Source: Gigantopelta aegis | Lineage: Eukaryota > Mollusca > Gastropoda > Neomphalida > Peltospiridae | Direction: 5' to 3' | DNA length: 64,000 bases | Assembly: GCF_016097555.1 (NCBI RefSeq) | Contig: NC_054712.1 | Location: 54,994,172-55,058,171 of the forward strand | Shown here: positions 1-64,000 of the stretch, piece after piece | Layout of the letters: each line of letters begins with the position of its first letter | Position numbering within the stretch: the stretch's first letter is position 1 | Program-made: the position numbers and the translations under genes | Notes under the pieces: generated by a model | What the model was told of the DNA's origin: nothing | Database searches by the model: none | The model's input: only the letters and a program-made list of their open reading frames with translations

Positions 1-2708
1 ACCTCCAGCAGGCTGGATGCGTAAGCTGTTTTCGTCGTTGAAGCATCTCCACTGCTCGTGTGGTGATGATGAGGATGGGGATGACGATGGTTTTTGCTAC
101 TGAAGTGGGATGCAGCAGAACATTTGACATTGATTTCTCTTGCACCGGACTCAAACAGGTCTGCCTCACTGACATCTTCGTGGGAAAGACAGTCCAAGAT
201 GACGCGCTTCACTGAATTTGGCACGGCCTGGTAGTCTTTTGAAGACAGGCCTCCCACTTTGCCTTTAGTTTTCACCGGTTTCAAAGGAGTCTTAAAGTGT
301 TCACTATTGAAAACCACATCATCATCATGATCGCTATCCATCTCTGTTGAGTCCGGTATGACGACTGCATCGGACACGATGTTTGTCGCGGGGCTGTTTG
401 AGCCAACCCGTGCCAGGGCGGCTGTTCCAGCTCTATCTTTATCTTCTTTAATGTTCTGCAAAATGTGTAAGTAGTCTGCTGCTTTCACAGAGTCATTCAA
501 CAGCAGAAGTCCCTCCTCAACCTCGTCACAGGAGTAGCCCACCGAGAGTCCCAGCTTTCGAAGGTAATTCAGATCGGAATTATTCTTGTCACCGCCCGAG
601 TTGTTTTTGTCACCACACTCCTTTCTGCTAGACAACGCCGCCACTTCTGACTTCTGGAAAGCTGCCCCACCATCGGTCTCCAGAACCTCCAGCAGGCTGG
701 ATGCGTAAGCTGTTTTCATCGTTGAAGCATCTCCACTGCTCGTGTGGTGATGATGAGGATGGGGATGCTTTTTGCTACTGAAATGGGATGCAGCAGAACA
801 TTTGACATTGATCTCTCTTGCACCTAACTCAAACAGGTCTGCCTCACTGACATCTTCGTGGGAAAGACAGTCCAAGATGACGCGCTTCACTGAATTTGGC
901 ATGGCCTGGTAGTCTGTTGAAGACAGGCCTCCCACTTTGCCTTTAGTTTTCACCGGTTTCAAAGGAGTCTTAAAGTGTTCACTAATGAAAAACACATCAT
1001 CATCATGATCGCTATCCATCTCTGTTGAGTCCGGTATGACGACTGCATCGGACACGATGTTTGACGCGGGGCTGTTTGAGCCAACCCGTGCCAGGGCGGC
1101 TGTTCCAGCTCTATCTTTATCTTCTTTAATGTTCTGCAAAATGTGTAAGTAGTCTGCTGATTTCACAGAGTCATTCAACAGCAGGAGTCCCTCCTCAACC
1201 TCGTCACAGGAGTAGCCCACCGAGAGTCCCAGCTTTCGAAGGTAATTCAGATCGGAATTATTCTTGTCACCGCCAGAGTTGTTTTTGTCACCACACTCCT
1301 TTCTGCTAGACAACGCCGCCACTTCCGACTTCTGGAAAGCTGCCCCACCATCGGTCTCCAGACCTCCCAGCAGGCTGGATGTGTAAGCTATTTTCGTCGT
1401 TGAAACATCTCCACTGCTCGTGTGGTGATGATGAGGATGACGATGGTTTTTGCTACTGAAATGGGATGCAGCAGAACATTTGACATTGATCCCTCTTGCA
1501 CCGGACTCAAACAGGTCTGCCTCACTGATATCTTCGTGGGAAAGACAGTCCAAGATGACGCGCTTCACTGAATCTGGCACGGCCTGGTAGTCTTTTGAAG
1601 ACAGGCCTCCCACTTTGCCTTTAGTTTTCACCGGTTTCAAAGGAGTCTTAAAATGTTCACTAATGAAAACCACATCATCATCATGATCGCTATCCATCTC
1701 TGTTGAGTCCGGTATGACGACTGCATCGGACACGATGTTTGTCGCTGGGCTGTTTGAGCCAACCTGTGCCGGGGCAGCTGTTCCAGCTCTATCTTTATCT
1801 TCTTTAATGTTCTGCAAAATGTGTAAGTAGTCTGCTGGTTTCACAGAGTCATTCAACAGCAGGAGTCCCTCCTCAACCTCGTCACAGGAGTAGCCCACCG
1901 AGAGTCCCAGCTTTCGAAGGTAATTCAGATCGGAATTATTCTTGTCACCGCCCGAGTTGTTTTTGTCACCACACTCCTTTCTGCTAGACAACGCCGCCAC
2001 TTCCGACTTCTGGAAAGCTGCCCCACCATCGGTCTCCAGAACCTCCAGCAGGCTGGATGCGTAAGCTGTTTTCATCGTTGAAGCATCTCCACTGCTCGTG
2101 TGGTGATGATGAGGATGGGGATGCTTTTTGCTACTGAAATGGGATGCAGCAGAACATTTGACATTGATTTCTCTTGCACCGGACTCAAACAGGTCTGCCT
2201 CACTGACATCTTCGTGGGAAAGACCGTCCAAGATGACATGCTTCACTGAATCTGGCACGGCCTGGTAGTCTTTTGAAGACAGGCCTCCCACTTTGCCTTT
2301 AATTTTCACCGGTTTCAAAGGAGTCTTAAAGTGTTCACTATTGAAAACCACATCATCATCATGATCGCTATCCATCTCTGTTGAGTCCGGTATGACGACT
2401 GCATCGGACACGATGTTTGTCGCGGGGCTGTTTGAGCCAACCCGTGCCGGGGCGGCTGTTCCAGCTCTATCTTTATCTTCTTTAATGTTCTGCAAAATGT
2501 GTAAGTAGTCTGCTGATTTCACAGAGTCATTCAACAGCAGGAGTCCCTCCTCAACCTCGTCACAGGAGTAGCCCACCGAGAGTCCCAGCTTTCGAAGGTA
2601 ATTCAGATCGGAATTATTCTTGTCACCGCCAGAGTTGTTTTTGTCACCACACTCCTTTCTGCTAGACAACGCCGCCACTTCCGACTTCTGGAAAGCTGCC
2701 CCACCATC
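1..2708. repeat. Four-copy tandem repeat, unit ~678-684 bp
   Basis: Units begin at 1, 685, 1363 and 2041, and the last stops at about 2708, where similarity ends abruptly. Copies differ by scattered substitutions and by a 6-bp indel in the His-codon run (unit 1 has an extra GACGAT-like hexamer). All lengths are divisible by three between unit starts. The array may continue off the left edge. Confidence 0.95.
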
Positions 2709-2717
2709 ATGATACAT
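1..2717 (-). CDS. Partial protein made of four ~226-codon repeats, unidentified
   Basis: Read on the minus strand, this stretch is a single open frame of about 905 codons that runs off the left edge. It consists of four near-identical units (228, 226, 226 and about 223 codons) whose length differences are multiples of three. Each unit has a Lys/Asn/Ser-rich start, a compact helical-looking segment around LNYLRKLGLSVGYSCDEVEE, an acidic SDHDDDVV stretch, a Lys-rich KTPLKPVKIKGK stretch and a His-rich HPHPHHHHTS tail. The helical segment weakly recalls UBA/CUE-like modules of N4BP1/KHNYN/ZC3H12-type RNA nucleases; that is a guess. An in-frame ATG sits at 2717-2715, but this could instead be one large internal exon. 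The change between units keeps the frame, which favours real coding sequence over a plain satellite. No function is assigned. The gene would be divergent from METTL3. Confidence 0.55.
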   Translation of the reverse strand, partial: MYHDGGAAFQKSEVAALSSRKECGDKNNSGGDKNNSDLNYLRKLGLSVGYSCDEVEEGLLLLNDSVKSADYLHILQNIKEDKDRAGTAAPARVGSNSPATNIVSDAVVIPDSTEMDSDHDDDVVFNSEHFKTPLKPVKIKGKVGGLSSKDYQAVPDSVKHVILDGLSHEDVSEADLFESGAREINVKCSAASHFSSKKHPHPHHHHTSSGDASTMKTAYASSLLEVLETDGGAAFQKSEVAALSSRKECGDKNNSGGDKNNSDLNYLRKLGLSVGYSCDEVEEGLLLLNDSVKPADYLHILQNIKEDKDRAGTAAPAQVGSNSPATNIVSDAVVIPDSTEMDSDHDDDVVFISEHFKTPLKPVKTKGKVGGLSSKDYQAVPDSVKRVILDCLSHEDISEADLFESGARGINVKCSAASHFSSKNHRHPHHHHTSSGDVSTTKIAYTSSLLGGLETDGGAAFQKSEVAALSSRKECGDKNNSGGDKNNSDLNYLRKLGLSVGYSCDEVEEGLLLLNDSVKSADYLHILQNIKEDKDRAGTAALARVGSNSPASNIVSDAVVIPDSTEMDSDHDDDVFFISEHFKTPLKPVKTKGKVGGLSSTDYQAMPNSVKRVILDCLSHEDVSEADLFELGAREINVKCSAASHFSSKKHPHPHHHHTSSGDASTMKTAYASSLLEVLETDGGAAFQKSEVAALSSRKECGDKNNSGGDKNNSDLNYLRKLGLSVGYSCDEVEEGLLLLNDSVKAADYLHILQNIKEDKDRAGTAALARVGSNSPATNIVSDAVVIPDSTEMDSDHDDDVVFNSEHFKTPLKPVKTKGKVGGLSSKDYQAVPNSVKRVILDCLSHEDVSEADLFESGAREINVKCSAASHFSSKNHRHPHPHHHHTSSGDASTTKTAYASSLLE

Positions 2718-3120
2718 GTAAATTATGTCATATACTTTTAACACAGGATATATGTTTTTACTATTTTAAATGTCGACATTGTTATATTTTTAGAAATAAC
2801 GATCATAAAAGAGTACGAAACCTAACGGAAAGTGCACCCACAATTGAACTTTCTACTTCCTTCTCTTATCTATGACGTCAGGTATCAGGTCTCACTACAC
2901 AGATCTATGTCGTCTGTCATTGAAACCAATGTTAAATTGCCCAACTTCAAACGAAGATTGCAAATAGAATGGTTTCTCATTGGCACTAACAACATACACC
3001 ATTGCGAACATACATTATTATATAAGCATTTATTTTCACTCCAAAATTGAGAACATTTCCGTCTCAGTTTTTTGCTATATGACCGTATCTGGCTGTAGCC
3101 TAGTACCGATCACCCACCTG

Positions 3121-3232
3121 TTTTGTTTAACGACACCGCTGGAGCACATTAATTTATTAATCATCGGCTACTGGATGTCAAACATTTGGTAATTTTGACA
3201 TATAATCCCAAGAGAGGCAACCCGCTTACATT
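3121..3232 (-). repeat. SINE family B tail fragment
   Basis: Reverse copy of the tail recurring through the window: TTTGTTTAACGACACC, then GGAGCACATTAATTTATTAA and a segment on 'ATCGGCTACTGGATGTCAAA'. Only the 3' part of the SINE is present. Confidence 0.8.
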
Positions 3233-3286
3233 GTTCCATTATGATGATCATTGTCATGGTCGTAAGCTTTAACGTGCACATTTTGA

Positions 3287-3477
3287 GCTAGCCCGAGTAG
3301 GCCTACTCTGACTGTAAGAGAGCTAGACGGACATTTGGGCATAAATACGCTCTCATTACATATAATGAGAGCGTATTTATGTCCAAATGTCCGTCTCGCT
3401 CTCATTACATGTAATGAGAGCGTATTTATGTCCAAATGTCCGTCTAGCTCTCTTACAGTCAGAGTACTCGGGCTAGC
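3287..3477. repeat. Hairpin MITE ending GCTAGCCCGAGTA
   Basis: Inverted repeat of about 190 bp. The arms carry GAGAGCTAGACGGACATTTG and CATAAATACGCTCTCATTAC, and the centre repeats the inner arm once more. Related copies or halves lie at about 4345-4410, 29263-29362 and 29640-29705, so it is a dispersed family. Confidence 0.85.
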
Positions 3478-3554
3478 AGTCTGGCAGCAGCGGGAAGGCC
3501 AGAAAGAACTGTATCTGGAGTTGGGGGCACAATCTCTAGTGGGTGGGTCACAGA

Positions 3555-3555
<1 letters not shown>

Positions 3556-3601
<46 letters not shown>
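3556..3601. repeat. (AC)n microsatellite
   Basis: Uninterrupted dinucleotide run of about 46 bases. Confidence 0.95.
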
Positions 3602-3602
<1 letters not shown>

Positions 3603-4084
3603 GTTTCCTTAGGGCCTGACGTGTTTCCTTTCTTTGTTTGTCAACTTAACAGCTGTTCGGTATATTAGACAATGTAATGCTGAAGGTGAAAATTGATGTG
3701 CGCCCAAGACAGGGGAAATAACTACTTTCCATCCCCAAAAATATTGTCGTTCTTGGGAGACATTATTAATATAAATTATACTAATTTCTAAAACGAATAA
3801 TAAAACGTAGAAAAATAAGCTGCTATTTATATACTTACCTTCGAATAATAACCATCTTTAAGATTTATTTTACTTCGTTATTATTTATTAATATAATTTA
3901 TTGTTTTATAATATGTTTACCTAAAACGGATGCATTCACTAACTGCTCCAAGTAAAATGGCAGCCTCCTTTCTAAGTGGAAAATTCTGCTTTATAATTTA
4001 GTTTATGTGCACACCCTGGTTTTAGAAGAGCCATTTATTTGAAAAAATAATAAAAATAGATCTGCTGTGATATATTATTTCACA

Positions 4085-7000
4085 ATGTCGGACACTTGGG
4101 AGGATTTGCAGGCGATCAAAAGTCGTCAGAGCAGTCTTCGGGAGAAAATGCGCCAACGCAAGAGAGAACGCGAAGGCATTGTAGCTCAGCTTGCAGCCGT
4201 CATTCCAGAAACAGCAGCATCACTTGGAAATGGTAAGGAAAATAAAATCATGAGAAATATTTACACCTTTCTCTTTGTGTTAATTTGTAAATGTCATGAC
4301 GCAATGAAGTGACTTTCCCATAAACACAAATCAGTTTCAAACTTGGCCCGAGTACACTGACTGTAAGAGAGCTAGACGGACATTTGGACATAAATACGCT
4401 CTCATTATAGTCAGAGACCAAGCTATGTATTTTTTTGGCAATTCCCGACAAACAAAAAGTTGGCAAAGATTTCTGCTCTAATACCACAACAATCCTATGT
4501 TTGATGTCAAATACCTTTACATCGATCCTTTTCAAGTTAACTGATTAAAAAAAATCCACATATTAATCACTAATATACATAGTACAGAAAGAAATCTGAC
4601 AGCACCCACATTCAGCTACGCTTTGAGACACTTTGTCGCAAGAATTACAAAACTCGGTGACCTATTTCGTGACGTAGATCACATGATCGCCCACTGGGCG
4701 ATTCCGCCTAGTAGTAGTAGACGGAATGGCTGAGTGGGTGATCATGTGACGCAATGTCACGATATAGGTTGGCGAACTTAGAATTCTGCTGTCTGGAGTT
4801 TGCCGAAGCTTAGCTGAATGTGGGTGCTGTCGGGTTTCTTTCTGTATAGTGAGGGTATTAGTGATTAATATGTGGATTTTTTTTTAATCAATTAACTCGA
4901 AAATGATCAATGTAAAAGTATTTAACGTCAAACATAGGATTGTTGTGATATTGGAGCGGAAATCTAAAACATCCTTTGCTACTAATGGAAAAATGTAGCG
5001 GGTTTCCTCTTTAAGATTATATCATATCGTCAATGTCCATAACTGCGTTAAATTGCTTCCGTTTGTTTTCTTGTGCACAGTTTGCGCAATTAACAGATTA
5101 ACATCTGATTGTTGTTGTCTGTCGTTCATTTGTGAGGTTTTTCTTCACAGTTCATTAACAATAAAGTTCGGACAAGTAAGTATTTCAATAAATAAACTTT
5201 ACAAACCCTAAAACCATTACTTTTGCCAAGTCATTTTTGTTTATTCCTTAAACTTATCGATATCAAGTCCATTTGATTCGTAGAAATTGAGTTGAAATGG
5301 AGGAAGATGAATTAACATTTGGTGCATGTCACATTACCTCACATATATGTCAAATCAACAGAGCCAAATCATTTAATTTTGATGATTTTTAAGCCCCTTA
5401 TTGTTAGAATTTGTTTTCAATTATGATAGGTATGCTACATTTTCGTGCCTCTACTGTAGTGAATATTCATAATGCATAAAATTTTTGTAACAATTGTAAA
5501 TAATTTTGAGTGTATAAATTGTGTTAATTGTGAATCAATTCATTTGAAAATTGATATTTTACAAGCTATTCACTGATGTGAACGTAATGCCTATCTGTGT
5601 TGACATCAAGTGTTAGCGATGGGTGTTGGTAAAACTCGGTCTGGACCAGATTACTTGACAAACTGAATTTATCCTTTTTAAAAAATTTATATGAAACAAA
5701 GTTTTCGTCCACTGTACATATATCAGAAACATATATTTTTTCATACAGTAGCCTTAAAAATGAACAATAATAAACCTCACATGCGCGGTACGATACTTTT
5801 TGCAAATGTATGTGCCTAAAATACATAGTACATACATTGTACAATCATATTCATTGTAATAATACTTATACTTGACTTGTAACCATATTATTGTTTTAAA
5901 AATGTATGTTTTCACCAAAGCGTAACTCTGGTCCTGTCTAAAGACTAATTTTAACAGGGACATAGACAAATTTGGGCTGTGCACGACCATATCTAGCCAA
6001 AAATCAGTGGTATGTCATAGTCAGTACAAAAAGAATCGAGGCAAAGTAATGTAGGATCTTCTCCAGATGGACACTTTACCTTTTTGTATTTTTCTAGTGT
6101 TGCAACTGCCCCGACTTATATCCCTATTGGGTATGGCCCTGCTGTGATAGATATAATATTCTGTTCGGGGTGGTGGACAGGCATTTCATGGTAATGTTTT
6201 TGGGACAGTTGTGGCATAAAACTGCTTCCATGCAATGTTGTGTGTACTCTTCTTTACATTTTGTATTAATAGAAACCATATTAGTGATGTTTACTTCAAC
6301 CAAGAACAAAAATAATTTGTATGTGTATTTTTGGATAAATGGACATATTAATGAGTGTGAATGATGTGACATTAATTTTCTTATGCCAGTGAAATCAGAC
6401 AGTTCAGCCAAATCCTCTACTTCTGCTCCGTCTTCATCAACTGAGGCTCCCTCAACAAAACCAGAGTCGCTTAAGATTGAACCGGATGTTGAGAAGAAAC
6501 TTCTACTTGTCTTGTGTGATATTATGCTGGACATTCCGTCAGACGCTCTGGTGATTACGAAGCAGACGTCAAAACTGCTTGGTCGAGAGGTTAAACAGCA
6601 GCTTATCGAACAACTACTTCATAAGTTTGAGGCTCAGCAGATGTTGAGGTAAATATTAGTTAGGTTTGACCAGGGTGCATTCAGCCAGAGTGGAATTTAA
6701 AAGTTCACTAGACTGGTTCAGGGTCTTCATATTTAAAAACCAAATAACTATAACATCAGCATCACTAGCTGTCGCTGTACATAGGGCAGGTTTAATAAAA
6801 GATCGGTTTGTATTTTCCGATACACTGCACACAATTTTATTTTTTCAGGTGATGGTGTATTTTTATCATTTGTAGGGGTGGGTGGTTGGGAGACGTAGCC
6901 CAGTGGTAATGTTGTCATCAGATGTGCTATCAGTCTAGAATTGATCCCCCTCACTGAGCCTATTGTGCTATTTTTTATTCCAGCCAGTGCTCCACAACTG

Positions 7001-10000
7001 GTATAACAAAGGCCATGGTATGTACTGTTCTGTTTGTGAGATGGTGCATATATATATATATATTGGATTGGTGGCAGTGGATTTTCTCTCTCATTATTTG
7101 TGTTGGCCTCAATCATATGTCTGACACCATAACGGTAATACATGTAAAAAGGTTGATTCATTAAATAAAAATTTCTTTGTTTCTTTGAGTTTCTTTGCCA
7201 TAAATATGTGACCTTAGTGGTTATAATAACTTAGCAATATTTTCATCACATCTGCTACTTGATCACTTTAACATCAATATTAATAATATTACCCAGTAGT
7301 AAGAGAGATTATTTTTTTATACGCCCATCTATGGGTCGTATTATGGTATGGCATTGTTTGTCTGTCTGTCCATCCATCCATCTGTTAACTTTTTCTTGTC
7401 TAGACCATATCTTGCATACAGGACCATCAAACCTCACATGTAAGAACAACTTGGGATGGTGGCGTGTTGCGTACTATTACTAGGTCATTGTGACCTACTT
7501 TTCACAGTCTACAGCACATAACAGTAAATCATTGTCCGGACCATATCTTCCGTACAGATGCATACAGGACCATCAAACCTCACATGTAAGAACAACTTGG
7601 GATGGTGGTGTGTCGTGTACTATTACTAGGTCACTGTGACCTACTTTTCACAGTCTACTGCACATAACAGTAAATCCTTGTCCGGACCATATCTTCCGTA
7701 CCGATGCATACAGGACCATCAAACCTCACATGTAAGAACAACTTAGGATGGTGGTGTGTCGCGTCCTATTACTAGGTCACTGTGACCTAATTTTCACAGT
7801 CTACTGCACATAACAGTAAATCCTTGTCCGGACCATATCTTGTGTACAGATGCATACAGGACCATCAGACCACACGTAGGAACAACTTGGGATGGTGGTT
7901 GGTCCCAAATAAACTGTTCATCCATCCCATTGCAAAAATTTCACATAATTAGACTTGAATCATACCTGTAACATATTCATTAATTTTCTATCAAACTCAT
8001 GATGGGCGTACCTCACCAGTACTCTTGTTTTAATCTCTTGTTTTATTTCTGTTACAGCATCTTTGTTAAGGAATCGGGTAATACAAAGACTCTAACAGTG
8101 ACCTCAGTGGACTTATCAAAGGTGAGTTGTAAATACATGTAAGTAAAAATATAAATCTCCCAAAACTGCATAAGTTTATTTGGCTTAATAATTGATGATA
8201 CCAGTGATCATTCATGTTTTATTTTTAAATGCAATAATTGTACTTGACAAGCAATAAAGTTATACTATGTAAACAATTATTTTATCTGTCTGCCTCATGT
8301 ATGTCCATATAGTAATTTTTATTAAATGGTCAAATGGTTTATCATTCTCTTTATATTAATTTTTTTGTGTATTTATTAATAATACAGTATTTAGTGAATT
8401 TTTCCAAATATTTATGTACAAACACGGAAAAATAGATAATATTACACCTTCCTAAGTTAATCCTGGATATTCAGGCTGCATAAACTCTAATATTAATAAA
8501 TTTCAGATTTGAAATTTAAAAACTTTTATTAATAAACATATTTGATTGTTGTTCAGTTGGCTGCTGTTGGTGATGATCAGGATAGTAAATCACGGAAACG
8601 AAAACGAGACAGGTAAAATATTTGTGTTGGAATATTTACATGATTATCTGTGCAGGTTTTCGGAAGAAGAAAAAAGTGATAATTAATATTCGTTTAGGCC
8701 CTACAAAGTTGATGTTTTACTGAGATACTATTTTGGTGGACATTTAAACATTCTGCATTAAAAGTTTGTTAACAGGAAACCTTAAGTTGTGGTACATATA
8801 GGCATCATGCCAACTCATGCTATTTTCTAACAGCACATGGTGAATTTGAAAAATAATGACTAGAGAATTCTTCATAATTAATATTCAGTGACTACTATGT
8901 AGGTCATAAACAATCAGTTACTTGGTTCCCCAATATCCATTATAACTATAAGTAAATAAATAAACTTCGTTTAATTAACTAAAAGTTAGAATTTATTTTG
9001 TTGAACGACACCACTAGAGCACATTGATTTATCAATCATCGGCTATTGGATGTCAAACCTTTGATGATTCTGACACATAGTTATTAGTGGAAACCTGCTA
9101 CATTTTTTCTAATGCAGCAAGGGATCTTTTATATGTACTTTCCCACAGACAGGAAAGCACATAGACTTTTGACCATCATTTGAATGGATCCACTGAGGTG
9201 ATTCGATCCTGCAATAGTGATTTCCCTAGAAATTAGGCAAGGCATGGTAGACCAAACACTTTTGGGGCATTTTCACCATTTTCGGGGCACTTGTTTTTCA
9301 TTAAAAATACCCAAAAAATAGAATAAAATGAACATTAATGTAATTTATCTGCTTGCTTTAATAAATGAATGGAAAAAGATATAAAAGACATATTTTATTA
9401 ATTAATATACATTTTAGGGTGTTTTATAAAGGCAATTTTAGAATTATTACTGAAAAAGGCTTGTTTAATCTCAGGGCAGCATGGCGCTGATTGAAGCAAG
9501 ATGGTGCTAGATTATTGAGGCATGGTGCTGCACCATGCTAAAACAATCTAGGGAAAACACTACTGCAATGCAAGCACCTCAAGCGAGCACTTAACTGACT
9601 GAGCTAAATCCCACCTCTGGATTAACTAAGTTGGGATCATTTCTTTTCCACATTACCTGTCCTCAAGGATTTGTTTGGGGACAGGTAATGTATCCATAAA
9701 AGAGAAAACACCTCAAGTTTTCTCCATGTTTTTAGTAAACTAAATTAAAAACGTCAGATCTCTCTGCATACTTGTTTATGATCTTTGTTTCAGTTCTGAG
9801 GAAGAAAATTTTCCTAGTGCCAAACAACAGAAACAGGACAAATCTGTGGCTAAAGTAGATGACAGCATTGAGGTAAATTCAACACACCTACCACCCTCCC
9901 CCCCCCCAAAAAAAATTCTTCATTACCCCCCCCAAAAAAAGATATATGTTATAGGAGACTGAAACCCATAGTATTTTACCATTACAACCAGTGTAATCAA

Positions 10001-13000
10001 GGTTTTGTTGTTTGTATGTTGTTGTTTTTTAATGGCATTTAAACAAACTTCTTCTTTTTTCAAGACTCATTGTTTGAACAGAATTTTATTGCTGTTATCT
10101 TGCCTTAAAGAAAAATCAGACTCAGTATCTAATGTTCAGGCACCATTTCTTACAAAATAGATTGTCAATGTCCAAATAATAATTATATTTATTAGCTTCA
10201 GATTTGGAATTAATTAGTCACATAAACATTTGTAAAAATTTGTTTCAATAATAATAAAGATAATTAAATTTCAAAAGTTGTAAATTGGATTCTTATGGAT
10301 TCCTGTGTTGCACAAAGATGCAGGAATCTAATTGGATTTTGGTACAATTTGCTGAAAAACTAGACCTGTTTTGTGTTTATTTTGAGCCCTATGATTAATA
10401 TCAACTATTATGATGGCAGAGCTTGCTGTCCATGCAGTCGGCTAAAGAGAAAGAGGAGAAGAAGATGAATGAGGAGATTCTTCAACTTCTCAGCAAACCT
10501 ACAGCAAAGGTAAGTAATGTTTTCAACAAATCGCCAGGGCCGTATATAGTGGGGTGAGGCTGGGGGTAATAGTCTCTTCCCTCTATAAAATATGAGGAGA
10601 TTCTTCAACTTCTCAGTAAACCTACAGCAAAGGTAAGTAATGTTTTCAACACATTGTCAGGGCCGTATATAGTGGGGTGAGGCTGGGGGTAATAGTCTCT
10701 TCTCTCTATAAAATATGAGGAGATTCCTCAACTTCTCAGTAAACCTACAGCAAAGGTAAGTAATGTTTTCAACACATTGTCAGGGCCGTATATAGTGGGG
10801 TGAGGCTGGGGGTAATAGTCTCTTCTCTCTATAAAATATGAGGAGATTCTTCAACTTCTCAGTAAACCTACAGCAAAGGTAAGTAGGGTGTATACTACCA
10901 AATCAAATCCCATAGACAACAATAGTAACATATGCGGCTAAAACTCCTACCTGCAACGTATCAACCGACATAAACGCCACGGATATAAATACTACCACCC
11001 CTTACACTTAAAGTGAATCAGAAAAAAATGGGGGTCAAGCTGCTCGTTTCTGAGATAACGGGTAGCGTCTATGACTACCCTAGTTTCGCACAAAATTTGA
11101 GTACTTTTTTTTACAGGTACCCCATACATGTTTCAAGCACAAGGCTACTTGACACATTGGTACTAGATGAAATAAAATTGCACATTTATTTTACCCAGAT
11201 GAAACTATTATTTTTTACAACCAACACACTCACATTTATAACCAATCACAGGACTTGTGGTGTTCACTTCTCTATCAAAAGTTCGGTGCACCTCGAACTT
11301 TGACCCAGCCGGAAGTTATTTGGTATAGTACTACCAGTAATGTTTTCAACACATTGTCAGGGCCGTATATAGTGGAGTGAGGTTGGGGGTAATAGTCTCT
11401 TCCCTCTATTAAATAGGAGGAGATTTTTCAACTTCTCAGTAAACCTACAGCAACGGTAAGTAATGTTTCCTACATTGTCAGGGCCGTATATAGTGGAGTG
11501 AGGTTGGGGGTAATAGTCTCTTCTCTCCCCACCTCCCCCATTATTTTAGGCTAAGTACAATCCTAACTGTTTTAAAGCACATCTTCTACATTGTGCAGAA
11601 TTATATTAAAGTGTCATATCAAAATCAATGTTATGAAAATATGGATTAAAACACCATGGTAATATATAGGCAATAAATGTAGAGTAGACATTTTTAACTA
11701 TGTGTAAGGATTGCCATCAGTATAATCATGAAATTGAATTTCTGTTCTTTCTTTTGTTGTGACCACTTTATTTTTGTTGTGAAAAATATTTTTGTGAATA
11801 TATTCCTTTCAAATCTGCACCATTTTGTGAATGGAATATTTTAATGTTTTTAAAATTAATAATAAAAATGTCTATATTTTTCTCTAAAACAAATTAATTT
11901 ATGTATTTCAGGAACAGTATCTAGTGGACAAGTTTAGATCAAGGGGAGGTAACTATCATTGGTGGACACTGTAAATCATAAAATATTAGTGATCTTAAAA
12001 GTTAGTTCCATTGCGTGCTCGTATACCACAGAGGTTTCGAGCATGTCTCCCCAGACTCATATACCACAGAGGTTTCGAGCATGTCCGCCCCGGACTCATA
12101 TACCACAGAGGTTTCAAGCATGTCCGCCCCGGACTCTGATAACACAAAGGTTTCGAGCATGTCCGCCCCAGACTCATATACCACAGACGTTTCGAGCATG
12201 TCCGCCCCAGACTCATATACCACAGAGGTTTCGAGCATGTCCGCCCCAGACTCATATACCACAGAGGTTTCGAGCATGTCTCCCCAGACTCATATACCAC
12301 AGAGGTTTCGAGCATGTCTCCCCAGACTCATATACCACAGAGGTTTCGAGCATGTCCGCCCCGGACTCGTATACCACAGAGGTTTCGAGCATGTCCGCCC
12401 CGGACTCATATACCACAGAGGTTTCGAGCATGTCCGCCCCAGACTCATATACCACAGAGGTTTCGAGCATGTCCGCCCCAGACTTGTATACCACAGAGGT
12501 TTCGAGCATGTCCGCCCCAGACTCAGATACCACAGAGGTTTCGAGCATGTCCGCCCCAGACTCATATACCACAGAGGTTTCGAGCATGTCCGCCCCAGAC
12601 TCATATACCACAGAGGTTTCAAGCATGTCCGCCCCGGACTCTGATAACACAGAGGTTTCGAGCATGTCCGCCCCAGACTCATATACCACAGAGGTTTCGA
12701 GCATGTCCGCCCCAGACTCATATACCACAGAGGTTTCGAGCATGTCCGCCCCAGACTCATATACCACAGAGGTTTCGAGCATGTCTCCCCAGACTCATAT
12801 ACCACAGAGGTTTCGAGCATGTCCGCCCCAGACTCGGATACCACAGAGGTTTCGAGCATGTCCGCCCCAGACTCATATACCACAGAGGTTTCGAGCATGT
12901 CCGCCCCGGACTCAGATACCACAGAGGTTTCGAGCATGTCCACCCCAGACTCGGATACCACAGAGGTTTCGAGCATGTCTCCCCAGACTCATATACCACA

Positions 13001-16000
13001 GAGGTTTCGAGCATGTCCGCCCCGGACTCAGATACCACAGAGGTTTCGAGCATGTCCGCCCCGGACTCGGATAACACAGAGGTTTCGAGCATGTCCGCCC
13101 CAGACTCATATACCACAGAGGTTTCGAGCATGTCCGCCCCGGACTCATATACCACAGAGGTTTCGAGCATGTCCGCCCCAGACTCATATACCACAGAGGT
13201 TTCGAGCATGTCCGCCCCAGACTCATATACCACAGAGGTTTCGAGCATGTCCGCCCTGGACTCATATACCACAGAGGTTTCGAGCATGTCCGCCCCAGAC
13301 TCATATACCACAGAGGTTTCGAGCATGTCTCCCCAGACTCATATACCACAGAGGTTTCGAGCATGTCCGCCCCGGACTCATATACCACAGAGGTTTCGAG
13401 CATGTCTCCCCAGACTCATATACCACAGAGGTTTCGAGCATGTCTCCCCAGACTCATATACCACAGAGGTTTCGAGCATGTCCACCCCAGAGTTCGATCT
13501 CTGGGAGGCCAGGGACCCAACCTGGGGCAGATTAAAATTTAGTGAAGTGTAAATAAGTGACATATTAGTGACATAATTTTTTTTAGCACGGTCATCGTAT
13601 CATAAATTGAAAATAAGAAAAAGCTCAAGCTGTAGGATCAGGTTCAATAATACTGTTGATCTATTTTGACCTTATGCAGCTTACAGACATCTGAATTTTA
13701 TTACAAAATTGCAGCATGCTAACTAACTGGTTGTTTGCTATCCATTTTTGTTTAATCAGTAGTATGTAAGCATTGATGTGTGTTCAGTTAATCACCGACA
13801 ATTCAGTCACACACGTTTTTTGGGATGGTCTGTTGTACGTCTCTTTAAATTTTGCATCATGAAATATTAGCGTCTTGTATGCCCTCGAAAAATTTGCTAA
13901 AGTTTTATACTGAGTAACATTTCCTGATTTACAGTATTATAAAATAAACTTCCCTTCCCATTCTTATACTGATGTCATAAAGACATTCATTTTCTTTCAA
14001 CTGCCAATTAATACATACATTTGATACACATGCACACACACAAAAAGAATGATTGTGAGAGAGATATGGGGGAGAGATAGAGAGAGATAGAGTGAGAGCG
14101 AGAAAGAGGGGAGAGATAGTAGAGAGAGTAGAAGAGAGAGATAGTAGAGAGAGTAGAAGAGAGAGATAGTAGAGAGAGTGAGGAAGAGGGGAGAGATAGA
14201 GAGCGGGAGGGAGAGAGAGATAGTAAAGAGAGAGAGGGGAGAAGGAGAGTGAGAGAGGGGAGAGGGAGGGGTGAGAGAGCGAGTGAGTACAATATTCACT
14301 TTTGTATTGGCGTAATGATATGATTTTAACACAATTATTTTTCAGGGGCCCAGCTGAAAGAGTTTTGCCAGTACGGCACACGCGACGAATGTCTGAAGTA
14401 CGTGGAGAAAGATGGTGCTTGTAAGAAGCTACATTTCAGGAAGATCATTCGCAAACACACGGACGGTGAGATTTTATTGTTGAAACTGAAATTATGTTGT
14501 ATGGGGCAGAATGTAACTCAGTGGACTTGGGTTCCTTCTGTACCAACTAGTGCCACACTTACTGGTACGTGGATATCAAATGTCTTGGTATATATTATTC
14601 TGTGTATGGAAAAATGCATACAAAAATCCTTCTTTGCTTTATCCAAATGTTTCTCGCTCTAGCCAATGCACCACGACTGGTATATTAAAGGCCGTGGTAT
14701 GTGTTATCCTGTCTGTGGGATGGTGCATATAAAAGATCCCTTGCTGTTAATCAAAAAGAGTAGCTCATGAAGTGGTGACAGCAGGTTTCCTCTCACAATA
14801 TCTGTGTGGTCCTTAACCATATGTCTGACGCCATATGACTGTAAATAAAATGTGTTGAGTGCATCCTTAAATAAAGCATTTACTTCCTTCCTTCAACCAA
14901 ATGTTAAAATCACCATATGTTAGACACCAAATAGCAGTAGTTTAAACATTCCTTTTCTGTTTCTGTTATATCATCAGTAGAGGGGTTATATGTAACATAT
15001 TTCTGTTGTATCATCAGCAGAGGGGTTATATGTAACATATTTCTGTTGTATCATCAGCAGAGGGGTTATATGTAACATATTTCTGTTGTATCATCAGCAG
15101 AGGGGTTATATGTAACATATTTCTGTTGTATCATCAGCAGAGGGGTTATATGTAACATATTTCTGTTGTATCATCAGCAGAGGGCTTATATGTAACATAT
15201 TTCTGTTGTATCATCAGCAGAGGGCTTATATGTAACATATTTCTGTTGTATCATCAGCAGAGGGCTTATATGTAACATATTTCTGTTGTATCATCAGCAG
15301 AGGGGTTATATGTAACATATTTCTGTTGTATCATCAGCAGAGGGGTTATATGTAACATATTTCTGTTATATCATCAGCAGAGGGGTTATATGTAGCATAT
15401 TTCTGTTATATCATCAGCAGAGGGGTTATATTTCTGTTATATCATCAGCAGAGGGGTTATATGTAACATATTTCTGTTGTATCATCAGTAGAAGGGTTAT
15501 ATGTAACATATTTCTGTTATATCATCAGCAGAGGGGTTATATGTAACATATTTCTGTTATATCATCAGCAGAGGGGTTATATGTAACATATTTTGTCTCG
15601 CCTTTATAAAAAAAGAAAGAAAAAAGTTTGTTTTGTTTAACGACACCACTAGAGCACAGTGATGTATTAATCATTGGCTATGTGATGTCAGACATTTGGT
15701 AATTTCGACATATAGTCTTAGAGAGGAAACCCGCTACATGTTTCCAAGGGATCTTTTATATGCACCATCTCAAAGACAGGATAGCACATATGATGGCCTT
15801 TGATGTACCAGTCATGGCGCACTGGCTGTATCAAGAAGTAGCTCAATGGACCCACTGACAGAGATTGATTCCAAACTGACTGCACATCAAGCGAACGCTT
15901 TACCACTGGGCTACAACCTGCCAAACCGCCCCCCCCCCCCCCCCCCCCCCTTACAAAGACGAGATGTAGGTATTACTTTTCCGATGGCTGCGGCCTCAAT

Positions 16001-19000
16001 GGCTACAGCATGAATTTTGTAGCTGAGTTTTAAACTTTCATATTTGCTCCATTTGTTTTACATATTCACAATTTTGTTGTTGCTCAGTATACATGAATAG
16101 TTAAAACATTTGTTTTAGCTGCAAAGAGCTGGGGTATTAGGCATATTACTTGCTGTATACAGTTATTCTTTTTTGTTTTTCAGAGTCACTTGGAGATTGT
16201 TCGTTCCTCAATACCTGTTTCCATATGGACACTTGCAAGGTAACACTTTACCACTAACTTCTCTTTGTTACTATTCTGGGCCCCCGTTCCATGAAGCATT
16301 CTTAGCACTAAGATCACCTTATGTATGAACTTAAGTTAATCTTAACACTAAGGTTGCTTCATAGAGCGGGGCCCAGATGGTTAGAAATTGATACAGTCAC
16401 ATGTTTTCATCCTTACATACTCCAACCCTGTTGTTTTTAGGACTGCTGAACCTATGAATCATTTCTCATGTGTTTACCAGTTGCGCTAGCCAGCATTTCT
16501 TTATGTCTCCCAAAATTACCAAATGTTTGACATCCAATAGCCTATGATTAATAAATCAATGTGCTATTGTTAAACAAAGCAAACTTTAACTTTCTTTATG
16601 TCTCTAATCTGATGTGCAGATGGCTGATAAGCGAGGAGAATGTTAGTATTTCAAATTTTTTAAATTTTACCTTCAAAATTAATCTTCTTTTGTTTTGCCT
16701 CCCTCATAAAGATAAATTGAGCATGATCACATACCCTATATAGACATTAAATCAAAGTCAGACCATGAATGTAGAGAATTTCAAAATGTGGGTATATTTT
16801 TTCTTTCAGTATGTACATTATGAAATAGATTTCCCCACTGCCAAAAAGGAAATGGCTCTGTTGAAGAAGGAGAACACTCTGACCAGTGTAGGCATGGCCA
16901 GTGACTGTTGTCTGTATCCTCCACAGGTATGCACTTTGATCTTAACTTACCTCGTTATACTCATAACTTACCGTGGGCCTAATTCACTAAACTCTCGCAA
17001 CTTTGTGATCTCGCAGTGCAATGCTAAAAGACTTGCAAAGAGGATGCCTAAGAGACCTTTGTGAATTAGGCCCCTGGTTACACTCGTAATAAATGTATTT
17101 TCCTTTTAATTTTTAATTTTTTGAAACCCATGCATGATTTGATTGTAGATGGATCATTTAAATTATTCTTAAGCAATTATCGAGATTTCTTTTAAAGCCG
17201 CACTCCCTAGTTCCATCCAGTGAAAATAAATTATACTTTGGTTAATCTACAAACCTGTAACACACTTAGATCACGTTTTTATCAAATGGAGTGAAAAAGA
17301 AGGTTTTATATTGATAAATACCATGGGAATCCCCATGTCCCAATTGCTTGAAATAATTTTGAAAGTTAGTATTTTGATGTCACCGGTAGATGTCGCTCGA
17401 AGCACAACAATGCCTACGTCACGACAAATTTCACAGACTTGGGGTGCGTTTCTTTCACCTCTTCTGGACATGTTCCAACTGTTCTGTCCTGGTTGTATCC
17501 CCTCTCCAAATATCGTAAGACTTAGCAAAATTATTCGTTTTAAGGGTTTGTAACGTTTTGTATTGAGACACTTACTTGTCTGAACTTTATTGTTACTGAA
17601 AATGTTCACGAACTGTGAAGAACAAATCGGATGTTGATTGCGCGAACTGTGCACAAGAAAACAAACCGAACCAAAATGATAACGGTCACGTGGTATACCA
17701 ACGTCTGTGACATTGAAATAGAAATATCCCGTCTAAAAATAGATTAGACCTTGTCTGTTCAACGGTTTTTTCTCAAACGTGCCTCCGTTTTTAAGAAATA
17801 CGAAAAATGTATTTTGTGGTATTACAAACACCAGGATTACCAGGATTACCAAAAAACACTTCAGGTGAATGGAAATGTATATTCTAAATAATAAACAGTA
17901 AGTAAAGTGCAATTTTATTTGTGAAAAAATGGGTTTAATAGCGAAAAACAATGCCGTAATGGTTAACAACTAGCCGTAACTAGGGTGTGTCCCAGGGGTG
18001 GGGAAAAATAAAATTGTCAATCGGTCCCACGTTGATGTCATCACTACCGGGGGGAGGGGGGTAGAGGGATAAGAAGAAAGGAATGCACATAAAAATTATA
18101 AAATCATTTAAAAGGTGATATTTGCCAAGTAGTGTTCTAAAAACAAAATCATAGTGGCATTTGTATATTTTTATTTTGAATCATGAATGCGAAAACGATA
18201 AACATCAAAACATGAAAGAAAAACAAAATGTTTGATCACATCAGCGAAATTTTTTTATTATATTTATTTTACATAATGGAATAAATAATATATAAAAAAG
18301 GAATAAAAGTTATGCATTTTAACTCCCATATATGTATAAAAAGTACCAGTATTCAGTAGTCCTGAAAATTAATAAACAATAACACCGTTGGAGCGTTTGA
18401 CAACTTGAGCTGGCACACGTTTAGACAAAGCAATTAATAACGTTGTCGCCGATTGGATGACATTTGATCTCTCCTGGCTCTAAAGATAGCCGGTTTAGCT
18501 ATTCCAGCTCACTCCCACTTTTAAAAAAAAAAGAGGTGTAAACCTTTTTATTTATTTTAAAGTCCTTTATAATTATTTGATACACTACATTGAACAGTCA
18601 ACAAGAAACACATTTATTGATTATTTCAGTATATTTTATGCTATTTCAAGCAGTTTGTATTTCACAAAAGCCTCTTGCTTCGTCGGACTCTGACACTCGA
18701 CCCGACAGAGCTCCGTACACAGGCGTTAACATGTGTTGATTGTGACCAGTTGCAAACTCTGGGTCCTTTGTTTTAATTGGAGTGTAATACCTTGGTAGCT
18801 TTCTCACCAAGAATGATGAACGTCTGTTTTATCTCGTGACCAGCACAGCGGCTTTGACAAATGTCTAGCCTAGTGGCAGTAGATTGATTGTAGGTTCGAC
18901 TTATGGCAGACTTTAAAATCACAGACGTCAGAAACACCAGTCAGTTTGACCACTATTTATTTATTTATTATTATTTTAAATCATGCACAAGATGCCAATG

Positions 19001-22000
19001 TCTGGGCAGGCCGATCCAATTGGCGGATAGGAATTTGTTCCTATAATAGAAACGGACAGGTGCTTCGGACCGACAAGAATGACAAAAGTGGGACCGGCAA
19101 ACGCACGTTTTTGAAAAATAATTTCGGTCTCAGAGATCGAGAATCGGTCCCAGACCGGGAAAAAAGGGCTTTTCCCCACCCCTGGTGTGTCCCTTTAATT
19201 TGCTATGTATATTGATTTAAAATCTTATAGCAATGGCGTGCACATGTGACAGTAGCAGTTTTCATCTGTTGCTCTAGACCAAGTATTAAAATAATTATAT
19301 GTTAGATACCAAGTAGTCGTAGTTTAAAATGGACTACTTGTTGCTTTTGCTATTTCAAGCCCTGGCTGAGGTGTCTTAGAACAAATGTAAATTTGTTTCC
19401 TTTCCTGGAACAAGATAGTTTAATTTTCAAAATTAAAATCAACGTGTATAAGAGTGATCTGTTTTTGTTTTTCATTAAATAAATTTCGACAACACTGTTC
19501 AGCATTTGTTTTCGTAGCCCCATGGTAAAGCGCTCACTCGATGTGCGGTCAACCACAGATCGATGTCCGTCGGTGGGCCCATTGGGCTATTTCTCTCTCC
19601 GTCGGTGTGCCCATTGGACTATTTCTCTCTCCATCGGTGGGCCTATTGGGCTATTTTTCTCCGTCGGTGTGTCCATTGGGCTATTTCTCTCTCTGTCAGT
19701 GGGACTGTTTCTTGTTCCAGCCAATGCACCACGACTGGTATATCAATAGCTGTGGTATGTACTACCCTGTCTTGTGGGAAGGTGCATATAAAAGAACTCT
19801 TGCTGTTAATCAAAAAGAGTAGCCCATGAAGTGGTGACAGCAGGTTTCCTCTCAATATCTGTGTGGTCCTTAACCATATGTTTGATGCCATATAACCGTA
19901 AATAAAATGTGTTGAGTGTGCGTCATTAAATAAAACATTTTTTCTTTGTTTTTGTTTTCAATAAGCTGTTTATCGTATGTCATTACCTTTATGATTGCAG
20001 TGGATACAGTGTGACTTGCGTATCTTCAACATGTCTGTCCTGGGTAAGTGTGCCGTTGTGATGGCCGACCCACCCTGGGACATCCACATGGAACTGCCCT
20101 ACGGAACAATGAGCGATGACGAGATGAGACGCCTGGATGTGCCCGGTCTGCAGGACGATGGTTTTATCTTTCTCTGGGTCACAGGAAGGTAGGTCCATAA
20201 GTGTACAAGTTGGGGGAGGAGGGTTTGCAAGGGAGTGAACACCCCCAAAGGGGTGGAGTAAATCCACAAATGCAGGCAAAAGCGATAGAGATATTCGAGA
20301 AAAATGTGTTGGCCTGAAAGCTTTTCCCCATGTATTTTCATAATTCTGACAACATTATTAGTTGTAACCCATGTAAAAATGCATAGTGATTTGTTTGCAA
20401 CCCTATTTAGCTGTTTGGCTGTAATGCTAATATGAATAAATGTTCAGATTTGGCCATTTTTGTTTAATTCGGTTCCAAAAAATTAACTCCGTGAATAATG
20501 ATAACCAGAGCCTTTTCCAAATGATTCTCCAATAAACCTTTTTCATAATTTGGTACCTAAAATTGTTGTGCTACTTTAATAGTTTCTTAGTATTGCAGTC
20601 TTTCTGTGTCTTTTCACAAGACGAAATTGTTTTTGTCGTCATATGCAAACCAAATATAAAAAGTCAAGTCAAACTACTACTATACCAAAGGGAATTAAAT
20701 GGTTTACACTAATTTTCTCACAATGAAGAGTACTATTTACTATTTTCTTTTTATATAGATACAGTAGGATAAACTATTTCACTATTGAATACATGCATTT
20801 AGCTCATCATAATGTATTTTGGTGGTCATTTCCAGAGCCATGGAGCTTGGACGAGAATGTTTGGATCTCTGGGGGTAAGAACCGACATGCTATTAAAATC
20901 ATATACAGTCGAACTTGGTATAACAGGTACCTCTATATAATGACTACCTGCCCATAACAACCACCCTGAACCCCCCCCCCCCAAAACACTTTTCTTTCTT
21001 TATTTGACCTCTATAGAATGGCCACCTGTCCAACGCGGCCAGCAGCTACTATTTTTCAGCAAAAATAAGGTCTGAACCTGCATTAGCGGCCAAAATATTA
21101 TTTCCAAAAACATTTTTTTAACAAATTCTTCCCACCATATATGATCGTACAGCGATTTAGTTCCCAGTAAATTCCATTGTTTTCTGAAATGCCTACATTG
21201 TTGTGTCACGTGACCGGAAAGTTTGGCGATTTGATTCGACTTGACAAAGAACAAACTTATTTTGATGTTATCATATGATGTTATTGTCGTAAACAAATAT
21301 ACGTTCAGCTCGAATTGTTACTCAATAACAAGGCGACTTCTCATTGGCTGTAGCCTATGAAATCAGAATGTATTACGGTATCTGATTGTTGCGGTATTAT
21401 CAAAGGCAATTATAACCAAGGTGCCTGAGTAGTCCCTGCTGTCAACCGAGCGGCAAACATTAATGAATTTAGTTAAGCCAGTATGTTTTGGTAAATCGCG
21501 ACCTTTGTTTACCAAAATTGTTTTGTTTGCAGTTGGCAACGTAATCCCACTGGATTAGTATGACAGTATCTGATTGTTGCAGTATTAGCAGCCACATAAA
21601 ACTAAGACGCGACATCACGGCGAATAAACCTCAGTGGATTAGTATGACAGTGTCTGATTGTTGCAGTATTAGCAGCCACATAAAACTAAGACGCGACATC
21701 ACGGCGAATAAACCTCAGTGGACCGCTTATTAGTGAAATATGTTAGGGTCTCGATGAAATCTTTTGGGACCTCTATATAAAGGCCACCTGTCCATAATGG
21801 CCACTTTCTGTTGGTCCATTGACTGGTTGTTATATACAAGTTAGACTATATATATAAAAGATTTTAGTGTCATATTTGTAATGTTGCAGAAAGCAAAATG
21901 TAGGCATTAGTTTGACAAAAACACAGAAACATTTTTATTCAATATCGTGTCGCAATTCACTATTCAAATGTCAGAAATCACTACAATACACATTTCTAAA

Positions 22001-25000
22001 ATGTTAAATAGTAGTTTCTAATCAATTATTAAATTATTAGATTACCGACTACCACTAATAAAAATGTTCCTTGAAAACAACATGTTTGTATTTATGCCAA
22101 CCTTCGGTTTGTATTTTGTTAGTCCATTTCTCACAAAATGAGTATTTGGTTCACCAAACTTCATACAGATTCTCACCATTATTAAAAACAAAAAATTACG
22201 CTATTGTCATATGTTGAGTGTAAAGTTAAAGGTCATAGATCAGGCCAGGTAACAGTTGAGAGATAAAGCTGCAGCCTGTTTACCAGACAAAGTTAATACT
22301 AAAATGGATTTTTATTTATAGTTCATAACAGATAAAAGTTTATTGAAACATTTATTACTAAATTTGTTTAATATTTTGTGAGCTAAATGACATTGTTGTG
22401 TTTTCAGCTACAAGCGCTGTGACGAGTTGATCTGGGTGAAGACCAATCAGCTTCAGCGTATTATCCGCACAGGAAGGACAGGTCATTGGCTGAACCATGG
22501 GAAGGAACACTGCCTGGTACAAAACCTTTCACAGACGTTATTGTTTTTATATTATAATGTAGTGTTCAACACATTTATGACATAATTAGTAGAAACATTT
22601 ACTTCGCTGCAACTAATAATTTGATAAATATTTGATAACCTGGTATTTTCAAAAACAATTCTGTTACCAAGCCTTCTATTTAGGAGTGAATTGTTTGATA
22701 GGATGGAATATGGTTAAACATTTATTCATTCATTCAGATGATAGGTTTTGTTTTATATTTGTCTCGCTTCAACAGAGTCAGAAAGCATGTTATAGCCCTC
22801 TGTTAATTTTATGTTTAGTTCCATGTCACATTTTCATATTTAACTCCATTTCTTAAAAGAATAATTACTACATTATTGTGTGCAGAGTCACTTAGCACTG
22901 GTGCATGTTCATCTGAATGCATTTTTAAAAACATATTAATATTAATTAATATTTATTTTATTTCATTAAAAAAAAAAAAAAGCAGAAATTAAAATACCTT
23001 AATTAAAATAAAGTTTAACTGTTACTATAGGCCAAACCAGTTTATGGTAGGCTTTTTATTTTCAAAATATGTTTAAACATTTTCTGAGGTGTTTGTTAAA
23101 CAAATATTCCTTCCCATATAATTTGTTTTTATGTACAACCCATTACTACCAAAATAACACTTTAAATATATCTTATTGTCAGTGCATTATATTGTTTGCA
23201 GATCTCTGTTAGGAATTAGAATAACAATTCTAGTTCAATCAACCAGGAGAAATGTGCCAGAAAGCTGTGCTAGAAAAAAGGTTTTTAGCACATGTCCCCT
23301 TGACGGTAATGCACCCTTTTCATTGATCTCATCGTTTAGGTGGACGGCCATTGACACTTGTTGATTACGTCATTCTCTAATCAAAGATAGTTTGTGACGT
23401 CACATCATATGTAACGCTGCATGCATTCCTTTTAGTGATGTAACATATATCAGCTGAGAGGAGTAATGTCAAAGTACAAAAATAAAATGCAGTGAATTTT
23501 ATAATAATTATACCAAAATTATAAGAATAATTGAACTATAAAATATTTCGGGCACTCGTCCTTTTGTAGATGGTTTTTTTCGACAGTCGTCTCAAGAAAA
23601 TCAATCCTTGGAGCTCGCTAAAGCTCTTTCCAACGATGGATTTTCTTAAGACTTGTGTCAGAAAACCCATCTACAAAAGGACGAGTGCCAGAAAAAATTA
23701 TAAGATATATAATAAATTATTATAAATATTATAAAAGGTATCGTTTGTTTCCAGGTGGGAGTGAAAGGCAACCCTGAGGGAGTGAACCGAGGATTGGACT
23801 GTGACGTCATCGTGGCCGAGGTAATCTGTGGTGTTAACAGAATGGACAGATAGATGAAACCAAATTTAGCCAGATAATTGCAGCTATTTGTTCTTAGCCG
23901 ATGTATTTTTCGTGCTTGACATGTTGTTATACGTTCATTCATTCTGTTTATTCTGTTTCTACAACATTCATGATAAGTTACTTTTAGATCATCTTTTAAC
24001 AGTTTAAAACAATTGTGACGTACTTTCCACAACTTTAAACAAACACGCGTCATAACCGGCTATGCCACGTGCATTACACTTACTGTAGTATCTCAGAAGG
24101 CTTCGAGTGGCGCTGCGATCACATGCTATTCCATGCGCATGCGCTGATCCAGCTGATATAAAATGACATGAAACGATCTCATGAACAAATAGGCCCGCTA
24201 GACAAGATCTATAGATCTAGTTTGTTTTTTTGTTTTTTATTATTGTTCTTTATTGTTTTAATACATGTATTTGGTTGAGCATATCTCGTAATAGGAGTTA
24301 GTCGTAATTATTGCGCAGTTTGTAAATTTAATTAATCAACGCGTTTGCTATGGTGCTTTAAAGACATTGGTGGAGGTTTTCATGCAAAGAATACGGCGAT
24401 GCCTGTGAAAAAATAATTTACATAATAACAGAGATTTCCTTTCACGGCTGCGGTGAAACTTTGGGCAAGGAAGAAAAATTGCAGACTTACTCACAGTTGA
24501 ATAAATTTTGATTTCCCTGCCTTGCTGGCCATTGCAACATTATCTATCTTCACTGTCCCCTTGTCTTTGGAATGAATAGATTATCAATAGGCTTATTATA
24601 GCAAAATAAACAAATGCATCACAAATTATATCTCTTTTTTATTTCATTCAGTAGTGAAGCATAACAAACTATCAGCACACAAAATAAAACAAACAAACAA
24701 ACATATTATTTATAAGCAGGTTGATATCATATCATATCATATGGTGTTATTACAAGGATCAGAGGAAAATAGAAAACAATTACATTAAAAATCTGAAAAA
24801 ATTCACAAGATTTTCAACTGTATTAGGAGCCTTATGAGTTGCTCAGATCGCATCTGAGGGCCTGCATTAAAAAAAAATCCTGGGGGAAGGTCTAGACCCC
24901 CGCCACATCCGCCTTTTGCTGCCAAATCCAGTGGGGAAAAACTTGCCACCACTCAAGAAATCCTGGGCAGAACCCTGCATTTCAGCAGCTGTTAATAACA

Positions 25001-26796
25001 TTGCTGCACTAAAAAGTCCATACTGTCCATACAAAAACACATATTGCACCAATTAATGAGATCTGAAGCCTTGTCTTACCACAGAAAGTAGAATTTATAC
25101 AACACTAAACCGAGTTTTAAAATTTTATTTTAAAAATAGTACAAACTTTCAGCAAAATTTTATGCACTTTTACCTGAATATTTATCCATTACACAGGTGA
25201 GAGCAACAAGTCACAAGCCAGATGAAATATATGGAATTATTGAGCGACTGTCTCCAGGAACTAGAAAGTGTGAGTTGTTCGGCCGACCTCACAACGTACA
25301 GCCCAATTGGTAAGTCTAACTTGCAGACCTTCAAATGGCTATTAGTTATGCAATGACTACCAGTGATAGAAATAAGCAAAAATTTTCTAAAAATATACTT
25401 GTCCACCAATATTTTCACTTGTCCAAATAAACGATTTGTTTTATTCAAATACCAGCATGATGTTTTTGATTGCTCAAAATAAAACTGCGCTGAAAATTTC
25501 TACTTGTCCACTGGACAACCACCAAGGCTCATTTTGCTTGTCCGAACAGATTTTCACTTGTCGGGACAAAGGAACAAGTGCTTATTTCGAACATTGACTG
25601 TGTTCTGTTCCAGTCTTCACTGCATGCACTAGTCATATTATGGGAAAGATGTTAGTTTGTGGAACAGCAATTGCATACAGTATAATGGGTTGTATGATGA
25701 GTCACCCTTGGTGAATGTTTCAACATTTTTAATTGTACTTAACAATGGTTCACAACTTGTTTCTGGGAAACTGTGTATAAGAGGTCTATTGCTGCTACAC
25801 CGGCCTCGGTGGTGTAGTGCTTAAGCCATCAGACTTGAGGCTGGTAGGTACTGGGTTCATATCCTGGCACCAACTCCCACCCAGAGCAAGTTTTAACATC
25901 TCAGTGGGTAGATGTTAGGCCACTAAACCAACTTCTGTAACCTATTGTCCTAGACAGACAGTCCTGCCCAGGACAGTGTGCTTGAACCTACAAGGATATA
26001 GGAATGAAAATAACTAAATGAAACAAATGAAATTACTGGTAGACTTGAGCATAATTTTTCCGGACATTTTTCAAAATCCCTCAAGATATTGAGATGAAAG
26101 TTTGTGTATAGGTTACAGACTAAGTTTGACTTTGTTGGGGATTTACCCATTTTTGACAGTTATAGCTAAATCATTTCAACTTATTTTCATATATATATCC
26201 AATTAAGGTTCAAGCACCATCTAAATCAAATTTGACTTTCATGGGAATTTAGGGGCGGGATGTAGCCCAGTGGTAAAGCGCTCGCTCGATGTGCAGTCGG
26301 TTGGGCCATTTCTCGTTCCAGCCAGTGCACCACGACTGGTATGTACTATCCTGTCTGTGGGATGGTGCATATAAAAGATCCCTTGCTGCTAATCGAAAAG
26401 AGTAGCCCATGAAGTGGTGACAGCAGGTTTCCTCTGTCAATATCTATGTGGTCCTTAACCATATGTCTGATGCCATATAACCGTAAATAAAATGTGTTGG
26501 GTGCGTCATTAAATAAAACATTTCCTTCCTTTCATGGGAATTTATTCAAGGGTTGTAACTGTCTAAAATTGAATTTATCTCTGTTTTACAGAGTTATGGC
26601 CTTTGAACTTAGGAGATTTATGGGGCTCGGTAGGAGACATTTCGAAGTACTCTCAGAATGCTTATTTTGTCTTTCATGTAGGATCACCCTTGGAAACCAA
26701 GTAGAAGGCGTAAGACTGAAAGACCCGGATGTGGTGAAGAATTTCCGTGCACACTATCCCGATGGAAATTGTATGGGACCTCCTAAAGATCAGTGA
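4085..26796 (+). CDS. METTL3: METTL3, m6A mRNA methyltransferase catalytic subunit
   Basis: Nuclear enzyme that, with METTL14 and WTAP, transfers methyl from SAM to N6 of adenosine in mRNA. Sixteen coding exons join in phase (1656 nt, 551 codons): 4085-4232, 6390-6648, 8058-8121, 8557-8612, 9794-9872, 10420-10509, 11912-11948, 14346-14465, 16184-16239, 16810-16926, 20001-20188, 20836-20874, 22408-22516, 23755-23820, 25197-25309, 26682-26796. All introns are GT-AG. Visible parts: N-terminal leader helix [15 protein letters not shown]; putative [12 protein letters not shown] (about residue 168); paired CCCH zinc fingers (about 252-319, FCQYGT...[11 protein letters not shown]); catalytic DPPW at 365-368 (20067-20078); [11 protein letters not shown], the SAM/RNA-binding end of the methyltransferase fold (about 504-514). 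Human METTL3 is 580 residues; the difference is in the linker before the fingers. The ATG is the first in frame and matches the conserved N-terminus. Introns are heavily invaded by repeats, but the coding sequence is intact. Confidence 0.97.
4345..4430 (+). repeat. Half copy of the GAGCTAGACGGACATTTG MITE
   Basis: One arm of the hairpin family seen at 3287-3477 (CCCGAGTACACTGACTGTAA onward, ending in CGCTCTCATTA). The second arm is nearly absent. It lies in METTL3 intron 1. Confidence 0.7.
4468..4964. repeat. ~500 bp foldback element in METTL3 intron 1
   Basis: The whole segment reads as one long imperfect palindrome. GATTTCTGCTCTAATACC at the left pairs with GGTATT-type sequence at the right (ATATTGGAGCGGAAATC), the inner arms pair CACCCACATTCAGCTACG with AGCTGAATGTGGGTGCTG, and the centre pairs around 4717 near a CTAGTAGTAGTAG loop. 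No coding capacity was seen. Confidence 0.85.
5035..5230 (+). repeat. Truncated piece of the TTAA element
   Basis: Resembles the 55310-55460 part of the TTAA-flanked element (TTCTTGTGCACAGTTTGCGC, CACAGTTC, AATAAAGTTCGGACAAGTAA, ACAAACCCTAAAACC). Both ends are missing, so this is a decayed fragment in the same orientation as the copy at 54993-55792. Confidence 0.75.
6886..7190 (+). repeat. SINE family A, full length
   Basis: tRNA-like head with A box GTAGCCCAGTGGTAATG and a B-box region AGTCTAGAATTGATCCCC, then the body CCAGCCAGTGCTCCACAACT and the tail ATATGTCTGACACCATAACG...CATTAAATAAAA. It lies in METTL3 intron 2. Confidence 0.85.
7390..7915 (+). repeat. ~142 bp tandem repeat, about 3.5 copies
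   Basis: Units start with GGACCATATCTT and contain ACAGGACCATCAAACCTCAC, ACTATTACTAGGTCACTGTG and TCTACTGCACATAACAG. The copies begin near 7402, 7538, 7684 and 7829. Confidence 0.85.
8988..9617 (-). repeat. SINE family B, split by a TIR element
   Basis: Reverse copy: tail at 8990 (GTTGAACGACACCACTAGAG), body AAGGGATCTTTTATATGTAC, head ending near 9617 (CACTTAACTGACTGAGCTAA). The element at 9215-9562 interrupts it in the B-box region. Confidence 0.85.
9215..9562. mobile_element. Non-autonomous TIR element, hAT-like
   Basis: 348 bp inserted in a SINE. Ends TAGTGATTTCCCTAG and CTAGGGAAAACACTA are near-perfect inverted repeats of the CAGTG-TTTCCC type common among hAT elements. CTGCAA is repeated on both sides (9209-9214 and 9563-9568). 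No coding capacity. Confidence 0.75.
10469..11530 (+). repeat. 123-bp tandem duplication of the METTL3 exon 6 end
   Basis: The last 36-40 bases of exon 6 (coding [12 protein letters not shown]), their GTAAGT donor and the first intron bases are repeated at 10469, 10592, 10715 and 10838, exactly 123 bp apart. A fifth, more diverged copy starts near 11413. A MITE splits copy 4. Each copy keeps the 36-nt coding block in phase 0-0 and a good donor, and has a pyrimidine stretch (AGTCTCTTCTCTCT) and an AG just before it. Confidence 0.95.
10886..11335. mobile_element. 450-bp MITE inserted in the exon 6 repeat array
   Basis: Ends GGGTGTATACTACCAAAT and, inverted, GGTAGTACTATACCAAAT form imperfect TIRs. 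AGTA is duplicated at 10882-10885 and 11336-11339. The neighbouring repeat units show the empty site (GGTAAGTAATG), so the boundaries are exact. The interior has no convincing gene. Confidence 0.85.
12014..13482 (+). repeat. 39-bp minisatellite, about 38 copies
   Basis: Unit of the form GAGGTTTCGAGCATGTCC + GCCCCAGACTCATATACCACA (39 bp), mixed with 38-bp variants that read GTCTCCCCAG. Because 39 is a multiple of three and the unit lacks stops, long repetitive frames appear on both strands; none is supported as a gene. It lies in METTL3 intron 7, about 65 bp after exon 7. Confidence 0.97.
14038..14285. repeat. GA-rich simple repeat
   Basis: Imperfect GAGA/GATAGTAGAGA tract just upstream of METTL3 exon 8. 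On the minus strand it translates as Ser/Leu runs, which are low-complexity artefacts. Confidence 0.9.
14655..14893 (+). repeat. SINE family A, 5' truncated
   Basis: Begins within the body (CCAATGCACCACGACTGGTA) and runs through TGTGGTCCTTAACCATATGT to the AAATAAAGCATTT tail. The tRNA head is missing or unrecognisable. Confidence 0.85.
14955..15594 (+). repeat. 40-bp minisatellite, about 16 copies
   Basis: Unit TATCATCAGCAGAGGGGTTA + TATGTAACATATTTCTGTTG. Units are very uniform, with a GGGG/GGGC variant block in the middle and one shortened unit near 15425. It is in METTL3 intron 8. Confidence 0.97.
15627..15925 (-). repeat. SINE family B, full length
   Basis: Reverse copy from the tail (GTTTGTTTTGTTTAACGACA) to the tRNA-like head (GCGAACGCTTTACCACTGGG). 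A poly-C run follows the head end. Confidence 0.88.
16276..16375. repeat. Palindromic MITE, GGGCCCCGTTCCATGAAGCA
   Basis: About 100 bp. The left arm GTTCCATGAAGCATTCTTAG pairs with CTAAGGTTGCTTCATAGAGC at the right, and both ends carry GGGCCC-type sequence. METTL3 intron 9. Confidence 0.8.
16508..16585 (+). repeat. SINE family B tail fragment
   Basis: AAATGTTTGACATCCAATAG...AATCAATGTGCT...GTTAAACAAAGC. Only the tail is present. Confidence 0.75.
16973..17073. repeat. Palindromic MITE, GGGCCTAATTCACTAA
   Basis: About 100 bp with inverted ends GGGCCTAATTCAC and GTGAATTAGGCCC. It starts about 47 bp after METTL3 exon 10. Confidence 0.8.
17196..19194. mobile_element. TTAA-flanked element copy 1, split by a hAT
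   Basis: Ends AGCCGCACTCCCTAGTT and AACTAGGGTGTGTCCCT, flanked on both sides by TTAA (17192-17195, 19195-19198). Without the inserted hAT it would be about 800 bp, matching copies at 31919-32731 and 54993-55792. Ends and TTAA target resemble non-autonomous piggyBac-type elements. It carries on the minus strand a 127-codon frame (17271-17654) shared with the other copies. Confidence 0.85.
17993..19184. mobile_element. Non-autonomous hAT, 1192 bp
   Basis: Ends CAGGGGTGGGGAAAA and TTTTCCCCACCCCTG are inverted repeats; the 8-bp target duplication GTGTGTCC is at 17985-17992 and 19185-19192. Both are hAT hallmarks. The interior is AT-rich with no transposase-like frame. It inserted into the last bases of the TTAA element. 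Confidence 0.9.
19515..19945 (+). repeat. SINE family A with an internally expanded head
   Basis: Head GTAAAGCGCTCACTCGATGT, then a block of the type GTCGGTGGGCCCATTGGGCT with ATTTCTCTCTCC repeated about five times (19567-19705), then the normal body and tail. The expansion is unique to this copy. Confidence 0.88.
20902..21860. mobile_element. Non-autonomous Tc1/pogo-like element
   Basis: Ends ACAGTCGAACTTGGTATAAC and, inverted, TATAGTCTAACTTGTATATA resemble pogo/Tigger-type termini and sit next to TA. The interior repeats CCTCTATATAATGACTACCT-type blocks at both ends. It is in METTL3 intron 12. Confidence 0.6.
21551..21718 (+). repeat. 84-bp tandem duplication
   Basis: TGGATTAGTATGACAG...GCGAATAAACCTCAG occurs twice, starting at 21551 and 21635 with very few differences, inside the pogo-like element. 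Confidence 0.92.
23547..23694. repeat. Foldback element, GGGCACTCGTCCTTTTGTAG
   Basis: About 148 bp: the left arm CACTCGTCCTTTTGTAGATG pairs with CATCTACAAAAGGACGAGTG; the inner arms GAAAATCAATCC and GGATTTTCTTAAG also pair. It ends about 60 bp before METTL3 exon 14. Confidence 0.88.
25797..26035 (+). repeat. SINE family C
   Basis: tRNA-like head CCGGCCTCGGTGGTGTAGTG with GGTAGGTACTGGGTTCATAT as B-box region, body CTCAGTGGGTAGATGTTAGG, tail GTGCTTGAACCTACAAGGAT and AAAATAACT. METTL3 intron 15. Confidence 0.85.
26254..26530 (+). repeat. SINE family A, full length
   Basis: Head GGATGTAGCCCAGTGGTAAA, body CCAGTGCACCACGACTGGTA, tail TGTGTTGGGTGCGTCATTAA. It ends about 150 bp before METTL3 exon 16. 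Confidence 0.88.
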
Positions 26797-27419
26797 CAGG
26801 AGGGCTGACCTGCGGCTTCAGTGCCTTGACGTTCTACATGTGTGACTGAATAACATTCACTCATTCCATCATCTGCATCAATACATTACATACTTACACA
26901 TCCTGTTTTACAGGTTACAGATCTAAGTGTCTTGTTGAATCGGGCAAAACTGTGATCAAATGATGATTTTCAATAATTTTATGTATGATTTTCATGTCCA
27001 TTATACATCATCAGTTACGTGCAAATTTCTTTATTTTTATTTTACTAAACTTATTGTAGTCTTCCTGTATGACCATGAGTGTCTGTCACACATCATGCGA
27101 CTCCGTTATAATCACAACCCTATGCGAGGGTTTTTTTTGCAGATAACTTGCCATGACAGACCTGGAATTCCATATAATTATGTCATGCTCTTTGGGCGTT
27201 TCCCAATTTTTGCAGTGCAGTGCCTAAAAGCATGGATTAAAATAACCCGTCAGTCCATGAAATCGTATTTATGGAAAGTGTTTTTAAATAAAACAAATGT
27301 TCATTTGTATGCATTTTCCCACAGGTTTTAGACAGTCACGGACTGGTTGGAATGAATTATTTTTAAAGTAACAGTATATAACAGTATTCTGATTTCATCA
27401 AAGGGACAGGATACAGCTC

Positions 27420-27716
27420 GATCCACACAGCACTCACATCAAGTGCTTTGGTCAAAGCTTCAAATCTCAGTAGACTCATTCTCTGATTGGGTCTTGTTCT
27501 CATCCCAACCAATGCCCCACCACTGGTATATCAAAGACCATGGTATATGCTGTCCCGTCTGGGAAAGTGCATATTAAAAAAATCCTTTACTGCTACTGGA
27601 AATGTTTTTGTGTGTTTTCTCAAAACTATGTTTCACAATTACATAATGTTTGACGTCCAACAGCGGATGAGCAATTAATCGGTATTCACTAGAGGTGTTG
27701 TTAAATAAAACAAACT
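27420..27716 (+). repeat. SINE family B
   Basis: Body CCAATGCCCCACCACTGGTA, tail TAATGTTTGACGTCCAACAG...TAGAGGTGTTGTTAAATAAA. The head is diverged. Confidence 0.8.
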
Positions 27717-27965
27717 TGTATTAAATGACCGACAATGTGAAAACCAGTCAAACACATAGGTGTCAGAAGATGCAACATTTGTTTGTGAATTTCAACATTT
27801 CTTTGGAATTTCAACATTTCTTTGTGAATTTGAACATTTCTTTGGAATTTCAATGTTTTTTGGTGAATTTCCATCTTTCAACCAATGAAGACCCCAGCTC
27901 TGTATTCTAGCAGGACAAAAGACTTTTTGAACTGGTACCAAGCTAACATGTTATCTGTTAACCGT

Positions 27966-28256
27966 ATGGGTGAGACATGGCCCAGTGGTAGAAGTGCTCG
28001 CCCAGTGCATGGTCGGTCTATGATCAACCCCTTTCAGTGACTCATTGGGATATTTCTCATTCCATCCATTACACCATGACTGGTTTATCAAAGGCCGTGG
28101 TATGTGCTATCCTGTCTATGGGATGTTGCTACTAATGGGGAAAATTTAGCGAGTTTCATCTCTAAGACTATATGTCATAATTACCAAATGTTTGACATCC
28201 AGCAGTCGATGATAAATGCATCAATGTGCTCTAGTGGTGTCATTAAAAAAAAAACA
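27966..28256 (+). repeat. SINE family B, full length
   Basis: Head GACATGGCCCAGTGGTAGAA with GGTCGGTCTATGATCAACCC, body ACCATGACTGGTTTATCAAA, tail GTTTGACATCCAGCAGTCGA and AGTGGTGTCATTAAAAAA. Confidence 0.88.
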
Positions 28257-28559
28257 CCTTCATCTATTTTGTTGTTGTGTTGTATTATTTTAGTTTAGAT
28301 GTAGTGCTTTTTAATTTTCAGTATTTCGAAGTTGAAAATCAATATGACCCAAAAAGATGGGCATCCTCAAGTTAATGGAAATAGACACTTTATTCATGAT
28401 TCTATATCACATGTCAATATTAACCATGTCCACCACCAGTGGCCACCTGAGATTTGGTGGAGTAAGCTGGAAGTTGCAACTAGGTACATAGGTGCTAAAT
28501 TGTTTTAAAGGTCCCAAAGACTTGAAATCCACATTTACATTTTGTCCCAAAACAATTTT

Positions 28560-28706
28560 CATTTAATTTTAACTTATTTTCGTACTTATATTCAATTAAG
28601 GTTCAAGCATGCTGTCCTGGGCACACACCTCAGCTATCTGGGCTGTCGGTGCAGGACAGTAGGTTCCAAGCCCTGTAGTCTGATGGTTTAACCATGACGC
28701 CACCAA
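28560..28706 (-). repeat. SINE family C, shortened
   Basis: Reverse copy: ATTCAATTAAGGTTCAAGCA, CTGGGCACACACCTCAGCTA, ending CCATGACGCCACC. The middle of the body is missing. Confidence 0.8.
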
Positions 28707-29177
28707 TAACAATTTTCAAGGGTAAGCAGAATATGACTCCACAACATACCGGTAGTTTTAATATGTGTCTAAGTGTCTATAACAGATATTCTTTCATCAT
28801 TTATTACCTTAACCCAACTGACAAATGTTATGGAATTTGTCAGAAATTGTCAACTGAAAAATGTTAAGAAATTCCGTTTAAAAACATTCAACTTTGTTGG
28901 GTTATAGACAAATCTGTTTTCTTTGCAAACGACAGGTAAGATCATGTAAAAACTAAAGACAACACTATAATGTTGGTATCCTGGGCGTCTTTAACTTGAT
29001 AAAATATCTGGCACAGTCGATACAGTATTCGGCTGTGGTATGGAAGAGCACTTACACAGACTCGCACACGCATACCTACTATTGCATACATACACACCAC
29101 AGCTATTACCAGGTCCATGGGAATGATATTTGTAGTTTGGGAATGATATTTGTAGTTTGGGACGCAAGCGATATACT

Positions 29178-29379
29178 TTACTTTGAAGCAGAGCCGATAC
29201 CTGTAGCACAAATAACAGCGGTCCGCCTTCCCAGGATATATATTAATTTTTGTAGCCCGAGTACTTGACTGTAAGAGAGCTAGACGGACATTTGGACATA
29301 AATACACGTATTTATGTCCAAATGTCCGTCTAACTCTCTTACAGTCGGAGTACTCTGGCTACATATTTTGCAACCCCCT

Positions 29380-29420
<41 letters not shown>

Positions 29421-29505
29421 AATGTACATATTACCGCGGGGCCAGCGAGGGGTCCGTAGCACGTGCTACTAGGATAAACCGGCTCTGCTTTGAAGGTACT
29501 TTTAC
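29178..29505. repeat. Nested foldbacks with a 39-G run
   Basis: Outer arms GAAGCAGAGCCGATACCTGT and GATAAACCGGCTCTGCTTTG face each other. Inside is a clean hairpin copy (29263-29362) of the GAGCTAGACGGACATTTG MITE, followed by a run of 39 G (29381-29419). The layout suggests the small MITE inserted into a larger foldback. Confidence 0.75.
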
Positions 29506-29979
29506 AATATCCGAAGCATAAAGTGGCAATGTTTTGGTTGACATTTTACAGCCTGTTTTAAAAGTTATTTTTGTTTTCATAGTTGGACAAAAAAAGTAAC
29601 TTTTGTGGTCTTCAAGAAGAGGGACACAGACCACTTACTCTAGCCTGAGTACTCTGCCGTTCAAGAGCTAGACGGACATTTGAACGGTTACGATCGCTCT
29701 CAAAACCGTCCACACTTAATCCTACCCAGCTCCGATTCCCATGTTAGTGCTGTGCAATAGCTTAACATCACTAGAATACAACCTGGTTACATGTATACCA
29801 TGACAACCGTGATTGCAGGGAGGGTGAGTGGTGTCAATGGTTCAAATCATCCTGCTCAAAACGAATTTTCTTTTTAAAAATACACGTATTTTCAAAGGGA
29901 TCATGACTCGCGCCCCTTCCGCGCTGGATAAATCCCTGCACAGGCGCCTGTACAATGATGACTGCAGCACAACATTCTT

Positions 29980-30462
29980 CTATCTTCGAAGAATCTTTTT
30001 CTGTGTTTTTGACAGTAGGTAGTTTGGATTAAAATCGAGGATGTGTAACAATTCTGATTTCTCTCGCTGCGTTCGCAATTCTTTGGCCCTTTTGGGATTT
30101 ACTGACATCGAACGGTACTCGTCACACATGTTGCGGAAAAAACCTTCATAGCCCGAGCCAGAGAGCCTGTAAAGAAAGATGAGCATTAATACACATACTT
30201 CAAATAATTACCTCTCTCTCTTTCTCGTTCCAGCCACTGGTATATCACAGGCCGTGGTATGTACTACCCTGTCTGTGGGATGGTGCATATAAAAAAATCC
30301 CTTACTGCTATTCGAAGAGTAGCCAATGAAGTGGCGACAGCGAGTTTCCTCTCAATCTGTGTGGTCCTTTACCATATGTCTGACGCCATATAACCGTAAT
30401 TAAAATGTGTTGAGTGCCTCGTTAAATAAAACATTTCCTTCCTGTCTTTTTCTCCCTCTGTA

Positions 30463-30550
<88 letters not shown>

Positions 30551-31526
30551 TGAAACATTATAGGCCTACTGCCATCGTGGACACTCGCCTTGTTTTTAGC
30601 TTAGGGTAAACGGACACCAGTGGGACAACATCCATGGCAGCATAAGTCTTCATCTCCTCAGTTAGCGGTCTCTTTGCCCAGAAACAAGGATCCACTTCCA
30701 TCGCGGATTTGATGTTCAACTTCAAAGAGAGGTCAATGGGGACTCCGACCAATAAGCAGACGTCTGTGAACGACGCCATCTTGGCACGAGACATCGTTTG
30801 CATGTGTGCCTTGGCGTCTAATGCTCGATATGCAACCTAACACAGGAAATAATTTTTTAAATAAAAAACCCACACAAACAAAACTCTAAGATAAATGGTA
30901 TCTACTGGACACAAGTATAGCATTTTCTATGTATTTAATAAGGTGTATGAAAACTGTTTCAGTTTAGTATAAAATCATAAAAGTTAAAACAGATAATAAA
31001 TATAGTTCCGCACTTTTAACACTGTCGATCAAAATAATTCTTTAAAACAACAGTTGACTGGCCTACCTGGGTGTCAAATATGTTTTTAATTTCAACTCCA
31101 AACAGATTGAAAAACATTGAACATTCCAGTCTGCAGTCGTGCATAATCTGAAAAAAGGAGTATTTTCAGGTGTATATTTGTCAAAACGTTTAAAGGGTTC
31201 AGGATATGTCAAATCCCTCCTCCTCCCCCCCTCTCTCCCCCCCTCTCTCCCCCCCCCCCACACACACACATACAATCGTAATCGCTCTTTCTATCAACCA
31301 TTTTCTCCCCATTTATCTCTCATCCCATCCAAAGATCTGATTACATTACTCTTACATTATTATATCTAGACCTATCAACAGCTTGATGCGTTTCAAATGA
31401 CTACTCGCAGACGAAAATTCACTTGAACAGGAAATGACGTTGGCCAATGTCAGAATGTGAGATCCTACTTGACGGACAGATCACAGACGCGCGCGCGCAC
31501 ACACACACACCCACACACACACAGTA

Positions 31527-31568
<42 letters not shown>

Positions 31569-31597
31569 CCACACATACTTACACACACACACACACA

Positions 31598-31686
<89 letters not shown>

Positions 31687-33467
31687 GCACATTGGAAAGC
31701 CAAGCGAAGATTATAAGATCTAATTTCAATCAGATTGAGGATATCAGAATTTTCATCGAATGTATACCACTCTGGATTCATGTGGATTTGTATGGTTTCA
31801 TGTGGTGATTATGATTGTGGTGAGGATTTACTTCAGGTAGCTAAAACCGATACCACGGTGAATCGCAACATGTGCATTTCGTGATTTATTTCTGTTATCT
31901 ATGATAATCTTACATTAAAGCCGCACACCCTAGTTCCATCCAGCGAAAATAAATTATAATTTGGTTAATCTACAAACCTGTAACACACTTAGATCACGTT
32001 TTTATCAAATGGAGTGAAAAAGCAGGTTTTATATCGATAAATACCATGGGAATCCCCATGTCCCAATTGCTTGAAATAATTTTGAAAGTTAGTATTCTGA
32101 TGTCACCGGTAGATGTCGCTCGAAGAACAACAATGCCTACGTCACGACAAATTTCACAGACTTGGGGTGCGTGTCTTTCACCTCTCCTGGACATGTTCCA
32201 ACTGTTCTGTCCTGGTTGTATCCCCTCTCCAAATATCGTAAGACTTAGCAAAATTATTGGTTTTAAGGGTTTGTAACGTTTTGTATTGAGACACTTACTT
32301 GTCTGAACTTTATTGTTACTGAAAATGTTCACGAACTGTGAAGAAAAATATCACAAATGAACAACAACAAATCGGATGTTGATTGCGCGAACCGTGCACG
32401 AGAAAACAAACCGAACCAAAATGATAACGGTCACGTGATATACCAACGTCTGTGACATTGAAATGGAAATATCCCCTCTAAAAATAGATTAGACCTTGTC
32501 TGCTCAACGGTTTTTTCTCAGACGTGCGTGCGATTTATGAAATACGAAAAATGCATTTTTGTGGTATTACAAAAACCAGGATTACCAAAAAACACTTCAG
32601 GTGAATGGAAATGTATATTCTAAATAATAAATGGTAAGTAAAGTGCAATTTTATTTGTGAAAAAAATGGGTTTAATAGCGAAAAACAACGCCGTAATGGT
32701 TAACAACTAGCCGTAACTAGGGTGTGTTCCTTTAATCAGGATCCTTAATGGCGTTGGGGCGGGACGTATCCCAGTGGTACAGCGCTCGCTCGATGCGCGG
32801 TCGATGTAAGATCGATCCCCGTCAGTGGGCCCATTGGGCTATTTACCGTTCCAGCCAGTGCACCATGACTGGTATATCAAAGGCCGTTGTATGTACTACC
32901 CTGTCTGTGGGATGCTGCATATAAAAGATTCCTTGCTGCTAATCGAAAAAGAGTAGCCCATCAAGTGGCGACAGCGGGTTTCCTCTCTCAATATCTGTGT
33001 GGTCCTTAATCATATGCCTGACGCCATATAACCGTAAATAAAATGTGTTGAGTGCGTCGTTAAATAAAACATTTCTTCTATTATTTTTTATTGGCGTTAG
33101 TCTACGTTAACTATTGGTGAAGAGGATTAAGTTATTGTAACAGTAATATTATCATAGATACCAGAAATAAGCAATTAAATGTAGGCCTACAGGGTGCGAC
33201 TTTCCTTTTTATCAGTCTTTGTTACCGGAAGTACATGTACTAGCAAATCCTCACCACAACCGTAATCATCCACATGAAACCACATAAATCCACATATAAC
33301 CGGAGTAGCATACTTCCCACAGGGAACGCCTTTTTATACCATGGGATTTACTACAAGTTATTTATTTCTAAATTGCATACAATTGTTGGGGGTTTTTTTG
33401 GTCATTTCCAAAACACTTTTACTTTTCTTCATAACATCAAACCAAACTGAAATCATTTACAAATACC

Positions 33468-33500
<33 letters not shown>

Positions 33501-33872
33501 GAGAGCAATAAAACCCCAAACATTTTTGTAGGAGGATAGAACGAACTATAGATGATTTTGAGCGTATCATTGTTAGTATCGTGTACCATAGCTTACTTTG
33601 GTGATTCCTCCATCCTCGAGAAGCTCTAGTATCCCACTTTCAGGAATAACACTGGTGTCGGTCAGAACATCGAAAAGACACACAGGGCCGGTATCGACGC
33701 ATGCCTGAACAAGACTTATCTGTGGTTGTTCGCCGAAGTCAACTGTTTCACAGTCAAAAGATACTACCGCCGAGGCGCGCAGCCTTTTTACCTCGGCTTT
33801 AGCCTCGGCTTGAGTCCAGATAACTTTGTAAGTTTTTGGCACCCCAGCCATTGGTACGAGATGATGGTTCAT
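29980..33872 (-). CDS. EXD1: EXD1-like DEDDy 3'-5' exonuclease
   Basis: Four exons join in phase on the minus strand: 33872-33597, 31147-31067, 30836-30589, 30166-29980, giving 263 codons. The product matches the 3'-5' exonuclease domain of EXD1, a protein of the piRNA pathway (in mouse it acts as an RNA-binding adaptor). DEDDy residues are visible: FDCE in exon 1 (motif I), HDCRLE in exon 2 (motif II), YAAMD in exon 3 (motif III). The tail is basic ([14 protein letters not shown]). The third intron uses a GC donor (AG|GCGAGT): only that donor keeps the reading frame into exon 4. A splice acceptor lies 13 bases upstream of the ATG, so an upstream exon, probably 5' UTR, is likely. The product is shorter than mammalian EXD1 (about 510 residues), lacking most of its N- and C-terminal regions; other small EXD-like paralogues are possible. 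Confidence 0.85.
30226..30450 (+). repeat. SINE family A, 5' truncated
   Basis: Body GGCCGTGGTATGTACTACCC to tail GTTAAATAAAACATTTCC, inside the GC-AG intron of the EXD1-like gene. Confidence 0.85.
30468..30545. repeat. (CT)n microsatellite
   Basis: Nearly pure CT run of about 78 bases, ending 44 bases from an exon edge. Confidence 0.95.
31067..31147 (-). other. EXD1-like exon 2 with catalytic motif II
   Basis: 81-nt exon encoding KIMHDCRLE-type motif II followed by a hydrophobic FFNLFGV helix. A pyrimidine-rich TTTTTTCAG acceptor and a CAG|GTAGGC donor bound it, both in phase 0. Confidence 0.85.
31493..31684. repeat. Compound (AC)n-(CT)n microsatellite
   Basis: AC repeats with interruptions up to about 31600, then about 84 bases of pure CT. 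It is in intron 1 of the EXD1-like gene. The Thr/His/Ser/Leu frames over it are artefacts. Confidence 0.95.
31919..32731. mobile_element. TTAA-flanked element copy 2, intact
   Basis: 813 bp, ends AGCCGCACACCCTAGTT and AACTAGGGTGTGTTCCT, TTAA at 31915-31918 and 32732-32735. Same orientation as copy 1. It carries a 112-codon minus-strand frame (31994-32332) starting [13 protein letters not shown] and containing CEICRDVG. Confidence 0.9.
32757..33075 (+). repeat. SINE family A, full length
   Basis: Head GACGTATCCCAGTGGTACAG with ATGTAAGATCGATCCCC, complete body and tail, 25 bp after the TTAA element and inside intron 1 of the EXD1-like gene. Confidence 0.9.
33466..33492. repeat. 27-base poly-C run
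   Basis: Uninterrupted C run, about 100 bases from exon 1 of the EXD1-like gene. Confidence 0.95.
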
Positions 33873-34168
33873 AGAAGATTGGCTTCTGTAAATAAAACGA
33901 AGATTATTATACGAGCTTTCGTGTCGTGTTGATTTTACGAATCGAATGTCAGGATGTTTGTATTGCCCGAGCGAGAGCGAGAGTAATGCATGGATATTGA
34001 CACGAGATGCGTAAAATCAGTACGACTCACACGCCAGTGTAATAATTTCTTCTTATTAATATTATTATTACTTTGTTATTTGTAAAGAATAACGAGCGCC
34101 GTCTGAAAATGTTTCATATCAACCACAACAAGAAGGAGACGACAGAATGATAATACTTCACATGCAGT

Positions 34169-34303
34169 CTGAACCACAGGTACCCCCAAACAGAAACCCC
34201 TAATACAAATACTATAGTTACTTATATAAATAGTACTCATTATTATATAACGTTACTATAACATATCTCACGTTATTGTTTGGGGGATACCTGTGGTCTG
34301 AGC
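34169..34303. repeat. Palindromic MITE, ACCACAGGTACCCCCAAAC
   Basis: Left arm GAACCACAGGTACCCCCAAA pairs with TTTGGGGGATACCTGTGGTC at the right; the centre is AT-rich. Confidence 0.8.
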
Positions 34304-34611
34304 TAGGACTGGATAAGCAATGTCATGTTATAACGTCGCTTCCCAAAATTACGTCATTACACTTGTTATCACACGTGTGCTTCGTATGGTTTTTATTAAC
34401 TCAGTTGTGTTGAACCATATGGATAATAAAAGTGCAGTATTGTAGTTTCTTTCTTTCTTTCCTTTTCATATTACATATAAATTTTATTTGTGATAAATAA
34501 CACACAAAACATGTATAACTCAATAATATAGTTTGTAATGTGCTGCCTCTAGGAGTAAACTGTGGCTTTCTCAAGAATTCAAGGTAAGAATAGAATGTGA
34601 ATAGACAAATC

Positions 34612-34785
34612 TACGTCATATATCATAAAATCTGTCATGTATCGTAAAATCTACGTCATGTATAATAAAATCTACGTCATGTATCGTAAAATTTACGTCA
34701 TGTATCATAAAATCTACGTCATGTATAATAAAATCTACGTCATGTATCGTAAAATCTACGTCATGTATCATAAAATCTACGTCAT
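34612..34785 (+). repeat. 21-bp tandem repeat, about 8 copies
   Basis: Unit TCATGTATCRTAAAATCTACG. The array resumes at 35022-35052 after a 236-bp insertion. Confidence 0.92.
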
Positions 34786-35021
34786 CAGTGTTTCTGCCAG
34801 AAAAAAGTTTTTTGCGTATGTCGCTGTGAAATTGAATGCAGCCACAGTCAACAGGGGGTGTGGGGGGCCTCCCCCAGAAAGAAGCTGGGTTACATTTAGG
34901 GCTAAGGTTAAGAAAATCATACAATAATGATAAGAATCATTAATTTTGTCAAAATGTTAACTTTAAAAAATTATAATATGTGTATGGCGCCATACCCGTT
35001 TTACCCTCTGGCAGAACCCTG
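34786..35021. mobile_element. 236-bp TIR element inside the 21-bp array
   Basis: Ends CAGTGTTTCTGCCAGA and TCTGGCAGAACCCTG are inverted; GTCAT is duplicated at 34781-34785 and 35022-35026. The repeat array gives the empty site. Confidence 0.8.
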
Positions 35022-35200
35022 GTCATGTATAATAAAATCTACGTCATGTATCATAATCCATCAAACAGCAACCGGATCTTTGCCGTCAACGAATGTGGGT
35101 GGAAACCATGTATGTGATAACTGTGACTCACTTAATCTGCCAGATGTGGGAGAGGCACCCACACTGACAATATGTCCTGTTATGAGGCGACAGGCAAACA

Positions 35201-35497
35201 TGGAATTTTGGTGTGCAAAGCATTTTATTGCATTTATGGAGACTGTTTATAGTATAGATTTCAAATCCAATTGATGCCACGTTGTAACCTTTGGGCAATT
35301 TGAGTTATTAAGCTTCAAAGCGGCGCCATCTTGGATTTACATATAATGTGTAACTTCACGTTCAGTTAACGGATTTTGATGGAATTTTTTTTAAATAGCA
35401 ACTTGTTTCACTGACTAAGGTACTGGTTCATGTTTAGTAACTGTAAAATAATTCACCATCATGGATTCTGGAAGCCATATTAAATAATATTTGTTTG
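35201..35497 (+). repeat. Left terminal inverted repeat
   Basis: Starts TGGAATTTTGGTGTGCAAAG; best match to the right end over the first about 185 bases, then patchier to about 35497. The coding frame starts 100 bases inside it, so the promoter presumably lies in or next to this repeat. Confidence 0.88.
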
Positions 35498-35596
35498 ATG
35501 TCAAACGGTGAGCCATTTAACAGATGTGGCATGTTTGTTTCCTTTACAGATATAATTTCCAATAGGATGCCATGAGTACCACCCTCTGATGAAGTA

Positions 35597-38500
35597 ATGA
35601 GTACACAAGAGGCTGAACATTGTATATTTAATTGCAATCGAGAAGAAGATGTCAGTACTGTAGGTCCAGCTCGTGTAAAGTCCATAATCGCTGCAAGTCA
35701 GATACGTGGAGATGATCTACACAAACGTTTACACGAACAGTTGACAGCAGATGCACACTTAACAATACAGTGTCACAGATCATGTGTGTCTACATACACA
35801 TCAATGACACATATTGAACGATTTAAAAAGAAGAAACTTAAAGAAGCAGCAGTAGGTGAACCAGCACAGAAACGTACACGTCGTTCGGAAAAGAAAACAT
35901 TCTCTTTCATCACAGACTGCTTATTTTGTGGCGAGTGTTGTGCAGAACGTGACCCTAAGCATGCAGATAGATGGAGAAGATACTCAGTTGTGAGGACTGT
36001 GGATCGTCCCAACCAGAAAACATTTAAGGATGTCATCCTTTCTGTGTGTGACATCCGAAATGATGAGTGGTCCAACCAAGTGCGCATTAGAATATCTGCG
36101 GCAATCGCTGATCTTCATGCAGCAGATGCGCGGTACCACCATGACTGCAAAGCACTATTCATGCACTCAAAGTACATTGATCTTTTAACCACAGCAAATC
36201 CTGGTGGGGAAGTGGATGCAGCATTTAAAGGAGTCATCAACAGTATGTTGCTTGATGAACAGCACATATGGAATAGTGTAGAATTGCTAGATATGTATCA
36301 GGAGTATGGTGGTAGTAGTCTTTGTCGTAAAACTCTGATTAGTTTAGTTTGTGACCATTTTGGTGATGCATTAATTGTATTGTCATCACCTGGTGTTGCT
36401 AGTTTGCTCGTTTTCAGAAAAACATGTGCCATAAATATTGTAGCCGCAAATGATGACAGTAATTACCTTAAGAAAATTGCTACTGATATTGTGAAAGAAA
36501 CTGCAAAACCAGATAAATCTGTGTACAATGTGAGACTTAACAAAGATAACATTAACACTGGTGTCAGTTCAACTCTACTCCAACTCCTTGAAGAATTAAA
36601 AGTTCCCGATTTGCCATCAGCCTTTGTGGCTTCTGTAATAACGAGCCACATTAGCAAGTCACCAACGCAACTTCAACTTGCAATTACAAACTTACTGCAG
36701 AGTAAGAAGTTAATCACAGAACTGCATCGTTTTGGCATTGCAACTACATACGATGAGTTCCAACAGTTTACTGCCTCTGCTGCTGCTGATGCTATTAAAA
36801 CTGGGAAACAAAAATGCCTAGTGTCTGGAGGGAAGCTTGTGCAAGCTGTTGGTGACAACTTTGATGCCAATATCGCATCTCCTAATGGTATTAAACAAAC
36901 ACACAATATGGCTCTGATCATAACCCAGGAAAATGAATCAGCCAGTGAATACAAAGAAGCAAACAAATTCATAAACAGGTTGCGAAAAGTAGACTTGAAG
37001 GACATAAAAGTTCAAGATGTGGACACATGTCATTACCAAGGTCCTAAGAACCCACCAATGCCAAGTAGTGAAGCTAAACATGCAGTGACAGCTCTTAAAG
37101 TGCTGGCCCATCAAGTTGTTTCATTACAAAGGGCTCAGCATATTGACTTCATGTTTTTGAAATCAATAATCAGTGATGATAAGACACCCGAGTACAATGG
37201 TTTCAATGTGAAAGAAGTTCGAGAAGCTGGATGGACACTACAACCAGCAACTAAAGTGACATACTTACCCATGCTAGACATGTACCCTGCAGATCCTGAT
37301 ACCATTCTAACATCAATGCATGAGGTCAAACGTATCACAGAGGCAGCTGGCCAGGCATACACTATATTTACAAATGACCAACAGTTGTATAAAATCACTG
37401 TGCAAATGACATGGTTTCATGCCCATGAATTTGAGAGGTTTATTCCACGTCTCGGAGGTATGCACATGTTAATGTCATTTGTTGGTTGTGTGGGGATGTT
37501 TAATGGCAAATTCAGGATTACAAGAAGTGATGCAAGCAGCATTTGCTGGTGTTCCCCATATGCTACATGGCAAAAAGTTCCCCCAGAACATACGCACATT
37601 AAGGATGGTGGTTGAAGAAGTTCTACATACAGTACTTATGCATGAAGATGTGCAGAGTTTCGAATCGCTGATGTTGATCCTCGAGCAGAGAGCAATTCAA
37701 AGTCGTACTACTCGTCTCTGGCTTGATTCCTTGATTAAACCAGTACTGATCATGATGCTGTATGTCCGTGCAGAACGAGAAGGTGAGTGGCCACTTCACT
37801 TACTGGCTACTGATCGTATGCTTCCATACTTTGGAGCTGCTGCCCACTGGAACTACTTCCGATATGGCACGATCTATTCCATGAAGATGGCAAAGATGCC
37901 TAAAGATCTCCTTAAACATTTCATGGACAAGGAACATGTTATGCGACATAAGCCAGGCCTATGGAATGCCATTTGGAGCGACATGATGATTGAAACAACT
38001 ATGATGAGATATGGCCATGGTCCAGGTGGAGTAATAGGTATTACACTTAACCAGAAAGCCTTGCAGCGCTGGGCACTCGGTCTACACATCAGAAGTCAGC
38101 TGCAGAAAGACCTGGTGGAACTGGATGAAAACTACAAGTCCAGTCATGTAACATCTCATAAAGAAGAGAGTATATCCAGAATTAAATTGGATAACGAAGA
38201 CAGAAAGAAGATTCGTGATATGCTCAGTACATGTATCTCGCCACTTATTCCAGAAGAACATCCAGAGGAATTGGTGAACATTGCTACCGGGAAAGTGGCA
38301 ACCAATGCAGTCAATGTGGATAGAGCTCATGAGATAGGCTGTATGCAGTTACAGACGTTCAAATCAAACTTACCTGATGGATTCTATGCACCGCTAAGTA
38401 AGAAAGTGGTAACAATGGAATCAGTAAAAAAATCTATCACAGTTGGAGAAGTTGATGTGGTTGATACAGCATTGATTTACTCACGTGTGATAGCGTTGCA

Positions 38501-39999
38501 ACTCTCTCGTGATTCACTCACAATGGACGATGTGCTGAAATATGAATTGGCACCAATTCCGACTGCAATGTTTCTGGATTCAGGTGACATGCGTATTGCA
38601 AAGAACAAAGCTGTATTGAAGAATAAAACAAGCATTGAAGTATCTGCACGTTTGTATGCTGTACCAGAAGCAGTGATAATAGATGGCTCTGCGATATTAT
38701 GGATTGTCCATTGGCCTTCAAAAGGAACTGTTTCTGACGTTGTGTCGAATGTTACAGAGTATGTGTTGCGGAAGCTCAAATGCAGTCCAGTGTATTTAGT
38801 ATTTGATCGATACTATGCATATAGTATAAAGTCCACTACACGAGCTGAACGTGGCAAAGCAGCAGGAAGGGCCCATAAGCTGACCAGACAAACTCCTTTA
38901 CCATCCAAGTCTGTTGTTCTGACAAACATTCAAAACAAGACACAATTAATTGACATCATATGTACAGATATCACTGAATGTGTCAAATCAAAGGACATGT
39001 CAAACATGCTTGTTGTAACTGGCAGTTTAGATGTTCCAACACAAGTGTTGCAGAACATTGACACACAGAGAACTGACTTGAAAACCACTCAGGAAGAAGC
39101 TGATATAATCATCGTGCAACAACTTATTCATGCTGTTCATGCATTGTGGGAATAAAAGTGTACGTGTCATATGCGATGACACTGATGTGTTTGTTCTGCT
39201 AGTGTATTTCTACTGGAAATTGCATTTGTCAGCCACGATAACGATGGAAGCTACCAGTGGTGAAAGAAAGCTAATAGACATTGGACAAACTGTAGAAAAA
39301 CACATCGACATTGTACCACATATACTAGCTGCACATGCAATATCTGGGTGCGATACTGTTGCTCAATGTCATGGTATTGGAAAAGCAACAGTTCTCAAGA
39401 AGTTGAAATCAGGAGTTACTTTGAACAAAGTGGGACTGATCAATGCAGATATACAAGAGGTTGTACAAGAAGCTACTTTCCTCATTAGTAGCTGCTATGG
39501 GCACCCAAGTAACAATATGACACAGGCGAGAATAACAGCATGGTCATTCAAAACGGCAAAGGCACGTAAATCAGCACCACAGTTATCATCCCTTCCACCG
39601 ACAACCGAGGCATTTCAGGAAAATGCTAAGCGTGCTCACTTCCAGGCAATACAATGGTACGCAGCACCTCTTCCAGATCCACCATCACTGGATCCAATAC
39701 ATTTTGGTTGGACACGTGATGCAAAAGCCAAAACATTGATCCCAGTTGGAATTCCAAATAATGCATCAGCTGCTCCACCAGAAATCCTGCAACTAATAAA
39801 GTGTTCTTGTCGATCAGACCAACCATGTGCTACAAATAGATGCAGCTGTTTCGCAGCAAAACTGGCATGCACCATGCTCTGTAACTGTCGAGGGAAGTTT
39901 GATGTATGCTGCAGTCAACATACTCAGGATACAATATCTTTATCTGATAATGATGAAGAATGCAATGAGGATGAAGATGAGAATGATGCTACTCTGTGA
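35597..39999 (+). pseudogene. Transposon protein: Cys/His modules, DDE-like core, FEN-like nuclease, CXC
   Basis: One gene in three consecutive frames, 35597-37615, 37479-39155 and 39130-39999. Alignable sense is lost at about 37500 and 39148, each by a net +1 change next to T residues. About 1,465 codons overall; no introns. In order: two Cys/His modules (CIFNC...CHRSC; CLFCGECC...YHHDC); GDNFDANI (36852), NDQQLY (37372) and ETTMMRYG (about 37993), possible D-D-E positions of an RNase H fold with a helical insert (inference); VFDRYYAYSIKSTTR (38800); EEADIII, then CDDTDVFVLLV and SGCDTVAQCHGIGKATVLK, a pattern like PIN/FEN1 nucleases with a helix-hairpin-helix; a CXC-type cysteine cluster CSCRSDQPC...CNCRGKFDVCC (39807-39910); an acidic C-terminus. 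It probably is the element's transposase, now broken unless the shifts are assembly errors or programmed. Confidence 0.75.
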
Positions 40000-40319
40000 A
40001 ACTGAGATCGAGAATTTGTATGTGCGAACTTGAATGTGCCTGCTTGCCAGAGGTAGTTGGTTAGGAAAACATCCTATAGTAATTGTTGAATATTATCGGA
40101 TGACTGAATGACTTTGAATGACTTAGGTTGCCGATTGGAAAAAGCCAGTGCATACTCCATACATATTTTACATTGATAATTGTGTATTTGTATTGCCTAC
40201 ATAAAGTTTGAATGGCTCCATAGTATATACATGGTAATACATTAAATAATGAACCAGCTTCTTGTGGTTTTTTAAAATGCGTAATCAGTACCTGTAATGG
40301 AGGACTAAGTTAGATATAA

Positions 40320-40614
40320 AAATACATCCAATATGGATATGACCAAAATCTAGGATACATAATTACTTTACAGTCATGAAATGTTAACCAGTCTCTTATT
40401 CAGTGAAAAACAAGGTATTTAAAAAAAAAGTTTGTTAAATTCCAATAACCGAGCGTTAAGTTACAAATTCTACGTAAATCCAAGATGGCCGTCATTTTGA
40501 GGCTCAATAACTCAAATTGCCCAAACGTTACAGAGTGGCATCAACTGGATTTGCAATCAGCACTATAAACAGACTTAAAAAATGCAATAAAATGCTTTGC
40601 ACACCAAAATTCCA
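40320..40614 (-). repeat. Right terminal inverted repeat
   Basis: Inverted match to 35201-35497, ending CTTTGCACACCAAAATTCCA. The coding frame ends about 320 bases before it. Confidence 0.88.
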
Positions 40615-40982
40615 GGTTATTTGAAATTCTTCCAGACTTGCGTTTTGTATCAAGCAATCTCTTTTTATACAAATACATTAAAACCAATTTACTCGAAATT
40701 ATCTTCCCAGGCGCGTGCGAAAACAAATTTCATATCCCGATATTTAATGTAAATTCTTTCCAAAAAAATGTGGTCAGAAAGCAGCTTGGCTAGCCAGCAG
40801 AAAACACCTCAGAATAGACCTAGAAGGGGGCAATTTTTCAAAATTTTCGGGCTTCGCGCCTGCGGAGCTCGCTGTGTCGGGCTTCGCCAGACACCTCGTC
40901 CCACCCCCCTGCAAAATTTCCTGCGCACGCCTCTACTTCTTGTTAGCCATGTTTTCAAATCAAATCCGTTTTTTTTTTCTCC

Positions 40983-41217
<235 letters not shown>

Positions 41218-41712
41218 GCGCACACACTAATACACACAAGACACACGCCGCCATTTCCTCATTTAGTACTTACTTTTTTATTTAGTTCTTCGAAGTCCAC
41301 ATTGTTCAAAGTCTAAACGGGAGCTGGTATGACACTGTTCAGTGCACTCACCCCTGTATGACGCATTGTATTATAATTATGAATTCTAGTTTCACTCCCG
41401 TTCACAATCTCCGAACATTATCTCCGAACATTATCTCCGAATATTAATAGACTGATTATGTCAGAATACATACAAGTATTCTGACATAATCAGTCTATTA
41501 ATGTTCGGATATACACCTAGAATCCCATACTCTATATATGTTTTGTACTTATTGTTGGCACATCGGCCTCGTGTCGTAAGATCAACATTTCAACTTATTT
41601 TCGTGCTTATATCCAATTAAGGTTCAAGCACACCGGGCTGTCTGTCCAGAATAGTGGGTTAGTTGTTAATTGTTTGTGGTTAGTGAGAGAGTAGAAGGTG
41701 TAGTGGTCTTAC

Positions 41713-42822
41713 CAGGCGCGGATCCAGGATTTTTAAATAGGGGGGGGGGGGGGGCGAAACGTGGCCTGAAACGCGATTTCCTCGCAGCTGAGTAACAAAA
41801 TAGCTATATTAACGTATGTTTTTGGCGTTTAATATTTTATGTACTTTATTTTTGCTGGTCAACCAGACTATGTTTTTATTATACATATATGAACATGGAA
41901 ATAAAGTTATTGTATTGTATTGTATTGTATTGTATTGTATTGTATTGTATTGTATTTGTATTGTATTGTCATACTGTTTTTGTTATCTTCAAAATTGGGA
42001 AATAATATAAGTTGTAGAAGCATCACGAGGGGTATATGGCTTTTTATGTACCCTCTGTGTGTTCTTTTACCCCGAGCCGAAGGCGAGGGGGTAAAAGAGC
42101 ACACAGAGGGTACATAAAAAGCCATATACCCCGAGAGATGCTTCTACAACGAATTTATCTTGCCGACATGTTAAACCATATAGCCAAATAATCAAATTAA
42201 TGCCAGACAATAATTGTTAACAATTTATTAACGGAGCCGTACCACGCGGACGCGAACGAAATCACTTGCCAGTGACGAAAAATAGTTCCATCGATAAACG
42301 AGTTTTTAACTTCAAATGTTTGTAATATGAAATTGTCTGAAACAGATATTAATAATTTAAAATAAAAATATTAAAAATAAAAAACAACTGTTGCTAATCG
42401 CGCATTAATACAATAACACCACGACCGTAATTAGGTGGCCGAGTTCAACATTGCAGCTTTTAAAAGTATTGAAATAGTGTATTTTATAGTAAAAATTAAA
42501 TTAATGATGTATACTTGATTGATTATCAATGTTATTTATAATCTAATTATTGCTTTAGCATTAACTGGGGCGGCTGGAAACTGTTGGGAAATTACAGACG
42601 GGGTATAAGAGAATTTGGCTCCGCCCACAGGGGGATAAGGGATTTGTCCAACGGCAAACAACCAATGAGATTAAAGAATTTTACATGAAGGCGAGATAAG
42701 TGCATTTTTGTGTAATTCCACTTTAGTGTATGCTATAGTTAAAAAATAAAAATAACTTGACCCCAAAAATAGGGGGGGGGGGGGGGGCGGGCCCCTTGGG
42801 CCCCCCACTAAATCCGCGCCTG
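41713..42822. mobile_element. 1110-bp TIR element, CAGGCGCGGATCCAGGATTT
   Basis: Ends CAGGCGCGGATCCAGGATTT and CTAAATCCGCGCCTG are inverted; CTTAC is repeated on each side (41708-41712, 42823-42827). G-runs sit just inside both ends. A 140-bp perfect-looking hairpin (42011-42150) and ATTGT pentamers (41905-41960) lie within. No transposase-like frame. A related, shorter piece lies at 60674-60893. Confidence 0.82.
42011..42150. repeat. Long hairpin inside the 1.1-kb element
   Basis: GTTGTAGAAGCAT + GGGGTATATGGC at left pairs with GCCATATACCCC + ATGCTTCTACAAC at right, with further pairing of TTTTTATGTACCCTCTGTGT and TTTTACCCCGAGCC to the centre near 42080. Confidence 0.9.
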
Positions 42823-43119
42823 CTTACACCTATCCAATGAGTCGTTAAAATCCGCTCTGGGTGGGAGCCGGTACCGGGCTTCGAACCCTATACCTACCAG
42901 CTTTATGTCCTTAACCACGACACCACCGAGGCCGGTGTAGGATCAACAAGTACCCTATTGAATGCAGCTTACCCTCCAGGAACAAAATTATAATTAAGGT
43001 CCCTTCCGCCTGCCCCAAGTGAAAACAGAAACAAACAGAAAGAGACTTTGTTTTGTTTGACACGACTATAGCTATTAGATGTCAAACATTTGGTACTTTT
43101 CACATAGAATAGAATAGAA

Positions 43120-43195
43120 GTTTAACGACACCCCAGCACAAAAAATACATCGGCTATTAGGTGTCAAACTATGTTTTGACACAGAGAAAGCTCAT
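43120..43195 (-). repeat. SINE tail fragment, CACCCCAGCACAAAAAATAC type
   Basis: Reverse copy of the tail seen at 58685-58760 and 62790-62840 (TGCTGGGGTGTCGTTAAACA with ATTC repeats). No head present. Confidence 0.65.
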
Positions 43196-43365
43196 TACAT
43201 TTTCCCATTGCTAGAATCTTGTATCCTGCAACCACTGTTTCTATTGGCAGAATATGATGACGGATAAAGCATAGCCTACATTACAAAATCGCTCATTTGA
43301 CCTCTAGGTCATCGTATAATGTGGTTGAAATAATAGCTTTTCTCCTTAATGTTTATAAAGTAAAG

Positions 43366-43755
43366 TTTGTTTTATTTAACGACGCCACTAGAGCACATTG
43401 ATTTTGTATCTTATCATCGGCTATTGGACGTCAAACATATGGTCATTCTGACACTGTTTTTAGAGGAAACCCGCTGTCGCCACATAGGCTACTCTTTTAC
43501 GACAGGCAGCAAGGGATCTTTTATTTGCACTTCCCAGAGGCAGGATAGCACAAACCATGGCCTTTGTTGAACCAGTTATGGATCACTGGTCGGTGCAAGT
43601 GGTTTACACCTACCCATTGAGCCTTGCGGAACACTCGCTCAGGGTTTGGAGTCGGTATCTGGATTAAAAATCCCATGCCTCGACTGGGATCCGAACCCAG
43701 TACCTACCAGCCTGTAGATCGATGGCCTAACCACGACGCCACCGATGCCGGTCCT
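43366..43755 (-). repeat. Chimeric SINE: family C head, family B tail
   Basis: The reverse-strand tail is family B (GTTTGTTTTATTTAACGACG, TCGGCTATTGGACGTCAAAC), but the head is family C (TACACCTACCCATTGAGCCT, GGGATCCGAACCCAGTACCT, CCACGACGCCACCGATGCCG). Both parts are collinear without an interruption. Confidence 0.8.
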
Positions 43756-43843
43756 TAATGTTTATGGTCTGCAGGATAAAAATAATAACTAGTTAATGAC
43801 GTTGGATATTTGCTTTATCCTGTTCAGGCCGAATGCGAAATTC

Positions 43844-45202
43844 CTAATCTAATTAAAATTAGCTCCACTATTACATGTGGATCTAACAGCAGCCCGTTGG
43901 AGCTCATGTCCAGTTGACCTTTCATTCGACCAATCAAAACCTTACTTGCAAAATCATGCCAGTGATTTGAGTGCGAGTGCGAATAATTTTTACATGCTCA
44001 TATACCACTAGAGTTTCGAGCATGTCCGTCCCGGGGCCTGTCTCGGGATAACCAGGGGCTTGTCCCGGGACAGAAAAAAAAATTAAGCGGACAATTTTGA
44101 AATTTACATCCAAAAATTAAATAGTGGGCCTTTAAAATTTTGATGCGCATCTCTAATTAATATAATTAAATTAAGAAAATTCTACTCATTAAATTTGGTC
44201 GCTAAATAGATCGGGTGGTCAAAAAGAAATTAGATAAGATCGGTGGCCTATTTCTTCTTAGAGTGGGGCGGTCAATCTTCCAGTGCTGTTAGGACAGGCT
44301 CGGACACGTAGAGACTAAACGCGAACAACCGTGGCGTTCTGCAGAATGGCCGTCATACGAGTCACGAAAAAACAAGTCAACATAGTCAGACGGAGAAATG
44401 ACGTGAAGGCGAGGAATCTTGCTAAAAAAGAATCCAACCTGGTGGTGCTGACTGTCGAAACGAGAAGCGTTCCAGCGTTCAATCATTTCCAATGGCCGCA
44501 TACATCCCAGTAGAAAACTTCACTTCGCTGATAAAAACAACAAAGTGAAGGATCCCCAAGTCGAGCCGCGAAAGCACGTGCAGTGTGCACAAGCGAAACA
44601 AACACGTCTTACCGCGAGGAGCTCTAGACTGGGAATGCAGTGATTTGATGATGATAACTAGTTTAACGTGCCCATATACCACTAGGGTTTCGAACATCGC
44701 CATCCCGAGTCTGACCTCCGATAAGATAGTATATGGCGAGACGTCTGTCCTCATCGTAAATTAGCTTAGAAGTGATTTGAAAAGAATTTGAAAACATTCG
44801 GGATTATGCCGAGGGTAAACAAAATGATTCGGGTGAATTACGAAGTATGCCGGAAACTAATTTCAATATAAAATTTTATATAAAATTCGTTTCAAGACGA
44901 AAACAAAACCGTGGTTGTATAGCCATAAAATCTGTTTATACTAGTATACAATTCAGAGTTTATTACTGCACTTTCCCCCTGTTTTTTCAATGTTGAAATA
45001 GACCAACAAGTTCGCCTATTGCATAAATAGTCTCGCCCGATATTTTTAGAATTTGTATGCTCCCGAATAACGCTATAAAAGGCGAAGTGTAATTGGTCGA
45101 TATTTAAATTGTTACCATTTGAAATGCCACCTGGACATGGGGTTCCACGCAGTGCTGTTAGATCTACTGGTGAGACCAGTAGAGCTAATTTTAATCAGAT
45201 TG
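43844..45202. mobile_element. Non-autonomous TIR element copy 1, 1359 bp
   Basis: Ends CTAATCTAATTAAAATTAGC and GCTAATTTTAATCAGATTG are inverted; the 8-bp duplication CGAAATTC is at 43836-43843 and 45203-45210. Subterminal GGATCTAACAGCAGC and GTGCTGTTAGATC also pair. Compared with the copy at 46451-47372 it has about 800 extra bases (43972-44772) bounded by AGTGATTTGA. Confidence 0.88.
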
Positions 45203-45296
45203 CGAAATTCCGCTCGTCAGAGCCTTTCGGAATTTCTCATTCTTACCATCACAGAATAAAGCCGATATCCGACGTCATTAACTAGTTATTCTCTAT

Positions 45297-45418
45297 TTAT
45301 ATGTACCATTCTACAGACAGAAAAGCACATGCCACGGCCTTTGATATACCGACGGGGATCGATCCTAGACTGACTGCGCATTAAGCGAACGCGTTACCAC
45401 TGAGCTACGTCCCGCCTC
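45297..45418 (-). repeat. SINE head fragment
   Basis: GGCCTTTGATATACCGACGG, GATCGATCCTAGACTGACTG, GCGTTACCACTGAGCTACGT: reverse of the family A/B tRNA-like head, with the tail missing. Confidence 0.8.
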
Positions 45419-46450
45419 GTCCCAAGTGATTAATACTTGAAAAGACAGATTGAAACGCAAAACAATAAGCTGTTATTACCACTGGAACATTTCCTAGTTA
45501 TGGAACAATTATGTAGGCGCATTAGCAGACTCGGCTACGGCTAATGCTTATTGTATACACGTGTGACTGTGTACGTTTTGTTAGTGTGCGTGTTTGTACA
45601 TGTGGGTGGAGGGTTGGTTGGTATAAGCGCATGTTTTCGTTTTATGTAAAACAAAATAAACGTTTTATAGAATGTTGAGCCATTGTGAGGTGCGTGTGCA
45701 GGTGAAAGGTTGCTCAAGCAAAATATCTCCCCCCCCCCTCCCCCCAAATATATTTCCCGGGGGAAGCATGACTCGACCCCCCCCCCCCCCCCCATAAACT
45801 ACGCTCACCAGTCTAGTCCCCTCCCTGCTAAAATTCACGCATCCACACCTGATTATTGATGTTTTGCAAGCTAAATGCGGTTACCTCGTGATCTACAATA
45901 ATTAACCATGTGAAATAAACGGAAAACTTAAGTGTTACAAAACTACAAAAATAATAACACATTGACAATATACATTTAATATAATTTAATCAAAACTTTA
46001 CATATTGCACATGAATCAATAAATAAAAATGTGGAGAAACACATGTAATATTAGTCACATTTTCTTGGAAGTCAACAATTTTTGTATTTACGTTTGTCAA
46101 TTTAGATTCGTGCTAATATCCACTTGCGGTTCAAGCACGTAGTCCTGGGCACGGGTACGCGCTTCGTATATCTTGTCTGATGATACATTGATAGGGTTTA
46201 ATTAAGCCTTATGCCCGATACACACCTACCAATTAACGCAGACTATACAGTCGAGAGAGTCGAAGTTAAACGGTAGGTGTGCGCCAAGCATTGAGTTAAA
46301 TTAACATTAATTCAGTCTGTGGGTCATATGGAACCAGTAACGGTATGCGAACCCAGTTTCCTCCGGTCATAATCAGGATTTTTTAATAGAGTGGCCCCAA
46401 AACACTTTATTGTTTTTAAAAATAGAATTTAAAGCTGCTTAACTAATGGA

Positions 46451-47372
46451 CCAATCTAATTAAAATGTGGATCTAACAGCAGCCCGTTGGAGCTCATGTC
46501 CAGTTGACCTTTCATTCGACCAATCAAAACCTTACTTGCAAAATCATGTCAGTGATTTGAAAAGAATTTGAAAACATTCACCGGCCTCAGTAGCGCAGTG
46601 GTTAAGCCATTGGACTACAGACTGGTAGGTACAGGGTTCGCAGCCCGGTACCGGCTCCAACCCAGAGCGAGTTATTAAAGGCTCAATGGGTAGGTGTAAG
46701 GCCACTACACCCTCTTCTCTCTCACTAACCAACTAACAACTAACCCACTGTCCTGGACAGACAGCCCAGCTAGCTGAGGTGTTTGCCCAGGACAGCATGC
46801 TTGAACCTTAATTGGATATAAGCAAGAAAATAAGTTGAAATGAATGAATGAATGAAAACATTCGGGATTATGCCGAGGGTATACGAAATGATTCGGGTGA
46901 ATTACGAAGTATGCCGGAAACTAATTTCAATATAAAATTTTATATAAAATTCGTTTCAAGACGAAAACAAAACCGTGATTGCATAGCCATAAAATCTGTT
47001 TATACTAGTATACAATCTAGAGTTTATTACTGTACTTTTCCACGGTTTTTTCAATGTTGAAATAGACCAACAAGTTCGCCTATTGCATAAATAGTCTCGC
47101 CCGATATTTTTTGAATTTGTATGCTCCCGAATAACGCTATGAAAGGCGAAGTGTAATTGGTCGATATTTAAATTGTTATTACCCTCCTGTCCCGGAATTG
47201 GTCAGAGGCTAAGTCCGGGGTGGGCGTGCCTGAACCTTAGTTGGATATGTGCACGTAAAAACAGTTCCGCATACATTGTTATTTATAGATGAAATGTCAC
47301 CTGGACATGGGGTTCCACGCAGTGCTGTTAGATCTACTGGTGAGACCAGTAGAGCTAATTTTAATCAGATTG
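46451..47372. mobile_element. Non-autonomous TIR element copy 2, 922 bp
   Basis: Same family as 43844-45202; 8-bp duplication CTAATGGA at 46443-46450 and 47373-47380. It contains a SINE insertion (46581-46853) and, near the right end, extra sequence (about 47180-47290) that includes a family C SINE tail scrap. Confidence 0.9.
46581..46853 (+). repeat. SINE family C, full length with target duplication
   Basis: Head CCGGCCTCAGTAGCGCAGTG, B-box region GGTACAGGGTTCGCAGCCC, body through CTGTCCTGGACAGACAGCCC, tail TTGAACCTTAATTGGATATA and (GAAT)n. GAAAACATTC is duplicated at 46571-46580 and 46854-46863. The sister TIR element at 44780 shows the empty site. Confidence 0.93.
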
Positions 47373-47782
47373 CTAATGGATGGGATAAATTTGTATGTTT
47401 TGTGTATTCTGTAATATATATTGTTTGATCAAAAATAGGGGGGGGGGGGGGGGGGGGTCATTTTGCCCTCGCATGAATCTGCGCCTGATAACGACGATGG
47501 TTTAACTACTATATTATTGAGACTGGTAGGCCCTATGTAATGTTAGATTCCATTTCATTTCACGTTCGTGCTTATATCCAATTACGTTTGAAGCGCGCTG
47601 CCTGTGCACGATATGGGTTAATGGTTAGATATTAGATAGAGAGAAGTCGTGTAGTGGCTGTACAGCTAACCACTGGGCCATTAAATCTGAACGACAAAAC
47701 CGTTATCCATGACAAAGACCGTATCTCTGCACAATGCAGAGTCCAATAGGTATTTGGCAAAATAGTGGTCGATTCCGTCATT

Positions 47783-48043
47783 TACATTTCAACTTATTTT
47801 CGTAGTTATATCCGATTAAGGTTCAAGCACACTGTCCTGGGCACACACCTCAGCTATCTGGACTGTCTGTCTAGGACAGTGGGTTTGTGGTTAGTGATTA
47901 GTGAGAGAGAAGAAGATGTAGTGGTCTTACACCTACCCACTGAGTCGTTAAAACTCGCTCTGGGTGGGAGCCGGTACCGGGCTGTGAACCCAGTACCTAC
48001 CAGTCTTAGGCAGGATGGCTTAACCTCGACACCACCGAGGCCA

Positions 48044-48046
<3 letters not shown>
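47783..48046 (-). repeat. SINE family C, full length
   Basis: Reverse copy from ATTTCAACTTATTTTCGTAG to CTCGACACCACCGAGGCC, immediately followed by an (AT)n tract. Confidence 0.9.

Positions 48047-48102
<56 letters not shown>
48046..48102. repeat. (AT)n microsatellite
   Basis: About 57 bases of pure AT beside the SINE head. Confidence 0.95.
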
Positions 48103-48106
<4 letters not shown>

Positions 48107-48607
48107 CCTAGTTCATAAGAAGGCAGTCACTCCCGATGAGATCCTTTACTGGACAATGCATCCTTCTTACACCGCCACAAAGAGGACTGCCAGTCCCAGA
48201 CTAGTTTACTAAATAAAAACTTACACAGGACATAGCTCATTGGAATAAAACTCGGTCTAGGTGTACCTAATGGAGTGTGTTAAATTACTCATGTAATACC
48301 ATCGAACTCAAAGCGATTGTAAAGGGCTGCAACTGGGGAATGCCTCGCTCAGTCACCTAACTACTGCAAACAAATTTCTATGCCATAAATAAAAGCAGAA
48401 ACCTTGGCAATTTAGATGCAACTGCATCTGTACCCAAATAGATATGGCTCGCTAGATATGGCCCTGTGATATTTGCGATAATGGAATCAGAGATGACTGG
48501 ATCAGGAACATCAGTGTTGTAGAAGTGGTGACTGTCATCAAATGGTTAGAGTTGTAGAACCGAGAAAAGTCACAAAATTATGTATTTCATAGATGACGTC
48601 AGTTATG

Positions 48608-49252
48608 TCACGTGTTATACAATGGCGGCACTGGCTTCTTCCTCGGACACGACTCGGTAATGGCTGCACTTATCTGACGTATCCACTTGTTGGCCACTAC
48701 ACGAATAGAAAAGAAAGAAAAAAACCTTACAATTTACAACAGTGTATGTTTATATATACATGTAGGCCTAAATAAATGTAGTAAAAAGAAAACAAAACAT
48801 CAAGTCATAGAAATACATTTAGTCTTCTTCAGCTAGACAAAAAAGGGCACATTTAAACAAAAATGGCGCTTTTTCTGGTGATCAACTGACCCCCGCCTCC
48901 CATCGTGCCCAATCGCAAGTGACGGCCTAGAAGAAGTGACCGAGTGGTTCTCAATACACAGTGCTAAGGGGAAACTACTCACATTGGTTTCTTAATAGTT
49001 ATTAAATAGTGTGATCATGCGAGTTTTTTATTTCTATAATAATGTACCCCAGACAGTTGACACAGAATAAAGGCAATATATTAAACATTAAACGTCAAAC
49101 GTATTTGACAGTGAACCACTGGCGTAGCCAAGTGTGGGCCATGGGAGTCAGCCACGCCCCTCATCCCCCAATCACATCTATTTTGTTTCCCCGCCACTTT
49201 TTAGATTATTATGCATGTCGCCCCACAACACGATTTACAGACAGTGTGGGTG

Positions 49253-49321
<69 letters not shown>

Positions 49322-52300
49322 CCTCCCACCATTACCATATGAAATCCGGTCTACGCCAGTAAGTTAAGCAGGATAAAACTGATAGCGCTTATACAGAATT
49401 GATCCCATGGGATGGGCGGGGAGTGGATGCAATTTGTTACATGCACTTACCAGTTACGCTATTACACTTTTACTCAAACCAAATAAGCATAGGGAAATAA
49501 ATACACGAGTACCCACCAAGCATATACAGAGAATACTACGATTGGCGCATGCCTAAACTAACATACCCCATTTTTGTCCATATAAAACTGGACAACCTCC
49601 GTGCTTCGTCCGAGGATCCGGTTGTCCATCCGGCGTGTAGTTATACCAAAAGACAGCTGCATACTGGAAATAAAATAAACATGTTCGTGTTTTTAGTCTG
49701 TTCAAGACTTTGAAAGGCATTTTATTATTACTTACTATTAGAATTTTGCACAGTTTGGAAGAGGGATTGTTTTGAATTTCTTTTTAATATGCAATTATTA
49801 TTTCTAGAGATATATGTGTATATATAATTTGTCCAATTATAAAACGCTAATAGAAAGAATTATCGTCCGTGGACCTGTTTCAGTGAGGTTCCTGTTTCGG
49901 TGGTTGCGTCGTTTGTGCGCAACAGTATGTACATTTGAATATTTTTAATGAATTTGACTTTTGCATGGAGAAAGTAAACAAAAACGAGCAAAAGAAAGCA
50001 AGATTGAACTCAACCCACTCATTAACACGGCACATTTCTTAATATATGTATCTTTTTTCTATGATTTTCAAAGACTGTAATTTGAAAGAAAACTTAATTT
50101 TAAAAACTATTTGTTTCTGTTCTCAGCTATACTGCTATCTGGTTATTGAAGTCACATGACTCATGTCGTCTGCTGGTAAAACTCTTTTAAGAGATACTTG
50201 TCAAAAATATATGATCCTTATATGTTTTAACATAAATATCTTTCTGGATATCTGTTTATATATTTATTTAAACTCATAATGCAGCTTATATTTTCTAACC
50301 AATCAATTTTACTATAATAACCATTCATTTACTCAACTTATAACACGACTGCAAGACATCAGAAATGTTATATTCGTTTTCCTAAAATGTTGTTTGTTAA
50401 AACTGGTTCTCGAGGACTCCATTTTGTAATTTGCCTTAAAATATTTAAAATAATAAGAACATGTTTTGTTAAATAACATGCATGTTTTGATAAAACACTA
50501 AAAAGTTTTGTGTTGGAAAGTTTTTGCTGTAAGCTATACCACTAAACGTTTTACTCACCGAAACAGGTTACGTAGATAACAATATTTACTGCTGATGCAT
50601 TCACAGTTTGTGAAGCACGTGCAGTAAACTTAGCTACTAAGCGGCCAGTTTTAATGCTCATTTGAAGTGTAGAAATACTAATAAAAAGGTAGCTATTTGG
50701 ATAACAACTGTCTGTTTATAAATATTGATAATATTGATAATAGCTCCTATATACACAGGTACGCATCTGCGTACCACCTGAAATTACAAATATTTTTATT
50801 ATTACATGTATATAAATATAAGATGTAAATGCGTGTATGTTCTATGTTTTATTCCATCGCCAAAAAGGTCTGCGTACCACCTGGAAACCCCAAGCTAGGC
50901 CCCTGGATATGCTTTAGAACTGAATGTTTATGCTCACTCAAACTGGTTCACCCATGATATGAATATTCACGATTTGTTAAAAAACCATTCAGGGCCATAC
51001 TTATATTAAAATAACAGGGAGAGGAGTGGGCGTTTTGTTGATGTAAAATCGATGCAATCCAAGCTCCTAATTATATCCGATGTATTTTTCAGCGTGGAAG
51101 ATTGATGCACGCCAGTATATTGGGGGACGGGGGTGCAAAACACAAACTCCAGATTTTGTGTGAACTTACTTTATGGATGGCCCCTAATCCTACAGGATTT
51201 GATTTTTCAGTTAAGTAGGAGCCAGTAACGGTTAGGGTTAACGTCGGGGTTTATGTTAGGGTTGAAATTTACGACTCGTGAATATAATACTAATACTATA
51301 GTAATAGCGTTCTATGTTAAGCGTGAATATAATTCCGTATTTAATATCCTACCTTGATTGGTTGAGCACCGATACCCAAGACAGGAAATACGGTGGCTCC
51401 CCCTGCGTCAACGTCGCCTAACTGGAACAAATTACGTAGATATTTGTCAATAATGCTTAAAATATTCAATCCATAATATTTATTTTATGTTATGAACGAG
51501 TGAAGAATGTTGATAAACTTTTTTTTTAATGTTTTGCTTTTACCATAGTTTGACACTCAATAGCGATGGTGCTGAGGTTGTCGTTAAACATATTTTCTAT
51601 TCTATTATATTTTATTCTATAAACGTTTTAATGCCAAAACTACTGAAAGGTAGAGTGAAACATTCTGATATTGTACACAAAAGAGACCAGATAGGTTTGA
51701 CTGTTAGGCTACCACAGTTGTATGTATGCCAAATCTGCGTATAATGAGATAATAATGTACATTAACACAAAGTATGGACGGGTCCAGGGGCGAAGGGAGT
51801 GTTCACTCTTGTGTATATTCTTTACACTAGCGTTTCACCTCTTCTTTTTTCAAAATGATGTAACATTTCGCACCCACACACCCCTTTTTAGATTAATATA
51901 TCCGCCCTTGAACCATATCTTTACAACTGCTCTCAAGTCGATTTGATTTTTATCAGATTGAATCGCTCTTTGCATGACTGACGCAAAATAAATATGGGAC
52001 GAATGTACGAAGCCTGTTTTTTTTGTTTAACACAGGTGTTTAAGCATTGTAAATGTATGTAGTTACACGCGTATAAGACAGGTGTTTAAGCATTGTAAAT
52101 ATATGTAGTTACACGAGTATATATTAATTCATAAACAGGCTTTGTAAATTCGTCCCATATTTATTTACTATTTTACCTTAGAGCAGTTGTAGTAACAGTA
52201 TAAAAGTTTCTTATTAGCTTAGCTACTTTTTGAGTCAAATAAATATTGAATTACATATACATATATTTTGTCTGCGAAATTAATTGTTACTTAACTTCAG

Positions 52301-53545
52301 AAACAAACAAATAAAGGAGTAATCTATTAAATTCTGTAGTACTCTCGTTTTGCACATTTCTCATTATGCATTCTCGTTACTATTTTGCGGTTCTCACAAT
52401 AAAATTCGATCAAACACCACAATTCTTTATTACAGGTTTTACAGTATAAACGCCCCTTTAATCATATTAGACGTGGATAAATATATACTGAAAAAGATAA
52501 AAACTTACATAGAACATAAATGTCGCTAATCTGTCCCCGCTATCCTTTATAAAACCTGTTGAGTACTTGAGTTGTTCGGAGTCCTGCAAGAAAAATAAAT
52601 TGATATACATCTGATATAATCTGATATAATCTGATATAATCTGAATATATTCTCAACATTTAAGCATTTAGAATACTTTATCCAGTGTTGTTTTCTTCCT
52701 TCTTGTGACGTTTCTCGTTTTCTACTGTTGATATCTTCTTCTTGTCGTTCCTTCTTCTAATGATATCACAGGGAGATGTTTGCTGCCAGGATGAATCTCA
52801 CAGTGACACGGAGGGATTCCATCCTGGATAATAATGAGGCGCTATTTCTCATCTTTCTTGATTCCTATGACACACCATTCCTCGATTCTTTTCATTTTCA
52901 TATGATGCACCATTCCTAGATATCCTTGATGCACATGAGACACCATTCTTTGATTTTCCTTATTCATGATATGTCATTTCTTGATTTCCATTGTCCGTTT
53001 TATGTAACCTTGGCCACGAGTGTTCACTAATCACTATATCGACGTTCTCGTAGTCATAGGCGTATGGGCTCCCATTTCTTGATTTCCATTGTCTGTTTTA
53101 TGTAACCTTGGCCACGAGTGTTCACTAATCACTATATCGACGTTCTCGTAGTCATAGGCGTATGGGCTCCCATTTTTGTAGGGGCCGGGCTGTCTTTTGC
53201 CCGAATTAAACGAAAATGCCCGAATCTGGTTAACAACATTTATACATATTAGCATTACTATCAAACAGTTAGATAGCAAACGCATCACGGGGCATTTTTA
53301 CATGGATTACAACTAATTTTGAGGGTAGAATGATGAAAATACATGGTATAAAGGTCTTTGGTTAGCACATTTTGATTGAATACTTGTATAATTTTTGCAC
53401 GAATTTGAGTTTTTGCTCCAGCACTAGGGGGCAGTTGCCCCCCCCCCCCCCCCCCTCCCCCTGTCTAGTACGCTTATGCTCATAGTGAGAAAGCTTTAAT
53501 CTGTGTGGTGACAAAAATTATATTCTCATAGGACTCGGATGAAGA

Positions 53546-53637
<92 letters not shown>

Positions 53638-56559
53638 GTGTGGCGTAACATAGCTAATAGTATATATATACTTACCACGAAATAGTCGTAGTGAGGTACA
53701 TACTGTCCGCCGATACCATAGTTGAGTACCTGAAATTGGACGACTTGAATATAACACCATTACAGACATAAAACAAAACGGGGAGTGGGGTGGGTATTGT
53801 GAAACAACCGAGACAGAGTAATACAGGACTATTTTTAGCTAGACAAAAAATTATACTTTTTAGTTAAGCTTAAAGGACACTTACTATTATATCTGAGGAG
53901 AAGCTGTCTTCTGACATTCGTTAATTACTGCCTTGTTAGTATTCTTACAGTATAAAGTGCACTTTTGTCAAAAGTTTCGGCCTTACACCGTTCCGACCCC
54001 ACTCTACCCTGGTTGGTATGGCCGAGATATAGAGAAATGTATAATTACTGTACCTGTAAGGGTTCCGCAAGGGTTCTGTTGTCTCTGAAGTCGGTTAGCA
54101 GTCCCGTGATCTCGGAAACCCTTCGACTGAGACGTTCCACAATAGACGTGTGGTTGTCCCACAGCCAGGCTCTGTTCGCATATATATAAATTAGAAAATA
54201 TATACTCAGTAAAATTAATTAAGGGTCAGTAAACTATCTGGTCTGGGGATTTTGTTTTGCTAGTGAGAGTTAGCAAGTTTTGATCAGATTATTTTTAAAT
54301 GATATTTGAGTAATCTTTGAATTCTTTGTAAAACCAAAAACAAATGTATTTTGTACCATATAATATCAGGAAGAAAATGTTGAACATATCTACTGGCCCT
54401 AATTAATTTGGTTGAGTATACATTAATATGATATACAGTCAATAGTCCGTCCTATCTTCCTACAAAAATGTGTTTTGTAAATAATTTCAGTTTGTTTTGA
54501 CGTATGAAGAAAAGTAAAACTGTTTAGGAAATACACCCCACCCCCAAAAAAACCCCCAAAACAAACAACAACAAAAAACCCCAGGACTATTATTGTGTCC
54601 AATTTAGAAAAGAATCGGCTCACAAATAAATAATTTGTAGTAAATTCCATAACATGAAAAAAGGAGTTCCCTGTAAGATGGACTATGACATCGTAATCTC
54701 GACATTCCAGGATATCTTGAAATTGTTGTCGGTGAAATGTTCTGTGGCATAACTTCACCAACAACTATTTTGTTTATCTCGAACCACAGATGTATCGATG
54801 GTTAGGTTCCTTCAACATTAAGATAATGACGCGTGACAAAATATACTGATGAAAATATATTATTTAATGTTAGAAATAATTAAATTTACCGATATATGAG
54901 TAGACTTATTTTTCGTTTTTGTGGAATCTTTTTCTTTCTTTTTTTTTGTTTTAGGGTATTTGAATAATGTTAAAAATATATATAACTATTAAAGGGACAC
55001 ACCCTAGTTACGGCGTTGTTTTTCGCTATTAAACCCATTTTTTCACAAATAAAATTGCACTTTACTTACCGTTTATTATTTAGAATATACATTACCATTC
55101 ACCTGAAGTGTTTTTTGGTAATCCTGGTAATCCTGGTGTTTGTAATACCACAAATGCATTTTTCTTATTTCTGAAAAACTCACGCGCGTCTGAGAAAAAA
55201 CCGTTGAGCAGACAAGGTCTAATCTATTTTTAGAGGGGATATTTCCATTTCAATGTCACAGACGTTGGTATACCACGTGACCTTTATTATTTTGGTTCGG
55301 CTTGTTTTCTCGTGCACGGTTCGCGCAATCAACATCCGATTTGTTGTTGTTCATTTGTGAGATTTTTCTTCACAGTTCGTGAACATTTTCAGTAACAATA
55401 AAGTTCAGACAAGTAAGTATCTCAATACAAAACGTTACAAACCCTTAAAACCAATAATTTTGCTAAGTCCTACGATATCTGGAGAGGGGATACAACCAGG
55501 ACAGAACAGTTGGAACATGTCCAGGAGAGGTGAAAAGAACGCACCCCATGTCTGTGAAATTTGTCGTGATGTAGGCATTGTTGTGCTTCGAGCGACATCT
55601 ACCGGTGACATCAGAATACAAACTTTCAAAATTATTTCAAGCAATTGGGACATGGGGATTCCCATGGTATTTATCGATATAAAACCTGCTTTTTCACTCC
55701 ATTTGATAAAAACGTGATCTAAGTGTGTTACGAGTTTTTAGATTAACCAAATTATAATTTATTTTCGCTGGATGGAACTAGGGTGTGCGGCTTTAAATAA
55801 GTACAAAAGAAACTTTTTATTAGTAAACATCACAGAGAAATAATCATAACGTGAATTATGTACATTAATAATACGTTTAACATAAAATTAAGTTGTCTGT
55901 CCACAGTTTATTGCCACTGTTAAGCTGTTTCGAAGTACCAGGGTCTTTTTAACGACTAATATTACATATGAAATACATTTTCGTTTGTTACAATATCAGT
56001 ATTTGTAAATCTATGTGTTTGTTTAACGTCCTAATTTTGGCAGTAGCTCAAATCGTTTTTTCTTTCTTTTTTATGTATATTGTTTCTTATATATAAGATT
56101 ATTGGTGGGGGCTACAGGTTGGAGGAAAATACAGTTTGGGCTACCATAAGCATTAGGATGACCTGAAAAGCATTGAATACAAAGTCAATGATGTTGTAAC
56201 AAATGAAAATGTATGTAATATTAGTCTTTAAACAAGGAAATGTTTAATTTTAGTATTTTGATAAGCTCTATTTGTCGGAAGTTTAGGACACTTTCTTTGA
56301 CAAATAAAAACGAAACTCACACTTTACTGGTCCTGGCTTCGTGTTGTTTGTGAGATAATGGAGAATTTCCTGTTGCTGATCGTTCCAACTAGAAAGACAA
56401 AAATATTATATTATCTATCTGTCTGTCTGCCTGTCTGTCTGTCTATCTCGTGATATGTGTATCAGTACGTATGTCTGTCTGTCTGCTATCTATCTATGTA
56501 TGTATGTATGTATGTACATATATACATATATACATATATACATACATGTATATACATAT

Positions 56560-56626
<67 letters not shown>

Positions 56627-59600
56627 CTATCTATCTATCTATCTATCTATATATCTATCTCTGTCTGTCTGTCTCTCTGTCTGTCTGTCTATATATCTAT
56701 AAATCAAAAGTGTGCAATAACCATATACACCGTTTGTATGTCTATGCGATAACTTTAACTCACACCTACGTTGTTACTTTAAATGTGTACATATAATGGT
56801 ACAAAATATGCTCATAAGCTGCCTAGAGTGACGTGGTAATATGAATTTGATATTCCATCATAAAACACACACCAAGCTAGTTGATAGCTGTTTGAGATGT
56901 TCAGCTTCTGTATCGGAAATAGCATCATAGTACAATGCAACCAGTGGATCTTTGCTCAAGATTTCTGTTTTCCAGCGTCGATATGGTATCCTCGTGGTTG
57001 AATATTGACATACAGAACTCTGTATAGCCTACAAACACAAGGGGAAAATATTAATAACAACTAGAAATGTGAGAATAGAAATCTAGGCCTAACTCTTTAC
57101 ATTTTGTCGACCGGAAATGGAAATATAGTCATCTTTGTGAGCCACTGCCGACATGTGCTTCGTGATGGGAGCCTCTCATTTGACTCTAAGTTGTAAAAAG
57201 TGTCTCCCACTATTATACTAATTATAAAAGTCACCGAACCCACTGAAAATGCTTTAAATCATGTTAACTAGTGTAGACGGTTAAAGTCATTTTTACTACC
57301 ATAACATGTTTATGACATTAACGGCTGTGTGCAATAATTTACTTTTAAACTCGGAAGAAGGACAACAGTAAATTAGATTTCAGTCTTGGCGCGCCTTAGG
57401 CCTTTAATCGAATGTTTAACCCTAACTAAAATGAATCATGTTTCTTTTGCATACAGGGACGTGCACGTGTAAAACGGGGTATGGGAAGTAGAAAGCAGAA
57501 GCAAATACGGAAACGTGTCCTTTCATGTGTCCTTTTACATTTTAATCCTGGGTGTCGTTAAACATTTATTCATTCATTCAAGTTTTACAATGTGAGTTTT
57601 GTCTAACCGGTAAAGACCTTTGATTGTTGTGCCATGGTTCTAATTGGTAATGCCCCTCCACCCCTCTCCATTTTATGTTACGTACAGACCTTGAATAAGT
57701 GCCAACATCACGTTTTGAAAACAGGATAGTAAAATGTCGCTTTAAGAAGAACGTATAATGATGTACCGTTTGGTGTGGGTCTTGGTATTTTCTGCACAGC
57801 TGTTCAAATTCCTCATCTGGCGGGTTGAGTTCAAGCGTGTTCATTTCATTTCGCTGACAGTCTGGGGAAAAGAATGATAGATTTTTGTTACATTAATAGT
57901 TTTAATTCAGCATATGATTTTTAAATTTATACTGTGTTTATACATTTATACAATAAATAATCACATAAAATGTGAAATAAACCTGAAAAAACAAACAAAA
58001 TCAACAACAACAAACAAAACAAAACAACACGTATTTGTAGTTGTTAATATACAAATCTGAACGACAAAACTGTAATACGTGATCAAGGCTGTATTTCTGC
58101 ACAGTGCTAAGTCCAATGGGTATTTGGGAAAACAATGGTTGGTTCCACGATTCTCTATCTAGTGCCTCGACTATAGGAGGACAGCCACTCCCGATATCCT
58201 TTACTTGATATTTCACCTTACCCCGCCACAAAGAGGACTGCCAGTCCCAGATTAGTTTAATAAATCAAAACTTGCACAGGACAGAGCTCATTGGCATAAG
58301 TACGGCTGTGTTACACTAAGTGGATTTTTGTTTAATAAAAGTATTTAGGTTTTTCTTTAGTTTTGTTTTAGTTGGTTTTTCCATGTTATTTTTTTTTAAT
58401 ATTGTTTTTATCGTTTTATATTTTTGGTTTTGTTGTTCTTGTTTGTTGTGATTTTTGGTTTTATTTATTTTATCGATATTTAACATGTCTTGGCCGTTTA
58501 ATTGCAGATCAATTGGTTCAAAACTGTTTAGAGATGTTAAAACAATTGTCTGTGTTGGTTATAAAATTGACATTCAAAGACATAATGATGAGTGCATTCA
58601 AAGTATTGTCCACAATTACATGAGAGATCCATAGTAAGTTCCACAGCGATAATGGTCTCTATTTAAAGTAGCGTTTACCATAGTTTGACATCCAATAGCC
58701 GATGTATTTTTCGTGCTGGGGTGTCGTTAAACATTCATTCATTCATTCATTCTATTTAAAGTACTGTAGGCATGTCTTAATCTAGTATGTAAAAAATGTA
58801 CAGGGGTTTTTAAAAGATGTTTTGTATTGTAAATTTGTTACCTGAAAAAGAATGATACGAACATGCTGTACTGTCTTCAGACACATGGCTACCATCTACC
58901 TAAAATGAACATCATTACAACGTCATTACATTAAAATTATAACAAAAGCAAATAGAAATAGACTGGTAGACAGACATACAGGCAAGCAGTCACGCAAACA
59001 TGTAGGTAGGTAAACAGACATAATGGCAGACAAGCAGACAGACAGACAAACAAACAGACAGACAGACAGACAGACAAGATGGCAGGCAAGTAGACAGACA
59101 GACAAACATACAAACCGACAGACAGGCAGGCAGGCAGGCAGACAGGCAGGCATGCAAGCAGACATGTAGATGGACAGAACGTCAGGCAAGTAGACAGACA
59201 GACAAACCGACAGAAAGACAGATCGAATAACTGAAGATTTATAACAAAGTTACTATGTGATTAAACTTAAGATATATTTTTCAAACGTAATTCACAACCG
59301 ATGATTTATGATATTGGAAAAGGCTATATAATTCAATCTAGAAACTCAAGAAGAATTAAGGAAACGATAAGTAATCTTTAATTACTAATTTATTTCCGTG
59401 CCTATATGCATCTAAGGTTCAAAACACATTGTGCTGAGCACGCCAAGAACATATTACTGGCGTATGAAGCGGAGTGGGGACAAGAGGGCATATGACCCCC
59501 TTCTTGATCCACAAGCAGCACCGCTCCCCCCCCCCCCCCCCCCCCCACACACACACACTTTTTGGCACCTTGCTACACCACTGCATATAGGCACTATGAA

Positions 59601-61124
59601 TACGACTTTTCAAGTTTTCATTAAATAATACAGTGTCCACATATAAAGTTTCTTAAGTAGTTTATATTTACATAAACTACCCATGATTAGGTAAATAATT
59701 TGTTATATATTTTAAAACAACAAAAAAAAACTTCTTCTGTACATACCTGTTTCTAACCCATTTATTGTTTGCGTAAATAATGCATTATTTATATTAGTAA
59801 CCCGCGATTTATATACGCCAATTCATTATTCATATCCAGTGTAGAATGACAAATATCACCGACTCACCAAATTCCCACTTTGTATGGGATTTATCGTCTG
59901 TCCAAGTCTCAGCCAATCAGCGTGCAACTGATGAAGACCATGAGATACCGACCAATCAGCGAACGCAATGCAGTCTTCCGTTGTAATATTTCCCCAGGCA
60001 GATGACGTCAAACTTGAGGCCGAGATGTTGTACGTCATCTGTAGTCTAATAATAGCTGCACGTGCATATCGCAGAGTTTGTATGTCGGGGAAAATAACAC
60101 CGAATTTAGCCACGGATGCAAATACTGAAATAAGATGTAACATAGTTATATTGTATAATGTTTTTTTCTATTGAATTTATGGCATCAAGTGGCATGCTAG
60201 TGACGAAATGGACCATCATGAATGTAACAAAACTAATAAGCATGTACGCACGTGCGTATCATATACTGACCAATCCAGGATTGGAGGGAGCAACAAATTC
60301 AAAAGTTATGCATATTTCAGCAAAAAGGGGCGGCAAATAGCCCAGTGTGTAAATCGCTCCCCATCGGTGGACCCATTAGGCTATTTCTTGTTCCAGCCAG
60401 TGCACAACGACATGTGCTATCCTGTCTGTGGGATGATGCATATAAAATACCTTGTTACTAATATAAAAATGTAGCGAGTACCCTCTCTAAGACTATATGT
60501 CAAAATGACCAAGTGTTTTACATCTAACAGCCAATGATTCATAAACCAATGTGCTCTGGTCTAGTGGTGTCTAAGACGGCGGAAATTACTAGTATCCTGC
60601 ATAGAGCTGTCCAACCTTACTGTTCTCCGAAACCTGCATTATGAAGCCAACTGTCTTTAATTTAGAGGCTGTTTTCAGATGCGGATCCAGGATTTTGTAA
60701 AGGGTGGGGATCACAAAATTCTAAAAATGGCAATTTGAATTTGTCAAAGGCAAACGTGGGTTTGAAATAAAGCTTCTCAGCGGCACGTTTTAAGGGCAAT
60801 TTTAGTGTTGTGTTTTGGGAATGGTGAATGGCGGGTAGGCGGGAGTTTCGAGACTCCTGTGACACCCCTTCCCCCGATATCTGGATCCGCTAATGGTTTT
60901 TGATACAGTAATCTCCTAACTCTCTTATTCTGCTAGGTGGCCGCTTCACACAGTTTTGACTGTTCTCTATTAATAAAACTCACTGCTGTGCAAGACGTTT
61001 GGTTCAACTGCACTGAGATACTTGATCCTGTGTCGAGCGAACCGGCGGATCCCGATGTACGCGTCAAGGGGGTGGTTCACGGACAGTGCGGTCGACATCG
61101 TGGCCAAATCCTGAGACACTTCCC
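48608..61124 (-). CDS. P4HA: Prolyl 4-hydroxylase subunit alpha, 5' partial
   Basis: ER-lumen Fe(II)/2-oxoglutarate dioxygenase that hydroxylates proline in collagen-type repeats, in complex with PDI. Twelve exons join in phase on the minus strand (424 codons + stop): 61124-60984, 60124-59868, 58899-58842, 57861-57767, 57028-56873, 56388-56321, 54171-54054, 53729-53676, 52583-52509, 51421-51353, 49663-49567, 48696-48608. Seen: N-terminal dimerisation-region pattern [15 protein letters not shown]; peptide-binding helices TYNISAS...[32 protein letters not shown], the start of the catalytic domain; [15 protein letters not shown] with iron ligands H and D; RLATFMFY and [23 protein letters not shown] with the distal iron His and GQKW with the 2-oxoglutarate Lys; VANKW. 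Oddities: the tail after VANKWI does not match the usual HERGQEFRRPC, and the linker before CRKY is short. The signal peptide and first exons were not found. The P4HA1/2/3 subtype is not determined. Confidence 0.92.
49254..49319. repeat. 66-base poly-C run
   Basis: Uninterrupted C run in P4HA intron 11 (between the last two exons), within a TIR-like segment (CTGGCGTAGCCAAG at 49121, TCTACGCCAG at 49349). The run could form i-motif/G-quadruplex structures; its exact length is vulnerable to assembly error. Confidence 0.9.
51987..52166. repeat. Palindromic MITE, AATAAATATGGGACGAAT
   Basis: About 180 bp: left arm AAATATGGGACGAATGTACG + AAGCCTGTTT, right arm AAACAGGCTT + TGTAAATTCGTCCCATATTT. Internally, ACAGGTGTTTAAGCATTGTA is repeated. 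P4HA intron 9. Confidence 0.88.
52978..53175 (+). repeat. ~96-bp tandem duplication
   Basis: TTCTTGATTTCCATTGTC...GTATGGGCTCCCATTT occurs twice in a row with one or two differences; P4HA intron 8. Confidence 0.92.
53551..53633. repeat. (CT)n microsatellite
   Basis: Pure CT, about 83 bases, 43 bases from the donor of P4HA exon 8. A poly-C run lies shortly before it (about 53440-53460). Confidence 0.95.
54993..55792. mobile_element. TTAA-flanked element copy 3, intact, inverted
   Basis: 800 bp, ends AGGGACACACCCTAGTT and AACTAGGGTGTGCGGCT, TTAA at 54989-54992 and 55793-55796. Opposite orientation to copies 1 and 2. The 112-codon frame (55379-55717, plus strand here) is again open from [13 protein letters not shown] to the end. 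Confidence 0.9.
56405..56700. repeat. Compound tetranucleotide/AT simple repeat
   Basis: CTGT, CTAT, GTAT and TACATA blocks around about 50 bases of pure AT, starting 17 bases from the acceptor side of P4HA exon 6. Tyr/Ile and Cys/Leu frames over it are artefacts. Confidence 0.92.
58960..59225. repeat. (CAGA)n/(CAGG)n imperfect repeat
   Basis: Variant CAGACAGACAGG tetranucleotides over about 265 bases, in P4HA intron 2. Confidence 0.92.
60327..60575 (+). repeat. SINE family B
   Basis: Head GGGGCGGCAAATAGCCCAGT, body CCAGCCAGTGCACAACGACA, tail TCAAAATGACCAAGTGTTTT and CTAGTGGTGTC. P4HA intron 1 (of those seen). Confidence 0.82.
60674..60893. mobile_element. 220-bp TIR fragment, GCGGATCCAGGATTTTG
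   Basis: Ends CAGATGCGGATCCAGGATTT and ATCTGGATCCGCTAATG are roughly inverted and resemble the ends of the element at 41713-42822. A deleted relative is likely. Confidence 0.6.
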
Positions 61125-62046
61125 CTACAAGACTGTTATAAACGAGAGAAATGTTTGGTTAAAAACACCCCAGCACATAGTTTAATCAGAGGCTATTAAA
61201 TAAGTGTTGAATATATGGTAACTGTTACTTGGTTTCGAGTTAGAACCCGTTGTTGCTAATTGGAATGATCTTTTATATAAGTAGCAATGAGTCTTTTTGT
61301 GAATACTTTACAAAAATACTTGATAGCACAAAATATGGGTTTTGGTATGTGCAGCAAAAATCAGTTAAAAAGAACCAGCTCGGTTTTCAGGGGTACTCGG
61401 ATTAAAGAGGTTATGTTCTATTGTCCGGTGATGAAGGAATTCCGGTTTACAGAGGGTCCGGTTTTAAGGGGTATATAATATGTATACATACATGTATGTA
61501 TATTTCTATTATAATAGTATAACAAAAGGGAACCGGCGGGGAAAATGTATGCAAATATAACCAAATTATTTAATTTTATTTCGTTCTGTGGCAGGTATAG
61601 GAAGTAACTTCTCCTTGCATATTTCTTGCACATCCATCAAGAGATGGTCATAAATTTATGCGAGTGGGAAAATGCAGTAAAATGAGACGGAATATGCAGC
61701 TGGAGTCGATAGCCAAGTTGTTTTAATATGTCTTTGATGTGACAAGTCCTTCTGTTGGGGACTTATCTTTGTCCCGATACCAGCTCTCGGAGTCTCACCG
61801 AGGCTGCGAGATTCAACTTAAAATGGCCAACAGGACATGACAGGCGACAGTTCTACTGCCGTTTAATGTGTTTTCGGGATACACCTTACGACGTTTATTG
61901 CTTTGTAAGTCGGTTCAGTTACAAGCAATTGTGACAAATTTGCTCAAAACGGGTCTGCATTTGATGCAAACGTTGTTCCTTTTTAAACGTCATCAATCAA
62001 ATCGTGACATTTTTTACCTGTGGAAAAAAATCGGAACAAGGATTTA

Positions 62047-62047
<1 letters not shown>

Positions 62048-62090
<43 letters not shown>
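62048..62090. repeat. (AC)n microsatellite
   Basis: About 43 bases of pure AC. Confidence 0.95.
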
Positions 62091-62094
<4 letters not shown>

Positions 62095-62444
62095 CCCACA
62101 CAACAATTAAACATTTAATACATTTATATTTTTGGCTGAATCATCAAATATTTCCAGATTATTCAGAGTTTAGTGTTGTGATTTGCTGGTGCATGAGGAC
62201 TTTGGTGGTAAGACGCTAATGATAGACTAACCGTTTAACGACACCCCAGCATTAAAATAATACACATCGGTTATAATTGTTTCGGCATGAGATGTATGTA
62301 TCATGTGTAAACTGGACATCCACGAGAACAAGTAAAACGTCTGGTTTTATGGGGTGTCCGGTTTATAGAAGATACCAAATTACATATGAAACAACGTATT
62401 TAGGATTTTTGTAAATAGTTCCATATTCATTTCTGGTACACTGA

Positions 62445-62540
62445 TGGCTGGAATACCCCAAGGTTCAGTATTCGGTCCATGTCTGTTTTTAGTTTGTGTC
62501 AGTGACATTGTCGACGAGCTTAACTGTATAATAAGATTAA
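62445..62540 (+). pseudogene. Non-LTR retrotransposon reverse transcriptase fragment
   Basis: The frame from about 62450 reads GIPQGSVFGPCLFLVCVSDI, the conserved G-x-PQGS-x-GP...F block of LINE-type reverse transcriptases. It opens abruptly and is lost within about 90 bases; the catalytic YADD block was not found. It is a dead scrap. Confidence 0.7.
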
Positions 62541-63722
62541 AACAAATTTAACAGCATCATAAATATCTTAACCATTATACAATCTAACATTAATAAACAT
62601 TTTACAGAAACTCCACAAATGATCAAATTTCTGGCATGTTACGTTTAACCTTGAAAAAAGCCTTATAGAGTATTATTTTCGAAAACTAACATTAACGAAC
62701 CTCGTGCAAATAACCTGCATTTTCGTATCACACCTATTAATACAACGCAGATAATGCAAATTAAATAATTCACATTCATGATATATAAATCATCGTGCTG
62801 GGGTTTCGTTAAACATTCATTCATTCATTCATTCATTCTGGAGTTCATCTATGGTTTCTCTACTGATGAAATATAAGCATTCACTAGATCAACAGATAAT
62901 GATAACAGATAACTGTTACGGCCCTTAAATATGCATGCATCCACTGAACATATTTATCATATGATCTAAAATTAATTTTGTTCTCGGGGTATAAGGTCTT
63001 ATCACATCATGAATGACTCATAAGTGAAGTGCTATGCATTAAATGTTGCCAGAGATCTATGTCTACCGTATTGCAAACAATGCCTAATAGATCATTACTA
63101 CTGAGGTCGCCTGCTGTGCTCAGTATGCTGCTGTTAAAAAATCACACGACTCTAAAATACCTTTTGAAAGAATTAAATAGGGTTGGGGCCTTTTTAAATC
63201 AAGAAAATTGCATGCCTTGAAAAGTCCTACTGTTAAATTGACGATAAAATTGCTACTCTCTGGGCGTATAGTTGTAAGGGTTGATCCCACGACGATCACA
63301 CGGGGAGAGAAGGTGAATTAGTTTTAAGCGCCATCATCCAAAGAATATTAAATAATTTGCAAGAACCCATAAAATGTATTTGTATGTAAAACCTGTCATC
63401 CATTAAAACGAAGGATCTTCTTTTATAGAAGTGACACCGTCCCCCACCCCCACCCCAGAAATGCAAGCAGAAATGGTTTCCCTCTGGTTTGCATTGATAA
63501 TATTTTCGACCCTCGGACATAGCAGAATTCTGGATCTTCAGAATTTGGCTCTTTCAGAATGTAGCTGTTTTTCTTACTGTTGCATTACATTAATCACTAG
63601 TAGAACGAATACTATTACACAGTGGGAGATCTATGTTTCGTATTACATGTCTTTTTATTTATTTATAATTCTACTAACACTATTTAAAATATATGACTGT
63701 GTATGCATTTATTTTTGCGTGT

Positions 63723-63952
63723 GGCAGTCTTGCTACAGACGGCGTAATGATGTAGTGATCTGAGGAGCGGCAGTCTTGCTACAGACGGCGTAATGATGTA
63801 GTGATCTGAGGAGCGGCAGTCTTGCTACAGACGGCGTAATGATGTAGTGATCTGAGGAGCGGCAGTCTTGCTACAGACGGCGTAATGATGTAGTGATCTG
63901 AGGAGCGGCAGTCTTGCTACAGACGGCGTAATGATGTAGTGATCTGAGGAGT
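63723..63952 (+). repeat. 46-bp tandem repeat, five copies
   Basis: Unit GGCAGTCTTGCTACAGACGG + CGTAATGATGTAGTGATCTG + AGGAGC, exactly 46 bp apart and almost identical. The array ends before the window edge with a diverged unit (GGCAGTCTTCTTGTAGACGA). Confidence 0.95.
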
Positions 63953-64000
63953 GGCAGTCTTCTTGTAGACGAAGAACCTGACAGCGATTTGTTGAAACAA

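Follow-up and report, generated by a model that had tools for sequence, protein, structure and literature searches.

Which kind of DNA transposon lies at positions 35201..40638 of the window, i.e., of the 64,000-nucleotide stretch of Gigantopelta aegis DNA analysed here? A preliminary description, made from the letters of the sequence, had proposed a large TIR transposon with a single gene of ~1,465 codons, whose Cys/His modules, possible DDE core, FEN/PIN-like segment and CXC cluster had no obvious superfamily, and had named it a candidate for an under-described system. We read the locus, with a probability of roughly 0.75, as one decayed copy (L001) of a recently active cut-and-paste TIR transposon family that belongs most probably to the Academ superfamily, AcademX lineage (Kapitonov and Jurka 2010; Kojima 2020). 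The features of the locus are collected in Table 1.

Table 1. Features of the window copy, in window coordinates
Feature	Position	Strand	Basis
Remaining element, window copy L001	35201..40638	+	Compared with 12 other near-complete copies
Left terminal inverted repeat, inner part	35201..35471	+	Arm comparison and other copies
ORF part 1: two Cys/His modules, D1 and D2 of candidate core	35597..37615	+	Out of frame past ~37476-37501
Cys/His module 1 (CIFNC...CHRSC)	35621..35785	+	Seen directly; present in relative L052 too
Cys/His module 2 (CLFCGECC...RYHHDC)	35918..36148	+	Seen directly; CLFCG and H.DRW in relative L052 too
Candidate first catalytic Asp (NFDA)	36863..36865	+	D in 4/4 relative loci covering the position
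292-bp segment absent from L010, L011, L012, L015	37284..37575	.	Copy comparison; loss removes D2 and RLGGMH motifs
Candidate second catalytic Asp (NDQQLY)	37376..37378	+	D in 7/7 relative loci covering the position
Conserved His (RLGGMH)	37463..37465	+	H in 8/8 relative loci covering the position
ORF part 2: candidate-core Glu, linker, first half of FEN/XPG-like domain	37479..39155	+	ORF and copy comparison
Candidate catalytic Glu (WSDMMIE)	37992..37994	+	E in 9/11 relative loci covering the position, K in 2
FEN/XPG-like nuclease domain	38682..39384	+	First to last motif; motif conservation and profile comparison
Nuclease motif starts	DG 38682, FDRY 38799, EEAD 39093, DDTD 39175, SGCD 39343, GIGK 39373	+	Within 38682..39384
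ORF part 3: second nuclease half, CXC cluster, stop	39130..39999	+	ORF and copy comparison
C-terminal Cys-rich (CXC) cluster	39802..39912	+	Seen directly
Right terminal inverted repeat, inner part	40343..40614	-	Arm comparison and other copies
Right terminal stretch GGTTATTTGAAATTCTTCCAGACT	40615..40638	+	Beyond the coordinates of the preliminary description; other copies finish CCAGACTA

Copies, ends and mobility of the family

The genome self-search that the preliminary description had called for recovered 13 near-complete copies and 1 fragment, and their comparison gave the exact TAGTC/GACTA ends and the 3-bp target duplications. Intact copies are ~5.4 kb long, run from TAGTC to GACTA and carry long inverted repeats. 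All 10 copies that retain both ends are flanked by a perfect 3-bp duplication, and the duplicated triplets vary (ATA, TTA, TAC, AGT, ATT, TGT, TGT, TAA, ATG, CTA). One or both outer ends are absent from 4 of the 14 loci (L001, L006, L010, L016), which look like truncations. Empty sites are found as well: the joined flanks of L011 match unbroken sites at no fewer than 11 places of exactly 217 bases (best 40 of 48 candidates), and those of L012 match unbroken sites in 38 of the 40 matches listed (best 40 of 124 candidates). The target duplications and empty sites demonstrate the mobility of the family, and the earlier description of a large TIR transposon with a multidomain protein is supported.

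Twelve of the 13 near-complete copies were aligned, L009, which carries inserts, being dropped. Pairwise identity is 98.1-99.9% among the aligned copies, L010 aside, whose rows (94.1-95.4%) are lowered by flank left in the alignment. The 292-bp segment missing from four copies is less likely to be an insertion into the window copy, because it encodes core motifs that are present in relatives.

Compared with the other copies, the window copy has lost the outer 36 bp at its left and the final base at its right, where it reads CCAGACT followed by TG in place of CCAGACTA. The inverted arms noticed earlier are real, but the interval 35201-40614 given for the element is only its symmetric inner part, copies reaching 36 bp further to the left and 25 bp further to the right. 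The outer arm pair (35197-35319/40496-40618) is 88% complementary and the inner pair (35325-35471/40343-40489) 73%, while the two element ends match each other at 78-81% across ~270 nt. The 21 outermost bases of the left end have no match in the window at up to 3 mismatches, and none of the scored matches among the best 40 of 3,694 candidates covers the stretch to the left of the lost end (35057-35200). When the initial 32 bases of the left end served as a search pattern (up to 3 mismatches), all 9 places recovered were ends of known copies, and no small non-autonomous family sharing these bases was seen.

A single gene with two frameshifts

The gene of the window copy is divided into three ORFs in three frames. 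It is nevertheless the single gene of ~1,465 codons that had been proposed, intronless and with two frameshifts in this copy, because other copies read straight through both breaks: an open frame of 1,087 aa spans the first in L009, and one of 511 aa spans the second in L002. Introns as the source of the frame changes are ruled out by the same in-frame passage of other copies over these points. The whole frame is open in none of the 14 loci examined, the stretch in L009 being the longest.

N-terminal half and candidate transposase core

The N-terminal half carries two Cys/His modules along with a candidate D...D...H...E core. The modules are seen directly and recur in a relative, and the D, D, H and E residues are mostly kept in relatives (Table 1), which supports the earlier mention of both, the DDE core as a candidate. 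The DDE assignment and the choice of acting residues are likewise putative. PF20231 (DUF6589) was matched below threshold in 3 of the 12 N-terminal-half members (best 3.4e-5, 23.2 bits vs 27), a likeness confined to ~50-60 core residues, and gave no match in the window protein; the genome holds 42 DUF6589 matches, 36 of them above the cut-off. Apart from DUF6589, the best E-value in the member tables was 0.018.

Diverged relatives and constraint

Relatives diverged to 35-55% identity account, with the family itself included, for at least 98 matches (best 84 of 1,874 candidates). Long inverted arms were present in 11 of 20 relative loci and absent from 9, many loci being cut too short for both ends. 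Of 10 relatives examined for their ends, three (L019, whose right end reads GATTA, L045 and L049) combine TAGTC-type termini with a 3-bp duplication that matches, and seven gave no convincing one; an end candidate in L044 (TAACC start) and a second one in L049 were set aside.

For between-family comparisons, dS was computable in 20 pairs (a minority; the others are saturated), and their dN/dS ratio was 0.09-0.26; dS was mostly 2-5, which makes these values rough. In nine close pairs the ratio was 0.48-1.66. Low values between families and higher values in close pairs therefore indicate constraint while the elements are active and drift after insertion.

FEN/XPG-like domain and CXC cluster

In the C-terminal half, acidic motifs and a G-x-G motif stand in the order of the FEN/XPG family. 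The order DG, FD, EEAD, DDTD, GCD..G.GK is shared with FEN1, XPG, EXO1 and GEN1, from which the element differs in the fusion of this domain with the putative transposase and in a divergence past the reach of the Pfam XPG model. Among relative loci, which are not all independent since L019 coincides with L051 and L022 with L043, the Asp of DG is kept in 17/18, that of FDRY in 20/20 and that of SGCD in 18/19, the residues of EEAD in 16/19, 17/19 and 16/19, those of DDTD in 14/18, 17/18 and 16/19, and the Gly of GIG in 14/19.

A profile comparison (hhalign) with 13 FEN-family sequences gave a score of 31.6 with 187 columns in register. None of 150 column shuffles reached this score (maximum 19.1), and the transposase half, taken as a control, scored 16.05; the hhalign probability was still 18%. 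Smaller FEN sets were weaker, with an E-value of 0.4 for 6 sequences, and with a 9-sequence set 6 of 200 shuffles, or 2 of 150 with another transposon alignment, scored as high. The match became clear only once four FEN-family exons of the host genome, found with PF00867, joined the reference set; their individual names were assigned by us from their motifs. With its motifs ordered and mostly kept and its profile match to the 13-sequence set above all 150 shuffles, the FEN/PIN-like segment of the preliminary description holds up, as does the CXC cluster, where the Tesmin/TSO1 CXC profile reached an E-value of 0.51 and failed its own cut-off. Nuclease-type motifs are thus present, and the domain may act as a nuclease.

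Assignment to a superfamily

The AcademX nuclease is of the XPG type, and the original Academ description reportedly combined a Cys8 zinc finger with an XPG nuclease. According to an excerpt of PMC10045372, duplications are 3 or 4 bp in AcademX, which carries a nuclease, and 9 or 10 bp in AcademH, which carries a helicase; an excerpt of PMC10294476 gives Academ elements in bivalves a mean length of 5,565 bp. Our element shares with AcademX the 3-bp target duplication and, at the level of motifs, carries a candidate for the encoded nuclease; its length of ~5.4 kb is close to the Academ mean in bivalves. AcademH would be a member of the same superfamily if the Academ label is right, and differs by its 9-10 bp duplication and helicase from the 3 bp and nuclease motifs seen here (PMC10045372, in the same excerpt); no helicase was among the listed profile matches for the element protein.

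The Academ label is thus probable and unproven, a match by anatomy (3-bp duplication, nuclease, length) and not by sequence alignment. On this anatomical reading, the AcademX traits and Academ-like length speak against the view that the element has no obvious superfamily, a view that mostly stems from reading without tools. The case for an under-described system is weakened too, as AcademX traits fit and Academ was already among the candidates listed with it. Academ fits the element better than an unknown kind of DNA transposon would.

A separate, unnamed superfamily that came to 3-bp duplications and a FEN-like nuclease by convergence appears unlikely. It would agree with the Pfam/NCBIfam search, in which every scored family match, whichever part of the protein it fell in, stayed below its cut-off, and with TAGTC ends, a pair of Cys/His modules and a CXC cluster that may lack a counterpart in Academ. 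However, these libraries may hold no Academ model, so that the missing matches say little, and the 3-bp duplication, nuclease and length form the AcademX/Academ combination in the excerpts of PMC10045372 and PMC10294476. Weak Pfam/NCBIfam matches (OMPdecase, IR1-M, HyoA and similar) and PDB sequence matches were set aside as noise, and no relative was found in viral contigs (pattern scans, two single proteins) or by phage tblastn (one protein). We consider it distinctly unlikely that the union of an RNase H-like transposase, a FEN/XPG nuclease and a CXC module in one protein marks a superfamily outside the described ones; if it did, the element would bring its own flap-processing enzyme for integration with a 3-bp stagger.

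It is very doubtful that the FEN/XPG resemblance arose by chance, in an Academ-like element whose C-terminal half would be some other, unrelated conserved domain. Chance would be compatible with the whole-genome XPG_I search, whose 12 matches include none at any copy of the element, with the lack of a match to PDB sequences of FEN type by sequence search, with a mean pLDDT of only 34 in a single-sequence structure model of the window nuclease part, and with the weak profile comparison before the host exons were added. Against it stand the expected motifs in the expected order, their acids kept in most relative loci, and the fact that hhalign found the same register unaided.

Placement in Kolobok, hAT, Dada, Zisupton, KDZ, or the 3-bp-duplicating Harbinger or Zator is highly improbable: 3-bp duplications are common to Harbinger, Zator and this element, but the varied triplets found here depart from the TTAA of Kolobok, the 8 bp of hAT and Zisupton, the 6-7 bp of Dada and the TWA of Harbinger (only 2 of 10 are TTA or TAA, and 8 of 10 are not TWA), and the profile matches listed at E-values up to 1 include no Pfam transposase model, either for the window ORFs or for members of alignments A1 and A2, nor the KDZ family, for which Pfam includes a model, for the three window ORFs and the A2 members. 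KolobokE, D and P, in an excerpt of PMC9587614, share with the element a transposase with an accessory nuclease and a conserved His between D2 and E; their nucleases are of the lambda-exonuclease, DnaQ or His-Me type, unlike the FEN-like domain here, and their His motif is C/DxxH rather than GGMH.

Proposed mechanism and implications

On the Academ reading, the single protein may bind the terminal repeats through its Cys/His modules, its CXC module, or both. The DDE-type RNase H-like core would cut at the TAGTC termini and insert the element at the target site with a 3-bp stagger. The fused FEN/XPG-like domain would most likely trim a flap, or cleave the non-transferred strand, while the element is excised or the gap is repaired. 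Near-identical copies that lack part of the core (the D2 motif) have still spread, and therefore provide natural evidence for mobilisation in trans.

If the assignment to Academ is right, the superfamily gains a young family present in multiple copies, for which exact ends, target duplications and empty sites are available, and the same genome supplies a large set of diverged relatives. The purpose of the flap-type nuclease in this lineage would then become testable, including whether the nuclease sets the 3-bp stagger, by comparison with the helicase-bearing AcademH and its 9-10 bp duplications.

Copies, ends and empty sites of the element

Searching the 1.15-Gb genome with 35201-40614 as the query returned 62 matches, of which 49 resolve into 13 near-complete copies (the window copy, L001, together with L002-L006 and L009-L015) and one fragment (L016), while the remaining 13 match related elements, weakly and over short lengths. 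An alignment was built from 12 of the near-complete copies, leaving out L009, which carries inserts, and the pairwise identity was 98.1–99.9% with L010 set aside (its row contained flank). L009 spans 9,031 bp and therefore holds about 3.6 kb of further insertions; it has itself been an insertion target.

The preliminary description had placed an inverted-repeat transposon at these coordinates and proposed a full-genome self-search, which found other copies, exact ends and target duplications, and the element is real. The inverted arms lie where they were described, but the termini do not: conserved sequence in the other copies extends 36 bp further left and 25 bp further right, ceasing at TAGTC and GACTA, respectively. 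Both ends are present in 10 of the 14 loci (L001, L006, L010, and L016 lack one or both), and all ten have identical 3-bp flanks (ATA, TTA, TAC, AGT, ATT, TGT, TGT, TAA, ATG, and CTA). The six copies with both ends and without a 292-bp deletion or large inserts measure 5,400–5,488 bp.

For empty sites, the two flanks were joined with a single copy of the 3-bp duplication kept (217 bases for L011). With 40 of 48 candidates scored, the joined L011 flanks had exact-length matches (217 bases) at no fewer than 11 other places and nearly full-length ones, differing by small gaps or shortened ends, at no fewer than 10 more; the rest of the matches listed are partial. The joined L012 flanks matched at exactly 217 bases in 38 of the 40 listed places (40 of 124 candidates scored). 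These unbroken places are empty sites within other repeats, so the insertion was precise.

The window copy is decayed. It lacks the outer left 36 bp, its last base is changed or lost, its gene is frameshifted twice, and at position 40041 it has a 20-bp gap absent from the other 11 aligned copies. Further repeats were observed in the window; the long open frames of the minisatellite arise because its 39-bp unit is a multiple of three.

Features of the window in and around the element
Position	Feature	Details
12018-13491	39-bp minisatellite	about 38 copies, 94% match; long open frames on both strands
31915-32536 and 55175-55796	622-nt inverted pair	a further dispersed repeat; 97% complementary, with related sequence at 17191-17959
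34607-34785	21-bp tandem array	adjoins the element; unit again at ~35022-35068
~34822-35021	portion of a very abundant genome repeat	left of the element
35057-35200	interval left of the element	covered by none of the scored genome matches
35201-40614	element, as first described	two inverted arms; three overlapping ORFs in three frames
41432-41513	38-nt near-perfect hairpin	arms 95% complementary, 6-nt loop; adjoins repeats at 13-bp spacing
63723-63961	46-bp tandem repeat	5.2 copies, 99% match

Gene and predicted protein

A single gene of ~1,465 codons had been proposed, and this holds: the frame stays open across the first break of the window copy in L009 and across the second in L002, so a single intronless frame of that length makes up the gene. 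The whole frame is intact in none of the 14 loci, the longest open stretch being 1,087 aa.

The N-terminal half contains two Cys/His modules, both also present in the diverged relative L052. Among the relative loci covering each position, the candidate core residues are kept in NF[D]A (4/4), N[D]QQLY (7/7), RLGGM[H] (8/8), and WSDMMI[E] (9/11); from these conserved acids and their position, the D, D, H, and E may form a DDE core. No Pfam family is listed for either of the first two window ORFs, and DUF6589 (PF20231) fell below cut-off in 3 of 12 N-half members (best E 3.4e-5). DUF6589 has 42 matches in the genome, 36 above cut-off (e.g., C1:20461085-20462629), and these loci, often within long open frames, may represent a further transposase lineage with a relationship to that of the element.

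A 292-bp deletion common to four copies (L010, L011, L012, and L015) takes out the candidate second catalytic Asp (D2, NDQQLY) and the RLGGMH motif; three of these copies retain both ends, and each sits at a different site with a duplication of its own. Segmental duplication of one deleted insertion is unsupported, because the flanks of the deleted copies differ. On the simplest interpretation, protein supplied from elsewhere spread a defective copy.

The C-terminal half presents the motifs DG-A-LW, FDRY, EEAD, DDTD, SGCD, and GIGK in an order shared with FEN/XPG nucleases; XPG_I exons of the host itself have similar motifs (EAEAQ, TDDSD, and GCDY...GFGK). Each nuclease-type acid is kept in at least 14 of 18–20 relative loci, a tally that counts two places twice (L019/L051 and L022/L043). 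Enlarging the reference set turned a weak profile signal for this half into a clear one: six phage FEN-type references gave E 0.4; nine references scored 20.7 (reached by 6 of 200 shuffles; 14.0 with the references reversed), or 21.7 when a different transposon alignment was used (2 of 150); and 13 references, including four host exons picked by their XPG_I match rather than by similarity to the transposon, scored 31.6 (0 of 150). This last match covers 187 columns spanning the motifs, with hhalign's own probability still at 18%, and the transposase half scored 16.05 as a control. An XPG_I family search of the genome gave 12 matches, none at copies of the element. After the nuclease-like part lies a Cys-rich CXC cluster, where the Tesmin/TSO1 CXC profile of Pfam reached a sub-threshold E of 0.51 in the third window ORF.

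Diverged relatives and constraint

A same-genome protein search, with 84 of 1,874 candidates scored, gave at least 98 matches, including those to the family itself. Long inverted arms are present in 11 of 20 relative loci, and ten were examined for ends after L021, whose arm runs off the end of the locus, was set aside. In L019 (right end GATTA), L045, and L049, the ends are of TAGTC type and flanked by a matching 3-bp duplication; the other seven have no convincing matching duplication, and several of them have a TAGTC-like end on at least one side.

Codons were compared over natural open stretches. dN/dS is 0.09–0.26 in the 20 between-family pairs with computable dS, values that are rough since dS is mostly 2–5, and the remaining between-family pairs are saturated. 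Nine close pairs give 0.48–1.66, and L002 and L009 differ by zero nonsynonymous changes in 118 codons. The pattern points to a gene constrained while active and drifting after insertion, which is the usual evolution of transposon genes.

Proposed mechanism and superfamily

The products observed are the ends, the duplications, and the empty sites. Most likely, the element protein would bind the long terminal repeats, and its core would cut at TAGTC and join the 3' ends to two target strands 3 bp apart, with host repair filling the gap to leave the 3-bp duplication; trimming a 5' flap or cleaving the second strand would fall to the FEN/XPG-like part. This chemistry is drawn from knowledge of the family.

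The original description of Academ reportedly included an XPG nuclease and a Cys8 zinc finger; among the texts searched for Academ with XPG, none named both. Duplications are 9 or 10 bp in the AcademH lineage versus 3 or 4 bp in AcademX, lengths tied to helicase and nuclease (PMC10045372), and the mean length of Academ in bivalves is 5,565 bp (PMC10294476). The element is most likely AcademX, an assignment made by the description of the lineage rather than by alignment. Kolobok, hAT, Zisupton, Dada, and Harbinger, compared by their standard duplications, are disfavoured by the 3-bp duplications of the element, which most probably represents a new family within a known superfamily.
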